In this document: positions 1-64,000 of the stretch, one piece after another
Layout: every line of letters starts with the position of its first letter
Position numbering within the stretch: the stretch's first letter is position 1
Source of the DNA: Ewingella sp. CoE-038-23
GTDB lineage: Bacteria; Pseudomonadota; Gammaproteobacteria; Enterobacterales; Enterobacteriaceae
DNA length: 64,000 nt
NCBI RefSeq assembly: GCF_040419245.1
Contig: NZ_JAZHOH010000001.1
Coordinates: 2,418,001 to 2,482,000 of the forward strand
Direction of reading: 5' to 3'
Notes under the pieces: generated by a model
The model's input: only the letters and a program-made list of their open reading frames with translations
What the model was told of the DNA's origin: nothing
The model's database searches: none
Program-made: the position numbers and the translations under genes

Positions 1-2331
1 CACTATACCCATGTTTATCAACAGCATGCCGACAAACCGCTGGCCGTGCGCCGGGCAATGGCGCTGGCCGAGCATCTGCAACAACGCACCATCTGGATTA
101 AGCACGACGAGTTAATCATCGGCAACCAAGCCAGTGAAGTGCGCGCCGCGCCGATTTTCCCTGAGTACACTGTCGGCTGGATTGAAAGTGAAATTGACGC
201 ACTTGGCGACAGGCCGGGAGCCGGTTTCTCGGTCAGCGAAGCGAACAAGGACATCCTTCACCAGCTGTGCCCGTGGTGGCGCGGCCAGACGGTTCAAGAT
301 CGCTGCTACGGCATATTCACCGATGAGCAGAAGGCCCTGCTCGACAGCGGCATCGTCAAGGCGGAAGGCAATATGACCTCCGGCGACGCGCATCTGGCGG
401 TCAACTTCCCGCTGCTGCTCGATCTCGGGCTGGACGGGCTGCGCAACAAAGTGGCCGAGCGCCGCGAACGGCTGCAACTCACCGACTGGGAAGACCTGCA
501 TAAAGAGCAGCTGCTGAAGGCGATTGATATCACGCTAGCGGCGGTGGGCGAGCACATCCTGCGTTTTGCTGCGCTGGCGCGGAAAATGGCGGCGACGGAG
601 AGCCGCGAAGCGCGCCGCAGCGAACTGCTGAGCATGGCCGAAAACTGCGAGCTTATTGCCCACCAGCCGCCGCAGACCTTCTGGCAGGCGTTGCAGCTGT
701 GCTACTTCATCCAGCTGATTCTGCAAATCGAATCCAACGGCCACTCGGTCTCCTTCGGTCGCCTCGACCAATATCTCTATCCTTACTATCGCCGCGATGT
801 GGAAGTAGCTGAAACCCTGAGCCGCGATGCCGCCATTGAGCTTTTACAAAGCTGCTGGCTGAAGCTGCTGGAGGTCAACAAAATCCGCTCCGGCACCCAC
901 TCCAAAGCCTCGGCGGGCAGCCCGCTGTACCAAAATGTCACCATTGGCGGCCAGCAGTGGCGCGACGGCCAGATCAGCGACGCCGTCAACCCACTCTCTT
1001 ACGCCATTCTGGAGTCATGCGGCCAGTTGCGCTCTACCCAGCCCAACCTCAGCGTGCGCTATCACGCCGGGATCAGCGATGACTTCCTCGACGCCTGCGT
1101 GCAGGTGATTCGCTGCGGCTTCGGCATGCCGGCTTTCAATAATGATGAAATTGTCATTCCTGAATTCATCAAACTCGGCGTCGAGCCGCAGGACGCCTAT
1201 GACTACGCCGCGATTGGCTGCATCGAAACCGCCGTCGGCGGCAAGTGGGGCTATCGCTGCACCGGCATGAGTTTCATCAACTTCGCCCGCGTAATGCTAG
1301 CGGCGCTGGAGCAAGGTAAAGACGCCAAAAGCGGCCGCTGCTTCCTGCCGCAGCAGCGCGGGCTGTCGCTGGGTAACTTCGACAATTTCGAACAGGCCTT
1401 CGCCCAGTGGGATGAGCAGATCCGCTACTACACCCGCAAATCGATTGAAGTGGAGTGCGTGGTGGATACCGTGCTGGAAGAAAATGCCCACGACATCTTA
1501 TGCTCGGCACTGGTTGATGACTGCATCGAGCGCGGCAAAACCATCAAACAGGGTGGTGCGAAATATGATTGGGTGTCGGGCTTACAGGTGGGGATCGCCA
1601 ATCTGGGCAACAGTCTGGCAGCAGTCAAAAAGCTGGTGTTCGAGCAGGGTCAGGTTGGTCAGCAAGAGCTGGCGGCGGCGCTGGCGTCCGACTACGACGG
1701 GCTAGACGGCGAGCGCCTGCGCCAGCGACTCATCAACGGCGCGGACAAATATGGCAATGACTGCGACGAGGTAGACGACCTGCTGGTTCGCGCTTATCAG
1801 TGCTATATCGACGAGCTGTCGAACTATCACAACACCCGATTTGGGCGCGGCCCGATTGGCGGCACCTATTACGCGGGCACCTCATCAATTTCCGCCAACG
1901 TGCCTTTCGGCGCCGCCACCACCGCCACGCCGGATGGTCGCAAAGCCTTCACCCCGCTGGCTGAGGGTGCCAGCCCCTCTTCCGGTACGGACCATCTTGG
2001 GCCAACGGCGGTGTTCAACTCCCTCGGAAAACTGCCGACCGAGGCGATCCTCGGCGGCGTGTTGCTCAATCAGAAGTTGAACCCGGCTTCGCTGGAAAAC
2101 CCGCACGACCGGCAAACGCTGATGCTCATGCTACGCACTTTCTTTGAAGAGCATCGCGGCTGGCACGTGCAGTACAACATTGTGTCGCGCGAAACTTTGC
2201 TGAAAGCCAAAGAGACGCCGCAGCATTACCGGGATTTAGTGGTGCGCGTCGCCGGATACTCGGCATTTTTCACGGCCTTATCACCTGAAGCACAGGATGA
2301 TATCATCGCCCGTACCGAGCACTCGCTCTAA
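1..2331 (+). CDS. Glycyl radical enzyme, PflF (YbiW)-like, 5' partial
   Basis: Member of the pyruvate formate-lyase/glycyl radical dehydratase superfamily, most like E. coli PflF (YbiW), whose substrate is unknown. The frame is open to the left edge, so the true start lies outside; the GTG at 46 is only the first possible start in view. The catalytic Gly-Cys-x-Glu motif (GCIE, Cys codon 1219-1221) and the C-terminal radical loop RVAGYSA (Gly codon 2254-2256) are intact, so the enzyme is probably active. Cys-x-Glu is the signature of radical eliminases and dehydratases, whereas true PFL has Cys-Cys; a dehydratase or lyase role is inferred. It needs a radical-SAM activase, which is not in view and may lie upstream. 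The DeoR regulator yciT follows 55 bases later on the same strand. Confidence 0.88.
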   Translation, partial: HYTHVYQQHADKPLAVRRAMALAEHLQQRTIWIKHDELIIGNQASEVRAAPIFPEYTVGWIESEIDALGDRPGAGFSVSEANKDILHQLCPWWRGQTVQDRCYGIFTDEQKALLDSGIVKAEGNMTSGDAHLAVNFPLLLDLGLDGLRNKVAERRERLQLTDWEDLHKEQLLKAIDITLAAVGEHILRFAALARKMAATESREARRSELLSMAENCELIAHQPPQTFWQALQLCYFIQLILQIESNGHSVSFGRLDQYLYPYYRRDVEVAETLSRDAAIELLQSCWLKLLEVNKIRSGTHSKASAGSPLYQNVTIGGQQWRDGQISDAVNPLSYAILESCGQLRSTQPNLSVRYHAGISDDFLDACVQVIRCGFGMPAFNNDEIVIPEFIKLGVEPQDAYDYAAIGCIETAVGGKWGYRCTGMSFINFARVMLAALEQGKDAKSGRCFLPQQRGLSLGNFDNFEQAFAQWDEQIRYYTRKSIEVECVVDTVLEENAHDILCSALVDDCIERGKTIKQGGAKYDWVSGLQVGIANLGNSLAAVKKLVFEQGQVGQQELAAALASDYDGLDGERLRQRLINGADKYGNDCDEVDDLLVRAYQCYIDELSNYHNTRFGRGPIGGTYYAGTSSISANVPFGAATTATPDGRKAFTPLAEGASPSSGTDHLGPTAVFNSLGKLPTEAILGGVLLNQKLNPASLENPHDRQTLMLMLRTFFEEHRGWHVQYNIVSRETLLKAKETPQHYRDLVVRVAGYSAFFTALSPEAQDDIIARTEHSL

Positions 2332-2386
2332 CCCTTCCCTACCACAATGCGGGTAATCGACAGGTTGCCCGCTGTTTCGGAATCGC

Positions 2387-3133
2387 ATGAACGACAGACA
2401 GCAGATTATTTTGCAATGGGTGAATGATAAACAGCGGGTTAGCGTCAGCACGCTGGCGCAGGTATGTCAGGTATCAGAAGTGACCATTCGCCATGATCTG
2501 ACTTTGCTCGAAGGGCGCAACTATCTGCGCCGAGAGCACGGATTTGCCGTGGCGGTGCAGACCGATGATGTGGACCAGCGCATGATGTCCAATTTTGGCC
2601 GCAAGCAAAAGCTGGCCCAATATGCCGCGTCGCTGATCCAAGAGGGTGAAACCGTATTTTTCGAAAGCGGCAGCAGCGTCGCGCTGTTGGCGCAATATCT
2701 GAGTGATAAGCGCAGCCTGACGGTGGTCACGGTCAGCAGCTACATCGCCACCCTATTAAAAAGCATGCCGTGCGAGGTGATTTTGCTCGGCGGGATGTAT
2801 CAGAAAGCCAGCCAGACGCTGGTCGGCCCCCTGACCAAACTCTGCTTGCAGCAGGTCAACTTCAGCAAAGCATTTATTGGTATCGACGGCTATACCCCTG
2901 AAACCGGCTTCACCGGCCGCGATATGCTGCGCGCCGACATCGTCAACGCCGTGCTGGCCAAAGGCGTGGAAAATATCGTGCTGACCGATTCCAGCAAGTT
3001 TGGACAGATCACCGGCCACTCCCTCGGCCCTATACGTCACGTCAGCCGGGTGATCACCGATGACCAACTTGCCGTCCCTGTGAGGCAGCACCTGACCAGC
3101 GCCGGGATTGCGGTAGATTGCATCAGCCAATAA
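2387..3133 (+). CDS. yciT: DeoR-family transcriptional regulator YciT
   Basis: A 248-residue DeoR/GlpR-type regulator. The N-terminal winged helix-turn-helix (about residues 1-55) carries the family pattern SEVTIRHDLTLLE. The C-terminal sugar-phosphate-sensing domain includes FFESGSS and the conserved VLTDSSKFG. Sequence and length match E. coli YciT, and the neighbour osmB is the same as in E. coli, where YciT has been linked to osmotic-stress control. The ATG at 2387 gives the standard N-terminus. Its position straight after a glycyl radical enzyme gene is not the E. coli arrangement and could mean local regulation of that gene, which is inference only. Confidence 0.9.
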   Translation: MNDRQQIILQWVNDKQRVSVSTLAQVCQVSEVTIRHDLTLLEGRNYLRREHGFAVAVQTDDVDQRMMSNFGRKQKLAQYAASLIQEGETVFFESGSSVALLAQYLSDKRSLTVVTVSSYIATLLKSMPCEVILLGGMYQKASQTLVGPLTKLCLQQVNFSKAFIGIDGYTPETGFTGRDMLRADIVNAVLAKGVENIVLTDSSKFGQITGHSLGPIRHVSRVITDDQLAVPVRQHLTSAGIAVDCISQ

Positions 3134-3438
3134 TGAGGTTTTTGTGCTTTGACCCAAAGACTTTGCAGTGAATTAGGACTATTCACCTAGTGCAAAAATG
3201 CCAATTTCATTAGTTTTATTCCACTGGGTCGCTATTGCGCCCGGTGAAAATGTGAAATTGAGCAAGTTGAGATAACTGTTTGACCCACTCTGAATATTGT
3301 TAGTTTTTCGCGGAGGTCTCGCGTTAAACACCCAGGTGATAGCGGCAATATTGCGTTGGTTAATTTCTCAGCGAAATATTGGTTATTACCTATACTTATG
3401 AGTGTGTCGGAGAGTTAATCCTATTAAGGAGAGTTACC
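3134..3438 (+). promoter_or_regulatory. osmB upstream region with sigma-S-like -10 and RcsB-like box
   Basis: Gene-free stretch of 305 bases between yciT and osmB. A CTATACTT element at 3390-3397 fits the extended sigma-S -10 pattern and would start a transcript about 35 bases before osmB. Further up, at 3174-3189, TAGG and CCTA flank ACTATTCA in the way an RcsB box would. In E. coli, osmB has one sigma-S promoter and one Rcs/osmotically controlled promoter, so both elements are expected; neither assignment is proven here. Confidence 0.4.
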
Positions 3439-3669
3439 ATGATGCAATTATCAAGTCTTACTTCTAAACGTATTGCCAGCATTGCTTTAGTGATGACCTT
3501 GGCAATGTCAGTCACTGCTTGTGGCAACTGGTCTAAACGCGACCGTAATACCGCCATTGGTGCGGGTGCCGGTGCATTGGGTGGTGCAGTACTGACTGAT
3601 GGCAGTACTTTAGGGACATTAGGTGGTGCAGCAGTCGGCGGGATCGTAGGACATCAGGTCAGTAAATAG
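3439..3669 (+). CDS. osmB: Osmotically inducible lipoprotein OsmB
   Basis: Small outer-membrane lipoprotein of 76 residues. It has a signal peptide with lipobox VTAC (mature Cys at residue 28), then NWSKRDRNTAIG and a glycine-zipper region (GAGAGALGGA, LGGAAVGGIVG, about residues 42-72). This is nearly identical to E. coli OsmB, a stationary-phase and osmotic-stress lipoprotein of unclear molecular role. The start is the first of two adjacent ATGs behind AAGGAGAG (3427-3434). An upstream in-frame start would place 20 unrelated residues before the signal peptide and was rejected. The regulator yciT is the upstream neighbour, as in E. coli. Confidence 0.95.
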   Translation: MMQLSSLTSKRIASIALVMTLAMSVTACGNWSKRDRNTAIGAGAGALGGAVLTDGSTLGTLGGAAVGGIVGHQVSK

Positions 3670-3743
3670 TAGTAAAGAATGGTTAAAGCAGAATAAAGGA
3701 TTAAAACAAAAATAGGTTGTTTGCTTTTTTCAGGTCTTTTTAA

Positions 3744-3767
3744 TTTGTCTTCTACTAAGAAGACAAA
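3744..3767. repeat. Perfect 10-bp hairpin downstream of osmB
   Basis: TTTGTCTTCT and AGAAGACAAA form a perfect 10-bp stem with a 4-base loop (ACTA). It is the first of three hairpins in the osmB-yciH gap. No T tract follows, so it is not a classical terminator. Confidence 0.6.
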
Positions 3768-3781
3768 CCGGTATTCTCAAG

Positions 3782-3810
3782 ATGCTGCTTTGATGAGAGA
3801 GCAGCATTTT
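3782..3810 (+). terminator. Probable osmB terminator
   Basis: ATGCTGCT (3782-3789) pairs perfectly with AGCAGCAT (3800-3807) and is followed by TTTT. It lies 113 bases past the osmB stop. Confidence 0.6.
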
Positions 3811-3843
3811 GGCAATCACGTTTTTAATTTGTCTTTCCGGGTG

Positions 3844-3875
3844 AAATCGGCAAAAAATAAAATTTTTGCCGATTT
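3844..3875. terminator. Bidirectional terminator between osmB and yciH
   Basis: AAATCGGCAAAAA (3844-3856) and TTTTTGCCGATTT (3863-3875) form a perfect 13-bp stem with a 6-base loop. A/T-rich flanks on both sides fit termination of both convergent units: osmB, and the lapA-lapB-pyrF-yciH strand. Confidence 0.7.
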
Positions 3876-3902
3876 AGCGATGCGTCTAAAATGCAGACAA
3901 TA

Positions 3903-4232
3903 TCAGCCACCGGCTAATTTCACCTTCATGCCTTTGGCTTCAAGCAGCTGTTTGAGCAAATCCCGCTTATCCCCCTGAATCTCGATCACCCCCTCTTTCA
4001 CCGAACCGCCGCAGCCGCACTTCTTCTTCAGCTCAGCAGCCAGTTTCTCCAGATCGGCGTCATCACCGTCTACGCCGGTGATCAGGCAAACGCCCTTGCC
4101 TTTGCGCCCGCTGGTCTGGCGCTGAATACGCACAATACCGTCACCTTTCGGGCGTTCTACTTTGGCTTTTGGCTCATCAATTCGGCCGGTATCTGTGGAG
4201 TACACCAGACGGCTGTTATCATCATTTTTCAT
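3903..4232 (-). CDS. yciH: SUI1/eIF1-like stress response translation factor YciH
   Basis: A 109-residue SUI1-domain protein, the bacterial relative of eukaryotic initiation factor eIF1, which binds the small ribosomal subunit and affects initiation fidelity and stress translation. The diagnostic stretch RIQRQTSGRKGKGVCLITG and the CGCGG loop are present, and the protein ends MKVKLAGG as in E. coli. The gene begins 9 bases after the pyrF stop, so the two are co-transcribed. It is the last gene of its strand before a shared terminator. Confidence 0.95.
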   Translation of the reverse strand: MKNDDNSRLVYSTDTGRIDEPKAKVERPKGDGIVRIQRQTSGRKGKGVCLITGVDGDDADLEKLAAELKKKCGCGGSVKEGVIEIQGDKRDLLKQLLEAKGMKVKLAGG

Positions 4233-4241
4233 CGGCTGGCC

Positions 4242-4970
4242 TTAACGCAGTGAAGCGCGAATATCACGCAGGGTCTGAGCAGGATCGGCGGATTGGGTGA
4301 TCGGACGCCCAATCACCATATAGTCGACGCCCGCCGTCAGTGCCTCAACGGGAGTCATCACGCGACGCTGGTCGTCGGCTTTGCTGCCCGCCGGGCGGAT
4401 CCCTGGCGTCACCAGTTTAAACTCTTGCCCCAGCGCGGCTTTGAAACGGCTGGCTTCCTGCGCGGAGCACACCACGCCGTCCAGGCCGCAGTCGCGTGTC
4501 AGGCGCGCCAAACGCTCGGCGTAGTCCGCCGGAGAGAGTTGAATACCTAGATCAGCCAAATCGCTGCCTTCCATGCTGGTCAGCACGGTGACGGCAATCA
4601 ACAGGGGCGCGTCGGCCCCGAATGAGGTTAACGCCTCTTTGGCGGCAGTCATCATGCGTGCCCCGCCGCTGGCGTGAACATTCACCATCCACACGCCGAG
4701 ATCGGCGGCGGCAGCCACCGCGTGGGCGGTAGTGTTAGGAATGTCGTGGAATTTCAAATCGAGGAATACGTCAAAACCGCGTGATTGCAGGTCTTTAACG
4801 ATTTGCGGGCCGAAGTGGGTGAACATCTCTTTACCCACTTTTAGACGGCAATCGCGCGGGTCGATGCGGTCGGCAAAGGCCAGCGCCGCCGACTTATCGG
4901 CGTAGTCGAGAGCAACGACAATGGGTGAGGATTTTAAGTCATTGTTATGGATATTATTTTCAGACTTCAT
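4242..4970 (-). CDS. pyrF: Orotidine 5'-phosphate decarboxylase
   Basis: Converts OMP to UMP, the last step of de novo pyrimidine nucleotide synthesis. It has 242 residues with the TIM-barrel signature [11 protein letters not shown] carrying the catalytic Asp-x-Lys-x-x-Asp, and the phosphate-binding GIRP and VIGRP segments near the C-terminus. The ATG at 4970 follows AGAGG at a suitable distance. In E. coli pyrF lies close behind lapB; here a 723-base insertion with an opposing gene separates them, so pyrF-yciH probably has its own promoter in 4971-5172. Confidence 0.97.
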
Positions 4971-5172
4971 GTCGTCAACCTCTTGTCAGTTTTTAAGGAT
5001 ATCGGGCTAAGGCAAATTCATCAGTGGAAAAAGCCGCCCGCATTTTACCTGTCATCTCCCCTAAATCCCAGTCGCGCGTTGTGTTACATTTTTATGAATT
5101 ATTTGTTACACACTAGACAGCTTAACTTTGCTGACATAGCGTAAAGCTTTAGGCTGAAGGAAATAGAATAAA

Positions 5173-5454
5173 ATGAGCGAGATATCTACCCTGACCATCA
5201 AGATACCTGTGGAATTAAAAGAGTTAATTCGTGCCGCAGCGGCTGAATCAGAGCGTTCATTAAGTGCCGAAGTGTGCGAGCGCCTAGAGGAAAGCTTTGC
5301 ACCGAAGGGGAAAAAGGCCGCCAAAAATCCAGAACATGAAATCGACAACCAGCACACCAGCGAAAACACCGAACCGGCGCTGACTCAAAAAGAGATCAAA
5401 AAACTCCGCACCCTGCTGGTCTCCGTTCGCAAGACCATCAGTAAGAAGAAGTAG
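5173..5454 (+). CDS. Arc-type ribbon-helix-helix DNA-binding protein
   Basis: A 93-residue protein not found at this place in E. coli. Residues 5-45 match the Arc/MetJ ribbon-helix-helix fold: a beta strand STLTIKIP, then helices LKELIRAAAAESERS and LSAEVCERLEESF, with the typical N-terminal cap at the serines. The second half is charged and ends in a lysine-rich tail (KTISKKK), probably extra nucleic-acid contacts. GAAGG lies about 11 bases before the ATG. No toxin gene is adjacent, so an antitoxin role is not supported; a stand-alone repressor is more likely. It runs opposite to the pyrF and lapB genes on either side. Its target is unknown. Confidence 0.75.
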   Translation: MSEISTLTIKIPVELKELIRAAAAESERSLSAEVCERLEESFAPKGKKAAKNPEHEIDNQHTSENTEPALTQKEIKKLRTLLVSVRKTISKKK

Positions 5455-5496
5455 TCTTTATAGGTAGCAACATAAGCAGCAATGCCGAAGGCTCCT

Positions 5497-5693
5497 CAAA
5501 ATCATTCGAGTTGTATCAAGGCGGCAATTGAACGAAGCCCCAGGAGCTGACATTAAGTCAGTGACTGGGGTGACAAATCTGCCGGGAGCAGATTTGAACG
5601 CTGCTCGCAGCGGCCCCGAAGGGGTGAGGCCCATGGACGGGCCGAATAACAGAGGAAGCCAACACAGAGACAATACAAAGGACGACGAGGATT
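5497..5693. repeat. Hairpin-rich intergenic repeat element
   Basis: Five hairpins lie in tandem: CCCCAG..CTGAC/GTCAG..CTGGGG (5538-5570), AAATCTGC/GCAGATTT (5575-5595), CGCTGC/GCAGCG (5599-5612), CCCC/GGGG (5614-5624) and GGCCC/GGGCC (5628-5643). The flanks (AAAATCATTCGAGTTGTAT before, GCCAACACAGAG after) resemble a repeated intergenic family I recall from Serratia, Yersinia and Pectobacterium. The element sits between two convergent genes. Family membership is from memory; the hairpins are seen directly. Confidence 0.6.
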
Positions 5694-6863
5694 TTATTGG
5701 CCGTCGAGACCACGGATAGGCTTGATGGTCGACCAAGCACGGCAAGACGGGCAATGCCAATACAACGAATGCGCGGTAAACCCACACTTATGGCAGCGAT
5801 AGCGCGGCTTAGTGCGGATCTGCTCCCCTACCATGTCACGCAGTAAGACCAGACTCTCCTTGGCACGCCCCTCTTCTGCATCCGCCAGATGGTAATCCAT
5901 CAGGTGATGGAACACGCGCATGGTCGGATGGCGCTGAAGCTGGCGGTTGATGTACAACTGCGCTACTTCGCGGCCTTCGGCTTGCTGGATTATCTCAGCC
6001 AGAATCAGCTCGGCGCTGGCGCCGGTGTTTTCATCCACGCAGCGTTTGAGGAATTCAGCCCACGCCTGCAGCTGGCCTAAGTGCTGATAGCACTCTTGCA
6101 GCATCGGCAAGGTTTCGCTCACCAGCTCTTTATCCTGCTCCAGCACGCGTTTTAAGGCGTCGGCGGCCTTAGCGTAGTCGCCCTGAGCCATCAGGATGCG
6201 ACCCTGCATGATCGAGACGCGGGCGCAGAGTTTGTCGGCCGAGGCGGCTTTCTTCAGCAGGCCGGTGGCTTTATCTAGGTCGTCGCTGGACATGGCTTGC
6301 AGCGCTAGTTCACACCAGAAATGGGCAATCTCTTTGCGGCGATTGTCTTTACCCAGCTTAACCAGACGCTCGGCCACCTCGATGGCGCTTTGCCAGTCGC
6401 TGGTCGCCTGATGAATGACCAACAGCTGCTCCAGAGCAAAGACTTGGTAGTCCTGCTCTTTCACCAGCTGGTTGAACATGTCTTCTGCGCGGTCATACAG
6501 CCCGGCAGCCATGTAGTCACGGCCCAGTTGCTGCACGGCAAGCAGACGTTGTTCGAAGGTCAGCGAGGCGCTCTCCATCAATGACTGATGGATGCGGATG
6601 GCGCGGTCAACTTCACCACGCGAACGAAACAAGTTGCCCAGCGTTAAGTGAGCCTCGACGGTGCTGCTGTCCTCTTTAAGCATTTCAAGGAACAGGTCGA
6701 CGGCTTTATCTTGTTGGTTGGACAGCAAAAAGTTAACGCCCGCCACGTACTCACGCGACAGGCGGTTAGCATTTTCCTGTTTATCCTGCTGAGAACTTCT
6801 GCGCCCCATGTACCAGCCATAGGCGGCCGCAACGGGCAACAACAGAAACAGCAGCTCTAACAT
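5694..6863 (-). CDS. lapB: Lipopolysaccharide assembly protein LapB (YciM)
   Basis: Inner-membrane-anchored TPR protein of 389 residues, the same length as in E. coli. With FtsH it controls turnover of LpxC and so the level of lipopolysaccharide synthesis. One N-terminal membrane helix (LFLLLPVAAAYGWYMG) is followed by many TPR units. A C-terminal rubredoxin-like metal site has two Cys pairs, YRCHKCGF and WHCPSC. It starts 6 bases after lapA behind AAGGA, so lapA-lapB form an operon. The end of the gene abuts the hairpin-rich element rather than pyrF. Confidence 0.96.
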   Translation of the reverse strand: MLELLFLLLPVAAAYGWYMGRRSSQQDKQENANRLSREYVAGVNFLLSNQQDKAVDLFLEMLKEDSSTVEAHLTLGNLFRSRGEVDRAIRIHQSLMESASLTFEQRLLAVQQLGRDYMAAGLYDRAEDMFNQLVKEQDYQVFALEQLLVIHQATSDWQSAIEVAERLVKLGKDNRRKEIAHFWCELALQAMSSDDLDKATGLLKKAASADKLCARVSIMQGRILMAQGDYAKAADALKRVLEQDKELVSETLPMLQECYQHLGQLQAWAEFLKRCVDENTGASAELILAEIIQQAEGREVAQLYINRQLQRHPTMRVFHHLMDYHLADAEEGRAKESLVLLRDMVGEQIRTKPRYRCHKCGFTAHSLYWHCPSCRAWSTIKPIRGLDGQ

Positions 6864-6869
6864 AAAGGA

Positions 6870-7187
6870 TTATTCCTTACTGATAACAGTAGGCGTGACA
6901 GTGGGAACAACCACAGGTTCAGGTTCGATTTGCTGTTCCAGACGCTTGATTTTACGCTGAGCGCGGCCTAGAGACAGGCGAACGCGCAGATAGAACAGAC
7001 CACAGATCACCCAACCCAGCACGAAGCCGGTCGCAAATAGCACAGCCAGCAGCGTGGAGACGCGATAGTCGCCCTGCGCCAGCAGATAATTGAAAGTTAC
7101 CACCTGATCGTTGTGGGCGCCGAGGGTGATGGATATCACCAACACGACCAACACAACTAAAAATATCAGCAAATATTTCACATTCAT
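6870..7187 (-). CDS. lapA: Lipopolysaccharide assembly protein LapA (YciS)
   Basis: A 105-residue inner-membrane protein. Two hydrophobic helices (about residues 4-22 and 44-68) flank the conserved short periplasmic loop around NDQVVTFNYLLAQG, followed by a basic, coiled C-terminus in the cytoplasm. It works with LapB in lipopolysaccharide assembly. It is the first gene of the lapA-lapB unit. The region 7188-7452 upstream should hold its promoter; in E. coli this operon is heat-shock controlled, but I did not see a clear sigma-32 site. Confidence 0.94.
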   Translation of the reverse strand: MNVKYLLIFLVVLVVLVISITLGAHNDQVVTFNYLLAQGDYRVSTLLAVLFATGFVLGWVICGLFYLRVRLSLGRAQRKIKRLEQQIEPEPVVVPTVTPTVISKE

Positions 7188-7452
7188 TCCTGTAATGCCG
7201 GATGTACCGGATGAATTATGCCAAAAATACGCGTCCTAACCTAATAAGTTAGCATTTCCAAACAAAGCTGGGAAATGCTCAGAACGGATAAAACCGACTT
7301 AGGATAAACTTCAGACAAAAGCGTAGCATAACTCCCTATTTGGCCTAGCGCCCCACAGTAAAAAGGGCGTGATAGTTAATATATGGGGACGCCACTCCCC
7401 GGTTAAAAGGGTAAACGGCCAGTTGTTGCCCTGCGCCGTCTACCCTGAGGGG

Positions 7453-8223
7453 CTATTTTGTCTCTTCGGCCTCGCGCTCGGCTATCTCGCGCTGCTCTGC
7501 CGGAGGCGGCTTGAGTGGCCCAATAAACCTTTCCGTCAGCCAACAGGCGATGATCACCAGCACCGCGCTTATGGCGGTAGAGGCCATCAAGTCTCGCGGC
7601 CAGTGCATGCCGAGCATCAAACGGCTGCCCATTACAATTACTGCCCAGGCCATCATAAAGGCCACGGTTTTGAAGTGGCGACGCGGCCAGAGAATACCCA
7701 GAGCCAGCAGCGCCCAGGTAGCGGCGAACATGGTGTGGCCCGATGGGAAGGCGTAGCCAGTGTCACTCTGCCAGCTCTTTTTCAGCCATTTCGGCAGGTC
7801 GCTGTCATCCCCCAGCAAGGCTTTCACCTCTTTGCCCCGCTCCTTGCCTTTCATGGCGTAGAACTCCAGCACGTCCATCTCATGAGAAGTGCCCAGCCAT
7901 GCCACATAAGGGCGCGGCTCCTTGACCTCTGCCTTGATGAAATCCTTCACATACTGGCCGATGACAACGGACGCGCAGAGAATAACCACCAGCATTACCG
8001 CCGCCTTGAGCCGGAAACGCAGGCACCACAGGAACCAGGCGCAAAACACGAGGGTGGTGAGAATGCCCCAAGGCTCACTCACGGTTTCCGTCACCCAGAA
8101 CAGCGGGCGCAAAATGTCCGGATTCATCCCCGGCGTCCATAACCATCCCGAAGCCCACACGACGGCGGGCATGGCCAATAGAATCACTGTGCCTAGCAAG
8201 ACACGTCTGACAATGTGATACAT
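7453..8223 (-). CDS. pgpB: Phosphatidylglycerophosphatase B / undecaprenyl pyrophosphate phosphatase
   Basis: Membrane PAP2-family phosphatase that dephosphorylates phosphatidylglycerol phosphate and undecaprenyl pyrophosphate at the periplasmic face. The three PAP2 motifs are visible: KEVKEPRPYV, FPSGHTMFA and GSRLMLGMHWPRD. Several membrane helices are present. I start at 8223 (MYHIVRR, 256 residues) because AAGGA sits 8 bases upstream and the protein then aligns end to end with the 254-residue E. coli enzyme; a start at 8280 would add 19 unsupported residues. It is divergent from ribA, as in E. coli. Confidence 0.94.
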   Translation of the reverse strand: MYHIVRRVLLGTVILLAMPAVVWASGWLWTPGMNPDILRPLFWVTETVSEPWGILTTLVFCAWFLWCLRFRLKAAVMLVVILCASVVIGQYVKDFIKAEVKEPRPYVAWLGTSHEMDVLEFYAMKGKERGKEVKALLGDDSDLPKWLKKSWQSDTGYAFPSGHTMFAATWALLALGILWPRRHFKTVAFMMAWAVIVMGSRLMLGMHWPRDLMASTAISAVLVIIACWLTERFIGPLKPPPAEQREIAEREAEETK

Positions 8224-8663
8224 AAGCATCCTTAAACAGCCAAAGAATCGCAGTGTAACAATCTTGTTACTGCTTAACATCTAATAAGAAAATCGGCTTT
8301 TGCTGCGACCGATAATTCATAACTTATGACGTAATCATTCAAATATTCGCGCTAAGCGCCGCTGCGATTTGTGGCAGAATATTCATAGGATTGTTGCAAT
8401 CTCTGCTGTCGCTGAGATTTTTACTGGTCAATCCGCGCATTGGAACGTAGCATGCGCAACAATAAATAAAATACTGAACGTTAATAAACACTCTATCACC
8501 CTCACCTGCGACCCCGCGCTAAGATTGCGATGAAATGACGCAACCCGGCATGAAAGATGAGGAGTTACTCAGCATTATTCGCGCTGCGGCAAGGCAGTAA
8601 CCGAATGAATGAGAGTCGCTAACGCAGCCCCAGCGTGAAGGATGAAGAGTATTGGAGTATAAA
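8224..8663. promoter_or_regulatory. pgpB-ribA divergent intergenic region with an imperfect direct repeat
   Basis: 440 bases without a gene. Two imperfect copies of a roughly 31-base unit start at about 8538 (ACGCAACCCGGCATGAAAGA) and 8621 (ACGCAGCCCCAGCGTGAAGG). Between them GTTACT (8564-8569) can pair with AGTAAC (8596-8601). The second copy ends only about 12 bases before the ribA start. The layout recalls the hairpin element at 5497-5693. No riboswitch was recognised. Confidence 0.45.
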
Positions 8664-9254
8664 ATGCAGCTGAAACGTGTGGCAGAAGCCAAATTACCTA
8701 CACCATGGGGTGATTTCCTGATGGTGGGTTTCGAAGAACTGGCAACCGGTCACGACCATCTGGCACTGGTTTTTGGTGATATTACTGGCGACACGCCGGT
8801 ACTCGCTCGCGTTCATTCCGAATGCCTGACGGGAGACGCGCTGTTCAGCCTGCGCTGTGATTGTGGTTTCCAACTGGAAGCCGCGCTAAATCATATCGCC
8901 GAAGAAGGACGTGGCATTCTGATGTACCACCGCCAGGAAGGTCGTAACATCGGTTTGCTGAACAAAATCCGCGCCTATGCATTACAAGATAAAGGCTACG
9001 ACACCGTAGAAGCCAACCACCAGCTAGGCTTTGCCGCCGATGAGCGTGACTTCACCCTGTGTGCCGATATGTTCAAGCTGCTGGGCGTCCCTGCCGTTCG
9101 CCTGTTGACCAACAACCCGAAAAAGGTCGAAATCCTCACCGAAGCCGGGATCAACATCGTCGAGCGCGTGCCGCTGATCGTCGGCAAAAACCCGAAAAAC
9201 GAACACTATCTGGCAACCAAAGCCGCCAAGATGGGCCACCTGTTAGAAAAGTAA
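8664..9254 (+). CDS. ribA: GTP cyclohydrolase II
   Basis: First enzyme of riboflavin synthesis; opens the GTP ring to a 2,5-diaminopyrimidinone with release of formate and pyrophosphate. It has 196 residues, as in E. coli. The zinc ligands Cys-x10-Cys-x-Cys appear in [19 protein letters not shown], and the GTP-binding [11 protein letters not shown] follows. The start [16 protein letters not shown] at 8664 is preceded by TTGGAG; an in-frame ATG four codons upstream overlaps this site and was not used. The gene stands alone, ending in a terminator shared with acnA. Confidence 0.97.
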
Positions 9255-9275
9255 TCTTGGTTTAGGTTGAATGCT

Positions 9276-9301
9276 AAAAAAGCCCCTTACGGGGCTTTTT
9301 T
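9276..9301. terminator. Bidirectional terminator between ribA and acnA
   Basis: AAAAAAGCCCC and GGGGCTTTTTT form a perfect stem with loop TTAC. It serves both convergent genes. Confidence 0.93.
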
Positions 9302-9326
9302 CATTTCATCGCCAAACTGACGGGAC

Positions 9327-12002
<2,676 letters not shown>

Positions 12003-12192
12003 AGCTTCTCCTTTTTATAACGCTTATCTTTCAGACTTCTGTTCTTTCTCAATGCTTTTCAAGGCGTTTTTACCTCAAAAAGTGCAAAGCGGGTGAAAGA
12101 CCAATAACCGGACGGTCAATAAGTCCACTTATAAAGATAACACAAATTCTGGTTAACATTTTGATAACAACACGAAGTGTTCATCACTTGCC

Positions 12193-12224
12193 GTATGCCA
12201 CCCTGCTGATACAGGATGGCATAC
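12193..12224. repeat. Hairpin upstream of acnA
   Basis: A 13-bp inverted repeat with one mismatch: GTATGCCACCCTG against CAGGATGGCATAC, loop CTGATA. No T tract follows on either strand. It lies between the acnA promoter side and the end of the NmrA-like gene and may end transcription of that gene or be a folded leader. Confidence 0.5.
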
Positions 12225-12274
12225 CCATCGTTCATGTCGCCGCTGCATTATAAAAAGCAGATGTTGGCCTGAGT

Positions 12275-13135
12275 TTAGGCTTGCAGCAGGTTACGCAGCA
12301 CCTCTTCCAGCTCGGTTTCGCCAATGACGCGTTCTGACTTTGGCCCTTCGAAACAGATCCACTCTTGGTTAAAACCGTCGATCATCTGCATACGCGGTGA
12401 CGGATACTGATGCCCCTGGGCGCGGAAAACGGCTTCCCACGAGTGGCGCTCGACCACTTCGGCCACCACCGGGCGACCCAGAATCTGCGCGAAGGTGCTG
12501 GCGATGTCGTTTGGCGTAACGCGGCGCGGCCCTTCCAACTCGACCACGCGCTTACCTTCCCAGCGCTGCTGGAGCAAATTGGCCGCCAGCTTGCCGACGT
12601 CGGCGGTGGCAATCATCGGCACGGGTTTATCCAATGGCTGAAGGTAGCTGTGAATAACGCCCGCGTCGCGCGCGGAAGCCACGTCCAGCGCGCAGTTTTC
12701 CATAAACCAGCCCGGACGCAGGAAGGTAACTGGCAGCGCCAACGCATTAAGCGCCTGCTCCAGCAACGTGCGCTGAGTCAGCAGGTTAGTTTGCGCCGCC
12801 TGAGCACCAATGGTGGAGAGGCAAACCACTTTTTCCGGCGAGGCCGCGCTGATGGCCGTGACGATAGCTTCGATGAAAATGCGCGCCGCCGGGAAGCCCG
12901 GAGCCGGGTCAAAATCTGAAGGCGGCAGGATGAAGACGCCGGTCGCGCCTTTAAAGGCTTCAGTCAGTGCCTTGGCGTCATCCATCTCGGCAATCGCGAC
13001 TTCACAACCCAGAGCGCGCCATTTGTCGGCTTTGCTGGCATCACGCATCACGCCGCGAACAGGAAGGTTTTTGCTCAATAACGTGCGGGCAACCGCGCCG
13101 CCGACTTTTCCGGTAATACCTGTGATCACATACAT
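12275..13135 (-). CDS. NmrA-like NAD(P)-binding oxidoreductase
   Basis: An atypical short-chain dehydrogenase of the NmrA/quinone-oxidoreductase-2 type, 286 residues. The Rossmann motif GITGKVGG opens the protein (VITGITGKVGGAVA), and LRPGWFMEN matches the active region of the family. These proteins bind NAD(P)(H) and act as redox sensors or reductases; the substrate here is unknown. I start at 13135 because AGGAG lies 7 bases before this ATG and the Rossmann strand then begins at residue 2; starting at 13231 would add 32 odd residues. It is divergent from a LysR gene 143 bases away, the usual arrangement of a regulator and its target. It is not present at this place in E. coli. Confidence 0.8.
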   Translation of the reverse strand: MYVITGITGKVGGAVARTLLSKNLPVRGVMRDASKADKWRALGCEVAIAEMDDAKALTEAFKGATGVFILPPSDFDPAPGFPAARIFIEAIVTAISAASPEKVVCLSTIGAQAAQTNLLTQRTLLEQALNALALPVTFLRPGWFMENCALDVASARDAGVIHSYLQPLDKPVPMIATADVGKLAANLLQQRWEGKRVVELEGPRRVTPNDIASTFAQILGRPVVAEVVERHSWEAVFRAQGHQYPSPRMQMIDGFNQEWICFEGPKSERVIGETELEEVLRNLLQA

Positions 13136-13226
13136 TTGATAGCTCCTGTTTGCTGAGAAATAGCCTGATGCTAAATCAGTGAACGGGAGTATAGAGAAGT
13201 GGACTGCTTGACAGAATGCACGAATG

Positions 13227-13240
13227 ATCAATACTTTGAT
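13227..13240. promoter_or_regulatory. Candidate LysR-type operator
   Basis: ATCAA-TACT-TTGAT is a perfect 5-4-5 palindrome in the divergent gap between the NmrA-like gene and the LysR gene, 39 bases before the LysR start. Binding is inferred from position and symmetry only. Confidence 0.4.
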
Positions 13241-13278
13241 GACTTAAAATCACCATTCAGTCACCAAGAGAATTTACC

Positions 13279-14199
13279 ATGAGCTTTGATGGACGCCTGC
13301 TGTCGAATATCAGCGTATTAGCCGCCATTGTGCACAGCGGCAGTTTTGCGCGTGCCGCAGAAGCCCTGAACTTGTCCCCTTCAGGCGTCAGCCGGGCGGT
13401 GACACGGCTCGAAGGCAGTATCGGCGTGCGGCTGTTTGACCGCACCACCCGCGCCGTCACCCTGACCGATGAGGGGCGCACCCTGTATGAAGAGATAAGC
13501 CCGCTGCTGGCGGGCATCGGCGACGCGGTGAGCCTGGCGTCCGGCGCTTCTACCGCGGTACACGGTCGGCTGCGGGTCAATGTGGATACCTTCTTCTCGC
13601 GGCGCATTCTGGCTCCTCACATCCACTCCTTTATGCAGCGTTACCCGGAAATTGCCGTCGAGCTGGTCGTGCGGGATCAACTGGGGGATTTGGTGTCGGA
13701 AGGTTTTGATATCGCGGTGCGCTTCGGCCATCCGCCCTCTTCTTCACTGGTGGCGCGTAAGCTGCTGGAGACGCCCACCGCCACCGTCGCCTCGCCAGAG
13801 TATCTGCGCCAGCACGGCGTGCCGCAAAGCCCTAAGGACCTGATTCATCACGCCTGCATTCAGGTCAGAAGCTCTATGACCGGCCAGCCGCTGGAGTGGG
13901 AATATTCGCTCAAGGGGGAAGTGTTTCCGGCTAAGATTTCCAGCCGACTCATGGTGAATGAGTCCGGCACCCTGCTCGGTGCCTGTCTGGCGGGCGCGGG
14001 AATTGCGCGAATGAAAACCAGCGGCATTGAGGATCTGCTGGCCGATGGCCGATTAGTCGAGCTACTGACCGACTGGAAGGGGGAGAGCTTCCCACTGTAC
14101 GCCCTCTATCCTTCAAGCCATCTGCCTCCCGCCAAAGTGCGCGCCTTTATCGACTTTGTGATGCAAATACTTAAAATAGACGAGGTGCTGACTACCTAA
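13279..14199 (+). CDS. LysR-family transcriptional regulator
   Basis: A 306-residue LysR regulator. The N-terminal helix-turn-helix spans about residues 15-60 (GSFARAAEALNLSPSGVSRAVTRLE, then VRLFDRTTR). The effector-binding domain is of the CrgA/DsdC-like subgroup, with FDIAVRFG and LLGACLAGAGIA. The divergent NmrA-like gene is the likely target; the inducer is unknown. The gap between the two genes contains a short palindrome. It belongs to the accessory block between acnA and cysB. Confidence 0.85.
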   Translation: MSFDGRLLSNISVLAAIVHSGSFARAAEALNLSPSGVSRAVTRLEGSIGVRLFDRTTRAVTLTDEGRTLYEEISPLLAGIGDAVSLASGASTAVHGRLRVNVDTFFSRRILAPHIHSFMQRYPEIAVELVVRDQLGDLVSEGFDIAVRFGHPPSSSLVARKLLETPTATVASPEYLRQHGVPQSPKDLIHHACIQVRSSMTGQPLEWEYSLKGEVFPAKISSRLMVNESGTLLGACLAGAGIARMKTSGIEDLLADGRLVELLTDWKGESFPLYALYPSSHLPPAKVRAFIDFVMQILKIDEVLTT

Positions 14200-14235
14200 A
14201 GTCAGGCCCGCCCACCTTGCTGGCGGGCGGTTTAT

Positions 14236-14826
14236 CTACCGGCGCAAGCCGCTGGCCATCATGGCGAAAGCCTCTTGGGCTTTTGGCAGATTTTCCTGCG
14301 GATTGTCGCTGGCGGCGACCCACAGCGCCGCGTTAAGCGCCGTGCCGCTGAGCAGCCGCGCGGCGGCTTCTACATCCACCGGCTTGAGCGTGCCATTCTT
14401 CACCATCCTCGCCACCGCCGATCGCGTGCCCTCAAGGCAAGCATTCTGGCTAGGCCACAGGGAAGGATCGCCGAGGAAAGCCGGACCGTCGAGCAGCACG
14501 ATACGCTGAACCTCTGGATCGAGGGCCATTTTGATATAAGCCTCGCCTTCGGCCACCAACTGGCTCCAATCGTCTGGCGCAACACTGGCAATCTGCTTCG
14601 CCCGCTGGGCTATTTCCCCGTCCACCTGCGCCACCACCGCGGCCAACAGCCCCTTTTTATCGCCGAAGTTGTGATACAGCGCGCCACGGGTCAAACCGAC
14701 GCTGGCGGTCAGTTCATCCATCGAAGCGGCGGCAAAGCCCTTTGTAGCAAAAGCCTTGCGCGCGGCGGCGATCAGCTTCTCACGGTTCTCTTCCATTGTT
14801 TCTGCACGACGTTTCGCGGCCATCAT
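14236..14826 (-). CDS. TetR-family transcriptional repressor
   Basis: A 196-residue TetR regulator. The DNA-binding domain lies in about residues 15-62 (REKLIAAARKAFATKGFAAASMDELTASVGLTRGALYHNFGDKKGLLAAVV), split here by family landmarks: ASMDEL, the recognition helix TRGALYHNF, and DKKGLL. The C-terminal ligand domain is unrecognised. Two adjacent ATGs (14826 and 14823) are possible starts behind TGAGGA. Three copies of an inverted repeat lie between this gene and the divergent YjgH-like gene, so autoregulation and repression of that gene are very likely. Confidence 0.86.
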   Translation of the reverse strand: MMAAKRRAETMEENREKLIAAARKAFATKGFAAASMDELTASVGLTRGALYHNFGDKKGLLAAVVAQVDGEIAQRAKQIASVAPDDWSQLVAEGEAYIKMALDPEVQRIVLLDGPAFLGDPSLWPSQNACLEGTRSAVARMVKNGTLKPVDVEAAARLLSGTALNAALWVAASDNPQENLPKAQEAFAMMASGLRR

Positions 14827-14834
14827 TCCTCAAC

Positions 14835-14903
14835 TTAACATACGGAGTGTATGTTAATTGACATACGCCCCGTATGTGATTACATTCGCATACGAAGTGT
14901 ATA
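14835..14903. promoter_or_regulatory. Three TetR operators (CATAC-N5-GTATG)
   Basis: Site 1 (14835-14857) is a perfect 9-5-9 repeat, TTAACATAC and GTATGTTAA. Site 2 (14861-14877) is a perfect 7-3-7 repeat, ACATACG and CGTATGT. Site 3 (14889-14903) is a weaker CATAC and GTATA. Centres are about 23 and 27 bases apart. They lie in the divergent gap next to the TetR start, so the TetR protein is the obvious binder. Confidence 0.8.
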
Positions 14904-14958
14904 TTAAATCAAGGTTGTATTTTTCGCATCCCAACATTACTCCAAAGGAGGCAAAACC

Positions 14959-15360
14959 ATGATGAACAATCAAGCAATCTTCCCGGCCGATCGCCATGCT
15001 CTTTATGAACAACACGGTTACTCCGCTGCCATTCGTTCCGGCGATTTGCTGTTTGTCTCCGGGCAAGTGGGCAGCCGCGCCGATGGCTCGGCGGAGCCTG
15101 ACTTTGCGGCTCAGGTCAGACTGGCGTTCGACAATCTAAAAGCCACTCTGAGTGCAGCAGGCTGCGGGTTGGAGGATCTGGTGGACGTCACCACTTTCCA
15201 CACGGATCCGGAAAAGCAGTTTGCCAGCGTGATGGAAGTGAAGAGTGAAGTGTTTCCAAGCGCGCCCTACCCAAACTGGACCGCAGTGGGCGTGAATTGG
15301 CTGGCTGGCTTCGATTTTGAAATCAAAGTTATTGCCCGTGTGCCGAGCAAAGTGCAATAA
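14959..15360 (+). CDS. RidA/YjgF-family protein, YjgH-like
   Basis: A 133-residue RidA-superfamily protein closely resembling E. coli YjgH (shared blocks YSAAIRSGDLLFVSGQVGS, QVRLAFDNL and NWTAVGV). RidA proteins hydrolyse reactive imines and enamines, but YjgH-type members diverge from RidA itself and their substrate is not settled. A strong AAGGAGG (14945-14951) precedes the ATG at 14959. It is transcribed away from the TetR repressor across three operators, so it is probably induced by the TetR ligand. In E. coli yjgH sits elsewhere, so this is a rearranged or acquired copy. Confidence 0.85.
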   Translation: MMNNQAIFPADRHALYEQHGYSAAIRSGDLLFVSGQVGSRADGSAEPDFAAQVRLAFDNLKATLSAAGCGLEDLVDVTTFHTDPEKQFASVMEVKSEVFPSAPYPNWTAVGVNWLAGFDFEIKVIARVPSKVQ

Positions 15361-15361
15361 A

Positions 15362-15394
15362 GCAAAAAACTCAGCCCCGCATAAGCAGGGCTGA
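15362..15394 (-). terminator. cysB terminator
   Basis: TCAGCCC (15371-15377) pairs with GGGCTGA (15388-15394). On the minus strand the stem is followed by GTTTTTTGC. It is less T-rich on the plus strand but may also serve the YjgH-like gene. Confidence 0.8.
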
Positions 15395-15422
15395 ATGATA
15401 GGATTGCCGACTAAAACTGGGC

Positions 15423-16400
<978 letters not shown>

Positions 16401-16696
16401 TTATACCATCCTAGTTTTCAAACCCTGTCAGCCATTCCTGTTCGCCCTGCGGCTGAGAGGTCTGGAAACATACTGTTATCTACTTATTGATACCCAAAAT
16501 TCACTCCGTACCGACAGCCGTCATCGGCGGATATCTATAATTTTTAAGTATAAGAAGAGATTTTATATAACAATTATATCAATTATTTGCACGTTGTATA
16601 GTCGGATGCGAATGACTTCAGCACGTGAATAACTTGCCCAAAAGACCTTGGCATGAAAAGGCGTAAAGCTTTGCGATGATAGATCTTAACCTAATA

Positions 16697-16726
16697 AAAA
16701 AACCAGCCCGAAAGGCTGGTTTTTTG
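16697..16726. terminator. topA terminator
   Basis: AAACCAGCC and GGCTGGTTT with loop CGAAA, flanked by A and T runs on both sides. It lies 31 bases past the topA stop on the minus strand. Confidence 0.92.
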
Positions 16727-16756
16727 CACGTTTGCTAGCGGGTTAAAACACTTTGC

Positions 16757-19354
16757 TTACTTTTTGCCTTCAACCCACTTGCCGTCAACGTAAAACGCTG
16801 ACCAACCTGTGGCTTTACCGTCTTTCTCGGAAGAGACGTATTGCTGCTTGGTTTTGCGGCTGAAGCGAACCATGGACTTATTGCCCTCTGGGTCAGCAAC
16901 CGGCGCATCGGCCAGGTAGCTCAGTTTCTCCGGCAGGCGATCTTTGAAGCGAGCTAACTCTTCCACCAGCGGCGCACGGGTTTCGCGCGATTTAGGGAAA
17001 GTATTGGCCGCCAAGAATACACCGGCTGCGCCATCGCGCAGAACAAAGTAGGCATCCGATTTTTCGCAAGGCAGCTCTGGCAGCGGCACCGGATCTTCTT
17101 TCGGTGGCGCGACGTCGCCGTTACGCAAAATCTTACGGGTGTTTTTACAGTCGTCGTTGGTACAGCCCATGTACTTGCCGAAACGCCCCATTTTCAGGTG
17201 CATTTCAGAACCACACTTCTCACACTCAACGATCGGGCCGTCATAGCCTTTGATGCGGAATTCGCCCTGCTCGATTTCATAGCCATCGCACTCCGGGTTG
17301 TTACCGCAGACGTGCAATTTGCGCTGGTTGTCGATCAGGTAGCTGTCCATCGCCGTGCCGCACTTGCCGCAACGGCGCTTGGCGCGCAGTGCGTTGGTTT
17401 CGGCTTCGTCGCCTTCCAGCACGTTAAGGATTTCAGCATCAGCAATCAGGTTGATGGTGGTTTTGCAGCGCTCTTTCGGCGGCAAGGCATAGCCTGAACA
17501 GCCAAGGAACACGCCGGTGCTGGCGGTACGGATACCCATTGGGCGGCCGCAGGTTGGGCACTCGATGCTGGTCAGGACCATCTGATTCGGGCGCATACCG
17601 CCCTCTTCTGGCTCTTTCTCAGCGGTTTCCAACTGCTTGCTGAATTCGGTGAAGAACTCGTCCAGCACGGCTTTCCACTCGGCCTGATTGTTAGCAACCT
17701 GGTCAAGGCCGTCTTCCATACGCGCGGTGAAATCGTAGTTCATCAGTTCGCGGAAGTTATCTTCCAGACGGTCGGTGACGATCTCGCCCATTTTTTCGGC
17801 GTAGAAGCGACGGTTTTCAACGTGAACATAGCCGCGATCCTGAATGGTCGAAATGATCGACGCATAGGTAGACGGACGGCCAATGCCGCGTTTTTCCAAC
17901 TCTTTAACCAATGACGCTTCGCTAAAACGCGCTGGCGGCTTGGTGAAGTGCTGGGTTGGCAACAGCTGTTGCAGGTTAAGCTCGGTGCCCACTTCCATCA
18001 CTGGCAGCACGCGATCTTCATCGCCTTTGCGCAGCGCTGGCATGACCTTAGTCCAACCGTCAAAGCGCAGAGTACGGCCTTTAGCACGCAGCGAGTAGTC
18101 GCCCGCTTTCACCGTCAGGGTGGTGGAATCGTACTGCGCTGGCATCATCTGGCAGGCAACGAACTGGCGCCAAATCAGCTGGTACAGCTTCTGCGCGTCG
18201 TTTTCCATATCCTTCAACTGCTCGGACACGACGTTGACGTCGGAAGGACGAATCGCTTCGTGCGCTTCTTGTGAGTTCTCTTTGTTACTGTAGTGATTTG
18301 CGGCTTTTGGCAGGTATTTCGCGCCAAAGTTATCGCCGATATAACCACGCACCATTTCTACCGCGTCCTGACTCAGGTTAGTGGAGTCGGTACGCATGTA
18401 GGTGATGTGGCCCGCTTCGTAGAGACGCTGCGCCATCATCATGGTTTTCTTCACGCCGAAGCCCAGACGCGTACTGGCCGCCTGCTGCAACGTGGAGGTA
18501 ATAAAAGGTGCACCCGGCTTGCTGCTGGTCGGTTTGTCTTCGCGATCAACAACGGTGTAGCGCGCCTTTTCTAATAAAGAGACGGCGGCATGAGTCTGCT
18601 CACGATTCACCGGTTTGAACGGCTTATCGTTGTGATGCGTCACCTGCATTTGCAGCGCGGTTTTGTCTTGCGCGTTGAGGTCAGCGTGCAGTTCCCAATA
18701 CTCTTCAGGAACAAAGGCTTTGATCTCTTTTTCGCGCTCAACCACCAGACGCACAGCAACCGACTGCACGCGGCCGGCAGACAGGCCACGCGCAATTTTC
18801 TTCCACAGCAGTGGCGAAACCATGTAACCCACCACGCGGTCCATAAAGCGACGCGCCTGCTGAGCATTAACACGATCAATATTCAGCTCGCCCGGTTCTT
18901 TAAAGGCGTTCTGAATCGCGTTCTTGGTAATTTCGTTAAACACCACGCGGCTGAAACGTTTGTCATCACCACCAATCACTTCCCGCAAATGCCAGGCAAT
19001 AGCCTCTCCTTCGCGGTCAAGGTCGGTTGCGAGATAGATGTGGTCGGCTTTATCCGCCAAGGCTTTTAACTCGGCAACCACTTTTTCTTTGCCGGGCAGA
19101 ATTTCGTATTGCGCTTCCCAACCGTGGTATGGATCAACGCCCATGCGGTTAACTAACGCCGTTTTCTCATCCTTTTTTACTTTTTTCTTTGTTTTTTCTT
19201 CGGCTGAGGCGGCAGTTTTTTTGCTGGCGGAACCACTGGTAGGCAAATCGCGGATATGACCGACGCTGGACTTAACCACGTAGTCATTTCCTAAATACTT
19301 ATTAATCGTTTTGGCTTTTGCCGGGGACTCAACTATTACGAGAGCTTTGCCCAT
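16757..19354 (-). CDS. topA: DNA topoisomerase I
   Basis: Type IA topoisomerase of 865 residues that relaxes negative supercoils. The Toprim domain is at the N-terminus ([20 protein letters not shown]; the acidic [13 protein letters not shown]). The catalytic tyrosine is in [12 protein letters not shown]. Three C-terminal four-cysteine zinc ribbons follow ([24 protein letters not shown]). Length and domain order match E. coli. The upstream region 19355-19790 is gene-free and must carry the divergent topA and yciN promoters; nothing else was recognised there. Confidence 0.97.
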
Positions 19355-19790
19355 AATTACCTTTTACCTAATTTGTTCTTCTAATGAAGAAGATTTTAAC
19401 TTGTTATGCCGCGGCACAATGTAACGTCTTTTTTTATATTGCGGCAGTGAGTCAGGAGATCAACTAATTTTTTCTTTTAGCGAATCAAACAGACTTCCAG
19501 AGGCACAATTCTCTGATTTAACGGAGGTTTAACGCTATCCCTCCCACAGACTTATAGAGCATGAAATGATAAAATTTTGTGAAGCGTAAACAAAACATTC
19601 CACCTAAAGCCACAAAATCCCACACTCTACCTGATAAAAATTGCCACGCAACTTAATTAGCACGGAAAACTGCTTTTCGCCAACACGAACAAAAATGCAG
19701 CAATAAATTCACCCTACCCGCACTGGGTTTGCGGTTTTGTTCGGCGCAGGATTACAATATCGGCAGAAATTCTACATGGGAGTAAATATC

Positions 19791-20042
19791 ATGCAGGGAA
19801 ATACAACGGCAATTAGCCGAGAATCTTTACTGGCCGAGGCGAATAAAGTCATTCGCGCACACGGTGATTATCTGCACGGCATGGAGGCAACAGACGTCGA
19901 GCAGAAAGGCAATGTGTTGGTGTTTCGCGGGGAATTCTTTCTCGATGATAATGGATTGCCGACCTTAAAAACCACCGCCGTATTTAATATGTTTAAACAT
20001 TTAGCACATCTTTTTTCAGAAAAATATCATCTGCAAGATTAA
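19791..20042 (+). CDS. yciN: YciN family protein
   Basis: An 83-residue protein of unknown function, the same length as E. coli YciN and sharing the C-terminal block [20 protein letters not shown] and the region [10 protein letters not shown]. The start at 19791 is preceded by GGGAG, part of an upstream ATGGGAGT that is a ribosome site rather than a start. The position beside topA and sohB is conserved. No fold prediction is offered. Confidence 0.9.
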
Positions 20043-20138
20043 CCAAATTGTCATCAAAATGACCGTGTTTCCTTAACGTAATAAAGGAAGAAAATCTGGC
20101 TGTTTACTTTTAGTGCGCATTAACGCGCTGTGGCCAAT

Positions 20139-20164
20139 AAAAAAGGGACCGAGGTCCCTTTTTT
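20139..20164. terminator. Bidirectional terminator between yciN and sohB
   Basis: AAAAAAGGGACC and GGTCCCTTTTTT face each other across a 2-base centre, giving a small loop with A and T runs for both convergent genes. Confidence 0.9.
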
Positions 20165-20191
20165 CATTACTAAAATTCTTAACTTATTCTA

Positions 20192-21238
20192 TTACAAAAG
20201 CGGCTTCTGGCTGCGCTGTAACCAGCGTAAGAACAGGCGATCGGCGCTTTCTGCCGCGCTGCCGGTAAATCTGTCCATCATGCGTTTACGACGGCTATAA
20301 CGCACCGCGATAACTTCGTGATTTTGCATCTCGGCAATCAGCAAATCATCACTGGTACCAATGGCGTCAATCAGCCCTTTTTCACGCGCCTGAGTGCCAA
20401 ACCAGTGCTCGCCGGTGGCAACGCTGTCGATATCCAGCGACGGGCGATGCTGATGAACAAACTCTTTGAACAGCACGTGAGTTTCATTCAGGTCTTCACG
20501 GAATTTCTCGCGCCCCTCTTCGGTGTTCTCGCCGAACAGCGTCAGAGTACGCTTGAACTCACCCGCGGTGTGCAATTCCACGTCGATATCGTTCTTTTTC
20601 AGCAGGCGGCTGAAGTTAGGGATCTGCGCCACAACGCCGATAGAACCGATGATGGCAAAAGGTGCCGCCACGATGCGGTCAGCCACGCAGGCCATCATAT
20701 AGCCGCCGCTGGCTGCAACTTTATCCACCGCCACGGTCAGGCGAATGCCGCCCTGACGCAAACGCGCCAGCTGTGAAGAAGCCAGACCATAGCCGTGAAC
20801 CACGCCGCCCGGGCTTTCCAGACGCAGCAAGACTTCATCTTCAGGCGTGGCAACCGCCAGCACCGCCGAGATCTCTTCGCGCAAAGAAGTGACTTCGTGA
20901 GCGTCCATACTGCCTTTGAAATCAAGCACGTACAGACAAGGTTTGCTTTTGATCGTCGCGCCGCTTTTCGCCTGTAACTTCTTCTGTTTGGCGTCCGCTT
21001 TTTCCTGCTTTTTGAACGCCTTGTTTGTCAGTTTTTGCTCAATAGGATTGAGGCGAGCCGTGCGCATTTCGCGCTGCATTTCACGGTATTCTTCACCTAA
21101 ATCAACCAGGTGTAACTGACCTTTGCCATGAGTCTTACGCTGTCTCAGGCCGATAACCAGCACCACTAACGCGCCAATGGCGATCACTACGGTGACCACT
21201 TTGGCCAAAAACAAACCATATAGAGATAATAGATCCAC
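20192..21238 (-). CDS. sohB: Probable inner-membrane protease SohB
   Basis: Signal-peptide-peptidase-A-type serine protease of 348 residues, anchored in the inner membrane by an N-terminal helix (about residues 9-29). The S49 domain carries LRLESPGGVVHGYGLA, the catalytic serine in DKVAASGGYMMACVAD, and the lysine in HTAGEFKRTLT, the Ser-Lys dyad of this family. A basic, alanine-rich linker precedes the protease domain. In E. coli, extra sohB suppresses htrA mutants. It is divergent from yciK. Confidence 0.95.
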   Translation of the reverse strand: MDLLSLYGLFLAKVVTVVIAIGALVVLVIGLRQRKTHGKGQLHLVDLGEEYREMQREMRTARLNPIEQKLTNKAFKKQEKADAKQKKLQAKSGATIKSKPCLYVLDFKGSMDAHEVTSLREEISAVLAVATPEDEVLLRLESPGGVVHGYGLASSQLARLRQGGIRLTVAVDKVAASGGYMMACVADRIVAAPFAIIGSIGVVAQIPNFSRLLKKNDIDVELHTAGEFKRTLTLFGENTEEGREKFREDLNETHVLFKEFVHQHRPSLDIDSVATGEHWFGTQAREKGLIDAIGTSDDLLIAEMQNHEVIAVRYSRRKRMMDRFTGSAAESADRLFLRWLQRSQKPLL

Positions 21239-21607
21239 ACATACCGCCTTTTACGCTGTGGTAATAAGATGCTGCTTATTCTAGACAATTGGCGCTAAAG
21301 CGTCTTGCGTGATTGTGTCCGAATGCCGCTGTTTGGGCATAACCTGCCCGCTTAGGCCGCGCAGATGGCAAAAAGGGGTGCAGGCTTGTTCCATTTTTGT
21401 TACAAAAGATCCGCCGATAATCGGGGTAAACATTGAAACCGGTGGTCATTTCAGGCATATAAACCCAGTATTCATCTTCGTGATGATCCATTTTCCAGCC
21501 AAGCGCCCGCCCGCGGTTGAGCCTTTTGCTCCTGCCAGCGCGCCGCTTTGCGCCGATGTGGCGATGCACTCCATCGCCGTGTCCTGACTCAGGTAAGAGG
21601 AATTCCC
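21239..21607. other. sohB-yciK divergent gap, no gene recognised
   Basis: 369 bases between divergent starts. Open frames exist on both strands, one of about 115 codons on the minus strand overlapping the yciK start, but none has a ribosome site, conserved match or motif I can defend. The promoters of sohB and yciK must lie here. Confidence 0.5.
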
Positions 21608-22369
21608 GTGCATTACCATCCAAAATCCGATCTGCTCAATCAACGCATCATTCTGGTCACTGGCGCAGGTGACGGCATTGGCCGCGAAGCCGCGCTGACC
21701 TATGCGCGCTTCGGCGCACAGCTGATTTTACTTGGCCGTACCGAAAGCAAACTGGCGAAAGTTCAGCAAGAGATCGCCGAGCGCGGTTACCGTCCGGCGC
21801 ACATTTATACTCTTGATCTGCTCACGGCCTCGCAGGCCGACTGCCAGCGCGTGGCTGACCAAATTGCTGAATGGGTGCCGCACCTCAACGGCGTGCTTCA
21901 CAACGCGGGCCTGCTGAGCGAAATCGTGCCGATGGCCGAGATTAAGCTCGAAGACTGGCACAACGTCATGCAGGTAAATGTGAATGCCACTTTCATGTTG
22001 ACCCAGTCACTGCTGCCTCTGCTGCTGAAAGCGCCGTCTTCGTCGCTGGTGTTTACCTCTTCCAGCGTCGGCCGCGAAGGCCGCAGCGGGTGGGGAGCCT
22101 ATGCGGTGTCTAAGTTCGCTACCGAGGGCATGATGCAGGTGCTGGCCGAAGAGTACAAACAGACCAACTTGCGGGTGAACTGCATCAATCCGGGCGGAAC
22201 GCGCACCAGTATGCGGGCATCTGCCTTCCCGGATGAGAACAGCGCCAAGCTGAAAACCCCGGCCGATATCATGCCGCTGTACCTCTATTTGATGGGTGAA
22301 GACAGCCGCCGTAAAACTGGCATCAGCTTCGACGCCCAGCCGGGGCGCAAAGCCGGTCCTGCGGAATAA
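21608..22369 (+). CDS. yciK: Short-chain dehydrogenase YciK
   Basis: NAD(P)-dependent short-chain dehydrogenase of 253 residues with unknown substrate. The cofactor motif TGAGDGIG and the catalytic Ser and Tyr-x3-Lys (SSSVGREGRSGWGAYAVSK) are all present. I chose the GTG at 21608 (peptide begins VHYHPKSDLLN, aligning with E. coli MHYQPKQDLLN), preceded by AGAGGA; the longer frame from 21548 adds 20 residues unlike the family. btuR begins 5 bases after the stop, so the two are one transcription unit. Confidence 0.93.
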   Translation: MHYHPKSDLLNQRIILVTGAGDGIGREAALTYARFGAQLILLGRTESKLAKVQQEIAERGYRPAHIYTLDLLTASQADCQRVADQIAEWVPHLNGVLHNAGLLSEIVPMAEIKLEDWHNVMQVNVNATFMLTQSLLPLLLKAPSSSLVFTSSSVGREGRSGWGAYAVSKFATEGMMQVLAEEYKQTNLRVNCINPGGTRTSMRASAFPDENSAKLKTPADIMPLYLYLMGEDSRRKTGISFDAQPGRKAGPAE

Positions 22370-22374
22370 ATGTC

Positions 22375-22965
22375 ATGAGCGAGGATCGCCACAAGCAGCG
22401 CCAACAGCGGCTTAAAGAGCAGGTTGATGCGCGGATTGAAGCCGCGCAGGAGCGGCGCGGCATTTTAATTGTCTTCACCGGCAACGGCAAAGGCAAAACA
22501 ACTGCCGCCTTTGGCACGGTGACTCGCGCCGTCGGCCATGGCCAGCGCGCGGCGGTGATTCAGTTCATCAAGGGCGAATGGCCAAACGGCGAGAAAAACC
22601 TGCTCGAGCCGCACGGCGTTGAGTTTCAGGTAATGGCCACCGGCTTCACCTGGGAGACGCAAAACAAAGAGACGGACACCCTCGCCTGTCAGGCCGTTTG
22701 GCAGCACGGCAAGCGTATGCTGGCCGACCAGTCTCTGGACTTAGTGGTGCTCGACGAGCTGACCTACATGGTCAGTTTTGGCTATCTCGACTTACAGGAA
22801 GTGATTGACGCGCTGAAAGCGAGGCCTGTGCATCAAACCGTGATTATTACCGGGCGTGGCTGCCACCGCGACCTGCTGGAATTGGCAGATACCGTCAGCG
22901 AATTGCGTCCGGTGAAGCATGCTTTCGACGCGGGAATTATGGCCCAGCAGGGTATCGACTGGTAG
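22375..22965 (+). CDS. btuR: Cob(I)yrinic acid a,c-diamide adenosyltransferase
   Basis: ATP:corrinoid adenosyltransferase of the BtuR/CobA type, 196 residues as in E. coli. It adds the 5'-deoxyadenosyl group to cob(I)alamin, giving coenzyme B12. The P-loop GNGKGKTTAA and the Walker-B-like LVVLDELTYMV are present. It is co-transcribed with yciK and ends at a terminator shared with rluB. No cobalamin riboswitch was seen upstream. Confidence 0.96.
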   Translation: MSEDRHKQRQQRLKEQVDARIEAAQERRGILIVFTGNGKGKTTAAFGTVTRAVGHGQRAAVIQFIKGEWPNGEKNLLEPHGVEFQVMATGFTWETQNKETDTLACQAVWQHGKRMLADQSLDLVVLDELTYMVSFGYLDLQEVIDALKARPVHQTVIITGRGCHRDLLELADTVSELRPVKHAFDAGIMAQQGIDW

Positions 22966-23004
22966 CCCCCCTTCTCTTATTAACTAACTCGCTGAATTAA
23001 GAAC

Positions 23005-23035
23005 AAAAAAACCGCAGTCAATGGCTGCGGTTTTT
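23005..23035. terminator. Bidirectional terminator between btuR and rluB
   Basis: AAAAACCGCAG and CTGCGGTTTTT form an 11-bp stem with loop TCAATGG. It serves both convergent genes. Confidence 0.92.
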
Positions 23036-23067
23036 CATTTATTGGCTACTAACTTATAAACTCATCG

Positions 23068-24414
23068 TTAGCTGCGTTTTGACGGCGTACCGCTACGACG
23101 GGCTGGGGCAACCTGAGTGTGGCGCTTCACGGCGCGACGGATCTGGTTAGCTTTCACACGGCGACGATCGCGCTCAACCGGCAATTTGCTGACGGTCTCT
23201 TCCGGCATATCCACCAGCGTGCGCAGGTAGTTAGTTTCCGGCAGATCCAGCTCTTTATAGCCACCGCGCGGCAAGCCTTTCGGCAAGGTCAGGTCGCCGT
23301 AGCGAACGCGGATCAGGCGGCTAACCTGCACGCCAACCGCTTCCCACAACCGGCGAACTTCGCGGTTGCGGCCTTCGGTCAGGGTCACGTTGTACCACTG
23401 GTTCAGACCCTCGCCACCTTGATACTTGATGGTGCGGAATGCCGCCGGGCCATCTTCAAGCTGCACACCACGACTCAGCTGTTTGATTTTTTCATCATCA
23501 ATCTGGCCGAATACGCGTACCGCGTACTCACGCTCAACTTCTCGGCTTGGGTGCATCAGGCGGTTCGCCAGCTCACCGTCGGTGGTGAACAACAGCAGAC
23601 CCGAGGTGTTAACGTCAAGACGCCCTACGGCAACCCAGCGTGAACCACGCATTTTTGGCAGACGGTCGAACACGGTCGGACGGCCTTCCGGGTCGCTGCG
23701 GGTGCACAACTCGCCTTCCGGCTTGTAGTAAGCCAGCACGCGGCAGACGGTGTCCTGAGACTCGATAATCGACAGCACGTGGCCATCAAGACGGATTTTG
23801 GTGCCCGCGTGCATTTCTACACGGTCGCCCAGAGTCGCAATCTTGCCGTCAACGCTGATACGGCCAGCCTGCAACATGGCTTCCACTTCGCGGCGTGAAC
23901 CGTGACCGGCGCGAGCCAGAATTTTTTGCAACTTTTCACTCTGGCCTTCGGTGGAGTCCAGCGCGTTCTTCGGCTTTTCGTATTTTGGTTCGTCGTCTTC
24001 GACTTCATCAGCCACATTTTTCAGCGCCGCAGGAGCCTTTGGCTTGGCTGCGTTACGTGAATTTTCAAAACGTGGCTTATCAGCACGCGCGCTGTCTGGA
24101 CGGCCTTTGCCAGCCGGACGCGCTTTTTCGATACGTGATTTTTCACCGCGCGGTTTCTCATTGCGCGGCTTTTCAATGCGTGAGTCATCACGACTGTTGT
24201 CTGAACGTGAACGGCCGCGTGATTGGTCTGAACGCGCTTTGTCAGTCTGTGGCTTGTCGCCACCGGCTTTTTTACCACGTGAATCACTGCGCGTTGACTC
24301 AGGGCGGCCTTTGGCTGCACCGGAATTTCTGCCGTTTTTTGGTTTGTCGGTGGCCGGACGGCCTGATTTGGATCTGTCGCCTGACGGCTTCTGGGAATTA
24401 AACTTCTCGCTCAT
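23068..24414 (-). CDS. rluB: 23S rRNA pseudouridine(2605) synthase with long charged N-terminal extension
   Basis: RluB makes pseudouridine 2605 in 23S rRNA. Residues from about 159 ([20 protein letters not shown], an S4-type RNA-binding domain) to the end match the whole E. coli enzyme, including the catalytic aspartate in [14 protein letters not shown]. The total of 448 residues exceeds the 291 of E. coli by about 157. The extra N-terminal part is low in complexity and rich in Arg, Lys, Ser, Asp and Glu, with recurring short units such as [13 protein letters not shown] and RSDNSR. It looks disordered and RNA-binding. The ATG at 24414 is the only good start upstream of the core. A structured leader lies upstream. 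Confidence 0.93.
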
Positions 24415-24754
24415 TGAGCAACCTCATTTGTCGCCTTCACAGGCGTCGGGGAGAGCCAGCAGCACAATGTGACCCATTGTCTGCCCGCCAGAATATATAT
24501 CGGTAATGTTTGTCTGACCTATTGAGAACGGGTTAATGGATAAAGTATTAACCCATAAATCGGTCAGCGGGCTGTCGCGGAATGCCTGATAAACAGGAAA
24601 GTCTCGTCATCGCGTTAACAGCATTGCTCAACATAACTCAGGATTGAAAAACAAAGAGTTATGAAAAGTCAGCCCGCCATTATACACATTTACCGTGCTT
24701 TTGTATCTATTAGCCGTCCACGGACTGGTTTAATTATAACCAAAAAATGCGCAA
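24415..24754 (-). promoter_or_regulatory. rluB upstream region with nested inverted repeats
   Basis: 340 bases without a gene. CTGACC (24514-24519) and GGTCAG (24562-24567) enclose a perfect 8-bp repeat GGGTTAAT/ATTAACCC (24530-24554). A second perfect 8-bp repeat, CATAACTC/GAGTTATG, is at 24632-24663. If transcribed toward rluB these would fold in its leader. No known riboswitch or leader class was recognised. Confidence 0.4.
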
Positions 24755-25375
24755 TTATCTGAACGGCGCGGGGTCACCGGCACCTTCACGCACCACTTCC
24801 GGCGTGGACTCGGTGAGGTCAACCACGGTGGTCGGCTGTTGGCCAATCGAACCGCCGTGAATAATCAAATCGACTACTTTCTCCAGACGGTCTTTGATGT
24901 CCTCTGGATCAGATTCGGCGAAGTCATTGCCCGGCAGCATCAGCGTAGTGGACATCAGTGGTTCGCCCAAGACATCTAGCAAGGCCAGTGCAATCGGGTT
25001 GGACGGCACGCGCAGGCCGATGGTTTTACGCTTCTCGCTCATCAGGCGGCGCGGCACTTCTTTGGTCGCCTTGAGGATGAAGGTGTAGTTACCCGGCGTG
25101 TTGTTTTTAATCAGGCGAAATGCCGTGTTATCGACATACGCATAGGTCGACAGCTCGGACAGGTCGCGGCACACCAGGGTGAAGTTGTGATTGCCATCGA
25201 GTTGGCGAATGCGGCAAATACGCTCCATGGCGTTTTTGTCTTCCAGACGGCAGCCCAGCGCATAGCCGGAATCCGTTGGGTAAACGATAACCGAGCCTTT
25301 ACGCAGCATTTCCACTGCTTGGTTAATCAGGCGCGGTTGCGGGTTCTCGGGGTGAATATAGAAAAATTGACTCAT
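24755..25375 (-). CDS. yciO: YciO, Sua5/YrdC/YciO-family protein
   Basis: A 206-residue member of the Sua5/YrdC fold, the family that makes threonylcarbamoyl-AMP for tRNA t6A; YciO itself has only a weak or distinct role. Conserved positions include VYPTDSGYALGCRLEDK and the C-terminal segment PTTVVDLTE. Length and sequence match E. coli YciO. It lies 15 bases downstream of rnm on the same strand, so the two are probably co-transcribed, as in E. coli. Confidence 0.93.
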   Translation of the reverse strand: MSQFFYIHPENPQPRLINQAVEMLRKGSVIVYPTDSGYALGCRLEDKNAMERICRIRQLDGNHNFTLVCRDLSELSTYAYVDNTAFRLIKNNTPGNYTFILKATKEVPRRLMSEKRKTIGLRVPSNPIALALLDVLGEPLMSTTLMLPGNDFAESDPEDIKDRLEKVVDLIIHGGSIGQQPTTVVDLTESTPEVVREGAGDPAPFR

Positions 25376-25390
25376 AATTCCCTTCTTAAC

Positions 25391-26287
25391 TCATTCTGTA
25401 ATGGTCGCGGTCTGGGTCCAGTCTTTCCACACAGGCTCGACACCCGCGGGCAGCCAGAGTTTGCGTCCCAGTTCTATCCACGAGCAGGGCTGATGGAAAT
25501 CAGATCCCTGCGATGCCAGTAAATTATAGTCTCTCGCGAAGGCGGCGAGCTGGGTGCGTTCATTTGGCCCCTGCTGACACTGCGCCACTTCCATCGCGTC
25601 TCCACCCTGCTCGGCAAAATAGGCCAGCAGCCGTTTTAACCATTTGGTGGAGAGGTCATAGCGCCCCGGATGGGCGACAACTGCCTGACCGCCGGACTGA
25701 TGAATTGCTGCAATTGCTTGTTCTATTGTACACCAGTGTGGCGGAACGTAGCCGGTCTTGCCCTTAGCGAGGTACTTTTTGAACACCTGCGCGATGGTGT
25801 CGCACTTACCGATTTCCACCAAATAGCGGGCGAAGTGGGCGCGGGTCACGGCGCCGTTTTGCGCCAGACGCAGCGCCCCTTCCCATGCCCCTTCAATGCG
25901 GGCTTTCTCTAAGCGGCGGCCCATTTCCTGTGCCCGTTCGATGCGCAATGAAGTCTGCAATGCCAGTAAATTCACCATCGCGGGGTGTGCCGGGTCGATG
26001 CCCAAACCCACAATATGGATTTCGTGATTTTCCCACAGGGTCGAGATTTCGACGCCGTTCACCAGATGCAGCGGCAAATTCAGCGCCGCAATGGCCTGCG
26101 CGGCGCGAGCAAGGCCGTCAGTGGTGTCGTGGTCGGTAATAGCCAGCACGCCGACTCGCATCTCTACCGCGCGGCTGACCAGCGCCTCGGGCGTTAAATA
26201 GCCGTCGGAGGCGGTGGTGTGGCTGTGCAAATCGTAGAGAGTGAAGGCGGAACCGAGCTCTGGCGTTTCTGTGGCAAGTAAAGTCAT
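25391..26287 (-). CDS. rnm: RNase AM / 3',5'-nucleoside bisphosphate phosphatase, PHP domain
   Basis: PHP-domain metal phosphoesterase (YciV, also called TrpH), 298 residues. Metal-binding motifs are visible: DLHSHTTASDG, AITDHDTTDG, and histidines in VVAHPGRYD and GSDFHQPCS. The E. coli enzyme removes phosphate from 3',5'-bisphosphonucleosides and trims 5' ends of ribosomal RNAs. It is divergent from the trp operon across a 262-base gap that holds the trp promoter and leader peptide. Confidence 0.93.
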   Translation of the reverse strand: MTLLATETPELGSAFTLYDLHSHTTASDGYLTPEALVSRAVEMRVGVLAITDHDTTDGLARAAQAIAALNLPLHLVNGVEISTLWENHEIHIVGLGIDPAHPAMVNLLALQTSLRIERAQEMGRRLEKARIEGAWEGALRLAQNGAVTRAHFARYLVEIGKCDTIAQVFKKYLAKGKTGYVPPHWCTIEQAIAAIHQSGGQAVVAHPGRYDLSTKWLKRLLAYFAEQGGDAMEVAQCQQGPNERTQLAAFARDYNLLASQGSDFHQPCSWIELGRKLWLPAGVEPVWKDWTQTATITE

Positions 26288-26448
26288 AAGGTAAGGGTTG
26301 TAAACCTGTTGCTGAAAGCGACGGTTATCATAACCCGTTAACCCTTTGCGGTTAACCCTATTGGCCTGAATCAGCCGAGATACTTGGGGATAGCGGCCAA
26401 AGCTTGGCTGCTAAATGGCAATTCCCGAGAGAAAGAGTAAAAAGAGGG

Positions 26449-26487
26449 TTGACTATCGCCTCACGAACTAGTTTACTAGTACGCAAG
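26449..26487 (+). promoter_or_regulatory. trp promoter and TrpR operator
   Basis: The -35 TTGACT (26449-26454) and -10 TTTACT (26472-26477) are 17 bases apart. Overlapping the -10 is the symmetric ACTAGT-TT-ACTAGT (26467-26480) within CGAACTAGTTTACTAGTACG, almost the same as the E. coli trp operator. TrpR with tryptophan would bind here and block initiation. Confidence 0.93.
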
Positions 26488-26549
26488 TTCACGGCATAAC
26501 GTGATAACCCTTTTATGCCCGATATATGAAATATGACGCAAGGTATCTG

Positions 26550-26615
26550 ATGATGAATATTTTAATGATTTCTGTACTCAGCTGGTGGCGCCACTTCCCT
26601 TCGCGGGCGGTGTGA
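26550..26615 (+). CDS. trpL: trp operon leader peptide
   Basis: A 21-codon frame, too short for routine gene calling, reading MMNILMISVLSWWRHFPSRAV (written here for identification by its core SWWRHF). Two tandem Trp codons at 26583-26588 sense charged tRNA-Trp. AAGG lies 6-9 bases before two adjacent ATGs. The peptide ends ahead of the attenuator hairpin, as required for ribosome-mediated attenuation. Confidence 0.92.
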   Translation: MMNILMISVLSWWRHFPSRAV

Positions 26616-26676
26616 TCACGCATTTCGGTTTACAGACCATGCAGATACCCGAAGCCCGCTGAACGCGGGCTTTTTT
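26603..26676 (+). terminator. trp attenuator with competing antiterminator
   Basis: GCCCGC (26654-26659) pairs with GCGGGC (26665-26670), followed by TTTTTT: the terminator. The same GCCCGC can pair with an earlier GCGGGC (26603-26608) at the end of the leader frame: the antiterminator. Stalling at the Trp codons would favour the second fold and allow read-through into trpE. Confidence 0.9.
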
Positions 26677-26722
26677 ATGGCCGTCTTCTTCACCATTTGG
26701 TAGAAAAATTTTAGGAACTATC

Positions 26723-28285
26723 ATGACAATTCAAAAACCTCGCTTAGAACTGCTGACAGTACAAGGAAGCTATCGTGGTGACCCGACGGCCATCTTCCAC
26801 CAGCTTTGCGGCGCTCGCCCGGCAACTCTGTTGCTCGAATCGGCGGACATCAGCAGCAAACAGAATCTGAAAAGCCTGCTGGTTATCGACAGCGCGCTGC
26901 GCATTACCGCCCTTGGCAACAAAGTTTCAGTACAGGCATTGACCCCGAACGGCGCGTCCCTGCTGCCGCTGATGGACGCAGCGCTGCCAAAGGACGTGCA
27001 GAATGAAGTGCGCCCAAACGGCCGCGAGCTGACCTTCCCGGCTATCGACCAGATGCAAGAAGAAGACGCCCGTCTGCGTTCACGTTCGGTGTTCGACGCT
27101 CTGCGCAGCATCCTCGATCTGGTGGAAACCCCGGAAGAGGAGCGCGAAGCCATGCTGCTCGGTGGACTGTTCGCTTACGACTTGGTTGCCGGTTTTGAAG
27201 ACCTGCCGCAGCTGCGCGCCGACCAGCGTTGCCCGGACTTCTGCTTCTACCTGTCCGAAACCTTACTGGTTCTCGATCACCAGAACCGCAGCAGCCGCCT
27301 GCAAGCCAGCCTGTTCACGCCAGATAGCGATGAAAAACAGCGCCTGCACGGCCGTCTGGAGCAGCTGCAACACCAGCTGCAATTACCGCCGCACGCCATC
27401 CCGCACCAAGACGTGACTGACATGCAGCTGAGCGTGAATCAGAGCGATGAAGAGTTCGGCGCGGTGGTTGAGAAGATGAAAGAAGGCATTCGCGCCGGGG
27501 AAATCTTCCAGGTAGTGCCTTCACGCCGTTTCTCCCTGCCTTGCCCTGCTCCGCTGGCGGCTTATGAAACGCTGAAAAACAACAACCCAAGCCCGTACAT
27601 GTTCTTCATGCAAGACAACGATTTCACCCTGTTCGGCGCATCGCCGGAAAGCGCGCTGAAATATGACGCGACCAACCGCCAGATTGAAATTTACCCGATT
27701 GCCGGGACTCGCCCGCGCGGTCGCCGTGCCGACGGTTCGCTGGATAACGATCTGGACAGCCGCATCGAGCTGGAAATGCGTACCGACCACAAAGAGCTGG
27801 CCGAGCACCTGATGCTGGTTGACCTGGCGCGTAACGACTTAGCGCGCATCTGTGAGCCGGGCAGTCGCTACGTGGCGGATTTGACCAAGGTTGACCGTTA
27901 CTCCTTCGTGATGCACTTGGTGTCTCGCGTCGTCGGCACCCTGCGCGCCGATTTGGACGTGCTGCACGCCTATCAGGCCGTCATGAACATGGGCACCCTG
28001 ACCGGCGCACCAAAAGTTCGCGCCATGCAGCTGATCGCCGGTTCTGAGAAAACCCGTCGCGGCAGCTACGGCGGCGCGGTGGGCTACTTCACGGCGCAGG
28101 GTGATTTGGATACCTGCATCGTGATCCGATCGGCCTATGTCGAAGACGGCATTGCCACCGTCCAGGCTGGCGGCGGCGTGGTGCTGGACTCCGTACCTCA
28201 AGCCGAAGCTGACGAAACCCGTAATAAAGCCCGCGCCGTGCTGCGTGCCATCGCCACTGCCCACAATGCCAAAGAGGTGTTCTAA
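26723..28285 (+). CDS. trpE: Anthranilate synthase component I
   Basis: Makes anthranilate from chorismate using ammonia supplied by TrpG; the first committed step to tryptophan. It has 520 residues. The N-terminal LLLESADI segment is the site of feedback inhibition by tryptophan. The catalytic chorismate-binding part includes [19 protein letters not shown] and [11 protein letters not shown]. The ATG at 26723 follows TTAGGA. It is the first structural gene of the operon and ends one base before trpG, so synthesis of the two subunits is coupled. Confidence 0.98.
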
Positions 28286-28286
28286 G

Positions 28287-28865
28287 ATGGCCGATATCTT
28301 ATTGATTGATAACGTAGATTCCTTCACCTACAACCTGGTGGACCAACTACGCTCCAGCGGCCACAACGTGGTGATTTACCGTAACCAGATCCCTGCTGAG
28401 GTGATTATCGAGAAACTCAGCCAGCTGGAAAAACCGGTGCTGATGCTCTCTCCGGGTCCGGGTGCGCCGTCTGAAGCAGGCTGCATGCCTGAACTGCTGA
28501 AACGCCTGCGCGGACAACTGCCGATTATCGGCATCTGTCTGGGGCATCAGGCGATTGTCGAAACCTACGGCGGCTATGTCGGTCAGGCTGGCGAGATCCT
28601 GCACGGTAAAGCCTCTTCTATCACTCATGACAACGAAGGCATGTTCGCCGGGATGAACAACCCGCTGCCGGTGGCTCGCTACCACTCACTGGTTGGCAGC
28701 CAGATCCCAGAAGGTCTGGTGGTCAATGCGCGCTACGGCGACATGGTGATGGCAGTGCGTCATGAAGAAGATCGCGTTTGCGGCTTCCAGTTCCACCCGG
28801 AATCAATTTTAACCTCTCAGGGCGCGCGTCTGCTGGAACAGACGCTGGCTTGGGCGTTGGCGTAA
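28287..28865 (+). CDS. trpG: Anthranilate synthase component II, glutamine amidotransferase
   Basis: Class I glutamine amidotransferase of 192 residues that passes ammonia to TrpE. The nucleophile is in GICLGHQAI and the His/Glu pair in FQFHPESI; the oxyanion-loop motif is [12 protein letters not shown]. It starts at 28287 (MADILLIDN), one base past the trpE stop; longer in-frame versions only run into trpE. It is a free-standing gene with its own stop, unlike the trpG-trpD fusion of E. coli and Salmonella, which places this organism in the Serratia/Yersinia group. Confidence 0.97.
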
Positions 28866-28880
28866 GGTAAGGAGCCGATC

Positions 28881-29894
28881 ATGCAAAAACACACTATTTC
28901 CGGCATCCTCGAAAATCTGTATCGCGCCCAGGTGATGACACAGGAGGAGAGCCAGCAGCTGTTTACCGCCATTGTGAATGGTGAACTTGAACCCGCTCAG
29001 CTAGCCGCTGCGCTGATCAGTATGAAAGTGCGCGGCGAGCAACCGGCAGAAATCGCCGGGGCCGCTCAGGCACTGTTAGCCCACGCCGAGCCTTTCCCGC
29101 GCCCGGATTACGCTTTTGCTGACATCGTCGGCACCGGCGGCGACGGCACCAACAGCATCAATATTTCGACCGCCAGCGCCTTTGTGGCGGCGGCCTGTGG
29201 TATCCGCGTGGCGAAGCACGGCAACCGCAGCGTGTCGAGCCGCTCTGGCTCTTCCGACCTGCTGGCGGCCTTCGGCATCCAGTTAGATATGGCGGCGGAG
29301 AAATCCCGCGCCGCGCTGGACGATTTGGGCATCTGCTTCCTGTTCGCGCCGCAGTACCATACCGGTTTTCGCCACGCGATGCCGGTACGCAAGGCGCTGA
29401 AAACCCGCACTCTGTTCAACGTGCTGGGGCCGCTTATCAACCCTGCGCGTCCGCCGCTGGCGCTGATTGGCGTCTACAGCCCCGAGCTGGTGCGCCCAAT
29501 AGCTGAAACCCTGCGCACCTTGGGTTATCAACGTGCCGCCGTGGTTCACGGCGCCGGGATGGATGAAGTGGCGATCCACGCCGCGACGCAAGTGGCAGAG
29601 CTGAAAGATGGCGAAATCACCACGTATGAGCTGACGCCGCAGGACTTCGGTCTGGACAATTACCCTCTCGAAGCCCTGCTGGGCGGCGAGCCGGAAGAAA
29701 ATCGTGACATTCTGGCACGCTTGCTACAAGGTAAAGGCGACCCGGCGCACGAAGCCGCCGTGGCGGTAAACGTCGCCATGCTACTGCGACTTTTTGGGCA
29801 GGAAGATTTAAAGCAAAATGCGCAACAGGCGCTAGAAGTGATTCGCAGCGGAGCCGCCTATCAGCGCGTGACCGCACTGGCAGCAAGAGGATAA
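28881..29894 (+). CDS. trpD: Anthranilate phosphoribosyltransferase
   Basis: Transfers phosphoribose from PRPP to anthranilate. It has 337 residues with the [14 protein letters not shown] loop that binds PRPP and Mg, [15 protein letters not shown], and the anthranilate-site region around HAMPVRKAL. It begins 15 bases after trpG behind AAGGAG. It is separate from trpG, as in Serratia. Confidence 0.97.
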
Positions 29895-29897
29895 GTC

Positions 29898-31262
29898 ATG
29901 CAGAAGGAAACCGTGCTTAACAAGATTGTTGCTGATAAAGCAATTTGGGTTGCAGCACGTAAAGAACAGCAACCTCTGGCGAGTTTTCAAAACGAGATAA
30001 AGCCCAGCGAGCGCAACTTTTACGACGCACTGCAAGGAGCACGAACCGCGTTCATCCTTGAGTGCAAAAAGGCGTCCCCTTCCAAGGGCACCATTCGCGA
30101 GAACTTTGACCCGGTAGAGATTGCCGGCGTCTATAAAGAGCACGCGTCCGCCATCTCGGTGTTAACCGATGAGAAGTATTTTCAGGGCAGCTTTGATTTC
30201 CTGCCGCTGGTGAGCAACGCCGTGACGCAGCCGGTGTTGTGCAAAGACTTCATCATCGACCCTTATCAAATTTATCTGGCTCGCCATTATCAGGCGGATG
30301 CCATTTTGCTGATGCTCTCGGTGCTCAGCGACGAACAGTATGTCCAGCTGGCCGCCGTGGCGCACAGCCTGAAGCTGGGTATTTTGACCGAAGCCAGTAA
30401 TGAAGAAGAGTTAGACCGCGCCGTGCAGCTGAAAGCGCGCGTAGTGGGCATTAATAACCGTGACCTGCGCGACCTGTCGATTGACCTCGACCGCACTCGC
30501 CAGCTGGCACCGCGCGTGCCGCACGGCGTGACGGTGATCAGCGAATCAGGCATTAACACCTATGGTCAAATCCGCGAACTGAGCCGCTTCGCCAATGGTT
30601 TTCTGATTGGCAGCGCCCTGATGTCCGAACCTGACCTGAGCGCCGCAGTGCGCCGCGTCACCTTAGGCGATAATAAGGTCTGTGGCCTGACTCGTCCGCA
30701 GGACGCCTCGGTCGCCCATCAGGCGGGAGCCATTTACGGCGGATTGATCTTCGTCGAAGCCTCTCCGCGCTACGTCACGCTGGATAAAGCCCTCGACGTG
30801 CAGGCCGGCGCGCCGCTGAAATACGTCGGCGTGTTCCGCGACCATGCGCCAGGCAGCGTGGCCAACATCGCTAATAACTTACAGCTCGCCGCCGTTCAAC
30901 TTCACGGCAGCGAAGATCAAAGCTACATCGACAGCCTGCGCCCGCTTCTTCCGGCAGAGTGCCAGATTTGGAAAGCGCTGAGCGTCAAAGAGACCATGCC
31001 AGCGCGCGAACTGAATCAGGTTGACCGTTACGTGCTCGACAACGGCAAAGGCGGCACGGGCCAGCGTTTTGACTGGAGCAAGCTGGCCGGGCAAGACCTG
31101 AGCAACGTTTTATTAGCCGGTGGGCTAGGCGCAGATAACTGCGTTGAAGCCGCCCAGCTAGGCTGCGCGGGGCTGGATTTCAACTCCGGCGTTGAACGCG
31201 AGCCGGGCATCAAAGATGCTGACAAGATCACTGCGGTATTCCAGACGTTACGGGCTTATTAA
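29898..31262 (+). CDS. trpCF: Bifunctional indole-3-glycerol-phosphate synthase / phosphoribosylanthranilate isomerase
   Basis: Two fused TIM barrels in 454 residues, as in E. coli. The N-terminal part (about 1-255) is the indole-glycerol-phosphate synthase, with FILECKKASPSKG, LCKDFIID and SESGI. The C-terminal part (about 256-454) is the isomerase (TrpF), with VCGLTRPQDA and VLAGGLGADN. It starts 3 bases past the trpD stop, so translation is coupled. Confidence 0.98.
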   Translation: MQKETVLNKIVADKAIWVAARKEQQPLASFQNEIKPSERNFYDALQGARTAFILECKKASPSKGTIRENFDPVEIAGVYKEHASAISVLTDEKYFQGSFDFLPLVSNAVTQPVLCKDFIIDPYQIYLARHYQADAILLMLSVLSDEQYVQLAAVAHSLKLGILTEASNEEELDRAVQLKARVVGINNRDLRDLSIDLDRTRQLAPRVPHGVTVISESGINTYGQIRELSRFANGFLIGSALMSEPDLSAAVRRVTLGDNKVCGLTRPQDASVAHQAGAIYGGLIFVEASPRYVTLDKALDVQAGAPLKYVGVFRDHAPGSVANIANNLQLAAVQLHGSEDQSYIDSLRPLLPAECQIWKALSVKETMPARELNQVDRYVLDNGKGGTGQRFDWSKLAGQDLSNVLLAGGLGADNCVEAAQLGCAGLDFNSGVEREPGIKDADKITAVFQTLRAY

Positions 31263-31306
31263 TCTCCCCGTGACGATGAAAAAATTGACAGACAGGATGG
31301 AATAAC

Positions 31307-32497
31307 ATGACTTTACTAAATCCCTACTTCGGCGAATTCGGCGGTATGTACGTTCCGCAGATTTTGATGCCCGCTCTTACCCAATTAGAAGAGGCCTTCG
31401 TCAGCGCCCAGCGTGACCCGGAGTTTCAGGCCGAGTTTATCGACCTGCTGAAGAACTACGCGGGTCGTCCGACGGCCCTGACGTTGTGCAAAAATCTGAC
31501 CGCCGGTACCAAGACCAAGCTGTATCTCAAGCGTGAAGATTTGCTGCACGGCGGCGCGCACAAAACCAACCAAGTGCTGGGTCAGGCTCTGCTGGCGAAG
31601 CGCATGGGCAAAACTGAGATCATCGCCGAAACCGGCGCGGGTCAACACGGCGTGGCTTCTGCTCTGGCCTGTGCCCTGCTCGGTCTGAAATGCCGCATCT
31701 ACATGGGTGCCAAAGACATTGAGCGCCAGTCGCCGAACGTATTCCGTATGCGTTTGATGGGCGCGGAAGTGATCCCCGTACACAGCGGCTCCTCCACGCT
31801 GAAAGATGCCTGTAACGAGGCGCTGCGCGACTGGTCTGGCAGCTATGAAACCGCGCACTACATGCTCGGCACGGCGGCAGGCCCGCACCCTTACCCAACC
31901 ATCGTGCGTGAATTCCAACGCATGATTGGTGAAGAAACAAAAGCGCAGATGCTTGAGCGCGAAGGTCGCCTGCCAGACGCAGTGATTGCCTGCGTGGGTG
32001 GCGGTTCCAACGCTATCGGCATGTTCGCTGACTTCATCGATGAAACCACCGTTAAGCTGATTGGCGTTGAGCCAGCAGGCCTCGGGATTGAAACCGGGCA
32101 GCACGGCGCGCCGCTGAAACACGGCCACGTGGGGATCTATTTCGGCATGAAAGCCCCGATGATGCAGACTTCAGAAGGCCAAATCGAAGAGTCTTACTCG
32201 ATTTCCGCCGGTCTGGACTTCCCCTCCGTCGGCCCGCAGCACGCCTTCCTGAACAGCATTGGCCGTGCCGACTATGTGTCAATCACTGATGATGAAGCAC
32301 TGGACGCGTTCAAAGCGCTGTCGCGCAGCGAAGGCATCATCCCGGCGCTTGAGTCCTCTCACGCACTGGCTTATGCCCTGAAACTGATTAAAGAGACGCC
32401 GCAGAAAGAGCAAATTCTGGTGGTTAACCTGTCTGGCCGTGGTGATAAAGACATCTTTACCGTCCACGACATCCTGTCCGCGCGGGGAGAAATCTAA
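31307..32497 (+). CDS. trpB: Tryptophan synthase beta chain
   Basis: PLP enzyme of 396 residues that joins indole to serine. The PLP lysine is in [11 protein letters not shown], the catalytic glutamate lies in the ETGAGQHG region, and the phosphate-binding GGGSNAIG is present. The stop overlaps the trpA start by one base (TAATG), linking synthesis of the two chains of the complex. Confidence 0.98.
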
Positions 32498-33303
32498 TGG
32501 AACGTTATCAACAATTATTTAAGCGTCTGGAAAGCAAAAAAGAAGGCGCTTTCGTTCCCTTCGTGACGCTGGGCGATCCGGGCGTAGAGCTGTCGCTGTC
32601 TATCATTGATACGCTGATTGAAGCCGGTGCCGACGCCTTAGAGTTGGGTATTCCCTTCTCTGATCCACTGGCCGACGGCCCGACCATTCAGGGCGCTAAT
32701 CTGCGCGCTTTTGCCGCCGGTGTGACGCCGACCCAGTGCTTTGGCATGCTGCAACGCATCCGCGAGAAGCACCCGGATATCCCCATTGGCCTGCTGATGT
32801 ACGCCAATCTGGTGTTCCACAACGGCATTGATACTTTCTATCAGCGCTGCGCCGAAGTGGGCGTGGACTCCGTGCTGGTCGCCGACGTGCCGTTTGAAGA
32901 GTCAGCGCCATTCCGTGCCGCAGCCATGCGCCACGGCATCGCGCCAATCTACATCTGCCCGCCGAACGCCTCAGATGACCTGTTGCGCGAAATCTCTTCC
33001 CACGGCCGGGGTTACACCTACCTGCTGTCACGCGCAGGGGTGACAGGGACTGAGAAACGCGCCCTGCTGCCATTGAACCACTTGGTCGATAAGCTGCGTG
33101 AATACAACGCGGCTCCGCCACTGCGGGGCTTCGGTATCTCTGAACCTTCTCAGGTCAAAGAGACGCTGGCCGCTGGTGCAGCAGGCGCTATCTCCGGCTC
33201 GGCTACCGTGCGCATCATCGAAAACAATCTCCACCAGCCGTCCGAAATGCTGGCCCAGCTCTCGCGCTTCACCAGTGAGATGAAAGCCGCGACTCGCGCT
33301 TAA
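32497..33303 (+). CDS. trpA: Tryptophan synthase alpha chain
   Basis: Cleaves indole-3-glycerol phosphate to indole and glyceraldehyde 3-phosphate, passing indole through a tunnel to TrpB. TIM barrel of 268 residues. The catalytic glutamate is in [16 protein letters not shown] (which also holds the catalytic aspartate region), and the phosphate loop includes [10 protein letters not shown] and GSA. It is the last gene of the operon; a terminator follows. Confidence 0.98.
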
Positions 33304-33326
33304 GTCATTTCCACGCTTTAAAGCCC

Positions 33327-33364
33327 AAGGCCTTATCTGTTTGCGCGGATAAGGCCTTGTTTCT
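33327..33364 (+). terminator. trp operon terminator
   Basis: AAGGCCTTATC (33327-33337) and GATAAGGCCTT (33348-33358) form a perfect 11-bp stem with a 10-base loop, followed by GTTTCTTT. The T tract is interrupted. Confidence 0.82.
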
Positions 33365-33540
33365 TTATAAGTAAAATGAGACGGAACGTGCTTTTTTTAT
33401 CTTGATGAGTTTGTATATCCGGCGACCTTACACCACAATCATACTACCCGCAGGATCCGTTCTGTTTGAGTGACCGCGCGGGAAGTGCGCGTTATGAATG
33501 ATAAATGGTGAGTTTCAAACCTAGCATGGAGAGTTATTTT

Positions 33541-33855
33541 ATGAAGCTATTCAAGACTTTGTCAGCATTTTGCATGGCAGCGGTGGTAGTGATGTCCGTT
33601 GCGGCCTGTGCTCCTACCCAGAAATCTGAAGGGACCGGCGGCTATATCGACGACACCGTGGTGACCACCAAAGTTAAGTCTGCACTGTTGGCCGACAAAA
33701 ACATTAAATCGCGTGAAATTAGCGTGGAAACCTTCAAAGGCCGCGTACAGTTGAGTGGCTTTGTGACCTCAACGGCCGAGGCGAATCGCGCAGTGGAAGT
33801 GACGCGTGGCGTGGCGGGTGTGAAATCAATTGAAAATGATACGCGGGTGAAATAA
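33541..33855 (+). CDS. BON-domain lipoprotein
   Basis: A 104-residue lipoprotein. The signal peptide ends in a lipobox at SVAAC (mature Cys about residue 22). One BON domain fills most of the mature part (about residues 38-104: YIDDTVVTTKVKSALLADKNIKSREISVETFKGRVQLSGFV, seen as a run of helix and strands). BON proteins such as OsmY and DolP act in the periplasm and bind lipids or stabilise the envelope. I start at the ATG at 33541; a longer frame from 33505 lacks a ribosome site and would bury the signal peptide. It lies where E. coli has yciGFE. Confidence 0.86.
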   Translation: MKLFKTLSAFCMAAVVVMSVAACAPTQKSEGTGGYIDDTVVTTKVKSALLADKNIKSREISVETFKGRVQLSGFVTSTAEANRAVEVTRGVAGVKSIENDTRVK

Positions 33856-33887
33856 CCCAAGTTTTGATGCACAACGTCAAACATCAT

Positions 33888-33914
33888 AGAGGCGCTGAGA
33901 GCGCCTCTTTTTTT
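33888..33914 (+). terminator. Terminator after the BON lipoprotein gene
   Basis: AGAGGCGC and GCGCCTCT with loop TGAGA, followed by seven Ts. Confidence 0.92.
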
Positions 33915-33938
33915 GGATATTTACACCAGACGGATGGA

Positions 33939-34571
33939 TCAGAAACGATAACCCGCGGCGAACATAAATACCCAAGGGTCGATGCGCGTATGGATTGACT
34001 GATCTTCCCCTGCTGCTTTGAATTTGATGTCAGTGTCGATGTCCATCCACCAGACCGACATGTTCAGCAGCCAGTTGTCGTTCAGGTTATAATCCATCCC
34101 GACCTGCGTCGCCACGCCCCACGAGTCTTTAACACTCAAATCTGACAATCCGGCATCGCGACCGGTTTGGTTGAAATCAGCATCATAGAAGGTGGTGTAG
34201 TTGACGCCCAGACCTACATAAGGACGCAATTTATCCTGACGGTCGCCAAAATAGTATTGCGCCATTAATGAAGGCGGCAGCTGTTTCACTTCAGCAATGG
34301 TGCCAGTGCTGTTTAAACCGACTTTATGCTTGAAAGGCGTGGCGCCCAGTAACTCCACGCCAATATTGTCGGTAAACATATACCCCAGCGTTAACCCCAT
34401 CTGAGTATTGTTATCAATGTTGAACGATCCCAGACCCATTACGTTGTCTGACCCTTCGGTCGGCCGTACCGTTGCGGTACCAACGCGGAAAATGATATCT
34501 CCAGCCTGATTTGCACTGGCGATTGACGGCAGAACTGCCGCCGCGAGAAGAACCCAAGATGCTGCTTTCAT
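33939..34571 (-). CDS. ompW: Outer membrane protein OmpW
   Basis: Small eight-stranded outer-membrane beta-barrel of 210 residues, thought to carry small hydrophobic compounds and used as a colicin S4 receptor in E. coli. It has a cleavable signal peptide (cut after IASA), the conserved GTATVRPTEGS and MSVWWMDIDT, and a terminal Phe (GYRF) for barrel assembly. AAGGGA lies 6 bases before the ATG at 34571, which decides against the upstream ATG at 34577 that abuts it. A perfect FNR site upstream fits the anaerobic control known for ompW. Confidence 0.95.
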   Translation of the reverse strand: MKAASWVLLAAAVLPSIASANQAGDIIFRVGTATVRPTEGSDNVMGLGSFNIDNNTQMGLTLGYMFTDNIGVELLGATPFKHKVGLNSTGTIAEVKQLPPSLMAQYYFGDRQDKLRPYVGLGVNYTTFYDADFNQTGRDAGLSDLSVKDSWGVATQVGMDYNLNDNWLLNMSVWWMDIDTDIKFKAAGEDQSIHTRIDPWVFMFAAGYRF

Positions 34572-34717
34572 ATCCATTCCCTTTATGTGGATTTATCACC
34601 TGCACGAATATACCTACTCTGGGTTAGGAATTGATCCGTGTCGGGTCACATCTTTAAATGATTTATTTAGAAAATGCATCCCTCGCAATTCATTCTAAAC
34701 CTTTAAAAAACAAGGAA

Positions 34718-34731
34718 TTGATCTAGATCAA
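34718..34731. promoter_or_regulatory. Perfect FNR site
   Basis: TTGATCTAGATCAA matches the FNR consensus TTGAT-N4-ATCAA exactly. It lies 147 bases before ompW and 129 before the divergent YkgJ-like gene. ompW is FNR-controlled in E. coli. Confidence 0.85.
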
Positions 34732-34859
34732 AATAACCCCTTCACCTGCTACCTCTCAACCTTGATAAATATCTATTGCTTAAAAAAAATGGCCTGAGTA
34801 ATTTGCTTGCTCCTAGGTTGGTTTTGGGTCAGTGCCGTGAGGAGTCGGTGGCGTCCAAG

Positions 34860-35261
34860 ATGAGCGAAATTAACAATCCCTGTGTATCCTGTGGCGCATG
34901 CTGCGCTTACTTCCGCGTTTCCTTTTATTGGGCTGAATCTGAAGAAGCCGGTGGCGTGGTCCCCCAGGCTTTAACTGAGCAAGTCACCCCCTTTCTAAGT
35001 TGTATGCAAGGCACCAACAGTAAATCTCCGCGCTGCGTGGCGCTGGAGGGTGAGATTGGCCAATCCGTTTCATGTTCTATTTACCTCAATCGCCCGACGC
35101 CCTGTCGTGAGTTCGACCAATCGGGTTTGAACGGCGTGGGTAACGAATCCTGTGACCGCGCGCGGGCCAAATATGGTTTACCGCCGTTGGAGATGGAGAT
35201 CCCCCTGTCACTGGTGGCCGCAGCCGCCATGCCGGATCCGGTCAGCTATCACGTCGATTGA
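34860..35261 (+). CDS. YkgJ-like cysteine-cluster protein
   Basis: A 133-residue protein of the YkgJ/CxxCxxCC family (putative iron- or zinc-chelating domain), with [21 protein letters not shown] at the N-terminus and further cysteines in [15 protein letters not shown]. The function is unknown; the cysteine spacing suggests metal or Fe-S binding. I start at the ATG at 34860, giving MSEINNPC, as in E. coli YkgJ; the frame extends 28 codons further up without homology. AGGAG is 14 bases upstream, rather far. It is divergent from ompW, with a shared FNR site between. Confidence 0.83.
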
Positions 35262-35363
35262 TAAGAAATCAGTGAGATAACCTATGGCGGGGTGCCACCT
35301 GTTCACATTACAGGGTACAATCCCCGCCTGATTGTCTTTTGATTATTTTGCCAAGGAGCGTTC

Positions 35364-36116
35364 ATGCCTATCGCGGCCAATACCTTGTACCGTGACAGTT
35401 TCAATTTCCTGCGTAATCAGTTCACCAGCATCCTGCTGTTGGCGTTACTGACCGCGCTGATCACCGTCATTTTGAATCAGATTTTCACTCCAAGCGCTGA
35501 ACAGCTCAGCCTGCTGAGTGCTAACAGCGATGATTTGTCCGGTACCGCAGGCATGAGCCTTCAGGAACTTATTCAGAACATGTCGCCTGAACAGCAGATG
35601 GTGCTGTTGAAAGTCTCCGGCGCAGCCACCTTCTCAGCGCTGGTCGGCAATGTGCTGTTAGTGGGCGGCATGCTGACGCTGATTCAGATGGTGTCCAGCG
35701 GGATGCGCACCAGCGCCCTGCGCTCAATTGGTGCTTCCGCGCCAATCCTGCCTCGCCTGCTGGGCCTGATGTTACTCTGTACCTTGCTGGTGCAGTTGGG
35801 TATCACCCTGTTTGTGGTGCCGGGCGTGCTGATCGCGGTGGCGGTTTCACTGTCGCCGGTGATTAGCAGTGTCGAAAGAATGGGCGTGTTTAAGTCGATT
35901 AAAGTCAGCAGCAAGCTGGCCTTTAGCAATGCGCGTCTGGTGCTGCCAGCGATTATGTTCTGGCTGGCTGCCAAGATGCTGGTGTTGCTGGCGGTGAGCC
36001 ATCTGAGCGCCCTGCCAACCATGGCGGCGACCATTGTGTTGAGTACGTTGAGCAACTTGATTTCAGCTTTCCTGCTGATCTACTTGTTCCGTCTGTACTC
36101 CAAATTGCGTGCCTAA
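35364..36116 (+). CDS. yciC: YciC family inner membrane protein (UPF0259)
   Basis: A 250-residue integral membrane protein with about six hydrophobic segments (for example [15 protein letters not shown] and [17 protein letters not shown]). Sequence and length match E. coli YciC. The function is not established; a role at the cell envelope is assumed. AAGGAG precedes the ATG. It is the first of the conserved run yciC-yciB-yciA. Confidence 0.92.
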
Positions 36117-36129
36117 TCTCGGCGATGAC

Positions 36130-36157
36130 AAAAGGGTGCTCTGGCGCCCTTTTCTTT
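36130..36157 (+). terminator. yciC terminator
   Basis: AAAAGGGTGC and GCGCCCTTTT pair with one G-T wobble, loop TCTG, then CTTTT. Confidence 0.85.
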
Positions 36158-36212
36158 TGTCGAAGAAATGATTCCGGTATAGTCAAACCCTACATTAGCT
36201 ATGGAATGAAGT

Positions 36213-36752
36213 ATGAAGCAGCTCCTCGATTTTCTTCCCTTGGTGGTCTTTTTTGTTTTTTATAAGCTTTACGACATTTATTACGCGTCAGGTGCGCTGA
36301 TTGTCGCCACCGCCCTCGCGCTGATTTTCACGTGGATTAAATACCGTAAAGTGGAGAAAATGACGCTGATCACCTTCGCCATGGTGGCCATTTTCGGCAC
36401 CCTGACGCTGGTCTTCCATAATGACGAATTCATTAAATGGAAAGTGACGGTGATTTACGTGCTGTTCTCCGGCGCACTGCTGGTCAGCCAGCTGATCCTG
36501 AAAAAGCCGCTGATTCAGCGCATGCTGGGCAAAGAACTGACCCTGCCGGATCACGTCTGGAACAAGCTGAACGTCAGCTGGGCAATCTTCTTCCTGCTGT
36601 GCGGATTAGCAAATATTTACGTTGCGTTCTGGTTACCGCAAGAAGTATGGGTTAACTTCAAAGTGTTCGGCCTGACCGTGCTCACGCTGGTCTTTACCCT
36701 GCTGAGTGGGGTCTACATTTACCGGCATATGCCGGACGAAGAAAAAAAATAA
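36213..36752 (+). CDS. yciB: Septation/cell envelope protein YciB (IspZ)
   Basis: Inner-membrane protein of 179 residues with five or so hydrophobic helices, family IspZ/YciB. It starts [23 protein letters not shown], the family hallmark. In E. coli and Shigella it affects septation and interacts with elongation and division proteins. It ends just before a hairpin terminator (36768-36788), so yciA is likely transcribed separately. Confidence 0.94.
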
Positions 36753-36767
36753 GCATTCTCCTGCATG

Positions 36768-36796
36768 GGTCTTTCTTCTTGAAAGACCTTAATTTT
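36768..36796 (+). terminator. yciB terminator
   Basis: GGTCTTTC and GAAAGACC form a perfect 8-bp stem with loop TTCTT, followed by TTAATTTTG. It is weaker than most in the window. Confidence 0.65.
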
Positions 36797-36821
36797 GATT
36801 AATTCAGTGTGAAGCAACTCA

Positions 36822-37262
36822 ATGAACGAAAAACATAGCTTACCTAATGGTGAAATGGTGTTGCGTACACTGGCTATGCCAGCGGATACCAATGCTAACG
36901 GTGATATTTTTGGCGGATGGCTGATGTCACAAATGGACATGGGCGGCGCGATCCAGGCGAAGGAAATCGCTAAAGGCCGCGTGGTGACTGTCCGTGTTGA
37001 TGGCATGACGTTTCTGAAGCCCGTCGCTGTAGGTGATGTTGTATGTTGTTACGCACGCTGTATTCGAACCGGTAACAGTTCGATTACCATCAATGTGGAA
37101 GTGTGGGTGAAGAAGGTCTCTTCTGAGCCTATTGGTCAGCGCTATCGCGCTACCGAGGCCGTGTTTACCTACGTGGCCGTGGATGATGAAGGCAAGTCAC
37201 GCAAACTGCCAGATGGCAGAAGCAACTTCAGCGTAGACTCTGACGGCGTTTCGCAGGACTAA
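36822..37262 (+). CDS. yciA: Acyl-CoA thioesterase YciA
   Basis: Hotdog-fold acyl-CoA thioesterase of 146 residues that hydrolyses a wide range of acyl-CoAs. The conserved DTNANGDIFGGWLMSQMD contains the catalytic aspartate, and VRVDGMTFLKPVAVGD follows. The end is convergent with tonB and shares its terminator, the same arrangement as in E. coli. Confidence 0.95.
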   Translation: MNEKHSLPNGEMVLRTLAMPADTNANGDIFGGWLMSQMDMGGAIQAKEIAKGRVVTVRVDGMTFLKPVAVGDVVCCYARCIRTGNSSITINVEVWVKKVSSEPIGQRYRATEAVFTYVAVDDEGKSRKLPDGRSNFSVDSDGVSQD

Positions 37263-37289
37263 GCCGCCGGTTCAAGCCGCGCCATAAAC

Positions 37290-37319
37290 AAAAAGGTCGC
37301 CCTAAGAGGCGACCTTTTT
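37290..37319. terminator. Bidirectional terminator between yciA and tonB
   Basis: AAAAAGGTCGCC and GGCGACCTTTTT form a perfect 12-bp stem with loop CTAAGA. Confidence 0.95.
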
Positions 37320-37340
37320 GTTTTTCACTTGGCGGCGGTG

Positions 37341-38090
37341 TTACTCGACGGTAGACCCGCCGTTGATTTTAAACACCAAGTTGACCACCAGGTTGTTGGC
37401 GGCTTTCGGCTCATAGCGCCATTTACGCATTGCCTGTTTCACCTCGCGTTCAAACATATTGCGCGGTTCGGCGGACAGAATGCGGATGTTATCTACCCGA
37501 CCGTCACTGTCCACGTCAAACTGCACCCGCACACGCCCTTCTATCTGCAACGCGAAGGCTCGGGCCGGATACTGTGGCTTAGAGCGATCTAACGGGCGCG
37601 GCCCGCTGCTGGCACTTGGCGTGGACTGCGCTGGCGGCTGGGCCGCAGGCTTGACGTCCGGCTTGCTGTTGTTGAACGGCGACGCGTCATCGGTGACTTT
37701 CGGCTTCTCAACCTTCTGCACCGGCTTCTCAACAGGTTTAACTTTTGGCTTAGGCTTCTCAACCGGCTTTTTGACCGGCTTAGGTTTTGGCTTCGGCTCA
37801 GGAAGCGCGACCGCCTCTGGCGGCGGTGGCGCTTCCGGCTTCACTTCTGGCTCGGGTTCTGGCTCTGGCTCTGGCTCCGGTTGCGGCTGCACCTGTGGTT
37901 TCGGCGGCGGAGCGAAATCCGCTGGGTTCACCATGGTCACGCTCATGACCTGCTGCTCTTGTTTGGGCAGTGTCACGGCGTCCTTCATGGTGACATAAAG
38001 CAAGGCGCCAATAACCGCGCTGTGGAAGGCGACAGAAAATACCAGTGGCAGTGTGACCTTGCGAACAAATCTAAACTTTTTTAGCGGCAT
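37341..38090 (-). CDS. tonB: TonB energy transducer
   Basis: Couples the proton motive force from ExbB-ExbD to outer-membrane receptors for iron siderophores and vitamin B12. It has 249 residues: an N-terminal membrane anchor with the SxxxH motif ([20 protein letters not shown]), a periplasmic proline-rich arm with EP and KP repeats (about residues 65-150), and a C-terminal domain with [17 protein letters not shown] and MRKWRYEP that meets the TonB box. I start at 38090 (MPLKKFRF), the Serratia-type N-terminus, although no strong ribosome site is seen. Fur-like sites lie upstream. Confidence 0.94.
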
Positions 38091-38127
38091 AATGAGTCTG
38101 TTTCCCCGTGAAGCCGCAAGTTTAAAT

Positions 38128-38171
38128 GCAAATAGCAATCATATTCAACACCGCAATGACAACTATTCTCA
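38128..38171 (-). promoter_or_regulatory. Candidate Fur-binding region upstream of tonB
   Basis: TGACAACTATTCTCA (38157-38171) matches 11 of 14 fixed positions of the 7-1-7 Fur pattern. A second AT-rich site (38128-38146) matches 12 of 19 positions of the classic box. Iron repression of tonB by Fur is established in E. coli. The region also lies upstream of the divergent yciI. Confidence 0.5.
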
Positions 38172-38303
38172 AATCAAAGCTGAATTGATCCAACGCAAAG
38201 CACTTTCCAGCGACTACGGGTTTCGCTATGGTGTTAACACCTGCCGTGATGACAGGCATTTCGCGTTATTCCCTGTTAAAGCTAATGATTTTAAAGGTGA
38301 TGC

Positions 38304-38600
38304 ATGCTCTATGTAATTTATTCTGAAGATGTACCCGACTCTTTGGAAAAACGTGCCGCTGCGCGTCCTGCACACGTCGAACGTTTGCAAAAGCTCCATG
38401 ATGAAGGCCGCGTGATCGTCGCTGGCCCAACGCCTGCAATTGACAGTGCAGATCCGGGCGCGGCAGGCATGACTGGTTCAGTGGTTATCATTGAATTTGA
38501 AACCCTGAAAGATGCTCAGACCTGGGCCGATGCTGACCCTTACGTTGCCGCCGGCGTTTATAAAAGCGTGACCGTGAAGCCGTTTAAGCGCGTTTTCTAA
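38304..38600 (+). CDS. yciI: YciI family protein
   Basis: A 98-residue protein of the YCII fold (ferredoxin-like alpha/beta), sometimes fused to enzymes but with no proven reaction in enterobacteria. It starts [17 protein letters not shown] and contains the conserved His-Asp arrangement (AHVERL, ADPY). AAAGGTG precedes the ATG. It is divergent from tonB. In E. coli the next gene is the potassium channel kch, which is absent here. Confidence 0.92.
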
Positions 38601-38621
38601 ACACCGCGCTTGAAATAATAA

Positions 38622-38647
38622 AGGCCACTCAGGTGGCCTCTTTTTTT
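38622..38647 (+). terminator. yciI terminator
   Basis: AGGCCAC and GTGGCCT with loop TCAG, followed by C and seven Ts. Confidence 0.92.
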
Positions 38648-38745
38648 GCTTGTACTCAGGGATATGTCACAGACGCTAAAGCAATCACAGTGTACGAGCA
38701 GTGGCTGTGTTAGACTGCCTCTCCCTACCCCAGAGGTAAGCTACT

Positions 38746-38907
38746 ATGTCATTCTTCGACGGATTGAAGTTTCTTTCTAGCCAGAAAACTAAAGTCACCT
38801 GCCCGGAATGCAAAGCGGTGAGTGAACAAATGAGCACCAAAGTGCGCAAGAATTCAACGCTGGTCTGCCCGAAATGCGGTGCTTTATTTCAACCGAAATC
38901 ACAGTGA
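38746..38907 (+). CDS. Small two-CxxC zinc-ribbon protein
   Basis: A 53-residue protein missed by size filters. It begins MSFFDGLKFLSSQ and has two CPxC knuckles (CPEC at residues 19-22, CPKC at 41-44) separated by a basic segment, the pattern of a single zinc ribbon. GAGG lies 9 bases before the ATG. It may belong to the YnfU-type small zinc-binding proteins; that is from memory and uncertain. The stop codon abuts the stop of yciY on the other strand. Confidence 0.75.
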   Translation: MSFFDGLKFLSSQKTKVTCPECKAVSEQMSTKVRKNSTLVCPKCGALFQPKSQ

Positions 38908-39090
38908 TCACGAGCGCCATTCATAAGTAACGGCATATAAAGAAAGACGTTGATGCTGCTGATGGTGAATCTGCCGAATGCGGTAGATGTGGCGATAACG
39001 TCTTGATTGACCTTCCAGCCAGCGGCTTCTGCGGCGCTGAGACTGGCGTAGCATGCGCCAGCGCCCTACTTCATTCTTACTACGTTTCAT
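38908..39090 (-). CDS. yciY: YciY family protein
   Basis: A 60-residue strongly basic protein of unknown function. The N-terminal MKRSKNEVGRWRMLRQ and SRWLEGQSRR match E. coli YciY, whose gene also lies next to cls. I start at 39090, as in E. coli, and not at the TTG seven codons upstream. It is convergent with the zinc-ribbon gene with no bases between the stops. Confidence 0.85.
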   Translation of the reverse strand: MKRSKNEVGRWRMLRQSQRRRSRWLEGQSRRYRHIYRIRQIHHQQHQRLSLYAVTYEWRS

Positions 39091-39361
39091 GCACATTGTT
39101 CCCGTTGACAACTTTCCCTGCGTTTTAAAACGCAGAATGCGTGCACATTATAGGCCGATGAAATTGTGATCCAAGCCCTGTTTCACCCTAATGTGTCAGT
39201 TATCAGCTACCCTTGATGACAATCAGATGAAATTCACGGTTTCTGATAATGATTTCAGAGGTAGCTGATTGATTGAAAGGTTTAAAGTCGTTAAAAAGTT
39301 TCCCCTTTCACCGACTCTGCGTACACTCTCCCAACGGCTTGCGAACAGGACTTTTCGCCCA

Positions 39362-40822
39362 ATGACAACTTTTTATGCGGTAATTAGCTGGCTTCTTATT
39401 TTTGGCTACTGGTTACTGATTGCCGGCGTGACGCTGCGCATTTTAATGAAGCGCCGCGCGGTGCCTTCGGCTATGGCATGGCTGCTGATCATTTATATTA
39501 TTCCGTTGGTCGGCATTATCGCCTACCTGTCGTTTGGGGAGTTGCATCTTGGGAAACGGCGTGCAGAACGCGCCAAGGCGATGTGGCCTTCTACCGCGCG
39601 CTGGCTGAATGATCTCAAAGGCTGTCATCGCATTTTCGCCACCGAAAATAGCGAGATAGCCAGCTCACTGTTTCAGCTTTGCGAACGCCGTCAGGGCATC
39701 GCGGGCGTGAAAGGCAACCAGCTGCAACTGCTGACCACCAGTGACGACACCCTGCACGCCATGATGCGCGATATTGAGCTGGCGCGGCATAACATCGAGA
39801 TGGTGTTCTATATCTGGCAACCCGGCGGTTTGGTCGATCAGGTGGCTGAATCCCTGATGGCGGCCTCGCGTCGCGGTATTCACTGCCGCCTGATGCTCGA
39901 CTCCGCGGGCAGTGTCGCCTTCTTCCGCAGCCCTTATCCCGCCATGATGCGCAACGCCGGTATCGAAGTGGTCGAGGCGCTGAAAGTCAGCCTGTGGCGC
40001 GTATTCTTGCGCCGCATGGATTTGCGTCAGCACCGTAAAGTGGTGCTGATCGACAACTATGTGGCTTATACCGGCAGCATGAACATGGTCGATCCGCGCT
40101 ATTTCAAACAGGACGCAGGCGTGGGCCAGTGGGTCGATTTGATGGCGCGTATGGAAGGCCCGGTCGCCACCACCATGGGTATCGTCTACTCCTGCGACTG
40201 GGAAATCGAAACCGGTAAACGCATTCTGCCGCCGGAGCCTGACGTCAATCAGATGCCGTTTGAGCAAGAGAGCGGCCACACCATTCAGGTCATCGCCTCC
40301 GGCCCGGGCTTCCCTGAGGATATGATCCATCAGGCGCTGCTCACCGCCTCGTATTCGGCGCGCGAGCAGTTGGTGATGACTACCCCTTATTTCGTGCCGA
40401 GCGACGATTTGCTGCATGCGATCTGTACCGCAGCCCAGCGCGGCGTTGACGTCAGCATCGTTATGCCGATGAAGAACGACTCGATGATGGTCGGCTGGGC
40501 CAGCCGCGCCTTCTTCAACGAGCTGTTGGAAGCCGGCGTGAAAATCTACCAGTTCGAAGATGGCTTGCTGCATACCAAGAGCATTCTGGTCGACGGCCAA
40601 CTCAGTCTGGTGGGCACCGTGAACCTCGACATGCGCAGCCTGTGGCTGAACTTCGAAATCACGCTGGTGATTGATGATGACGGCTTTGGCAACGATTTGG
40701 CGCAGGTGCAGGCCGACTATATCGCCCGCTCGCACTTGCTTGACGTCGAAGCCTGGTTAAAACGCCCCTTCTGGCATCGCATTATTGAACGGCTGTTCTA
40801 CTTTTTCAGCCCGCTGCTGTAA
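39362..40822 (+). CDS. clsA: Cardiolipin synthase A
   Basis: Inner-membrane phospholipase-D-type enzyme that makes cardiolipin from two phosphatidylglycerols. It has 486 residues, exactly the E. coli length. Two N-terminal membrane helices (about residues 3-60) are followed by two HKD active sites: [18 protein letters not shown] and [19 protein letters not shown] start at the ATG at 39362 ([10 protein letters not shown]), which aligns with E. coli MTTVYTLVSW; a longer frame from 39269 is unsupported. Confidence 0.96.
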
Positions 40823-40869
40823 AAGCCGCAGCGAGAATGTTCTAATAGCCCGAGACACTCTTTTACTGA

Positions 40870-41217
<348 letters not shown>

Positions 41218-41350
41218 TCCCCCTGCATCCTTCAACCTAACTCGGCGTTGGCCGCCGACATTCACCCCGGTCACATACTGATGTATGCTCCCAGAGTTCA
41301 TGCCGTTGCCGCCTTAATTCAGGTCGAATGATTTTGGGGATAGATTTGAT

Positions 41351-41380
41351 AAAAAAAACCTGCCATGGGCAGGTTTTTTT
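41351..41380. terminator. Bidirectional terminator between yciU and oppF
   Basis: AAAACCTGCC and GGCAGGTTTT with loop ATG, flanked by A and T runs on both sides. Confidence 0.93.
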
Positions 41381-41405
41381 ATGCTTCAAGAGTGACTCCA
41401 GTGGC

Positions 41406-42443
41406 TTAGAGCGGGTCCACTTTAAGGCAAGAGACGGCGTGGCGGAAGCTGCCTTCCAGCAGTGGGCGAGTTACTGCGCACTCTGGGCCAGCAATCGGGC
41501 AGCGGGTGCGGAACACGCAGCCTGACGGCGGGTTGATTGGCGACGGTAAGTCCCCTTCCAACAGCTGAATCACTTTATTGCGCTCTTTGTCCGGGTCTGG
41601 AACCGGCACGGCTGACATCAATGCGCGGGTGTAAGGGTGCTGAGGATTGTGGTACACCTCATCGTATGTCCCTAACTCCACGGCGTGACCGAGGTACATC
41701 ACCAGTACGCGGTCAGAGATGTGTTTCACCACCGCTAGGTCATGCGCGATGAAGATCAGCGACAGGCCCATCTCACGCTGCAAGTCTTGCAGCAGGTTCA
41801 CCACCTGCGCCTGAATCGACACGTCGAGGGCTGAAACCGGCTCGTCACAGATAATCAGCTTCGGCTCAAGGATCAGCGCGCGGGCGATACCAATACGCTG
41901 ACACTGGCCGCCGGAGAACTCGTGCGGATAACGGTTGATCAGGTTTGGCAGCAGGCCAACCTTCAGCATCATCGCCTTCACTTTCTCTTTAACCTGAGAG
42001 CGAGGCATTTTCGGGTGATAGGTTTTCAGCGGCTCGGCGATGATTTCGCCGATGGTCATGCGCGGGTTAAGCGATGCCAGCGGGTCCTGGAAAATCATCT
42101 GAATGTCGCTACGGGTTTGTTGCCACTCCGCCGCAGACATGCCCAGCAGGTCTTTACCCAACCAGGCCACTTTGCCGTCAGTGGCTTTCACCAGACCGAT
42201 AATGGCGCGGGCGAAGGTCGATTTGCCGCAGCCTGACTCACCCACAACACCCAGAGTTTCCCCTTCATACAGGCGCAGCGTCACGCCATCCACCGCTTTC
42301 AGGGTTTTGGATGGCTGCCAGAACCACTGCTTACCATCTTTGATATCAAAGTGGACTTTTAAATCCGCCACTTCCAGCAGAACTTTTTTGTCTGGTGGCG
42401 CTTCGTGCTTGGACGGGCTGTGAATTACTGTGTGATCTGTCAT
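41406..42443 (-). CDS. oppF: Oligopeptide ABC transporter ATP-binding protein OppF
   Basis: ATPase subunit of the oligopeptide importer, 345 residues. It has Walker [10 protein letters not shown], signature [15 protein letters not shown], Walker [12 protein letters not shown], and the C-terminal cysteine-rich oligopeptide-transporter tail ([14 protein letters not shown]) that binds a 4Fe-4S cluster in related transporters. The start overlaps the oppD stop by 4 bases (ATGA), with GAGGAG inside oppD. It is the last gene of oppABCDF. Confidence 0.97.
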
Positions 42444-43465
42444 ACCAACTCCTCGACCGGCTTAAAGCAGGCGCGTAAACGCCCTTCACCGAAACGCTCC
42501 AGTGGAGGTGCGGTGTTACAGATTTCCATCGCGTGCTGGCAGCGAGGCTGGAATGGGCAGCCTTTTGGCAAGCGCAGCAGGTTTGGCGGGTTACCGGCAA
42601 TGGTAGTCATCATGCCACCCTCGGAATCCAAACGAGGAACGGCATTAAGCAGGCCGATAGAGTAAGGATGAGACGGCTGGTAGAACACGTCGCGCGCCTG
42701 ACCATATTCCATGGTGCGCCCGGCGTACATCACCAGCACTTTGTCACAGATCCCGGCAACCACGCCCAGATCATGGGTGATCATGATGATGGCGGTGTTG
42801 AACTCGCTTTTCAGCTCATTCAGCAAGGTCATGATCTGCGCCTGAACGGTCACGTCCAGCGCGGTAGTCGGTTCGTCAGCAATCAGCAGTTTTGGTCGGC
42901 ACAGCAGCGCCATGGCAATCATCACGCGCTGGCGCATACCGCCAGAGAACTCGTGCGGGAACATCTTCATGCGCTTGCGCGCTTCAGGCATTTTCACCGC
43001 GTCCAGCATGCGCACTGACTCGTCGAAGGCTTCGCGACGGCTCATATTCTTATGCAGCATCAGGACTTCCATCAACTGCTCGCCAACGCGCATGTACGGG
43101 TTCAGCGAGGTCATTGGATCCTGGAAAATCATCGAAATCTGCTCGGCACGCAGCTTGTTAAGCTCGCGCGGCGGCAGGTTCAAGATTTCACGGCCATTAA
43201 ATTTAGCCGAACCGCCAATGCGGCCGTTGCTGGCCAGCAGTCCCATCAGCGCAAACGCGGTCTGGGATTTGCCCGAGCCGGACTCCCCTACGATGCCCAG
43301 TGTTTCACCAGCACGCAGGTCAAAGTTCAGGTCGTTAACTGCCGTCACGTCGCCGTCTGGCGTGCCGAAGGTGACGCGCAGGTCTTTCACATCAAGCAGG
43401 ATTGGCGGCGCTTTGCCGTCAACGGACGCCGGTGACGCGAAAGTTGAATGTTCAATGGTGCTCAT
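42440..43465 (-). CDS. oppD: Oligopeptide ABC transporter ATP-binding protein OppD
   Basis: Partner ATPase of OppF, 341 residues. Walker [10 protein letters not shown], signature [15 protein letters not shown], Walker [13 protein letters not shown], and a C-terminal [15 protein letters not shown] cysteine cluster. It begins 11 bases after oppC and overlaps oppF, giving equal amounts of the two ATPases. Confidence 0.97.
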
Positions 43466-43476
43466 GATTGCACTCC

Positions 43477-44385
43477 TTAACGATCTTTCGGGTCGAGGGC
43501 ATCACGCAGGCCATCGCCGATAAAATTGAAACAGAACAGAGTTACAACCAGGAAGCCTGCCGGGAACAGCAGTAACCAAGGTGAAACTTCCATAGAGTTG
43601 GCGCCGTCGCTCAGCAACGCACCCCAACTACTTAACGGCTCTTGCGTACCCAATCCCAAGAAGCTAAGGAAGGATTCGAATAAGATCATGCTCGGTACCA
43701 GCAGTGAGGCGTAAACCACCACCACGCCCAGTACGTTTGGCACGATGTGGCGCAGAACGATGTTGCGGGTAGACACCCCGCTCACCAGCGCCGCTTCGAT
43801 AAACTCTTTACGCTTGAGGCTCAGGGTCTGTCCACGCACGATACGCGCCATGTCCAGCCATGAAACCATGCCGATAGCGACGAAAATCAGCAAAATGTTT
43901 TGGCCGAAGAAGGTCACCAGCAGGATAACGAAGAACATGAATGGGAAGGAGTTGAGGATCTCCAGGAAGCGCATCATCGCAGAGTCAATTTTGCCACCAA
44001 GGTAGCCGGAAACTGTGCCATATAAGGTGCCCAGAATAACCGCGACCAGTGCTGCCGCCACGCCCACCATCAGAGAGATACGCCCGCCGATGGCCACGCG
44101 TACCAGCAAATCACGGCCCGAGGAGTCGGTACCGAAATAGTGGTGAGAAGCAAAGTCCGGCGCAGCTGACATCATATTCCAGTCAGTATCTGCGTAGGCA
44201 AATTGTGAAATCATTGGCGCGAAGGTCACGAATAACGCAATCACTGCCAACACGATAAGACTGGTGACAGCCGCGCGGTTGCTGATGAAACGGCGACGCG
44301 CGTCCTGCCATAAGCTGCGGCCTTCAACTTCCATCTTTTCGGTGAAGTTTTCCAGAGCTTCGCTGTTTTTCTTACTTAACATCAT
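43477..44385 (-). CDS. oppC: Oligopeptide ABC transporter permease OppC
   Basis: Membrane subunit of 302 residues with about six helices. The cytoplasmic EAA loop is readable as [21 protein letters not shown], which docks to the ATPases. The N-terminal first helix ([16 protein letters not shown]) is typical of OppC. It starts 15 bases after oppB. Confidence 0.97.
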
Positions 44386-44400
44386 TGATAAGCTCCAGCA

Positions 44401-45321
44401 TTAATAACGGATTTTTGGATCGATAACGGCGTAAAGCACGTCGACGATCGCATTGAACAAGATGGTCAGTGCGCCAACCAAAATGGTCAGACTCAGAACC
44501 AGCGAGTAGTCACGGTTAAGTGCACCGTTAACAAACAGCTGGCCGATGCCCGGCAATCCGAAAATGCTTTCGATAACCATTGAGCCGGTGATGATACCGA
44601 CGAAGGCAGGTCCCATGTAGGACAGTACTGGCAACAGTGCAGGCTTCAACGCGTGGCGCATAATAATGCGGCGCAGCGGTAAACCTTTGGCACGCGCTGT
44701 ACGGATAAAGTTGGAGTGCAAGACTTCAATCATTGAACCGCGGGTAATACGCGCGATGCTGGCGATATAGGCCAGTGACAGAGCCACCATTGGCAAGATC
44801 ATAAATTTGATCCCACCGCCGTTCCAACCGCCGCCCGGTAACCACTTCAGGGTAATGGCGAAGATCAGCACCAATAAAGGTGCCACCACAAAGCTCGGGA
44901 TAACAACGCCGGTCATGGCTACCCCCATTACCGTGTAATCCCATTTAGTGTTCTGATTAAGCGCGGCAATAACACCGGCAGAGACACCAAATACAATCGC
45001 CATAATGAAAGCTGCCAGACCCAATTTAGCGGAAACCGGGAAAGAGGCGGCGACCAGATCATTAACGGTATAGTCTTTATATTTGAACGACGGGCCGAAA
45101 TCACCTTTCGCCAGTTGCCCTAAATAGTTGAAGTACTGCTTATAGATTGGATCATTGAGGTGATATTTCGCCTCAATGTTCGCCATAACTTCTGGCGGAA
45201 GATTACGCTCACCTGAAAATGGACTTCCCGGTGCGAGACGCATCATAAAAAACGAGATGGTAATTAAGATGAATAGCGTCGGAATCGCTTCCAGACAGCG
45301 GCGTAAAATAAACTTTAACAT
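44401..45321 (-). CDS. oppB: Oligopeptide ABC transporter permease OppB
   Basis: Membrane subunit of 306 residues with six helices. It opens with MLKFILRRCLEAIPTLFILI and has the EAA-type loop TARAKGLPLRRIIMRHALKPA. It lies downstream of oppA behind an intraoperonic hairpin, so it is made in lower amount than the binding protein. Confidence 0.97.
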   Translation of the reverse strand: MLKFILRRCLEAIPTLFILITISFFMMRLAPGSPFSGERNLPPEVMANIEAKYHLNDPIYKQYFNYLGQLAKGDFGPSFKYKDYTVNDLVAASFPVSAKLGLAAFIMAIVFGVSAGVIAALNQNTKWDYTVMGVAMTGVVIPSFVVAPLLVLIFAITLKWLPGGGWNGGGIKFMILPMVALSLAYIASIARITRGSMIEVLHSNFIRTARAKGLPLRRIIMRHALKPALLPVLSYMGPAFVGIITGSMVIESIFGLPGIGQLFVNGALNRDYSLVLSLTILVGALTILFNAIVDVLYAVIDPKIRY

Positions 45322-45454
45322 TGCCCGTACCTGTTTCTAAGCCTGCACTACAGCTTGATAGTTTTGGCTTTATCGCCGTAATAATAAAAATATTACGACG
45401 GTGGCTCTCTGCTTCAGCGCTGAAACGGTCAGCGCCAAGAACGATACCTTTATC

Positions 45455-45488
45455 AAAAATAGGCAGGGCATCTCGGGGATGCCCTGCC
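45455..45488 (-). terminator. Intraoperonic hairpin between oppA and oppB
   Basis: GGCAGGGCATC (45462-45472) and GATGCCCTGCC (45478-45488) form a perfect 11-bp stem with a 5-base loop. On the minus strand it is followed by TATTTTTG. It starts only 9 bases after the oppA stop and would reduce transcription into oppB and protect the oppA mRNA end. Confidence 0.8.
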
Positions 45489-45497
45489 AGACACTAA

Positions 45498-47144
45498 TTA
45501 GTGTTTGATAATGTACAGATCTTTAACGTAGACGTTGTCCTGTGGATCTTTACCGGTGTAACCACCCACGTATGGTTTCACCAGACGGGCGTTCACGTAG
45601 TAATAAACAGGCACGATGGCGGAATCTTTGTCCAGTTGCTGTTCAGCTTTCTGGTACAGAGAAGCGCGCTCTTCGTCAGTCTTGGCAGTCAGAGTGTCAG
45701 CAATCGCTTTATCGAAGGCTGCGCTCTTATAGTGAGCCGTGTTGTTGCTGCTGTTAGACAACAGCATGTTCAGGAAGGATGAAGGTTCGTTGTAGTCAGA
45801 ACACCATGCCGCACGAGAAACATCGAAGTTACCCTGATGACGGGTATCCAGGAAGGTTTTCCACTCTTGGTTTTCCAGCTGAACGTTAACGCCCAGGTTT
45901 TTCTTCCAAATTGCCGCTGCGGCGATTGCCAGCTTCTTGTGCAGGTCAGACGTGTTGTAAAGCAGTTTGAAGGTCAATGGCTTAGCGTCGGTGTAACCGG
46001 CTTCTGCCAACAGTTTCTTCGCCTGTGCATTACGTTGATCCTGAGTTTCTTTGAACCAGGCTGGAGGAGTCAGTTTGCCGTCAGCGCCGTCAGTGTATGG
46101 CGGGGTGAAGCCGTAAGCTGGCAGGTCGCCCTGTGCTTTAACTTTCTCAACAATGATGTCGCGATCCAGACCCAGTTTCAGAGCTTCACGAACGCGTTCG
46201 TCGGTGAATGGCGCTTTCTGGTTGTTGATTTCGTAATAATAAGTACACAGATATGGGTCAACATGGACTTCAGTTGGGATCTCTTTCTTCAGTTTCTGGA
46301 ACAATTCGATCGGCATGTTGTTGTAAGTCATGTCGATTTCGCCGCTGCGGTAGCGGTTAACGTCAGTCACTTCTGAAGAGATTGGCAGGTAAGTTACCTG
46401 ATTGATAACAGTGTCTTTGTTATCCCAATATTGTGGGTTACGTTCCAGAACGATACGTTCGTTGACGGTCCAGGTTTTCAGTTTATAAGCGCCGTTGCTC
46501 ACGTAGTTTGCTGGCTGAGTCCATTTGTCGCCAAATTTCTCAACAGCATTTTTGTTTACCGGCTTCATCGCGGTGTGAGACAGCATTTTAACGAAGTAAG
46601 GAACTGGCTCAGTCAGAGTCACTTCCAGAGTGTGGTCGTCGATAGCCTTCACGCCCAGAGTGTCAGGGCTTTTCTTACCGGCAATGATGTCATCGATATT
46701 AGCGATGTGACCATATTGCAGGTAGCTTTCGTATGGGGATGCAGTTTTCGGGTCAGCCAGGCGCTGCCAGCTATAAACGAAGTCCGCAGCAGTCACTGGG
46801 TCGCCGTTGGACCATTTAGCGTCTTTACGCAGGTGGAAAGTCCACACTTTAAAGTCTTTGTTGTCCCAAGTTTCAGCTACGCCTGGGATCACGTGGCCGT
46901 CAGCGTTAGAGGTGTTAACCAGGCCTTCCAGCAGGTCACGGATAACGTTGGACTCTGGCACACCTTCCACTTTATGTGGGTCAAGGGATTGCACTTCAGA
47001 ACCGTTGTTACGAACCAGTTCTTGTTTGTCAGCCAGTTGCACACCGGCTGGAACGGTAGCAGCAAAAGCGCTTCCCGCGGTCGTCACGCCCAATGCTGCT
47101 AATACGCAGGCAGCGAGGATAGTTTTCTTTGTGATGTTGGTCAT
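45498..47144 (-). CDS. oppA: Periplasmic oligopeptide-binding protein OppA
   Basis: Extracytoplasmic binding protein for peptides of 2-5 residues, 548 residues (E. coli 543). It has a signal peptide (MTNITKKTILAACVLAALG..SAFA), the SBP family 5 signature in VTAADFVYSWQRLADPKTASPY, and WCSDYNEPSSFLNMLLS near the peptide pocket. I start at 47144, preceded by GGAG, because the signal peptide begins there; an upstream start at 47183 would add 13 residues. It is the first gene of the opp operon. The long leader region upstream is gene-free. Confidence 0.96.
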   Translation of the reverse strand: MTNITKKTILAACVLAALGVTTAGSAFAATVPAGVQLADKQELVRNNGSEVQSLDPHKVEGVPESNVIRDLLEGLVNTSNADGHVIPGVAETWDNKDFKVWTFHLRKDAKWSNGDPVTAADFVYSWQRLADPKTASPYESYLQYGHIANIDDIIAGKKSPDTLGVKAIDDHTLEVTLTEPVPYFVKMLSHTAMKPVNKNAVEKFGDKWTQPANYVSNGAYKLKTWTVNERIVLERNPQYWDNKDTVINQVTYLPISSEVTDVNRYRSGEIDMTYNNMPIELFQKLKKEIPTEVHVDPYLCTYYYEINNQKAPFTDERVREALKLGLDRDIIVEKVKAQGDLPAYGFTPPYTDGADGKLTPPAWFKETQDQRNAQAKKLLAEAGYTDAKPLTFKLLYNTSDLHKKLAIAAAAIWKKNLGVNVQLENQEWKTFLDTRHQGNFDVSRAAWCSDYNEPSSFLNMLLSNSSNNTAHYKSAAFDKAIADTLTAKTDEERASLYQKAEQQLDKDSAIVPVYYYVNARLVKPYVGGYTGKDPQDNVYVKDLYIIKH

Positions 47145-48308
47145 TTTATATTCAACTCCAGTTTTTATTATGAACTTGCGCACGATGGAGCAAGATAAAC
47201 CCTTGCTGGGCTTTTGGTTAATCGCGGGCAGGAACGAATTACCCGATAGAAAAACCGCATGTATTTAGTCGCTGTGAATAAGACGACTATCCCCTACTAC
47301 ATTTCTAACTTTTGAAGTTTGAGACTGTTAATCGTCTTTCATCTTCAGAGATCCTTTAAGGAAGACCCCTCTCCTTTTGCTCGCCCTGTTGATTAGTATT
47401 TCACGCAGTGTGGTAATACCTTTTTCAAACACGGCAGGCTAATGCTTAATTTGACTTAACAATGCAATTTCAGACGAACACTCTCGGACTGCAGTTTTTA
47501 GCAGCCTGAAAAAAGAATTTTAATGGGAACTAATGTGCAGCGTTTCTGACTTAAACGAAGACATGCATCAACAGTGCCAAGGAGTGCTTTTGGGAAAAGC
47601 AGTGACACTAAAAGCGCGTTGGCTCTGTAAGGATGCAAAGTTTCGACCACGACATTCTCCAACAACAAATGAAATTGCTAAATTTAAATCTCTTTGCAAG
47701 ATCCATTCTCACTTCGGCATAAGCCCGAAACAACTTTCCATTTGTGAAGACGTCCCGAAAATTATCAGAAGCCTGTTAACTGCGCCAATAAATTTTGCGA
47801 AAATGTTACGCGTTTCTCCTTTACTGGGCTTCGAAGTCATTTAGCCGTCTGGCATGCCAGTAAGGGATGCTTATCTAACTTATTGCTTTTATTCTGTTTT
47901 AATCGATTTATAACCTACAGCCATCTTACGCTTCTGTTTAAAAATTCGACTGATACAAAAAGTTAACATTTTGTAGGTTTGAAGAATAAATGGCTGTTTC
48001 TGACAGAGTAAACACTAATAACATCTCGATACAGCATGCACAAGCCCTACAGAATGATGTGGTTAAATTAACATCGATTCGGGCAGAGAAAGTCATAAAA
48101 AAGGGATTTTTTGGGGAAGGAAACGTATAGAAATAGCTGTTTGAGTTATAAATAGGCTCAGGAAAGGAGTTTAAGCCACATTTAGGTGCAACTGGTCATA
48201 AATAAGTCATTAGTTGCACTATATTGAGGCATTCGGTTATTAGCAAAGTTAATACTGTAGGCACCAATAACCGAATGTTTAGAAAGATAAAGAGTAGCCC
48301 GAAGAATA
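47145..48308. promoter_or_regulatory. oppA leader and promoter region; no gene recognised
   Basis: 1164 AT-rich bases between oppA and ychE, both on the minus strand. The oppA promoter and mRNA leader must lie in its left part. A plus-strand frame of 103 codons at 47533-47844 has no good ribosome site, no motif and no known relative, and I do not call it a gene. Two perfect inverted repeats lie near the right end (48186-48219 and 48230-48277). Confidence 0.5.
48186..48277 (-). repeat. Two tandem hairpins downstream of ychE
   Basis: GTGCAACT/AGTTGCAC (48186-48193 and 48212-48219) and CATTCGGTTATT/AATAACCGAATG (48230-48241 and 48266-48277) are perfect 8- and 12-bp stems with loops of 18 and 24 bases. 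They start 32 bases past the ychE stop. There is no T tract, so a factor-independent terminator is doubtful. Confidence 0.6.
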
Positions 48309-48956
48309 TTATTGCAGCAGACCAGGGAAAATAGCTTTAATCCCGGTCACGATAAACTCAATACCCAGTGACATCAGCAGCAAGCCCATAATACGGGTGA
48401 TGACGTTAATGCCGGTCTGTCCAAGCAGTCTCACCAGTAAAGGTGCTGCACGGAACAGCAACCAACAGCTGAAAGCAAAGAGCGCAATGGCTACGGTCAA
48501 ACCCAACAGGTTCTGCCAACCGTGGAAACGTGAACTCCAGACAATGGTCGAACTGATGGCACCCGGCCCCGCCATTAAAGGTAACGCCAATGGCACAACC
48601 CCGACGTTTTCGCGGATCGCCGTTTCCGACTTCTCCTGCTTGTTCTGTTTATCCTCGCCTAACTTCCCGCTGATCATCGACATCGCAATGGACACCACCA
48701 GAATGCCGCCCGCGATACGGAAAGAATCAATAGAGATGCCGAAGATATGCAAAATGGCGTCGCCGAGGAATAAAGCTGTCCACAATATAATGGCCACCGA
48801 CAGGTTGGCGGTCATATTGGTTTTGTTTCTACCGGCGGCGGCTTGGTAGCTGGTCATGCTAATAAAGACCGGCAAGATCCCCACTGGGTTAACCAATGCG
48901 AATAGCCCGACGAAAAATTTGATATAGCCTGAAAGATCTAACAGAGATTGGCTCAC
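48309..48956 (-). CDS. ychE: MarC-family membrane protein YchE
   Basis: A 215-residue integral membrane protein of the MarC/UPF0056 family with six or so helices. It carries NPVGILPVFISMT and the central PLALPLMAGPGAISSTIV typical of the family. The function is unknown; despite the name, MarC is not shown to confer drug resistance. It begins with GTG at 48956, preceded by GGAG at good spacing. It is divergent from adhE, as in E. coli. Confidence 0.93.
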   Translation of the reverse strand: MSQSLLDLSGYIKFFVGLFALVNPVGILPVFISMTSYQAAAGRNKTNMTANLSVAIILWTALFLGDAILHIFGISIDSFRIAGGILVVSIAMSMISGKLGEDKQNKQEKSETAIRENVGVVPLALPLMAGPGAISSTIVWSSRFHGWQNLLGLTVAIALFAFSCWLLFRAAPLLVRLLGQTGINVITRIMGLLLMSLGIEFIVTGIKAIFPGLLQ

Positions 48957-49207
48957 GCAGAACTCCGCACAACACGCCAGAAGAGGAAGGTTTCAATGGG
49001 CGCTAATGTACTGTAATTGCCGCTGGGATTCCACGAGACTTTTTAGCGCGTACCACCAGATTTTTTAATATAAGCAGTGATTCATGCTGATGTTAAAAAT
49101 AATAGGGGTCAATCCGACCAAAATTCGCACATTTTGTTAAATAAAAACGGGTTAATGATAACCAATCTCATCAACGGCCTGCTGAAAGGTGTCAGCAAGT
49201 CACTTTA

Positions 49208-49221
49208 GTGATCCAGATCAA
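49208..49221 (+). promoter_or_regulatory. FNR-like site upstream of adhE
   Basis: GTGATCCAGATCAA differs from the FNR consensus TTGAT-N4-ATCAA at one position. It lies 266 bases before adhE in the 530-base divergent gap 48957-49486, in which no gene is seen. CRP could also bind this half-site arrangement. Confidence 0.45.
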
Positions 49222-49486
49222 AAATCGCCTGCCCCCAAGTGAGTATGCTTTTCACGTAGTCAGTGAGTAGGCGACAGGATAAACACCTTGCAAGCTGGCG
49301 AAGTTAACTCGTTTTCTCCTACAGGATGTTCAACCTTATTAAAAGCTGTTTGAGCAAATAATGAGACAGATGCAACCGACTGATAATAAATGTGTAAATT
49401 TGTATCGGACGGTATGTCATAGCACAGCTATACTGAATTCTGGCGGATTATTTACTAAAAGAGTTTAACTTTATCAGGAGAGCATT

Positions 49487-52162
49487 ATGGCTGTAACAAA
49501 TGTCGCTGAATTGAACGCACTCGTAGCACGAGTCAAAAAAGCCCAGCGCGAATATGCTAACTTCACCCAAGAGCAAGTTGATAAGATCTTTAGTGCCGCC
49601 GCGTTGGCCGCTGCTGATGCCCGTATCTTACTTGCGAAACTGGCTGTTGAAGAATCTGGAATGGGGATTGTTGAAGACAAAGTCATCAAAAACCACTTCG
49701 CCTCTGAATATATCTACAACGCTTACAAAGACGAAAAAACCTGCGGTATCCTGTCACAAGATGACACCTTCGGCACCATCACTATCGCTGAGCCTATCGG
49801 CATCATCTGCGGTATCGTACCGACGACCAACCCAACTTCTACTGCGATTTTTAAAGCGCTGATCAGCTTAAAAACCCGTAACGGTATTATCTTCTCCCCA
49901 CACCCACGCGCTAAAAATGCGACCAACAAAGCTGCAGATATTGTACTGCAGGCTGCTATCGCGGCGGGCGCACCAAAAGACCTGATTGGCTGGATTGACG
50001 AGCCAAGCGTTGAGCTTTCCAACCAACTTATGCATCACCCAGACATCAACCTGATCCTCGCTACCGGTGGTCCAGGCATGGTGAAAGCGGCATACAGCTC
50101 TGGTAAACCAGCCATCGGCGTAGGCGCAGGTAACACCCCAGTAGTGGTGGATGAAACCGCTGACATCAAACGCGTTGTTGCTTCTATCCTGATGTCCAAA
50201 ACCTTCGATAACGGCGTTATCTGTGCTTCTGAACAGTCCATTATCGTGGTTGATTCCGTATACGATGCCGTTCGTGAGCGTTTCTCCACTCATGGCGGTT
50301 ACTTGCTGCAAGGCAAAGAGCTGAAAGCAGTTCAAGATATCATCTTGAAAAATGGTGGCCTGAATGCCGCTATCGTGGGTCAGCCAGCGACTAAAATCGC
50401 TGAAATGGCCGGCATCAAAGTGCCTTCACACACCAAAGTATTAATTGGTGAAGTGAAAAACGTTGATGAGTCAGAACCTTTTGCTCATGAAAAACTGTCC
50501 CCTACCCTCGCGATGTACCGCGCTAAGAACTTCGAAGACGCGGTAGAGAAAGCCGAGAAATTGGTAGAGATGGGCGGTATCGGCCATACCTCTTGCCTGT
50601 ACACCGACCAGGACAATCAGCCAGAACGCGTAAACTATTTTGGCGACAAAATGAAAACCGCGCGCATCCTGATTAACACTCCGGCGTCTCAGGGTGGTAT
50701 CGGTGACCTCTACAACTTCAAACTTGCTCCATCACTGACTTTAGGTTGCGGCTCATGGGGTGGTAACTCCATCTCTGAAAACGTCGGTCCTAAACATTTG
50801 ATCAACAAGAAAACTGTAGCGAAGCGAGCAGAAAACATGTTGTGGCATAAACTTCCGAAATCTATCTACTTCCGTCGCGGTTCATTACCTATCGCTCTGG
50901 AAGAAGTGGCGACCGATGGTGCAAAACGCGCCTTTATCGTAACCGACCGTTTCCTGTTTAATGCCGGCTATGCCGACCAGATCACCAGCGTGTTGAAAGG
51001 TCACGGCATCGAAACTGAAGTCTTCTTCGAAGTGGAAGCTGACCCAACGTTGAGCATCGTTCGCAAAGGTGCTGAGCAGATGAACTCCTTCAAACCAGAC
51101 GTGATCATCGCACTGGGTGGTGGTTCACCAATGGACGCAGCTAAAATCATGTGGGTACTGTACGAACATCCGCAGACTCAGTTCGAAGATTTGGCACTGC
51201 GCTTCATGGACATCCGTAAACGTATCTACAAATTCCCGAAAATGGGTGTGAAAGCGAAAATGATCGCCGTCACCACCACTTCAGGTACGGGTTCAGAAGT
51301 CACGCCATTCGCCGTTGTAACCGACGATGCGACAGGTCAGAAATATCCACTGGCTGACTACGCGTTAACACCAGACATGGCTATCGTTGATGCTAACCTG
51401 GTGATGAACATGCCTAAGTCACTCTGTGCCTTCGGTGGTCTGGACGCAGTCACTCACGCACTGGAAGCTTACGTTTCTGTTCTGGCTAACGAATACTCAG
51501 ACGGTCAAGCTCTGCAAGCGCTGAAATTGCTGAAAGAGTTCCTGCCAGCCAGCTACAAAGACGGCGCGAAAAACCCAGTGGCTCGTGAACGTGTTCACAA
51601 TGCTGCGACCATCGCGGGTATCGCGTTCGCCAACGCCTTCTTGGGTGTCTGTCACTCCATGGCCCACAAATTGGGTTCAGAGTTCCACATCCCACACGGC
51701 CTTGCTAACGCGATGTTGATTGCCAACGTTATTCGCTATAACGCCAATGACAATCCAACTAAACAGACCGCTTTCAGCCAATACGACCGTCCACAAGCGC
51801 GTCGTCGCTATGCAGAAGTAGCCGACCATTTAGGTCTGAGTGCACCGGGCGACCGTACTGCACAGAAAATTGAGAAACTGCTGAACTGGCTGGATGAAAT
51901 CAAAGCTGAGCTGGGTATCCCAACCTCTATTCGCGAAGCGGGTGTTCAAGAAGCTGACTTCCTGGCGAAAGTGGACAAACTGTCTGAAGATGCCTTTGAT
52001 GACCAGTGTACCGGTGCTAACCCACGTTACCCACTGATCTCCGAGCTGAAACAGATTCTGATGGACACTTACTACGGTCGTAAATTCACCGAAGAAGAAG
52101 AGGCAGAAGTGGTTACTGCTGCTCCAGTATTTAAAGCTGAAAAGAAGTCCGCTAAAAAATAA
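49487..52162 (+). CDS. adhE: Bifunctional acetaldehyde-CoA / alcohol dehydrogenase
   Basis: Fermentative enzyme of 891 residues that turns acetyl-CoA into acetaldehyde and then ethanol, using two NADH; it assembles into spirosomes. The N-terminal aldehyde dehydrogenase (about 1-440) has its catalytic cysteine in NGVICASEQS. The C-terminal iron-dependent alcohol dehydrogenase (about 450-870) has GGLDAVTHALEAYVS and HSMAHKLGSEFHIPHG with metal-binding histidines. AGGAGAG precedes the ATG. Codon use is strongly biased, as expected for a highly expressed gene. Confidence 0.98.
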   Translation: MAVTNVAELNALVARVKKAQREYANFTQEQVDKIFSAAALAAADARILLAKLAVEESGMGIVEDKVIKNHFASEYIYNAYKDEKTCGILSQDDTFGTITIAEPIGIICGIVPTTNPTSTAIFKALISLKTRNGIIFSPHPRAKNATNKAADIVLQAAIAAGAPKDLIGWIDEPSVELSNQLMHHPDINLILATGGPGMVKAAYSSGKPAIGVGAGNTPVVVDETADIKRVVASILMSKTFDNGVICASEQSIIVVDSVYDAVRERFSTHGGYLLQGKELKAVQDIILKNGGLNAAIVGQPATKIAEMAGIKVPSHTKVLIGEVKNVDESEPFAHEKLSPTLAMYRAKNFEDAVEKAEKLVEMGGIGHTSCLYTDQDNQPERVNYFGDKMKTARILINTPASQGGIGDLYNFKLAPSLTLGCGSWGGNSISENVGPKHLINKKTVAKRAENMLWHKLPKSIYFRRGSLPIALEEVATDGAKRAFIVTDRFLFNAGYADQITSVLKGHGIETEVFFEVEADPTLSIVRKGAEQMNSFKPDVIIALGGGSPMDAAKIMWVLYEHPQTQFEDLALRFMDIRKRIYKFPKMGVKAKMIAVTTTSGTGSEVTPFAVVTDDATGQKYPLADYALTPDMAIVDANLVMNMPKSLCAFGGLDAVTHALEAYVSVLANEYSDGQALQALKLLKEFLPASYKDGAKNPVARERVHNAATIAGIAFANAFLGVCHSMAHKLGSEFHIPHGLANAMLIANVIRYNANDNPTKQTAFSQYDRPQARRRYAEVADHLGLSAPGDRTAQKIEKLLNWLDEIKAELGIPTSIREAGVQEADFLAKVDKLSEDAFDDQCTGANPRYPLISELKQILMDTYYGRKFTEEEEAEVVTAAPVFKAEKKSAKK

Positions 52163-52192
52163 TCATTAAGTGAAGATTAAAAAGTGATTATG

Positions 52193-52220
52193 AAAAAACC
52201 CGCCTTATGGCGGGTTTTTT
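52193..52220. terminator. Bidirectional terminator between adhE and tdk
   Basis: AAAAAACCCGCC and GGCGGGTTTTTT form a perfect 12-bp stem with loop TTAT. Confidence 0.95.
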
Positions 52221-52266
52221 ATTTGTGCTCAAGTTTGAGTGCTTTAGCTAAATATAACGCGGCTTA

Positions 52267-52869
52267 TTACGCCTTTGGGGCCTTCTCAGCGCATGCCGCC
52301 ATGGCCTCTTTAAAGTGCTTACGGCATACCGATACATAGCTCTCATTGCCGCCTATAACCACCTGTGCGCCATCGTGCATAGGTTCGCCTTGCTCATCCA
52401 GACGCAGCACCCTATTCGCCTTACGACCGCAGTGACAGATGGTTTTCAACTCGACCAGCTTATCAGCCCAGGCTAAGAGATATTCACTGCCTTCAAAAAG
52501 CTCACCCCGGAAGTCTGTCCGCAGTCCGTAGCAGAGAACGGGAATATCCAGACTGTCCACAACATCGGTTAATTGTGCAATTTGTGCTTTAGTGAGGAAC
52601 TGGCTTTCATCTATTAATACGCAGTGCACGGTCTGCTCACGATGCTCGTGTGCAACCAAGCCAAACAGATCGCTATCTTTATTATATAACTGGGCTTGCG
52701 AAGACAATCCGATACGCGAGCTCACCTTCCCCACGCCAAAGCGATGGTCAAACTCTGCAGTTAATACCAAGGTGCGCATACCACGTTCTTGGTAGTTATA
52801 AGATGACTGCAGTAGAGAGGTCGATTTCCCTGCATTCATGGCCGAATAGTAGAAATAAAGCTGAGCCAT
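52267..52869 (-). CDS. tdk: Thymidine kinase
   Basis: Salvage kinase that phosphorylates thymidine to dTMP, 200 residues. The P-loop is [13 protein letters not shown], the catalytic glutamate follows in LIDESQFL, and a zinc site has cysteines in ICHCGRKA and VSVCRKHF. I start at 52869 ([16 protein letters not shown]), as in E. coli; the frame runs 13 codons further up without homology. GGAG lies about 10 bases upstream. Confidence 0.96.
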
Positions 52870-53527
52870 AAAATGGTGACTCCGTAAGTATATTGAAAGG
52901 TTAACCACTAAGTTGCCAATTGTATCATAAGCCTTACGCTGACTGACATTCGCTTGTTAGCGAGCAGCAAGTGGCCGTAAAACAGTGCTTTATTTCAAAT
53001 TTCAAAGTCACAGTTATTTACAATCGAATATTAGGAATAAGTTTAAAGTTTATAAGTGTTTTGCTTTTTTAGCCGGTCATAGAACCCGCGCCAAGCCCCA
53101 TATAACACAACTAAAACAACATTTAGCCTTATTAAGCACCACCCCTTAACCTCAGTTGCCTAAGCATTTAGTGTTCTCAAACTGTTCAGCCGTGGCACTA
53201 ATAGACAAGAACTTGTTAACGCTCCCCTTACATTACAAGCCACACCAGGCGTGGGTTAGAACTCAACTTATTTGTGAGCTGTGGCCACTGAGTTATAAAA
53301 ACTGCTGCATCAAGTCACAAAAAAACGCCTGCCAACATATTGAAATTTAGCTTACAGCCACCCGTTAAATAGTGCTCTTTAAGACGGTTATATTTTTATC
53401 AGCTAATGTAATTATGCTTTTAATTGGTAAATTCGAGTGAACTAAACAAATTGTCTATTGCAGAACGCTAAAGAGCAATCTATTATTAGCTCAACGCCCC
53501 CCACCAATATAATTCGAGACTAGTATA
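52870..53527. promoter_or_regulatory. tdk-hns divergent region with hns promoter
   Basis: 658 AT-rich bases with no gene I can support; a 64-codon frame at 53156-53350 looks random. A good promoter lies at 53458-53486: TTGCAG, 17 bases, TATTAT, giving an hns leader of about 35 bases. A CCAAT at 53504-53508 recalls the cold-shock box reported for E. coli hns. AT-rich DNA upstream would allow H-NS autoregulation. Confidence 0.55.
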
Positions 53528-53935
53528 ATGAGCGAAGCATTAAAGATTCTGAACAACATCCGTACTCTCCGTGCCCAAGCAAGAGAATGTACTCTGGAAA
53601 CATTGGAAGAGATGCTTGAGAAATTAGAAGTTGTAGTTAACGAGCGCCGCGAAGAAGATACTCAGGCAGCTGCTGAAATTGAAGAACGTACTCGCAAACT
53701 GCAACAATACCGTGAAATGCTGATTGCCGATGGCATTGACCCTAACGAATTGCTGCAAACTATGGCTGCTACTAAAGCTACTGGTAAAGCGAAACGTGCT
53801 GCGCGTCCTGCTAAATACAAATACATCGACGAGAACGGCGAAAACAAAACTTGGACTGGCCAAGGTCGTACTCCAGCTGTGATCAAGAAAGCTATCGAAG
53901 AGCAAGGTAAATCACTCGACGATTTCCTGCTGTAA
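53528..53935 (+). CDS. hns: Nucleoid-associated protein H-NS
   Basis: Global DNA-binding protein of 135 residues that silences AT-rich and acquired genes. The N-terminal coiled coil (about 1-65) gives dimers, a linker ([14 protein letters not shown]) follows, and the DNA-binding AT-hook-like motif is [15 protein letters not shown] near residues 108-122. Length is close to the 137 of E. coli. The neighbour tdk is conserved. H-NS would be expected to silence the AT-rich microcin region at the right end of this window. Confidence 0.97.
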
Positions 53936-53984
53936 TCTTCTTGATGTAATAAAGTATTACCGCTTCAGCTTAATACGTTTTGAA

Positions 53985-54012
53985 AAAAACCTGCCTTTCG
54001 AGGCGGGTTTTT
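53985..54012 (+). terminator. hns terminator
   Basis: AAAAACCTGCCT and AGGCGGGTTTTT pair with one G-T wobble around the stable loop TTCG, followed by T-rich sequence. Confidence 0.9.
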
Positions 54013-54113
54013 CATTTTTAAATCTGCATATATTTCCTTCTATCAATACTTGAATGCCGTTAACGCATCGATGAAATATCCATCACTTCCCCATCTATGA
54101 AAAATGCGGGCAT

Positions 54114-54136
54114 AAAAAAGGCCGCCTAAGCAGCCT
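54114..54136 (-). terminator. Terminator of the ugd-epimerase unit
   Basis: On the minus strand AGGCTGC and GCGGCCT (one mismatch) with loop TTAG are followed by TTTTTT. It lies 18 bases past the epimerase stop. Confidence 0.82.
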
Positions 54137-54154
54137 CTGTTATCCGGATTGCGG

Positions 54155-55162
54155 TTACCGCTGATAGAATTCGCGATACCACTCCACGAAACGTTTTACG
54201 CCTTGCTCAACTGACGTCTCAGGACGGAAACCAATCGCCTTATACAAAGCCTCTGTATCCGCGCTGGTGTTCAACACGTCCCCAGCCTGCATTGGCAGCA
54301 TATTCTTGTTCGCTTCAATACCCAGAGCCGTTTCCAGCGCTTTGATATAGGTCATCAGGCTGATGGGATCACTGTTACCGATGTTATACACCACATAAGG
54401 CGCTGAGCTGCCGGCGGTGGAACCCTCTTCAACCGTCCAGTCCTTATTCGCCACCGGTACGACGTCCTGCAGGCGCACCACGGCTTCTGCGATATCGTCA
54501 ATATAGGTGAAGTCGCGGTTCATTTTACCGTGGTTATAAACATCAATGCTCTCACCCGCCAGAATAGCCTTAGTGAACTTAAATAAGGCCATATCTGGAC
54601 GCCCCCAAGGGCCGTAGACGGTGAAGAAGCGCAGCCCAGTGGTTGGCACGCCGTAAAGGTGCGAATAACTGTGAGCCATAAGCTCATTGGCTTTTTTGGT
54701 GGCGGCATACAATGAAATAGGATGGTCAACCGAATCCTCAGTAGAGAACGGCTGCTTTCTATTTAAGCCATAAACCGAGCTGGATGAGGCGTACAGCAAG
54801 TGCCCCACTTTATTATGGCGACAGCCTTCCAGCACATTAACAAAGCCGATCAAATTAGAATCAGCATAGGCTAAAGGGTTTTGCAGCGAATAACGCACAC
54901 CGGCCTGAGCACCCAAATGAATCACGCGCTCGAACTGGTGGGTGACAAAAAGATCCGCCATGCCGCTGCGATCAGCCAGATCTAATTTAATAAATTCAAA
55001 ATTTGAATTATTCGTCAGAAGCTCAAGACGGGATAATTTCAGATTAACGTCATAATAGTCATTGAGATTATCAATGCCGACGACCTGATGCCCCTCTTCC
55101 AGCAACCTTTTGGCCACAAAGCATCCAATAAATCCAGCAGCTCCTGTCACTAAAAACTTCAT
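54155..55162 (-). CDS. UDP-glucuronate 4-epimerase
   Basis: NAD-dependent epimerase/dehydratase of 335 residues, extended SDR type. It has the Rossmann motif TGAAGFIG, the catalytic Ser-Ser-Ser-x-Tyr (SSSSVYG) and Tyr-x3-Lys (YAATKKAN). The N-terminal GIDNLNDYYDVNLKLSRL is typical of enzymes that turn UDP-glucuronate into UDP-galacturonate, such as Klebsiella Uge. It lies 8 bases after ugd, which makes its substrate, so both steps are in one operon. UDP-galacturonate would feed lipopolysaccharide core, capsule or O-antigen. GGGGAG precedes the ATG. Confidence 0.88.
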   Translation of the reverse strand: MKFLVTGAAGFIGCFVAKRLLEEGHQVVGIDNLNDYYDVNLKLSRLELLTNNSNFEFIKLDLADRSGMADLFVTHQFERVIHLGAQAGVRYSLQNPLAYADSNLIGFVNVLEGCRHNKVGHLLYASSSSVYGLNRKQPFSTEDSVDHPISLYAATKKANELMAHSYSHLYGVPTTGLRFFTVYGPWGRPDMALFKFTKAILAGESIDVYNHGKMNRDFTYIDDIAEAVVRLQDVVPVANKDWTVEEGSTAGSSAPYVVYNIGNSDPISLMTYIKALETALGIEANKNMLPMQAGDVLNTSADTEALYKAIGFRPETSVEQGVKRFVEWYREFYQR

Positions 55163-55170
55163 ATACTCCC

Positions 55171-56514
55171 CTATAAAACTGGATTAATTGAGGCGCCACG
55201 GCCAATCGCGTAGTAAGTAAAGCCACGCTTAAGCAAACGCTCAGGGTCAAACAAATTACGACCATCGAAAATAACCGGATTTTTTAACGCGTCTTTTAAC
55301 ACGTCAAAATCTGGCGCGCGGAAGTTTTGCCATTCGGTACAAATGACTAAGGCATCGGCCCCATGAAGCGCTGCTTCTTTGGTTCCCATTAATTCTAAAT
55401 CGTCACGATGACCATAGATGCGCTGAGTTTCATTCATCGCTTCGGGATCATAAGCCTTAATTTTTGCACCTGCCGCCCACAATTGCTCCATCAGCACCCG
55501 GCTTGACGCTTCGCGCATGTCATCGGTATTAGGTTTAAATGAAAGCCCCCACAATGCGAAGGTCTTACCCTGCAGGTCTTTACCAAAGTGGCGATAAATA
55601 AACTCAGGAAGCTTATATTTTTGCTGATAATTAACTTGCTCAACGGCTTGTAATATTTTCGGCTGGTAACCAATCTGTTCAGACGTGCGAATAAGCGCCT
55701 GAACATCTTTTGGGAAGCAGGAACCGCCATAGCCGCAGCCAGGATATATAAAGTGATAACCAATGCGGGAGTCTGAACCTATGCCCTGACGCACTTTTTC
55801 AATATCGGCACCCAGTAACTCAGCCAAATTAGCCATTTCATTCATGAAACTAATTTTAGTCGCCAACATACAGTTAGCGGCATATTTGGTCAGCTCGGCG
55901 CTGCGGATATCCATCAGGATCATGCGATCATGATTGCGGTTGAAAGGTTCGTAGAGTTCGCGGATAGGATCGATGGCGTTGGGGTTATCTGTCCCAATAA
56001 CAATTCGCTCAGGACGCATACAGTCGGCAACTGCCGCACCCTCTTTCAAGAATTCTGGGTTGGAGATGACGTCAAATGCAATCTCACAGCCACGCGCGAC
56101 TAAAGCAGCACTCATCACTTCGCGAACTTTATCCGCGGTGCCGACAGGAACGGTGGATTTATCAATCACCACTTTTGGCGATGTCATGTGTTCAGCAATA
56201 GTGCGGGCCACCGCGGTGACGTATTTCAGATCTGCCGAGCCATCTTCATCCGGCGGCGTACCCACGGCGATGAATTGGATCTGGGCATGGGCTACGCCCT
56301 CTTTGGCGTCAGTGCTGAAACGCAGACGCCCAGCTTCATAGTTTTGCTGCACTAGTGGGGTCAGACCTGGCTCAAAGATCGGGATTTGGCCATTCTTCAG
56401 GTTTTCGACTTTTTTCGCATCAACGTCAATACAGAGAACTTCATGGCCAACTTCAGCCAAAACCGCAGCCTGTACCAGTCCAACATAACCGATACCAAAT
56501 ACAGTAACTTTCAT
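55171..56514 (-). CDS. ugd: UDP-glucose 6-dehydrogenase
   Basis: Oxidises UDP-glucose to UDP-glucuronate with two NAD. It has 447 residues, the long bacterial form. Rossmann motif [15 protein letters not shown], catalytic cysteine in [14 protein letters not shown], and a C-terminal UDP-binding domain with [18 protein letters not shown] start at 56514 ([12 protein letters not shown]) behind AGGA; the frame runs 35 codons further up without homology. It heads a two-gene operon at the place where E. coli has galU. Confidence 0.95.
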
Positions 56515-56734
56515 TGGAAAATTCCTAGCGTAAAAATTTTTAAGGGGATTCAGAACACCCGCTATTATTACTGCCGCGCAGTATAACAGGTTCGCTGTGT
56601 AGCGCGCCTTCAAAGGCATACCTTGGATGACAAAACAGCGGACTAGAATGAGAAAAACCAGAAAAGCAGGCGTTCAAAATCCATTATTTGGCTACTGAAC
56701 AGGCTCTCAAAAGCAGTCATCTTTCTCCAGCCTG

Positions 56735-57748
56735 TTATTCAGTCGAAAGCATTAACCTTAAGCGGCCACCGGCGCCCCACACCTGACACTGGAAGGCATC
56801 ACAGCGCTGGCTTATTTGATTCGAAAAGGTCGAGCCGGTGGTGCCCAAAGGCACGCCATTGCTCAATTGAATCTGATTACTGCCGGTATTTACGTTGGCA
56901 TGCAGCCCGGCGCTCACCAAAATAAGGTTCTTTTGCTCGGCGTGATAATACCCCAACAGCAGCGGAAACTGACCTTCAAGTCGTGCCTGTTTGAACACTT
57001 GATTAACTTGTTTAAGCAGCGTTGACATCTGGGGAAGGCGTTGGTGTTGGTTACTCAGGTGCTCGCGCAATAAACCGTTGAAAATCGCCCGCAGCAGTAA
57101 AGCCGCCAAGACGCCGTTTTCTTTCGCCCGTGTCACATCGAGACAGTAAAAACCGAGATCTTTAGAAGAGAGAGCCGCGATGTCCAACACCAAACCGGCA
57201 TTTTCGGCCATCGTCAGCTGGCGATAGTTAACCCGGCAGCCAGCCAAGGTTTGTTGCACCGGAGGCTGTAATTCTTGCAGCAGCCTTGCGGCTTCATTGG
57301 GGTTGCGACACAAGGCTTCCCAGTCATTCATCAGATCGCTTTTTTGCAAAACGTCGGAAGAGAAGAGTTTTGGATAGAGGCTAGTCAGCAAGGCATCGCG
57401 CAGCCGTTGGAGGTCATTGATTGGCTTTAGCAGCACGTCTTCCACGCCCAGTCTGAGCATGGTGGCGACGTCGGTCATTTTGTCAGTGGCGGAGATAACC
57501 AGCACGGGAATTTTGATCCCCTGCAATCTCAGGTTTTCAACAAACTCAATGCCGCCCATCTCTGGCATCGCCAAATCGCACAAAATCAGGTCCGGGGGAT
57601 GGTCCTCTACCAGCTCAAGCGCATCAAGGCCGTTAACTGCTTCCGTGTAGGTTGCCCCCAACGAGCTCACGAACCCCGCCAGCACCGACCGGAAAACGGC
57701 TTCGTCTTCGACGATCAGAATGTGCTTGCTTGTAAGTGGCTTATCCAT
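56735..57748 (-). CDS. rssB: Response regulator RssB, sigma-S recruitment factor
   Basis: Adaptor that delivers sigma-S to the ClpXP protease. It has 337 residues. The receiver domain (about 8-125) contains the phosphorylation site in LILCDLAMPEMGG, a threonine/serine switch in LVISATDK, and the conserved lysine in LLKPI. The C-terminal part is a PP2C-like pseudophosphatase domain. AGGGGGA precedes the ATG. The place next to the hns region and ychJ is conserved. Confidence 0.94.
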   Translation of the reverse strand: MDKPLTSKHILIVEDEAVFRSVLAGFVSSLGATYTEAVNGLDALELVEDHPPDLILCDLAMPEMGGIEFVENLRLQGIKIPVLVISATDKMTDVATMLRLGVEDVLLKPINDLQRLRDALLTSLYPKLFSSDVLQKSDLMNDWEALCRNPNEAARLLQELQPPVQQTLAGCRVNYRQLTMAENAGLVLDIAALSSKDLGFYCLDVTRAKENGVLAALLLRAIFNGLLREHLSNQHQRLPQMSTLLKQVNQVFKQARLEGQFPLLLGYYHAEQKNLILVSAGLHANVNTGSNQIQLSNGVPLGTTGSTFSNQISQRCDAFQCQVWGAGGRLRLMLSTE

Positions 57749-57956
57749 CGGGGTCCCCCTGCATATCTTCTCTTAATAGTGGCCCATAAAACCCGATTTT
57801 GCTTGTCAGAATTGTCAGATTCGTGCAAGGACGAGTTAATGACCGAGGAACAACCCTCAGTAAGTGCGTTGTCAGCCAGCGAGGTTGTTAGGTAACATAT
57901 CGCCAACTTGCATTCAATAGCGCGCCTTGCGCTGCCAACGCCATTCAGGAGTTATT

Positions 57957-58421
57957 TTGTCACAGCCTTGCCCTTGCGGGAGCGGAGAAGTATTCGAAAA
58001 GTGCTGCCAGCCTTTTTTACTTAACGCCCAAATTGCCCCGACGCCTTCAGCCTTGATGCGCTCGCGCTACAGTGCTTATGCCATGCAAGACGCTGACTAT
58101 TTGATTGCCACCTGGCATGCAGACTGCCAGCCAGAACGTTGGAGAGAGAGTCTCGAAGAGGGTTTTAAAAATACCCATTGGCTGGGGTTGAACGTCATCG
58201 ACGCACAGCCGGGTAAGCAGGCAGATGAAGGTTATGTAGAATTTGCCGCTCGTTTTAAAGAGCCAGATACAGAAGAGATTCATTTAGTTCACGAGCGTTC
58301 GCGCTTTCTTCGCGTGAATGAACGCTGGTACTATATTGACGGAATTAAACCCCAGCCGGGCAGGAACGACAGCTGCCCCTGTGGTTCAGGTAAAAAATAT
58401 AAGAAGTGTTGCGGTCGCTGA
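57957..58421 (+). CDS. ychJ: YchJ family protein with two SEC-C motifs
   Basis: A 154-residue protein of unknown function with a SEC-C zinc-binding motif at each end: [14 protein letters not shown] (residues 4-17) and [13 protein letters not shown] at the C-terminus. The middle is an NTF2-like domain with [19 protein letters not shown]. The start is a TTG at 57957, decided by AGGAG five bases upstream (57947-57951) and alignment with E. coli MSQLCPCGS; the ATG further up gives no homologous residues. It is followed by purU. Confidence 0.92.
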
Positions 58422-58480
58422 TTCTGCCCGCACTATTTTAACGATATCCAGTAGACGCTTAGGACAGGATCCACACCCCC

Positions 58481-59329
58481 ATGCCGCAACAAAATATACA
58501 AACTAAGGTATTACGCACCATTTGCCCGGATGCTAAGGGCCTGATCGCCAAGATCACCAACATTTGTTACAAGCATGAATTGAACATCGTGCAAAACAAC
58601 GAGTTCGTTGATCACCGCACCGGGCGTTTCTTCATGCGTACAGAGCTTGAAGGGATTTTCAACGATAATACGCTATTGGCCGATCTCGACAGCGCGCTGC
58701 CGAAAGGCTCAGTGCGCGAGTTGCATAGCACCGATCGCCGTCGCATTGTGATTTTGGTGACCAAAGAAGCCCACTGTCTGGGCGATTTGCTGATGAAATC
58801 GGCCTATGGCGGTTTGGATGTTGAAATCGCCGCAGTTATTGGCAACCACGACACGCTGCAAACGCTGGTTGAGCGTTTTGATATTCCGTTCCACTTAGTC
58901 AGCCACGAAGGCCTGACGCGCGAGCAGCATGACAGCGCAATGATGGAGCAAATCGACCAATATCAGCCGGATTACGTGGTGTTAGCGAAATACATGCGTG
59001 TGCTGACGCCGGGCTTTGTACAGCATTATCCGCATCAGGTTATCAACATTCACCACTCCTTCCTGCCCGCCTTTATCGGCGCGCGCCCTTATCATCAGGC
59101 CTATGAGCGCGGCGTGAAAATTATTGGCGCGACGGCGCACTATGTGAATGACAGTCTGGACGAAGGTCCAATCATCATGCAGGACACCATCAACGTCGAT
59201 CACACCTATACGGCAGAAGATATGATGCGCGCCGGTCGTGACGTGGAGAAAAACGTGCTGAGTCGCGCGCTGTATCGCGTACTCGCCCAGCGCGTGTTCG
59301 TTTACGGAAATCGCACCGTTATTCTGTAA
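58481..59329 (+). CDS. purU: Formyltetrahydrofolate deformylase
   Basis: Releases formate from 10-formyltetrahydrofolate, supplying formate for PurT and balancing the one-carbon pool. It has 282 residues: an N-terminal ACT regulatory domain (about 8-85) and a C-terminal formyltransferase-type domain with NIHHSFLPAFIGARPYHQAYERGVK split by the catalytic His, and GATAHYVNDSLDEGPII with the catalytic Asp. As in E. coli, the tyrosine tRNA locus follows. Confidence 0.97.
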   Translation: MPQQNIQTKVLRTICPDAKGLIAKITNICYKHELNIVQNNEFVDHRTGRFFMRTELEGIFNDNTLLADLDSALPKGSVRELHSTDRRRIVILVTKEAHCLGDLLMKSAYGGLDVEIAAVIGNHDTLQTLVERFDIPFHLVSHEGLTREQHDSAMMEQIDQYQPDYVVLAKYMRVLTPGFVQHYPHQVINIHHSFLPAFIGARPYHQAYERGVKIIGATAHYVNDSLDEGPIIMQDTINVDHTYTAEDMMRAGRDVEKNVLSRALYRVLAQRVFVYGNRTVIL

Positions 59330-59331
59330 TT

Positions 59332-59356
59332 CGCCTAAATTGGCGGTGTTTTTTGT
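59332..59356 (+). terminator. Probable purU terminator
   Basis: CGCC-TAAATT-GGCG is followed by GTGTTTTTTG. A competing 9-bp pairing, TTGGCGGTG (59340-59348) with CACCGCCAA (59366-59374), spans the T tract. Confidence 0.55.
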
Positions 59357-59417
59357 TCAGAGAAGCACCGCCAAGGGCAAAAAAACAACAAACGAACATT
59401 TTTAGCGGTTTCAGGGC

Positions 59418-59452
59418 TTTACACCGCAGTTTCATTTGGTATTATGCGCCCC
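59418..59452 (+). promoter_or_regulatory. tRNA-Tyr promoter with stringent discriminator
   Basis: The -35 TTTACA (59418-59423) and -10 TATTAT (59440-59445) are 16 bases apart, followed by the G+C-rich GCGCCCC (59446-59452). This is close to the E. coli tyrT promoter and predicts growth-rate and stringent control. Confidence 0.88.
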
Positions 59453-59519
59453 GTTCACCGCAACAGCCGAAGCGTTGAATGCAGTATGTAGTAAACAATT
59501 CGAAATCCACGAATTTCGT

Positions 59520-59585
<66 letters not shown>

Positions 59586-59604
<19 letters not shown>

Positions 59605-59826
59605 TCTTAAATACTCCTGCATTACCTCTCAAAAAAACAATCTAAAATAGAATACCGCACTGGGAAGGATGGAGAAGCTTCGATTGAAGGTTCGAGCCGA
59701 GCGAAGCGAGACAGCGTTGCGCAGCAACGACCCGAAGGGCGAGGCCAGCGGCCGAGTAATCCTTCCCCCACCACCATCTCCAAGCATCATGTCTGAGTTC
59801 CTTCTCGATAAAAAAACAATCTAAAA
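59586..59826 (+). repeat. rtT-like tandem repeat duplicating the 3' end of tRNA-Tyr
   Basis: The last 19 bases of tRNA-Tyr plus TCT (59586-59607) recur exactly at 59758-59779, 172 bases later. AAAAAAACAATCTAAAA recurs at 59631-59647 and 59810-59826, 179 bases apart. Inside, GGGAAGGAT (59662-59670) can pair with ATCCTTCCC (59759-59767), and CGTTGC/GCAACG forms an inner hairpin. The E. coli tyrT operon has the same design with 178-base repeats (rtT RNA, tpr). The region 59605-59923 holds nothing else I recognise. Confidence 0.8.
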
Positions 59827-59923
59827 CAACAACATTTATCTTTTATTGTTTTAATTCCAACCCTATTCTAGACCTTAAACCAAGCCTTCCCCCCTATCCC
59901 GAAGAGAAGACCTGATTCAATCC

Positions 59924-62023
59924 CTACCCGAGCTTAATTACCCGATCTGCCGTTTCTATGGTGGATGGCCGATGGGCGATGAAGATCCTGGTGATCTCCA
60001 GTTCGCTGATGGCCTGATTAATCTTGGATTCATTATCCAGATCTAAATGGCTGGTCGCTTCATCAAGGAACAGAATCGCCGGGCGACGGTAGAGCGCGCG
60101 GGCAATCAATAACCGCTGTTTCTGGCCGCCAGACAAGCTGTTGCCCAGTTCGCTGATCAGCGTTTCATAGCCCATCGGCATCTTTTCAATATCATCATGA
60201 ATGTTGCAACGGCGAGCACAATCCACAATGCGCGCCTCATCCTTCTGCTCATCAAAGCTGGCAATGTTCTCGCCAATTGAACCGGCAAACAGCGTGTCGT
60301 CCTGCAACACACAGGCAATACAGCTGCGGTAATTGTTCAAACCGGCGGTAGTAATATCCATGCCGTTAATCAACACGCGGCCCTGCGTAGGCGACAGCAG
60401 CCCGGTCATTATCTTCATCAGCGTGGTTTTACCCTGCCCAGACGGCCCGACAATCGCCACGCTCTCTCCCGCCGCCACGGACAGGTTCAGGCCGTTGATT
60501 AATGGCGCGGACAGGCTGTCATACTGGAACACCAGGTCGCGCACGTCGAGGGACGCCGCCTCGCCGCCGCGCAGCAGTTCGCGCTCGGGCAGGCTCTTCT
60601 CGGTGTCGGTCAGCGCGATATCGGCGATACGATCGCGGTGCAGCGAAAGCATCCTCAGCTGTAAAACCATATTGAGCAGGTTGGCCGCGCGTTCGGAGAA
60701 CTGCCCGCGATAGGTGTTGAAGGCGACAAACATCCCTAATGTCATATGGCCGTCAATCACCTGACTCGCCCCCAGCCACAGCAACGCCACCTGATCGAGA
60801 GTGGCAATCAGCGTATTACCGCCGGCAAACATCATCTCAAACTTAGTCTTGCGCACCGTGGCATTGGCGTTATCAATGTTCATATTGAGCCAGAAGTTGG
60901 CGCGCGTCTTCGACAGCCCCAGCGCCTTCAGGGTACTTATGCCATACAGGGTTTCCATAAAGTGGGAACCGGCACGGGCGCTTTTGACGATTTGCTCCTC
61001 GGACACCTGCCGATAGGCGTTATAGGTCGAAAGCCTAAAGATGACGTAAATCGCGGTGAAGCCAAGAATGACCCAAATCAGCCAGCCGCCGTACAGCACC
61101 ATCATCACAATCAGGCCGATGGACATGATGCCGTCGATAATACTGTTGACCACGTTGGTGGTCAGCGTAGTGCGTAGCGTGTCGAGAGAGGTAAAGCGCG
61201 ACTGAATATCGCCCAGTTTGCGCTTCTCGAAATAGTCCAGCGGCAGCTTGAGCAGGTGGTCAAACAGCCGCGCTTTCCACTGCACGTCAATCAGCGTACT
61301 CATCACCAAAGAGGTCCAGGCGCGCAGCATGCTCACGCCGGTGCGGAAGATGATGAAGAACAGCAGCCCGAGGCAAATCAGGGTCAGCAGGTCGGGGTCT
61401 TTGGCGGGGATCACGTGGTCCATGACCAACTGCATGCCGACCGGCAGTAGCAGGTTGACCGACTCAATCATCAGCGATAGGCAGAAAATCTTGGTCAGCG
61501 CGGGGATTAAGCCACTGACGTTGCCCATCATTTTGCGCAGATTCAGGCGAACGCGCGGCTTTTCCGAGGTAAAGCCGCTGTCCGGCCACAGCTCCAGCGC
61601 CACGCCGGTGAAATGTTCAGACACCTCGCGGATACCCAGCGAGCGCTGACCAAAGGCCGGGTCGTGAATAATCACTTTGCCCTGCTTCACTGCCACCAGC
61701 ACCACGAAATGGTTAAGATCCCAGTGCAGAATGCAGGGGGTTTTCAGCGCATTCAGCTCATCAATGTCGAGCTTAAGGGCGCGAGACTTCAGCTCCACCG
61801 AGGTGGCAATATCCATCAGGGTGCGCAGGGTCGCGCCACGAGATGAAATGCCAAAACGCTGGCGCAGACTCTGCAAATCAACATGCTTGCCGTGATAACC
61901 GCAGACCATCGCCAGACAGGCCAAGCCGCACTCAGCGGCCTCGGTTTGGATGATTTGCGGGACTTTATGCCGGAAGCCGAAATGCAGACTGTTTGCCAGT
62001 TCGCGCACGTTATCGAGATTCAT
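59924..62023 (-). CDS. Microcin/bacteriocin ABC exporter with C39 peptidase domain, CvaB-like
   Basis: Peptidase-containing ABC transporter that cuts the double-glycine leader from a small bacteriocin precursor and exports the peptide. It has 699 residues (CvaB of colicin V about 698). The N-terminal C39 domain (1-145) has the full triad: Cys32 in TEAAECGLACLAMV, His105 in DLNHFVVL, Asp121 in HDPAFG, the same numbers as in CvaB. Six membrane helices follow (about 160-430), then the ATPase with Walker A GPSGQGKTT, LSGGQKQRL, and ILFLDEATSHLD. I start at 62023 (MNLDNVREL), overlapping the fusion protein gene by 14 bases; a start at 62041 is less likely. The substrate is probably the peptide encoded at 63871. 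Confidence 0.93.
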   Translation of the reverse strand: MNLDNVRELANSLHFGFRHKVPQIIQTEAAECGLACLAMVCGYHGKHVDLQSLRQRFGISSRGATLRTLMDIATSVELKSRALKLDIDELNALKTPCILHWDLNHFVVLVAVKQGKVIIHDPAFGQRSLGIREVSEHFTGVALELWPDSGFTSEKPRVRLNLRKMMGNVSGLIPALTKIFCLSLMIESVNLLLPVGMQLVMDHVIPAKDPDLLTLICLGLLFFIIFRTGVSMLRAWTSLVMSTLIDVQWKARLFDHLLKLPLDYFEKRKLGDIQSRFTSLDTLRTTLTTNVVNSIIDGIMSIGLIVMMVLYGGWLIWVILGFTAIYVIFRLSTYNAYRQVSEEQIVKSARAGSHFMETLYGISTLKALGLSKTRANFWLNMNIDNANATVRKTKFEMMFAGGNTLIATLDQVALLWLGASQVIDGHMTLGMFVAFNTYRGQFSERAANLLNMVLQLRMLSLHRDRIADIALTDTEKSLPERELLRGGEAASLDVRDLVFQYDSLSAPLINGLNLSVAAGESVAIVGPSGQGKTTLMKIMTGLLSPTQGRVLINGMDITTAGLNNYRSCIACVLQDDTLFAGSIGENIASFDEQKDEARIVDCARRCNIHDDIEKMPMGYETLISELGNSLSGGQKQRLLIARALYRRPAILFLDEATSHLDLDNESKINQAISELEITRIFIAHRPSTIETADRVIKLG

Positions 62024-63296
62024 TGATCGGCCCCACCACACTTTTCTTCATGCTGTAATACGGAGATAGCATCCACTGATAGAGCGGGCGTTTTTCGAGG
62101 AACATCGTAGACTCCGCTTTCATGCCACTGGATAAATTGAGCGTTTCGCCATGCCAGTTGAGCTGGCTTTTATCTAAGGAAACAATCACTTTGTAATAAG
62201 GCCCGCTGACCGTGCCATTAGGGTTCTTCGGCGCGCTAGAGTAAGAGTTCAGCTCCTGCTCGGACACCGGCGCAGAGGAAACGGACTCCACTCTTCCGGG
62301 GAACTGGCCATATTTTTCAAACGGATAGGCTTCGTAGCGAATATTGATCTCCTCCCCCGGCTTGACGTAAGGCACGCTTTCATTCGGCAACCATGCCACC
62401 AGGAAGAAAGGTGAATTCTTGGCCGGAACCAGCTGCGCCAGACTGTCACCGGCATTGACCATCTGCCCCGGCGTCACGCTGAGTGAGGAGATCTTGCCGT
62501 CGGTCGGCGCGGTGATCAGCAGCGAGCCTTTAGCATCGGCCTCGGCCAGCTGGCGGTCTAAGTCATTGCGCTGCACGCCGTACTGCGAAATCTGGTTGTC
62601 GAAATCGGCGGCGCGGGTCACCAGCTCGCTGCGCAAGTTGGTTATCTGCAATGACTCTTGGATGGATTGCGTATTAAGGCTTTGGAAGGAGGTTTGCTGT
62701 TGATAGAACAGATAGCGCTGGTTATTCAGCTGATCGGTATTAATTAATCCCTTGCGCTGATACGCGCCATAGTTCTGCATGCTTTTTTTCATCGCATCCA
62801 GCCCTTGCTGTGCCGACGCTACCATGTCCTGCGACACCATGTGCGCCTTCTCATACTGCTCGAGCTGCTGCTGCAAATTGTCCAGCGTAGTGCGCTTGTT
62901 GTTTTGCAACTGATTGATGATGGTGTCTATCTGGTCACGCTGTTTATTAATCGCCGACAGCGTGGTGGTGCTGACATTACCTGCCTGGGTCACCCGGCTG
63001 ACGTCAATCTGATACAGCGGCTGGCCCTTTTTGACCGTTTTGCCGGTTTCCACCATCAGATTAGTGATCACACCCTGCTCCGGACTGAATAAATTAATGC
63101 TATGAGGCTGGGTGATCACTTCGCCACTCACATTAATTCGGCGAGTGTAATTGGAGAAAATCAAGAAACTGAGCAGCGCGATAAGAAAGAGAGCAGTCAG
63201 CGAGGTGACCACCCAAACCGGCCACCCCGCTAACAGAAGTGCCTTACCGGCCCAGTGGTTCTGTTGATGTTCATTTACTTCTTTACGAAAGAGCAT
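62010..63296 (-). CDS. HlyD-family membrane fusion protein, CvaA-like
   Basis: Periplasmic adaptor of 428 residues that links the ABC exporter to an outer-membrane channel, normally TolC, which is not encoded here. One membrane helix (about residues 25-50, VWVVTSLTALFLIALLSFLIF) is followed by a half lipoyl motif, a long coiled-coil hairpin (about 100-250, INKQRDQIDTIINQLQNNK), the second lipoyl half (ITAPTDGKISSLSVTPGQMVNAGD), and a beta-barrel end. It is the first gene of the export operon, overlapping the transporter gene. A perfect 11-bp inverted repeat lies 13 bases before its start. Confidence 0.92.
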   Translation of the reverse strand: MLFRKEVNEHQQNHWAGKALLLAGWPVWVVTSLTALFLIALLSFLIFSNYTRRINVSGEVITQPHSINLFSPEQGVITNLMVETGKTVKKGQPLYQIDVSRVTQAGNVSTTTLSAINKQRDQIDTIINQLQNNKRTTLDNLQQQLEQYEKAHMVSQDMVASAQQGLDAMKKSMQNYGAYQRKGLINTDQLNNQRYLFYQQQTSFQSLNTQSIQESLQITNLRSELVTRAADFDNQISQYGVQRNDLDRQLAEADAKGSLLITAPTDGKISSLSVTPGQMVNAGDSLAQLVPAKNSPFFLVAWLPNESVPYVKPGEEINIRYEAYPFEKYGQFPGRVESVSSAPVSEQELNSYSSAPKNPNGTVSGPYYKVIVSLDKSQLNWHGETLNLSSGMKAESTMFLEKRPLYQWMLSPYYSMKKSVVGPINESR

Positions 63297-63870
63297 CTAG
63301 CTTAACCCTCAATGAACATGATGTTGAAACCTCTGGATAATGTTCATTGAAAGATAGTCAGGGGTGGGTTAAGTGGCAACTGTGATTCCTCTGAAATAGA
63401 TGAATTTATTGATAAAGTTGACCTCTGCTTTATTTATCACCAATTTAAAAGTATCGGCTCTAATATTCAATCACGCTGCGTGAATATTTCCTTTGCTGAT
63501 TATCTGCTAAGCAATAGCAAAATAGTTATATCAATCTAGGCTTTAAATAAACAAAAACTAAACAGGTTGATCAGCGGGAAATAGACATTTTCGCAATGCT
63601 CTCATCAGCTTATTTAATAATCACTAAGAATGATGAATGACGGATAAATATAAATATCAAAAAAAATAAAATTTTAATTATTTTAAAATCAAGAAATTAC
63701 ATAGATATTACATTTATGGAGATTATTCCTAATCCCCTCAGCCGCTGAGTGTCCTAGGCTTAAGTCACATGAAGACATGAGTACGAAACAAATATCTTTC
63801 TTACTCCTGTATTCATCGGATCTCAGGACGTCGGGATCTCAGTTTTCACAAACTAAGAGGATGACCCAAG
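63297..63870. promoter_or_regulatory. AT-rich divergent region between the microcin exporter and the precursor gene
   Basis: 574 bases, clearly richer in A+T than the rest of the window. TCAATGAACAT (63309-63319) and ATGTTCATTGA (63340-63350) form a perfect 11-bp inverted repeat next to the exporter start. GGATCTCAG occurs twice (63818-63826 and 63834-63842) just before the precursor, and CTCAG/CTGAG forms a small hairpin at 63737-63749. No further gene is seen. I could not assign promoters with confidence. Confidence 0.5.
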
Positions 63871-64000
63871 ATGAAACAGTTAACAGAACGTGACATTGAA
63901 ATGGTTAATGGTGCTGGTTGGTCGGAAGATGTAAATAAATTTGCTGACCGCCTGTCAAACTTTGGTCAAAAAGCGGTAGATGATACCAGTAATGCGGTAA
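63871..64000 (+). CDS. Microcin precursor with double-glycine-type leader, 3' partial
   Basis: The frame begins MKQLTERDIEMVNGAGW and is cut by the right edge after 43 codons. The first 15 residues fit the leader consensus of class II bacteriocins: Leu at -12, Asp at -8, Ile at -7, Val at -4, then Gly-Ala before the cut. Colicin V also has a 15-residue leader. The mature part would start GWSEDVNKFADRLSNFG and is hydrophilic so far. AAGAGG lies 10 bases before the ATG. It is divergent from the C39 exporter that should process it. I do not recognise the mature peptide. An immunity gene is expected to the right. Confidence 0.85.
   Translation, partial: MKQLTERDIEMVNGAGWSEDVNKFADRLSNFGQKAVDDTSNAV

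Follow-up and report, generated by a model that had tools for sequence, protein, structure and literature searches.

The window, by which we mean the whole 64,000-nucleotide stretch of DNA that was analysed, ends inside a small gene for a precursor peptide that starts with ATG at position 63,871 of the forward strand and has the first 43 of its 63 codons within the window (63871..64000, +, on to window-equivalent 64062). The frame is free of stops up to the last base of the window (64000), and reading the same genome past the window end (L002:6872-7063, equal to window-equivalent 63871-64062) places the stop at 64062. Because the stop comes after 63 codons, the gene product is a small peptide, as the initial annotation had proposed from the truncated frame, and a long protein is ruled out. 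A ribosome-binding site, GAGG, is found at 63857..63860 (+), positions -14 to -11 from the ATG, and a terminator-like hairpin with a T-run follows 3′ of the peptide stop (L002:7128-7156). The precursor divides into a 15-residue leader, MKQLTERDIEMVNGA, and a 48-residue mature part, GWSEDVNKFADRLSNFGQKAVDDTSNAVNKAYGQISDALGKANDYLTT (GWSEDV…YLTT). Every consensus position that had been claimed for a double-glycine (GG) leader is present in the sequence, namely Leu at -12, Asp at -8, Ile at -7, Val at -4 and Gly-Ala at -2/-1. The leader pattern also arises by chance, with a mean of 1.0 match per window at a ribosome-binding score of at least 2 in 20 mono-shuffled 64-kb windows; what is beyond chance is the combination of the leader with an adjacent exporter, a constrained frame and its occurrence in all 20 genomes examined from two genera.

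The gene order in the window's genome is purU, tRNA-Tyr with an RtT element, exporter (-), hlyD (-), peptide (+), ycjF (-) and ycjX (-), where purU, ycjF and ycjX are the names that we presume from the protein sequences. To the left of the locus, purU (58481..59329, +) is separated from the exporter by tRNA-Tyr (59520..59604, +) and the adjoining RtT RNA element (59520-59776 for the two together). To the right, beyond the window, a convergent ycjF lies 124 bases past the peptide gene, with the terminator-like hairpin in between. Of the 15 named loci with a relative of the peptide, 14 have the ycjF-ycjX pair on the right of the peptide gene (L036, the remaining one, is cut), and so does the more diverged locus L070. 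On the other side, purU lies left of the exporter in the window's genome and in L023, L034, L035, L037 and L070, and the tRNA-Tyr with its RtT element also occurs in L023, L034, L035 and L070. The tRNA-Tyr/RtT element was not found in L037 or in the Rahnella loci scanned, and no purU was found within about 2.2 kb of the exporter in nine Rahnella loci (L025-L033); two longer Rahnella stretches (L088, L089) have as left neighbour a hemB-like gene. Synteny on both flanks in all relatives is ruled out, the right side being common and the left different: the conserved block is the exporter-peptide unit plus ycjF-ycjX, with a rearrangement on the exporter's left side.

A CvaB-type exporter and its partner

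Two genes on the reverse strand diverge from the peptide gene. One encodes an HlyD/CvaA-type membrane fusion protein of 428 aa (62010..63296, -; Pfam HlyD_3, 2.7e-18) and the other a CvaB-type ABC transporter containing a C39 peptidase, 705 aa long from GTG (59924..62041, -; Pfam Peptidase_C39, 1.4e-37, plus ABC domains); the matches of both are over the Pfam cut-offs and under the curated NCBIfam cut-offs of the best-matching models. The divergent CvaB/CvaA-like pair previously read at this place is borne out: the distance from hlyD start to peptide start is exactly 574 bases, and Pfam, NCBIfam and a 57.4% identity to annotated CvaB across 99% of the length agree. The nearest named relatives of the exporter are microcin exporters, MchF (58.9%) and CvaB.

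The catalytic residues of CvaB are numbered Cys32, His105 and Asp121 in PMC9746304, and numbering the exporter from an ATG at 62023, six codons in, gives Cys32, His105 and Asp121 as well (38, 111 and 127 from GTG). The His, Asp and Gln of the C39 domain are kept in 51 of 51 aligned exporter ORFs, a set that was selected by a pattern demanding the Cys and in which L088-L090 duplicate L025, L030 and L026. An HlyD-type gene adjoins the exporter in 14 of the 15 named loci, the remaining one (L024) being cut by a contig end. TolC-type proteins are available in the genome, where 14 of 15 listed stretches match the outer membrane efflux family PF02321 above its cut-off. The export parts by which a class II microcin system is recognised were thus all found, that is, a precursor with a GG/GA leader, a C39 exporter with its catalytic residues, a membrane fusion protein and TolC-type proteins.

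Promoters and 5′ RNA

Conservation in the 574-base intergenic region is confined to short blocks. One of these, GGAGATTATTCCTA (63718..63731, +), precedes the peptide promoter and resembles the RcsAB box, sharing with the consensus TaAGaatatTCcta (PMC4325325) 11 of its 14 bases and 4 of its 5 key bases. It is identical in 13 of 15 Ewingella/Rahnella-type loci, with variants in L036 and L037, and in all 15 it lies exactly 23 bases before a -10-like TAGGCT or TAGTCT. The -10-like element of the peptide promoter, TAGGCTTAA (63755..63763, +), is conserved across loci, being found in this form in 13 of the 15 and as TAGTCTTAA in the other 2, with TAGGCTAGA in L070; the hexamer is about 100-112 bases from the start codon. 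TAGGCTTAA resembles an extended -10 of sigma-S, which makes a sigma-S reading of CTAGGCTTAA a tentative one.

A similar arrangement faces the other way. The RcsAB-box-like block TCAGAGGAATCACA (63381..63394, -), aligned as a conserved block in 16 loci, precedes the promoter of hlyD and the exporter. This TCAGAG-type block has 8-9 of 14 consensus bases in 15 loci (8 in the window's own) and 11 of 14 in L070, as located with a pattern demanding four of the five key bases. It stands 23-24 bases before the -10-like TATCTT (63351..63356, -) in 16 of 16 loci, all of which conserve that element. A distance of 23 leaves room for a spacer of 17 bases and a -35 slot of 6, so that each block would directly adjoin the -35. 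Across the approximately 128,000 positions on both strands of the window, seven sites have at least 11 matches and four key bases, the peptide-side block included. No enrichment of RcsAB-like blocks was seen before other GG peptides (3 of 35 at 11/14 matches, compared with 13 of 175 shuffles), and in L070 the peptide-side block is farther off, the best other box (12/14) lying 210 bases before the start codon and away from the promoter. The gene for RcsF is present in the genome. From these sequences we infer that both promoters may be under Rcs control.

RNAalifold placed two hairpins in the 5′ untranslated region of the peptide, the first (63769..63816, +) with 14 pairs, of which 5 have changes on both sides, and 94.4% of cells paired, and the second (63819..63838, +) with 4 consensus pairs, of which 1 has changes on both sides. 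Over 14 distinct rows, 94.0% of the cells are paired; shuffles reach 87.7% and slid versions of the structure no more than 49.2%. Six pairs have both-sided changes, compared with a shuffled mean of 2.7. All of these are numbers that the relatedness of the rows inflates. Further pair types (11) are no higher than in shuffles (10.6). A known RNA family was rejected for this region, given that the single Rfam match, to mir-54, is far under the cut-off and was taken as chance.

Distribution and selection

Named relatives of the peptide occur in 15 loci at 79-94% identity, from Rahnella (10), Ewingella americana (2), 'Hafnia psychrotolerans' (1), a metagenome-assembled Enterobacterales genome (1) and Enterobacterales bacterium AwEntero (1). 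Counted by genome, in a sample that overlaps with these loci, the peptide is present in all 6 genomes from the genus of the window (its own counted) and in 14 of 14 Rahnella genomes, and a matching exporter at an identity of at least 93% is found in all 20. Peptide and exporter lie within 2 kb on one contig in 19 of the 20; in G326 they are on two contigs, and in G004 the contig ends inside the exporter. By comparison, the GG peptide of L069, which sits in the window's genome beside a different exporter, is present in 2 of the 20, so that the locus studied here behaves like a core gene of the two genera and the L069 peptide like an accessory one. A diverged copy (L070) was found in one genome of a third genus (G246), beside purU and ycjF-ycjX, with no match to the peptide in five of the six genomes of that genus. 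Weak matches in other genera were read at six loci and discarded; L010, L015 and L021 are GG-leader peptides with unrelated mature parts.

The precursor has no family in Pfam or NCBIfam. A search of 72,556 plasmid records at E 0.1 gave no match, which speaks against a plasmid-borne microcin. These results agree with the earlier impression that the mature part is unlike known microcins. Relatives in protein databases number 12 in all, from Rahnella or Rouxiella where the source organism is given, and carry the names 'chemotaxis protein' or 'hypothetical protein'; a protein of Rouxiella sp. Mn2063 has 68% identity to the peptide. The label 'chemotaxis protein', publicly attached to the homologs P0005, P0007 and P0013, is probably a mislabel of a long helix, as neither Pfam nor NCBIfam finds a chemotaxis domain in the window's copy.

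Nei-Gojobori comparisons gave dN/dS values of 0.10-0.28 for the mature part in 14 of 14 cases, with a dN of 0.037-0.170 for the mature part and 0-0.028 for the leader; all 14 use the window's copy and are therefore not independent, and L024 and L070 are left out. These ratios indicate that the mature part is under purifying selection. Among relatives, the precursor (79-94% identity) evolves faster than the exporter (93-99%), yet it is clearly constrained.

Properties and predicted fold of the mature peptide

Across seven family rows the mature part has a charge of -2 to -3, a GRAVY of -0.58 to -0.72, a best 19-residue hydropathy of -0.28 to -0.40 and no Cys; Gly makes up 4 of the 48 mature residues. 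The C-terminus, GKANDYLTT, is without the Ser-rich tail for siderophore attachment that marks class IIb microcins. Candidate peptides beside related exporters are mostly hydrophobic and many are glycine-rich: GRAVY is above -0.3 in 36 of the 37 other rows, two of which are doubtful reads (a second parse in L071 and the MLAAH row of L072), and L107 (-0.67) is the sole comparable case. The 44 rows in this comparison have a ribosome-binding score of at least 3 and a leader with M followed by K/R/I/L, one row per mature sequence. These criteria exclude L068 and L098, whose score is 2, as well as the MQSQ rows from L075 and L077 and, for identity of the mature part, rows in L088 and L090.

When the whole 48-residue chain is treated as a helix, its hydrophobic moment is matched by 0 of 2000 shuffles. 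AlphaFold2, given 15 sequences, predicts a leader helix at residues 6-14 and a single helix at 17-62 (mean pLDDT 75.5, pTM 0.40), with ten-residue blocks at 59 for residues 11-20 and 72-89 beyond; confidence is moderate, the five models ranging from 57.1 to 75.5. On this prediction, the mature peptide likely folds as a single long two-faced (amphipathic) helix. The peptide of the diverged relative (L070) is 4 residues shorter, approximately one helical turn.

Search for an immunity gene

According to PMC9746304, a class II microcin cluster includes its cognate immunity protein, which as a rule is encoded close by and has membrane helices. The initial annotation had looked ahead to a membrane immunity protein of 60-120 residues in the same direction as the peptide, and here it was not borne out. 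Downstream no such gene was found: the 124-base gap holds the terminator-like hairpin and ends at the convergent ycjF. The gaps of the locus contain three ORFs of at least 30 aa, all of them non-hydrophobic. Hence, no adjacent cognate immunity protein was found by hydropathy, a type of scan that immunity genes can evade, as they also can by sitting elsewhere.

The gaps of 16 loci hold 65 ORFs of at least 30 aa, whose ribosome-binding scores are all 0 except for a single 2. No hydrophobic ORF is common to all 16; eight loci have at least one in their gaps (best 19-residue hydropathy >1.6) and eight, the window's own included, have none. In a control, the same kind of listing for the ColV plasmid showed cvi beside cvaC with a hydropathy of 2.19 and a ribosome-binding score of 0, and because cvi also scores 0 the ribosome-binding score alone cannot exclude an immunity gene. 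A wider panel comprised 41 loci, of which 31 were scored, the other 10 being without a passing GG peptide within 2.5 kb of the exporter. A hydrophobic short ORF, judged on hydropathy only, lies within 600 bases in 16 of the 31, and one that also has a ribosome-binding score of at least 3 in two (L071 and L105). Immunity genes may thus often be missing among these exporters. For the present locus alone this makes the argument weaker, and for the exporter group as a whole it makes it broader.

Interpretation

On balance we lean towards an export-processed amphipathic-helix peptide with a communal surface role, following an EbfG-like logic and not one of killing rivals. Fixation in two genera, purifying selection on the mature part and its hydrophilic, acidic helix are more in keeping with a conserved secreted factor than with a bacteriocin. 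An RcsAB-box-like block stands right before the -35 of each of the two divergent promoters, which would switch peptide and exporter on together. The peptide mRNA would open with approximately 100 bases, counted from the putative start site, in which two conserved hairpins may tune translation. Judging from what is known of the family, the C39 domain, which has its Cys, His, Asp and Gln, would cut after Gly-Ala and remove the 15-residue leader; meanwhile the 48-residue chain would be exported by the transporter together with the HlyD-type adaptor and an outer membrane protein of TolC type. Outside the cell, the acidic amphipathic helix may lie along membranes, LPS or its own kind, and the communal role at cell surfaces could be in attachment, biofilm or envelope protection. 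Self-poisoning seems to be no problem, because the peptide has no membrane-spanning stretch and no partner immunity gene was found. The fuller picture, in which a genus-fixed, immunity-free non-bacteriocin system uses a stress-switched (Rcs-type) private exporter to coat the community with a 48-residue helix, is offered as a tentative possibility, nearer to doubtful than to probable.

The main rival is a class II microcin of a new sequence family, in which the exported helix kills related bacteria and immunity comes from a gene elsewhere, from a modified target or from the exporter. It takes this place because the export parts are microcin parts (a GG-type leader, a CvaB-type exporter with its catalytic residues and MchF and CvaB as nearest named relatives, an HlyD partner, TolC-type proteins in the genome) and because like candidates sometimes inhibit E. 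coli: for Serratia marcescens class II candidates, PMC13101503 reports inhibition of an E. coli secretor by 12 of 40 and of S. marcescens strains by 7 of 40. Neither is the absence of an immunity ORF special here, given that a well-supported one is rare among related exporter loci too. Against this stand the missing immunity ORF in the locus itself, an acidic and hydrophilic mature part without matches on plasmids, and conservation and fixation of the peptide in two genera, whereas microcin cores are described as highly variable (PMC9746304). The microcin precursor of the initial annotation therefore stands as a GA-leader peptide beside its own C39 exporter, and its naming as a microcin sits poorly with a fixed, constrained and hydrophilic peptide that has no immunity ORF; overall we hold a microcin to be less likely than not.

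Less probable again is a peptide pheromone: after export, the 48-residue chain would bind a receptor encoded at another place in the genome and so inform the cell about its density or the state of the envelope. In Gram-positive bacteria, signals are exported by C39 transporters such as ComA, which is one of the solved structures matched here. A conserved peptide of secreted type with a conserved promoter pair and no immunity ORF found would suit a signal; 48 residues is long for a pheromone, however, and no sensor gene is found among the nearest neighbours purU, tRNA-Tyr, ycjF and ycjX. That there is no real gene, only a leader-like pattern next to an orphan exporter, draws on the rate of about one such pattern per shuffled 64-kb window. 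We give it next to no credence, and a chance ORF is ruled out by conservation and selection: the frame persists in all 15 named loci and all 20 genomes with a dN/dS well under 1, and it comes with a conserved promoter, a ribosome-binding site and, in the window's locus, a terminator-like hairpin. The difference on the left flank leaves the probabilities of all these readings unchanged, because neither the right flank nor the occurrence in all 20 genomes is affected by it.

Comparison with known systems

The communal surface role that we favour takes its model from the EbfG1-4/PteB system of Synechococcus elongatus, in which small proteins with a GG motif leave the cell through a C39 transporter and have a role in biofilm formation (PMC4997328); the word 'immunity' is absent from that text. 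EbfG comprises four peptides, compared with one here, and comes from a cyanobacterium, and the likeness is drawn from the published description. MccV (colicin V, CvaAB) shares with our locus the GG-type 15-residue leader, an exporter at 57.4% identity to CvaB with the same three catalytic positions, an HlyD partner and an adjacent peptide gene. In contrast to MccV, the present locus has no immunity gene that we could find, is chromosomal and is fixed in two genera, and its mature part is hydrophilic and acidic, without a hydrophobic stretch, a Ser-rich tail or Cys (seven rows).

CdzC and CdzD probably have a type of export like that of our system. They are contact-dependent bacteriocins of Caulobacter, described as small surface-associated glycine-zipper proteins (PMC5380434), whereas the present peptide has 4 Gly in 48 residues. 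Closer at hand are two chromosomal Enterobacterales pairs, L079 and L081, which have the same leader type, an adjacent peptide and exporters that are 68% and 66% identical to ours. Their peptides are also widely kept, being present in 5 of 6 genomes in the genus of L079 and in 4 of 4 in that of L081, and differ from ours in mature parts that are glycine-richer and hydrophobic (GRAVY 0.51 and 0.59).

A literature search returned no paper joining 'double-glycine leader', microcin and Rahnella. Class IIb microcins are reported as active against Rahnella, among others (PMC11634061), and a microcin E492 cluster was predicted by antiSMASH in R. perminowiae (PMC10946135). Rahnella and Ewingella are absent from the main text of PMC9746304, PMC13174018, PMC13101503 and PMC11494933, whose supplementary lists may hold the peptide. 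Within the literature searched, the peptide seems to be undescribed, and the locus has microcin-type export without the immunity gene proper to a microcin cluster. In surveys, a C39 exporter with a GG leader next to it counts as a candidate microcin. A locus present in every examined genome of two genera, with no immunity gene detected and with a peptide that is conserved and hydrophilic, argues that part of this microcin inventory does something else. If this is true, similar fixed pairs in other genera would form a widespread, overlooked layer of enterobacterial surface and social biology that is now mined as microcins. Non-bacteriocin roles of such Enterobacterales peptides become directly testable, given a small locus and plain predictions, namely a cut after Gly-Ala, shared control of the two promoters and a phenotype when the peptide is lost.

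Other loci with GG peptides

The hydrophobic ORFs listed around L079 and L081 are all without a ribosome-binding score. The window's genome has a second C39/HlyD exporter at L068 (G000:C2:172000-191000, 2981-3295), which is 64% identical to the one studied here. At some 3.5 kb from its hlyD gene there is a GG-leader peptide whose tail contains Pro and Cys (PAITSGCPHY); a plasmid record of Ewingella americana holds an exporter that is 64.5% identical. A third exporter of the window's genome, at L069 (G000:C1:4167000-4186000, 11650-12159), is 61% identical and goes with two tandem GG peptides that are 58% alike. L071 (G143:C1:2340000-2359000) has a tandem pair of C39/HlyD exporters, with five GG-leader peptides between and beside them.
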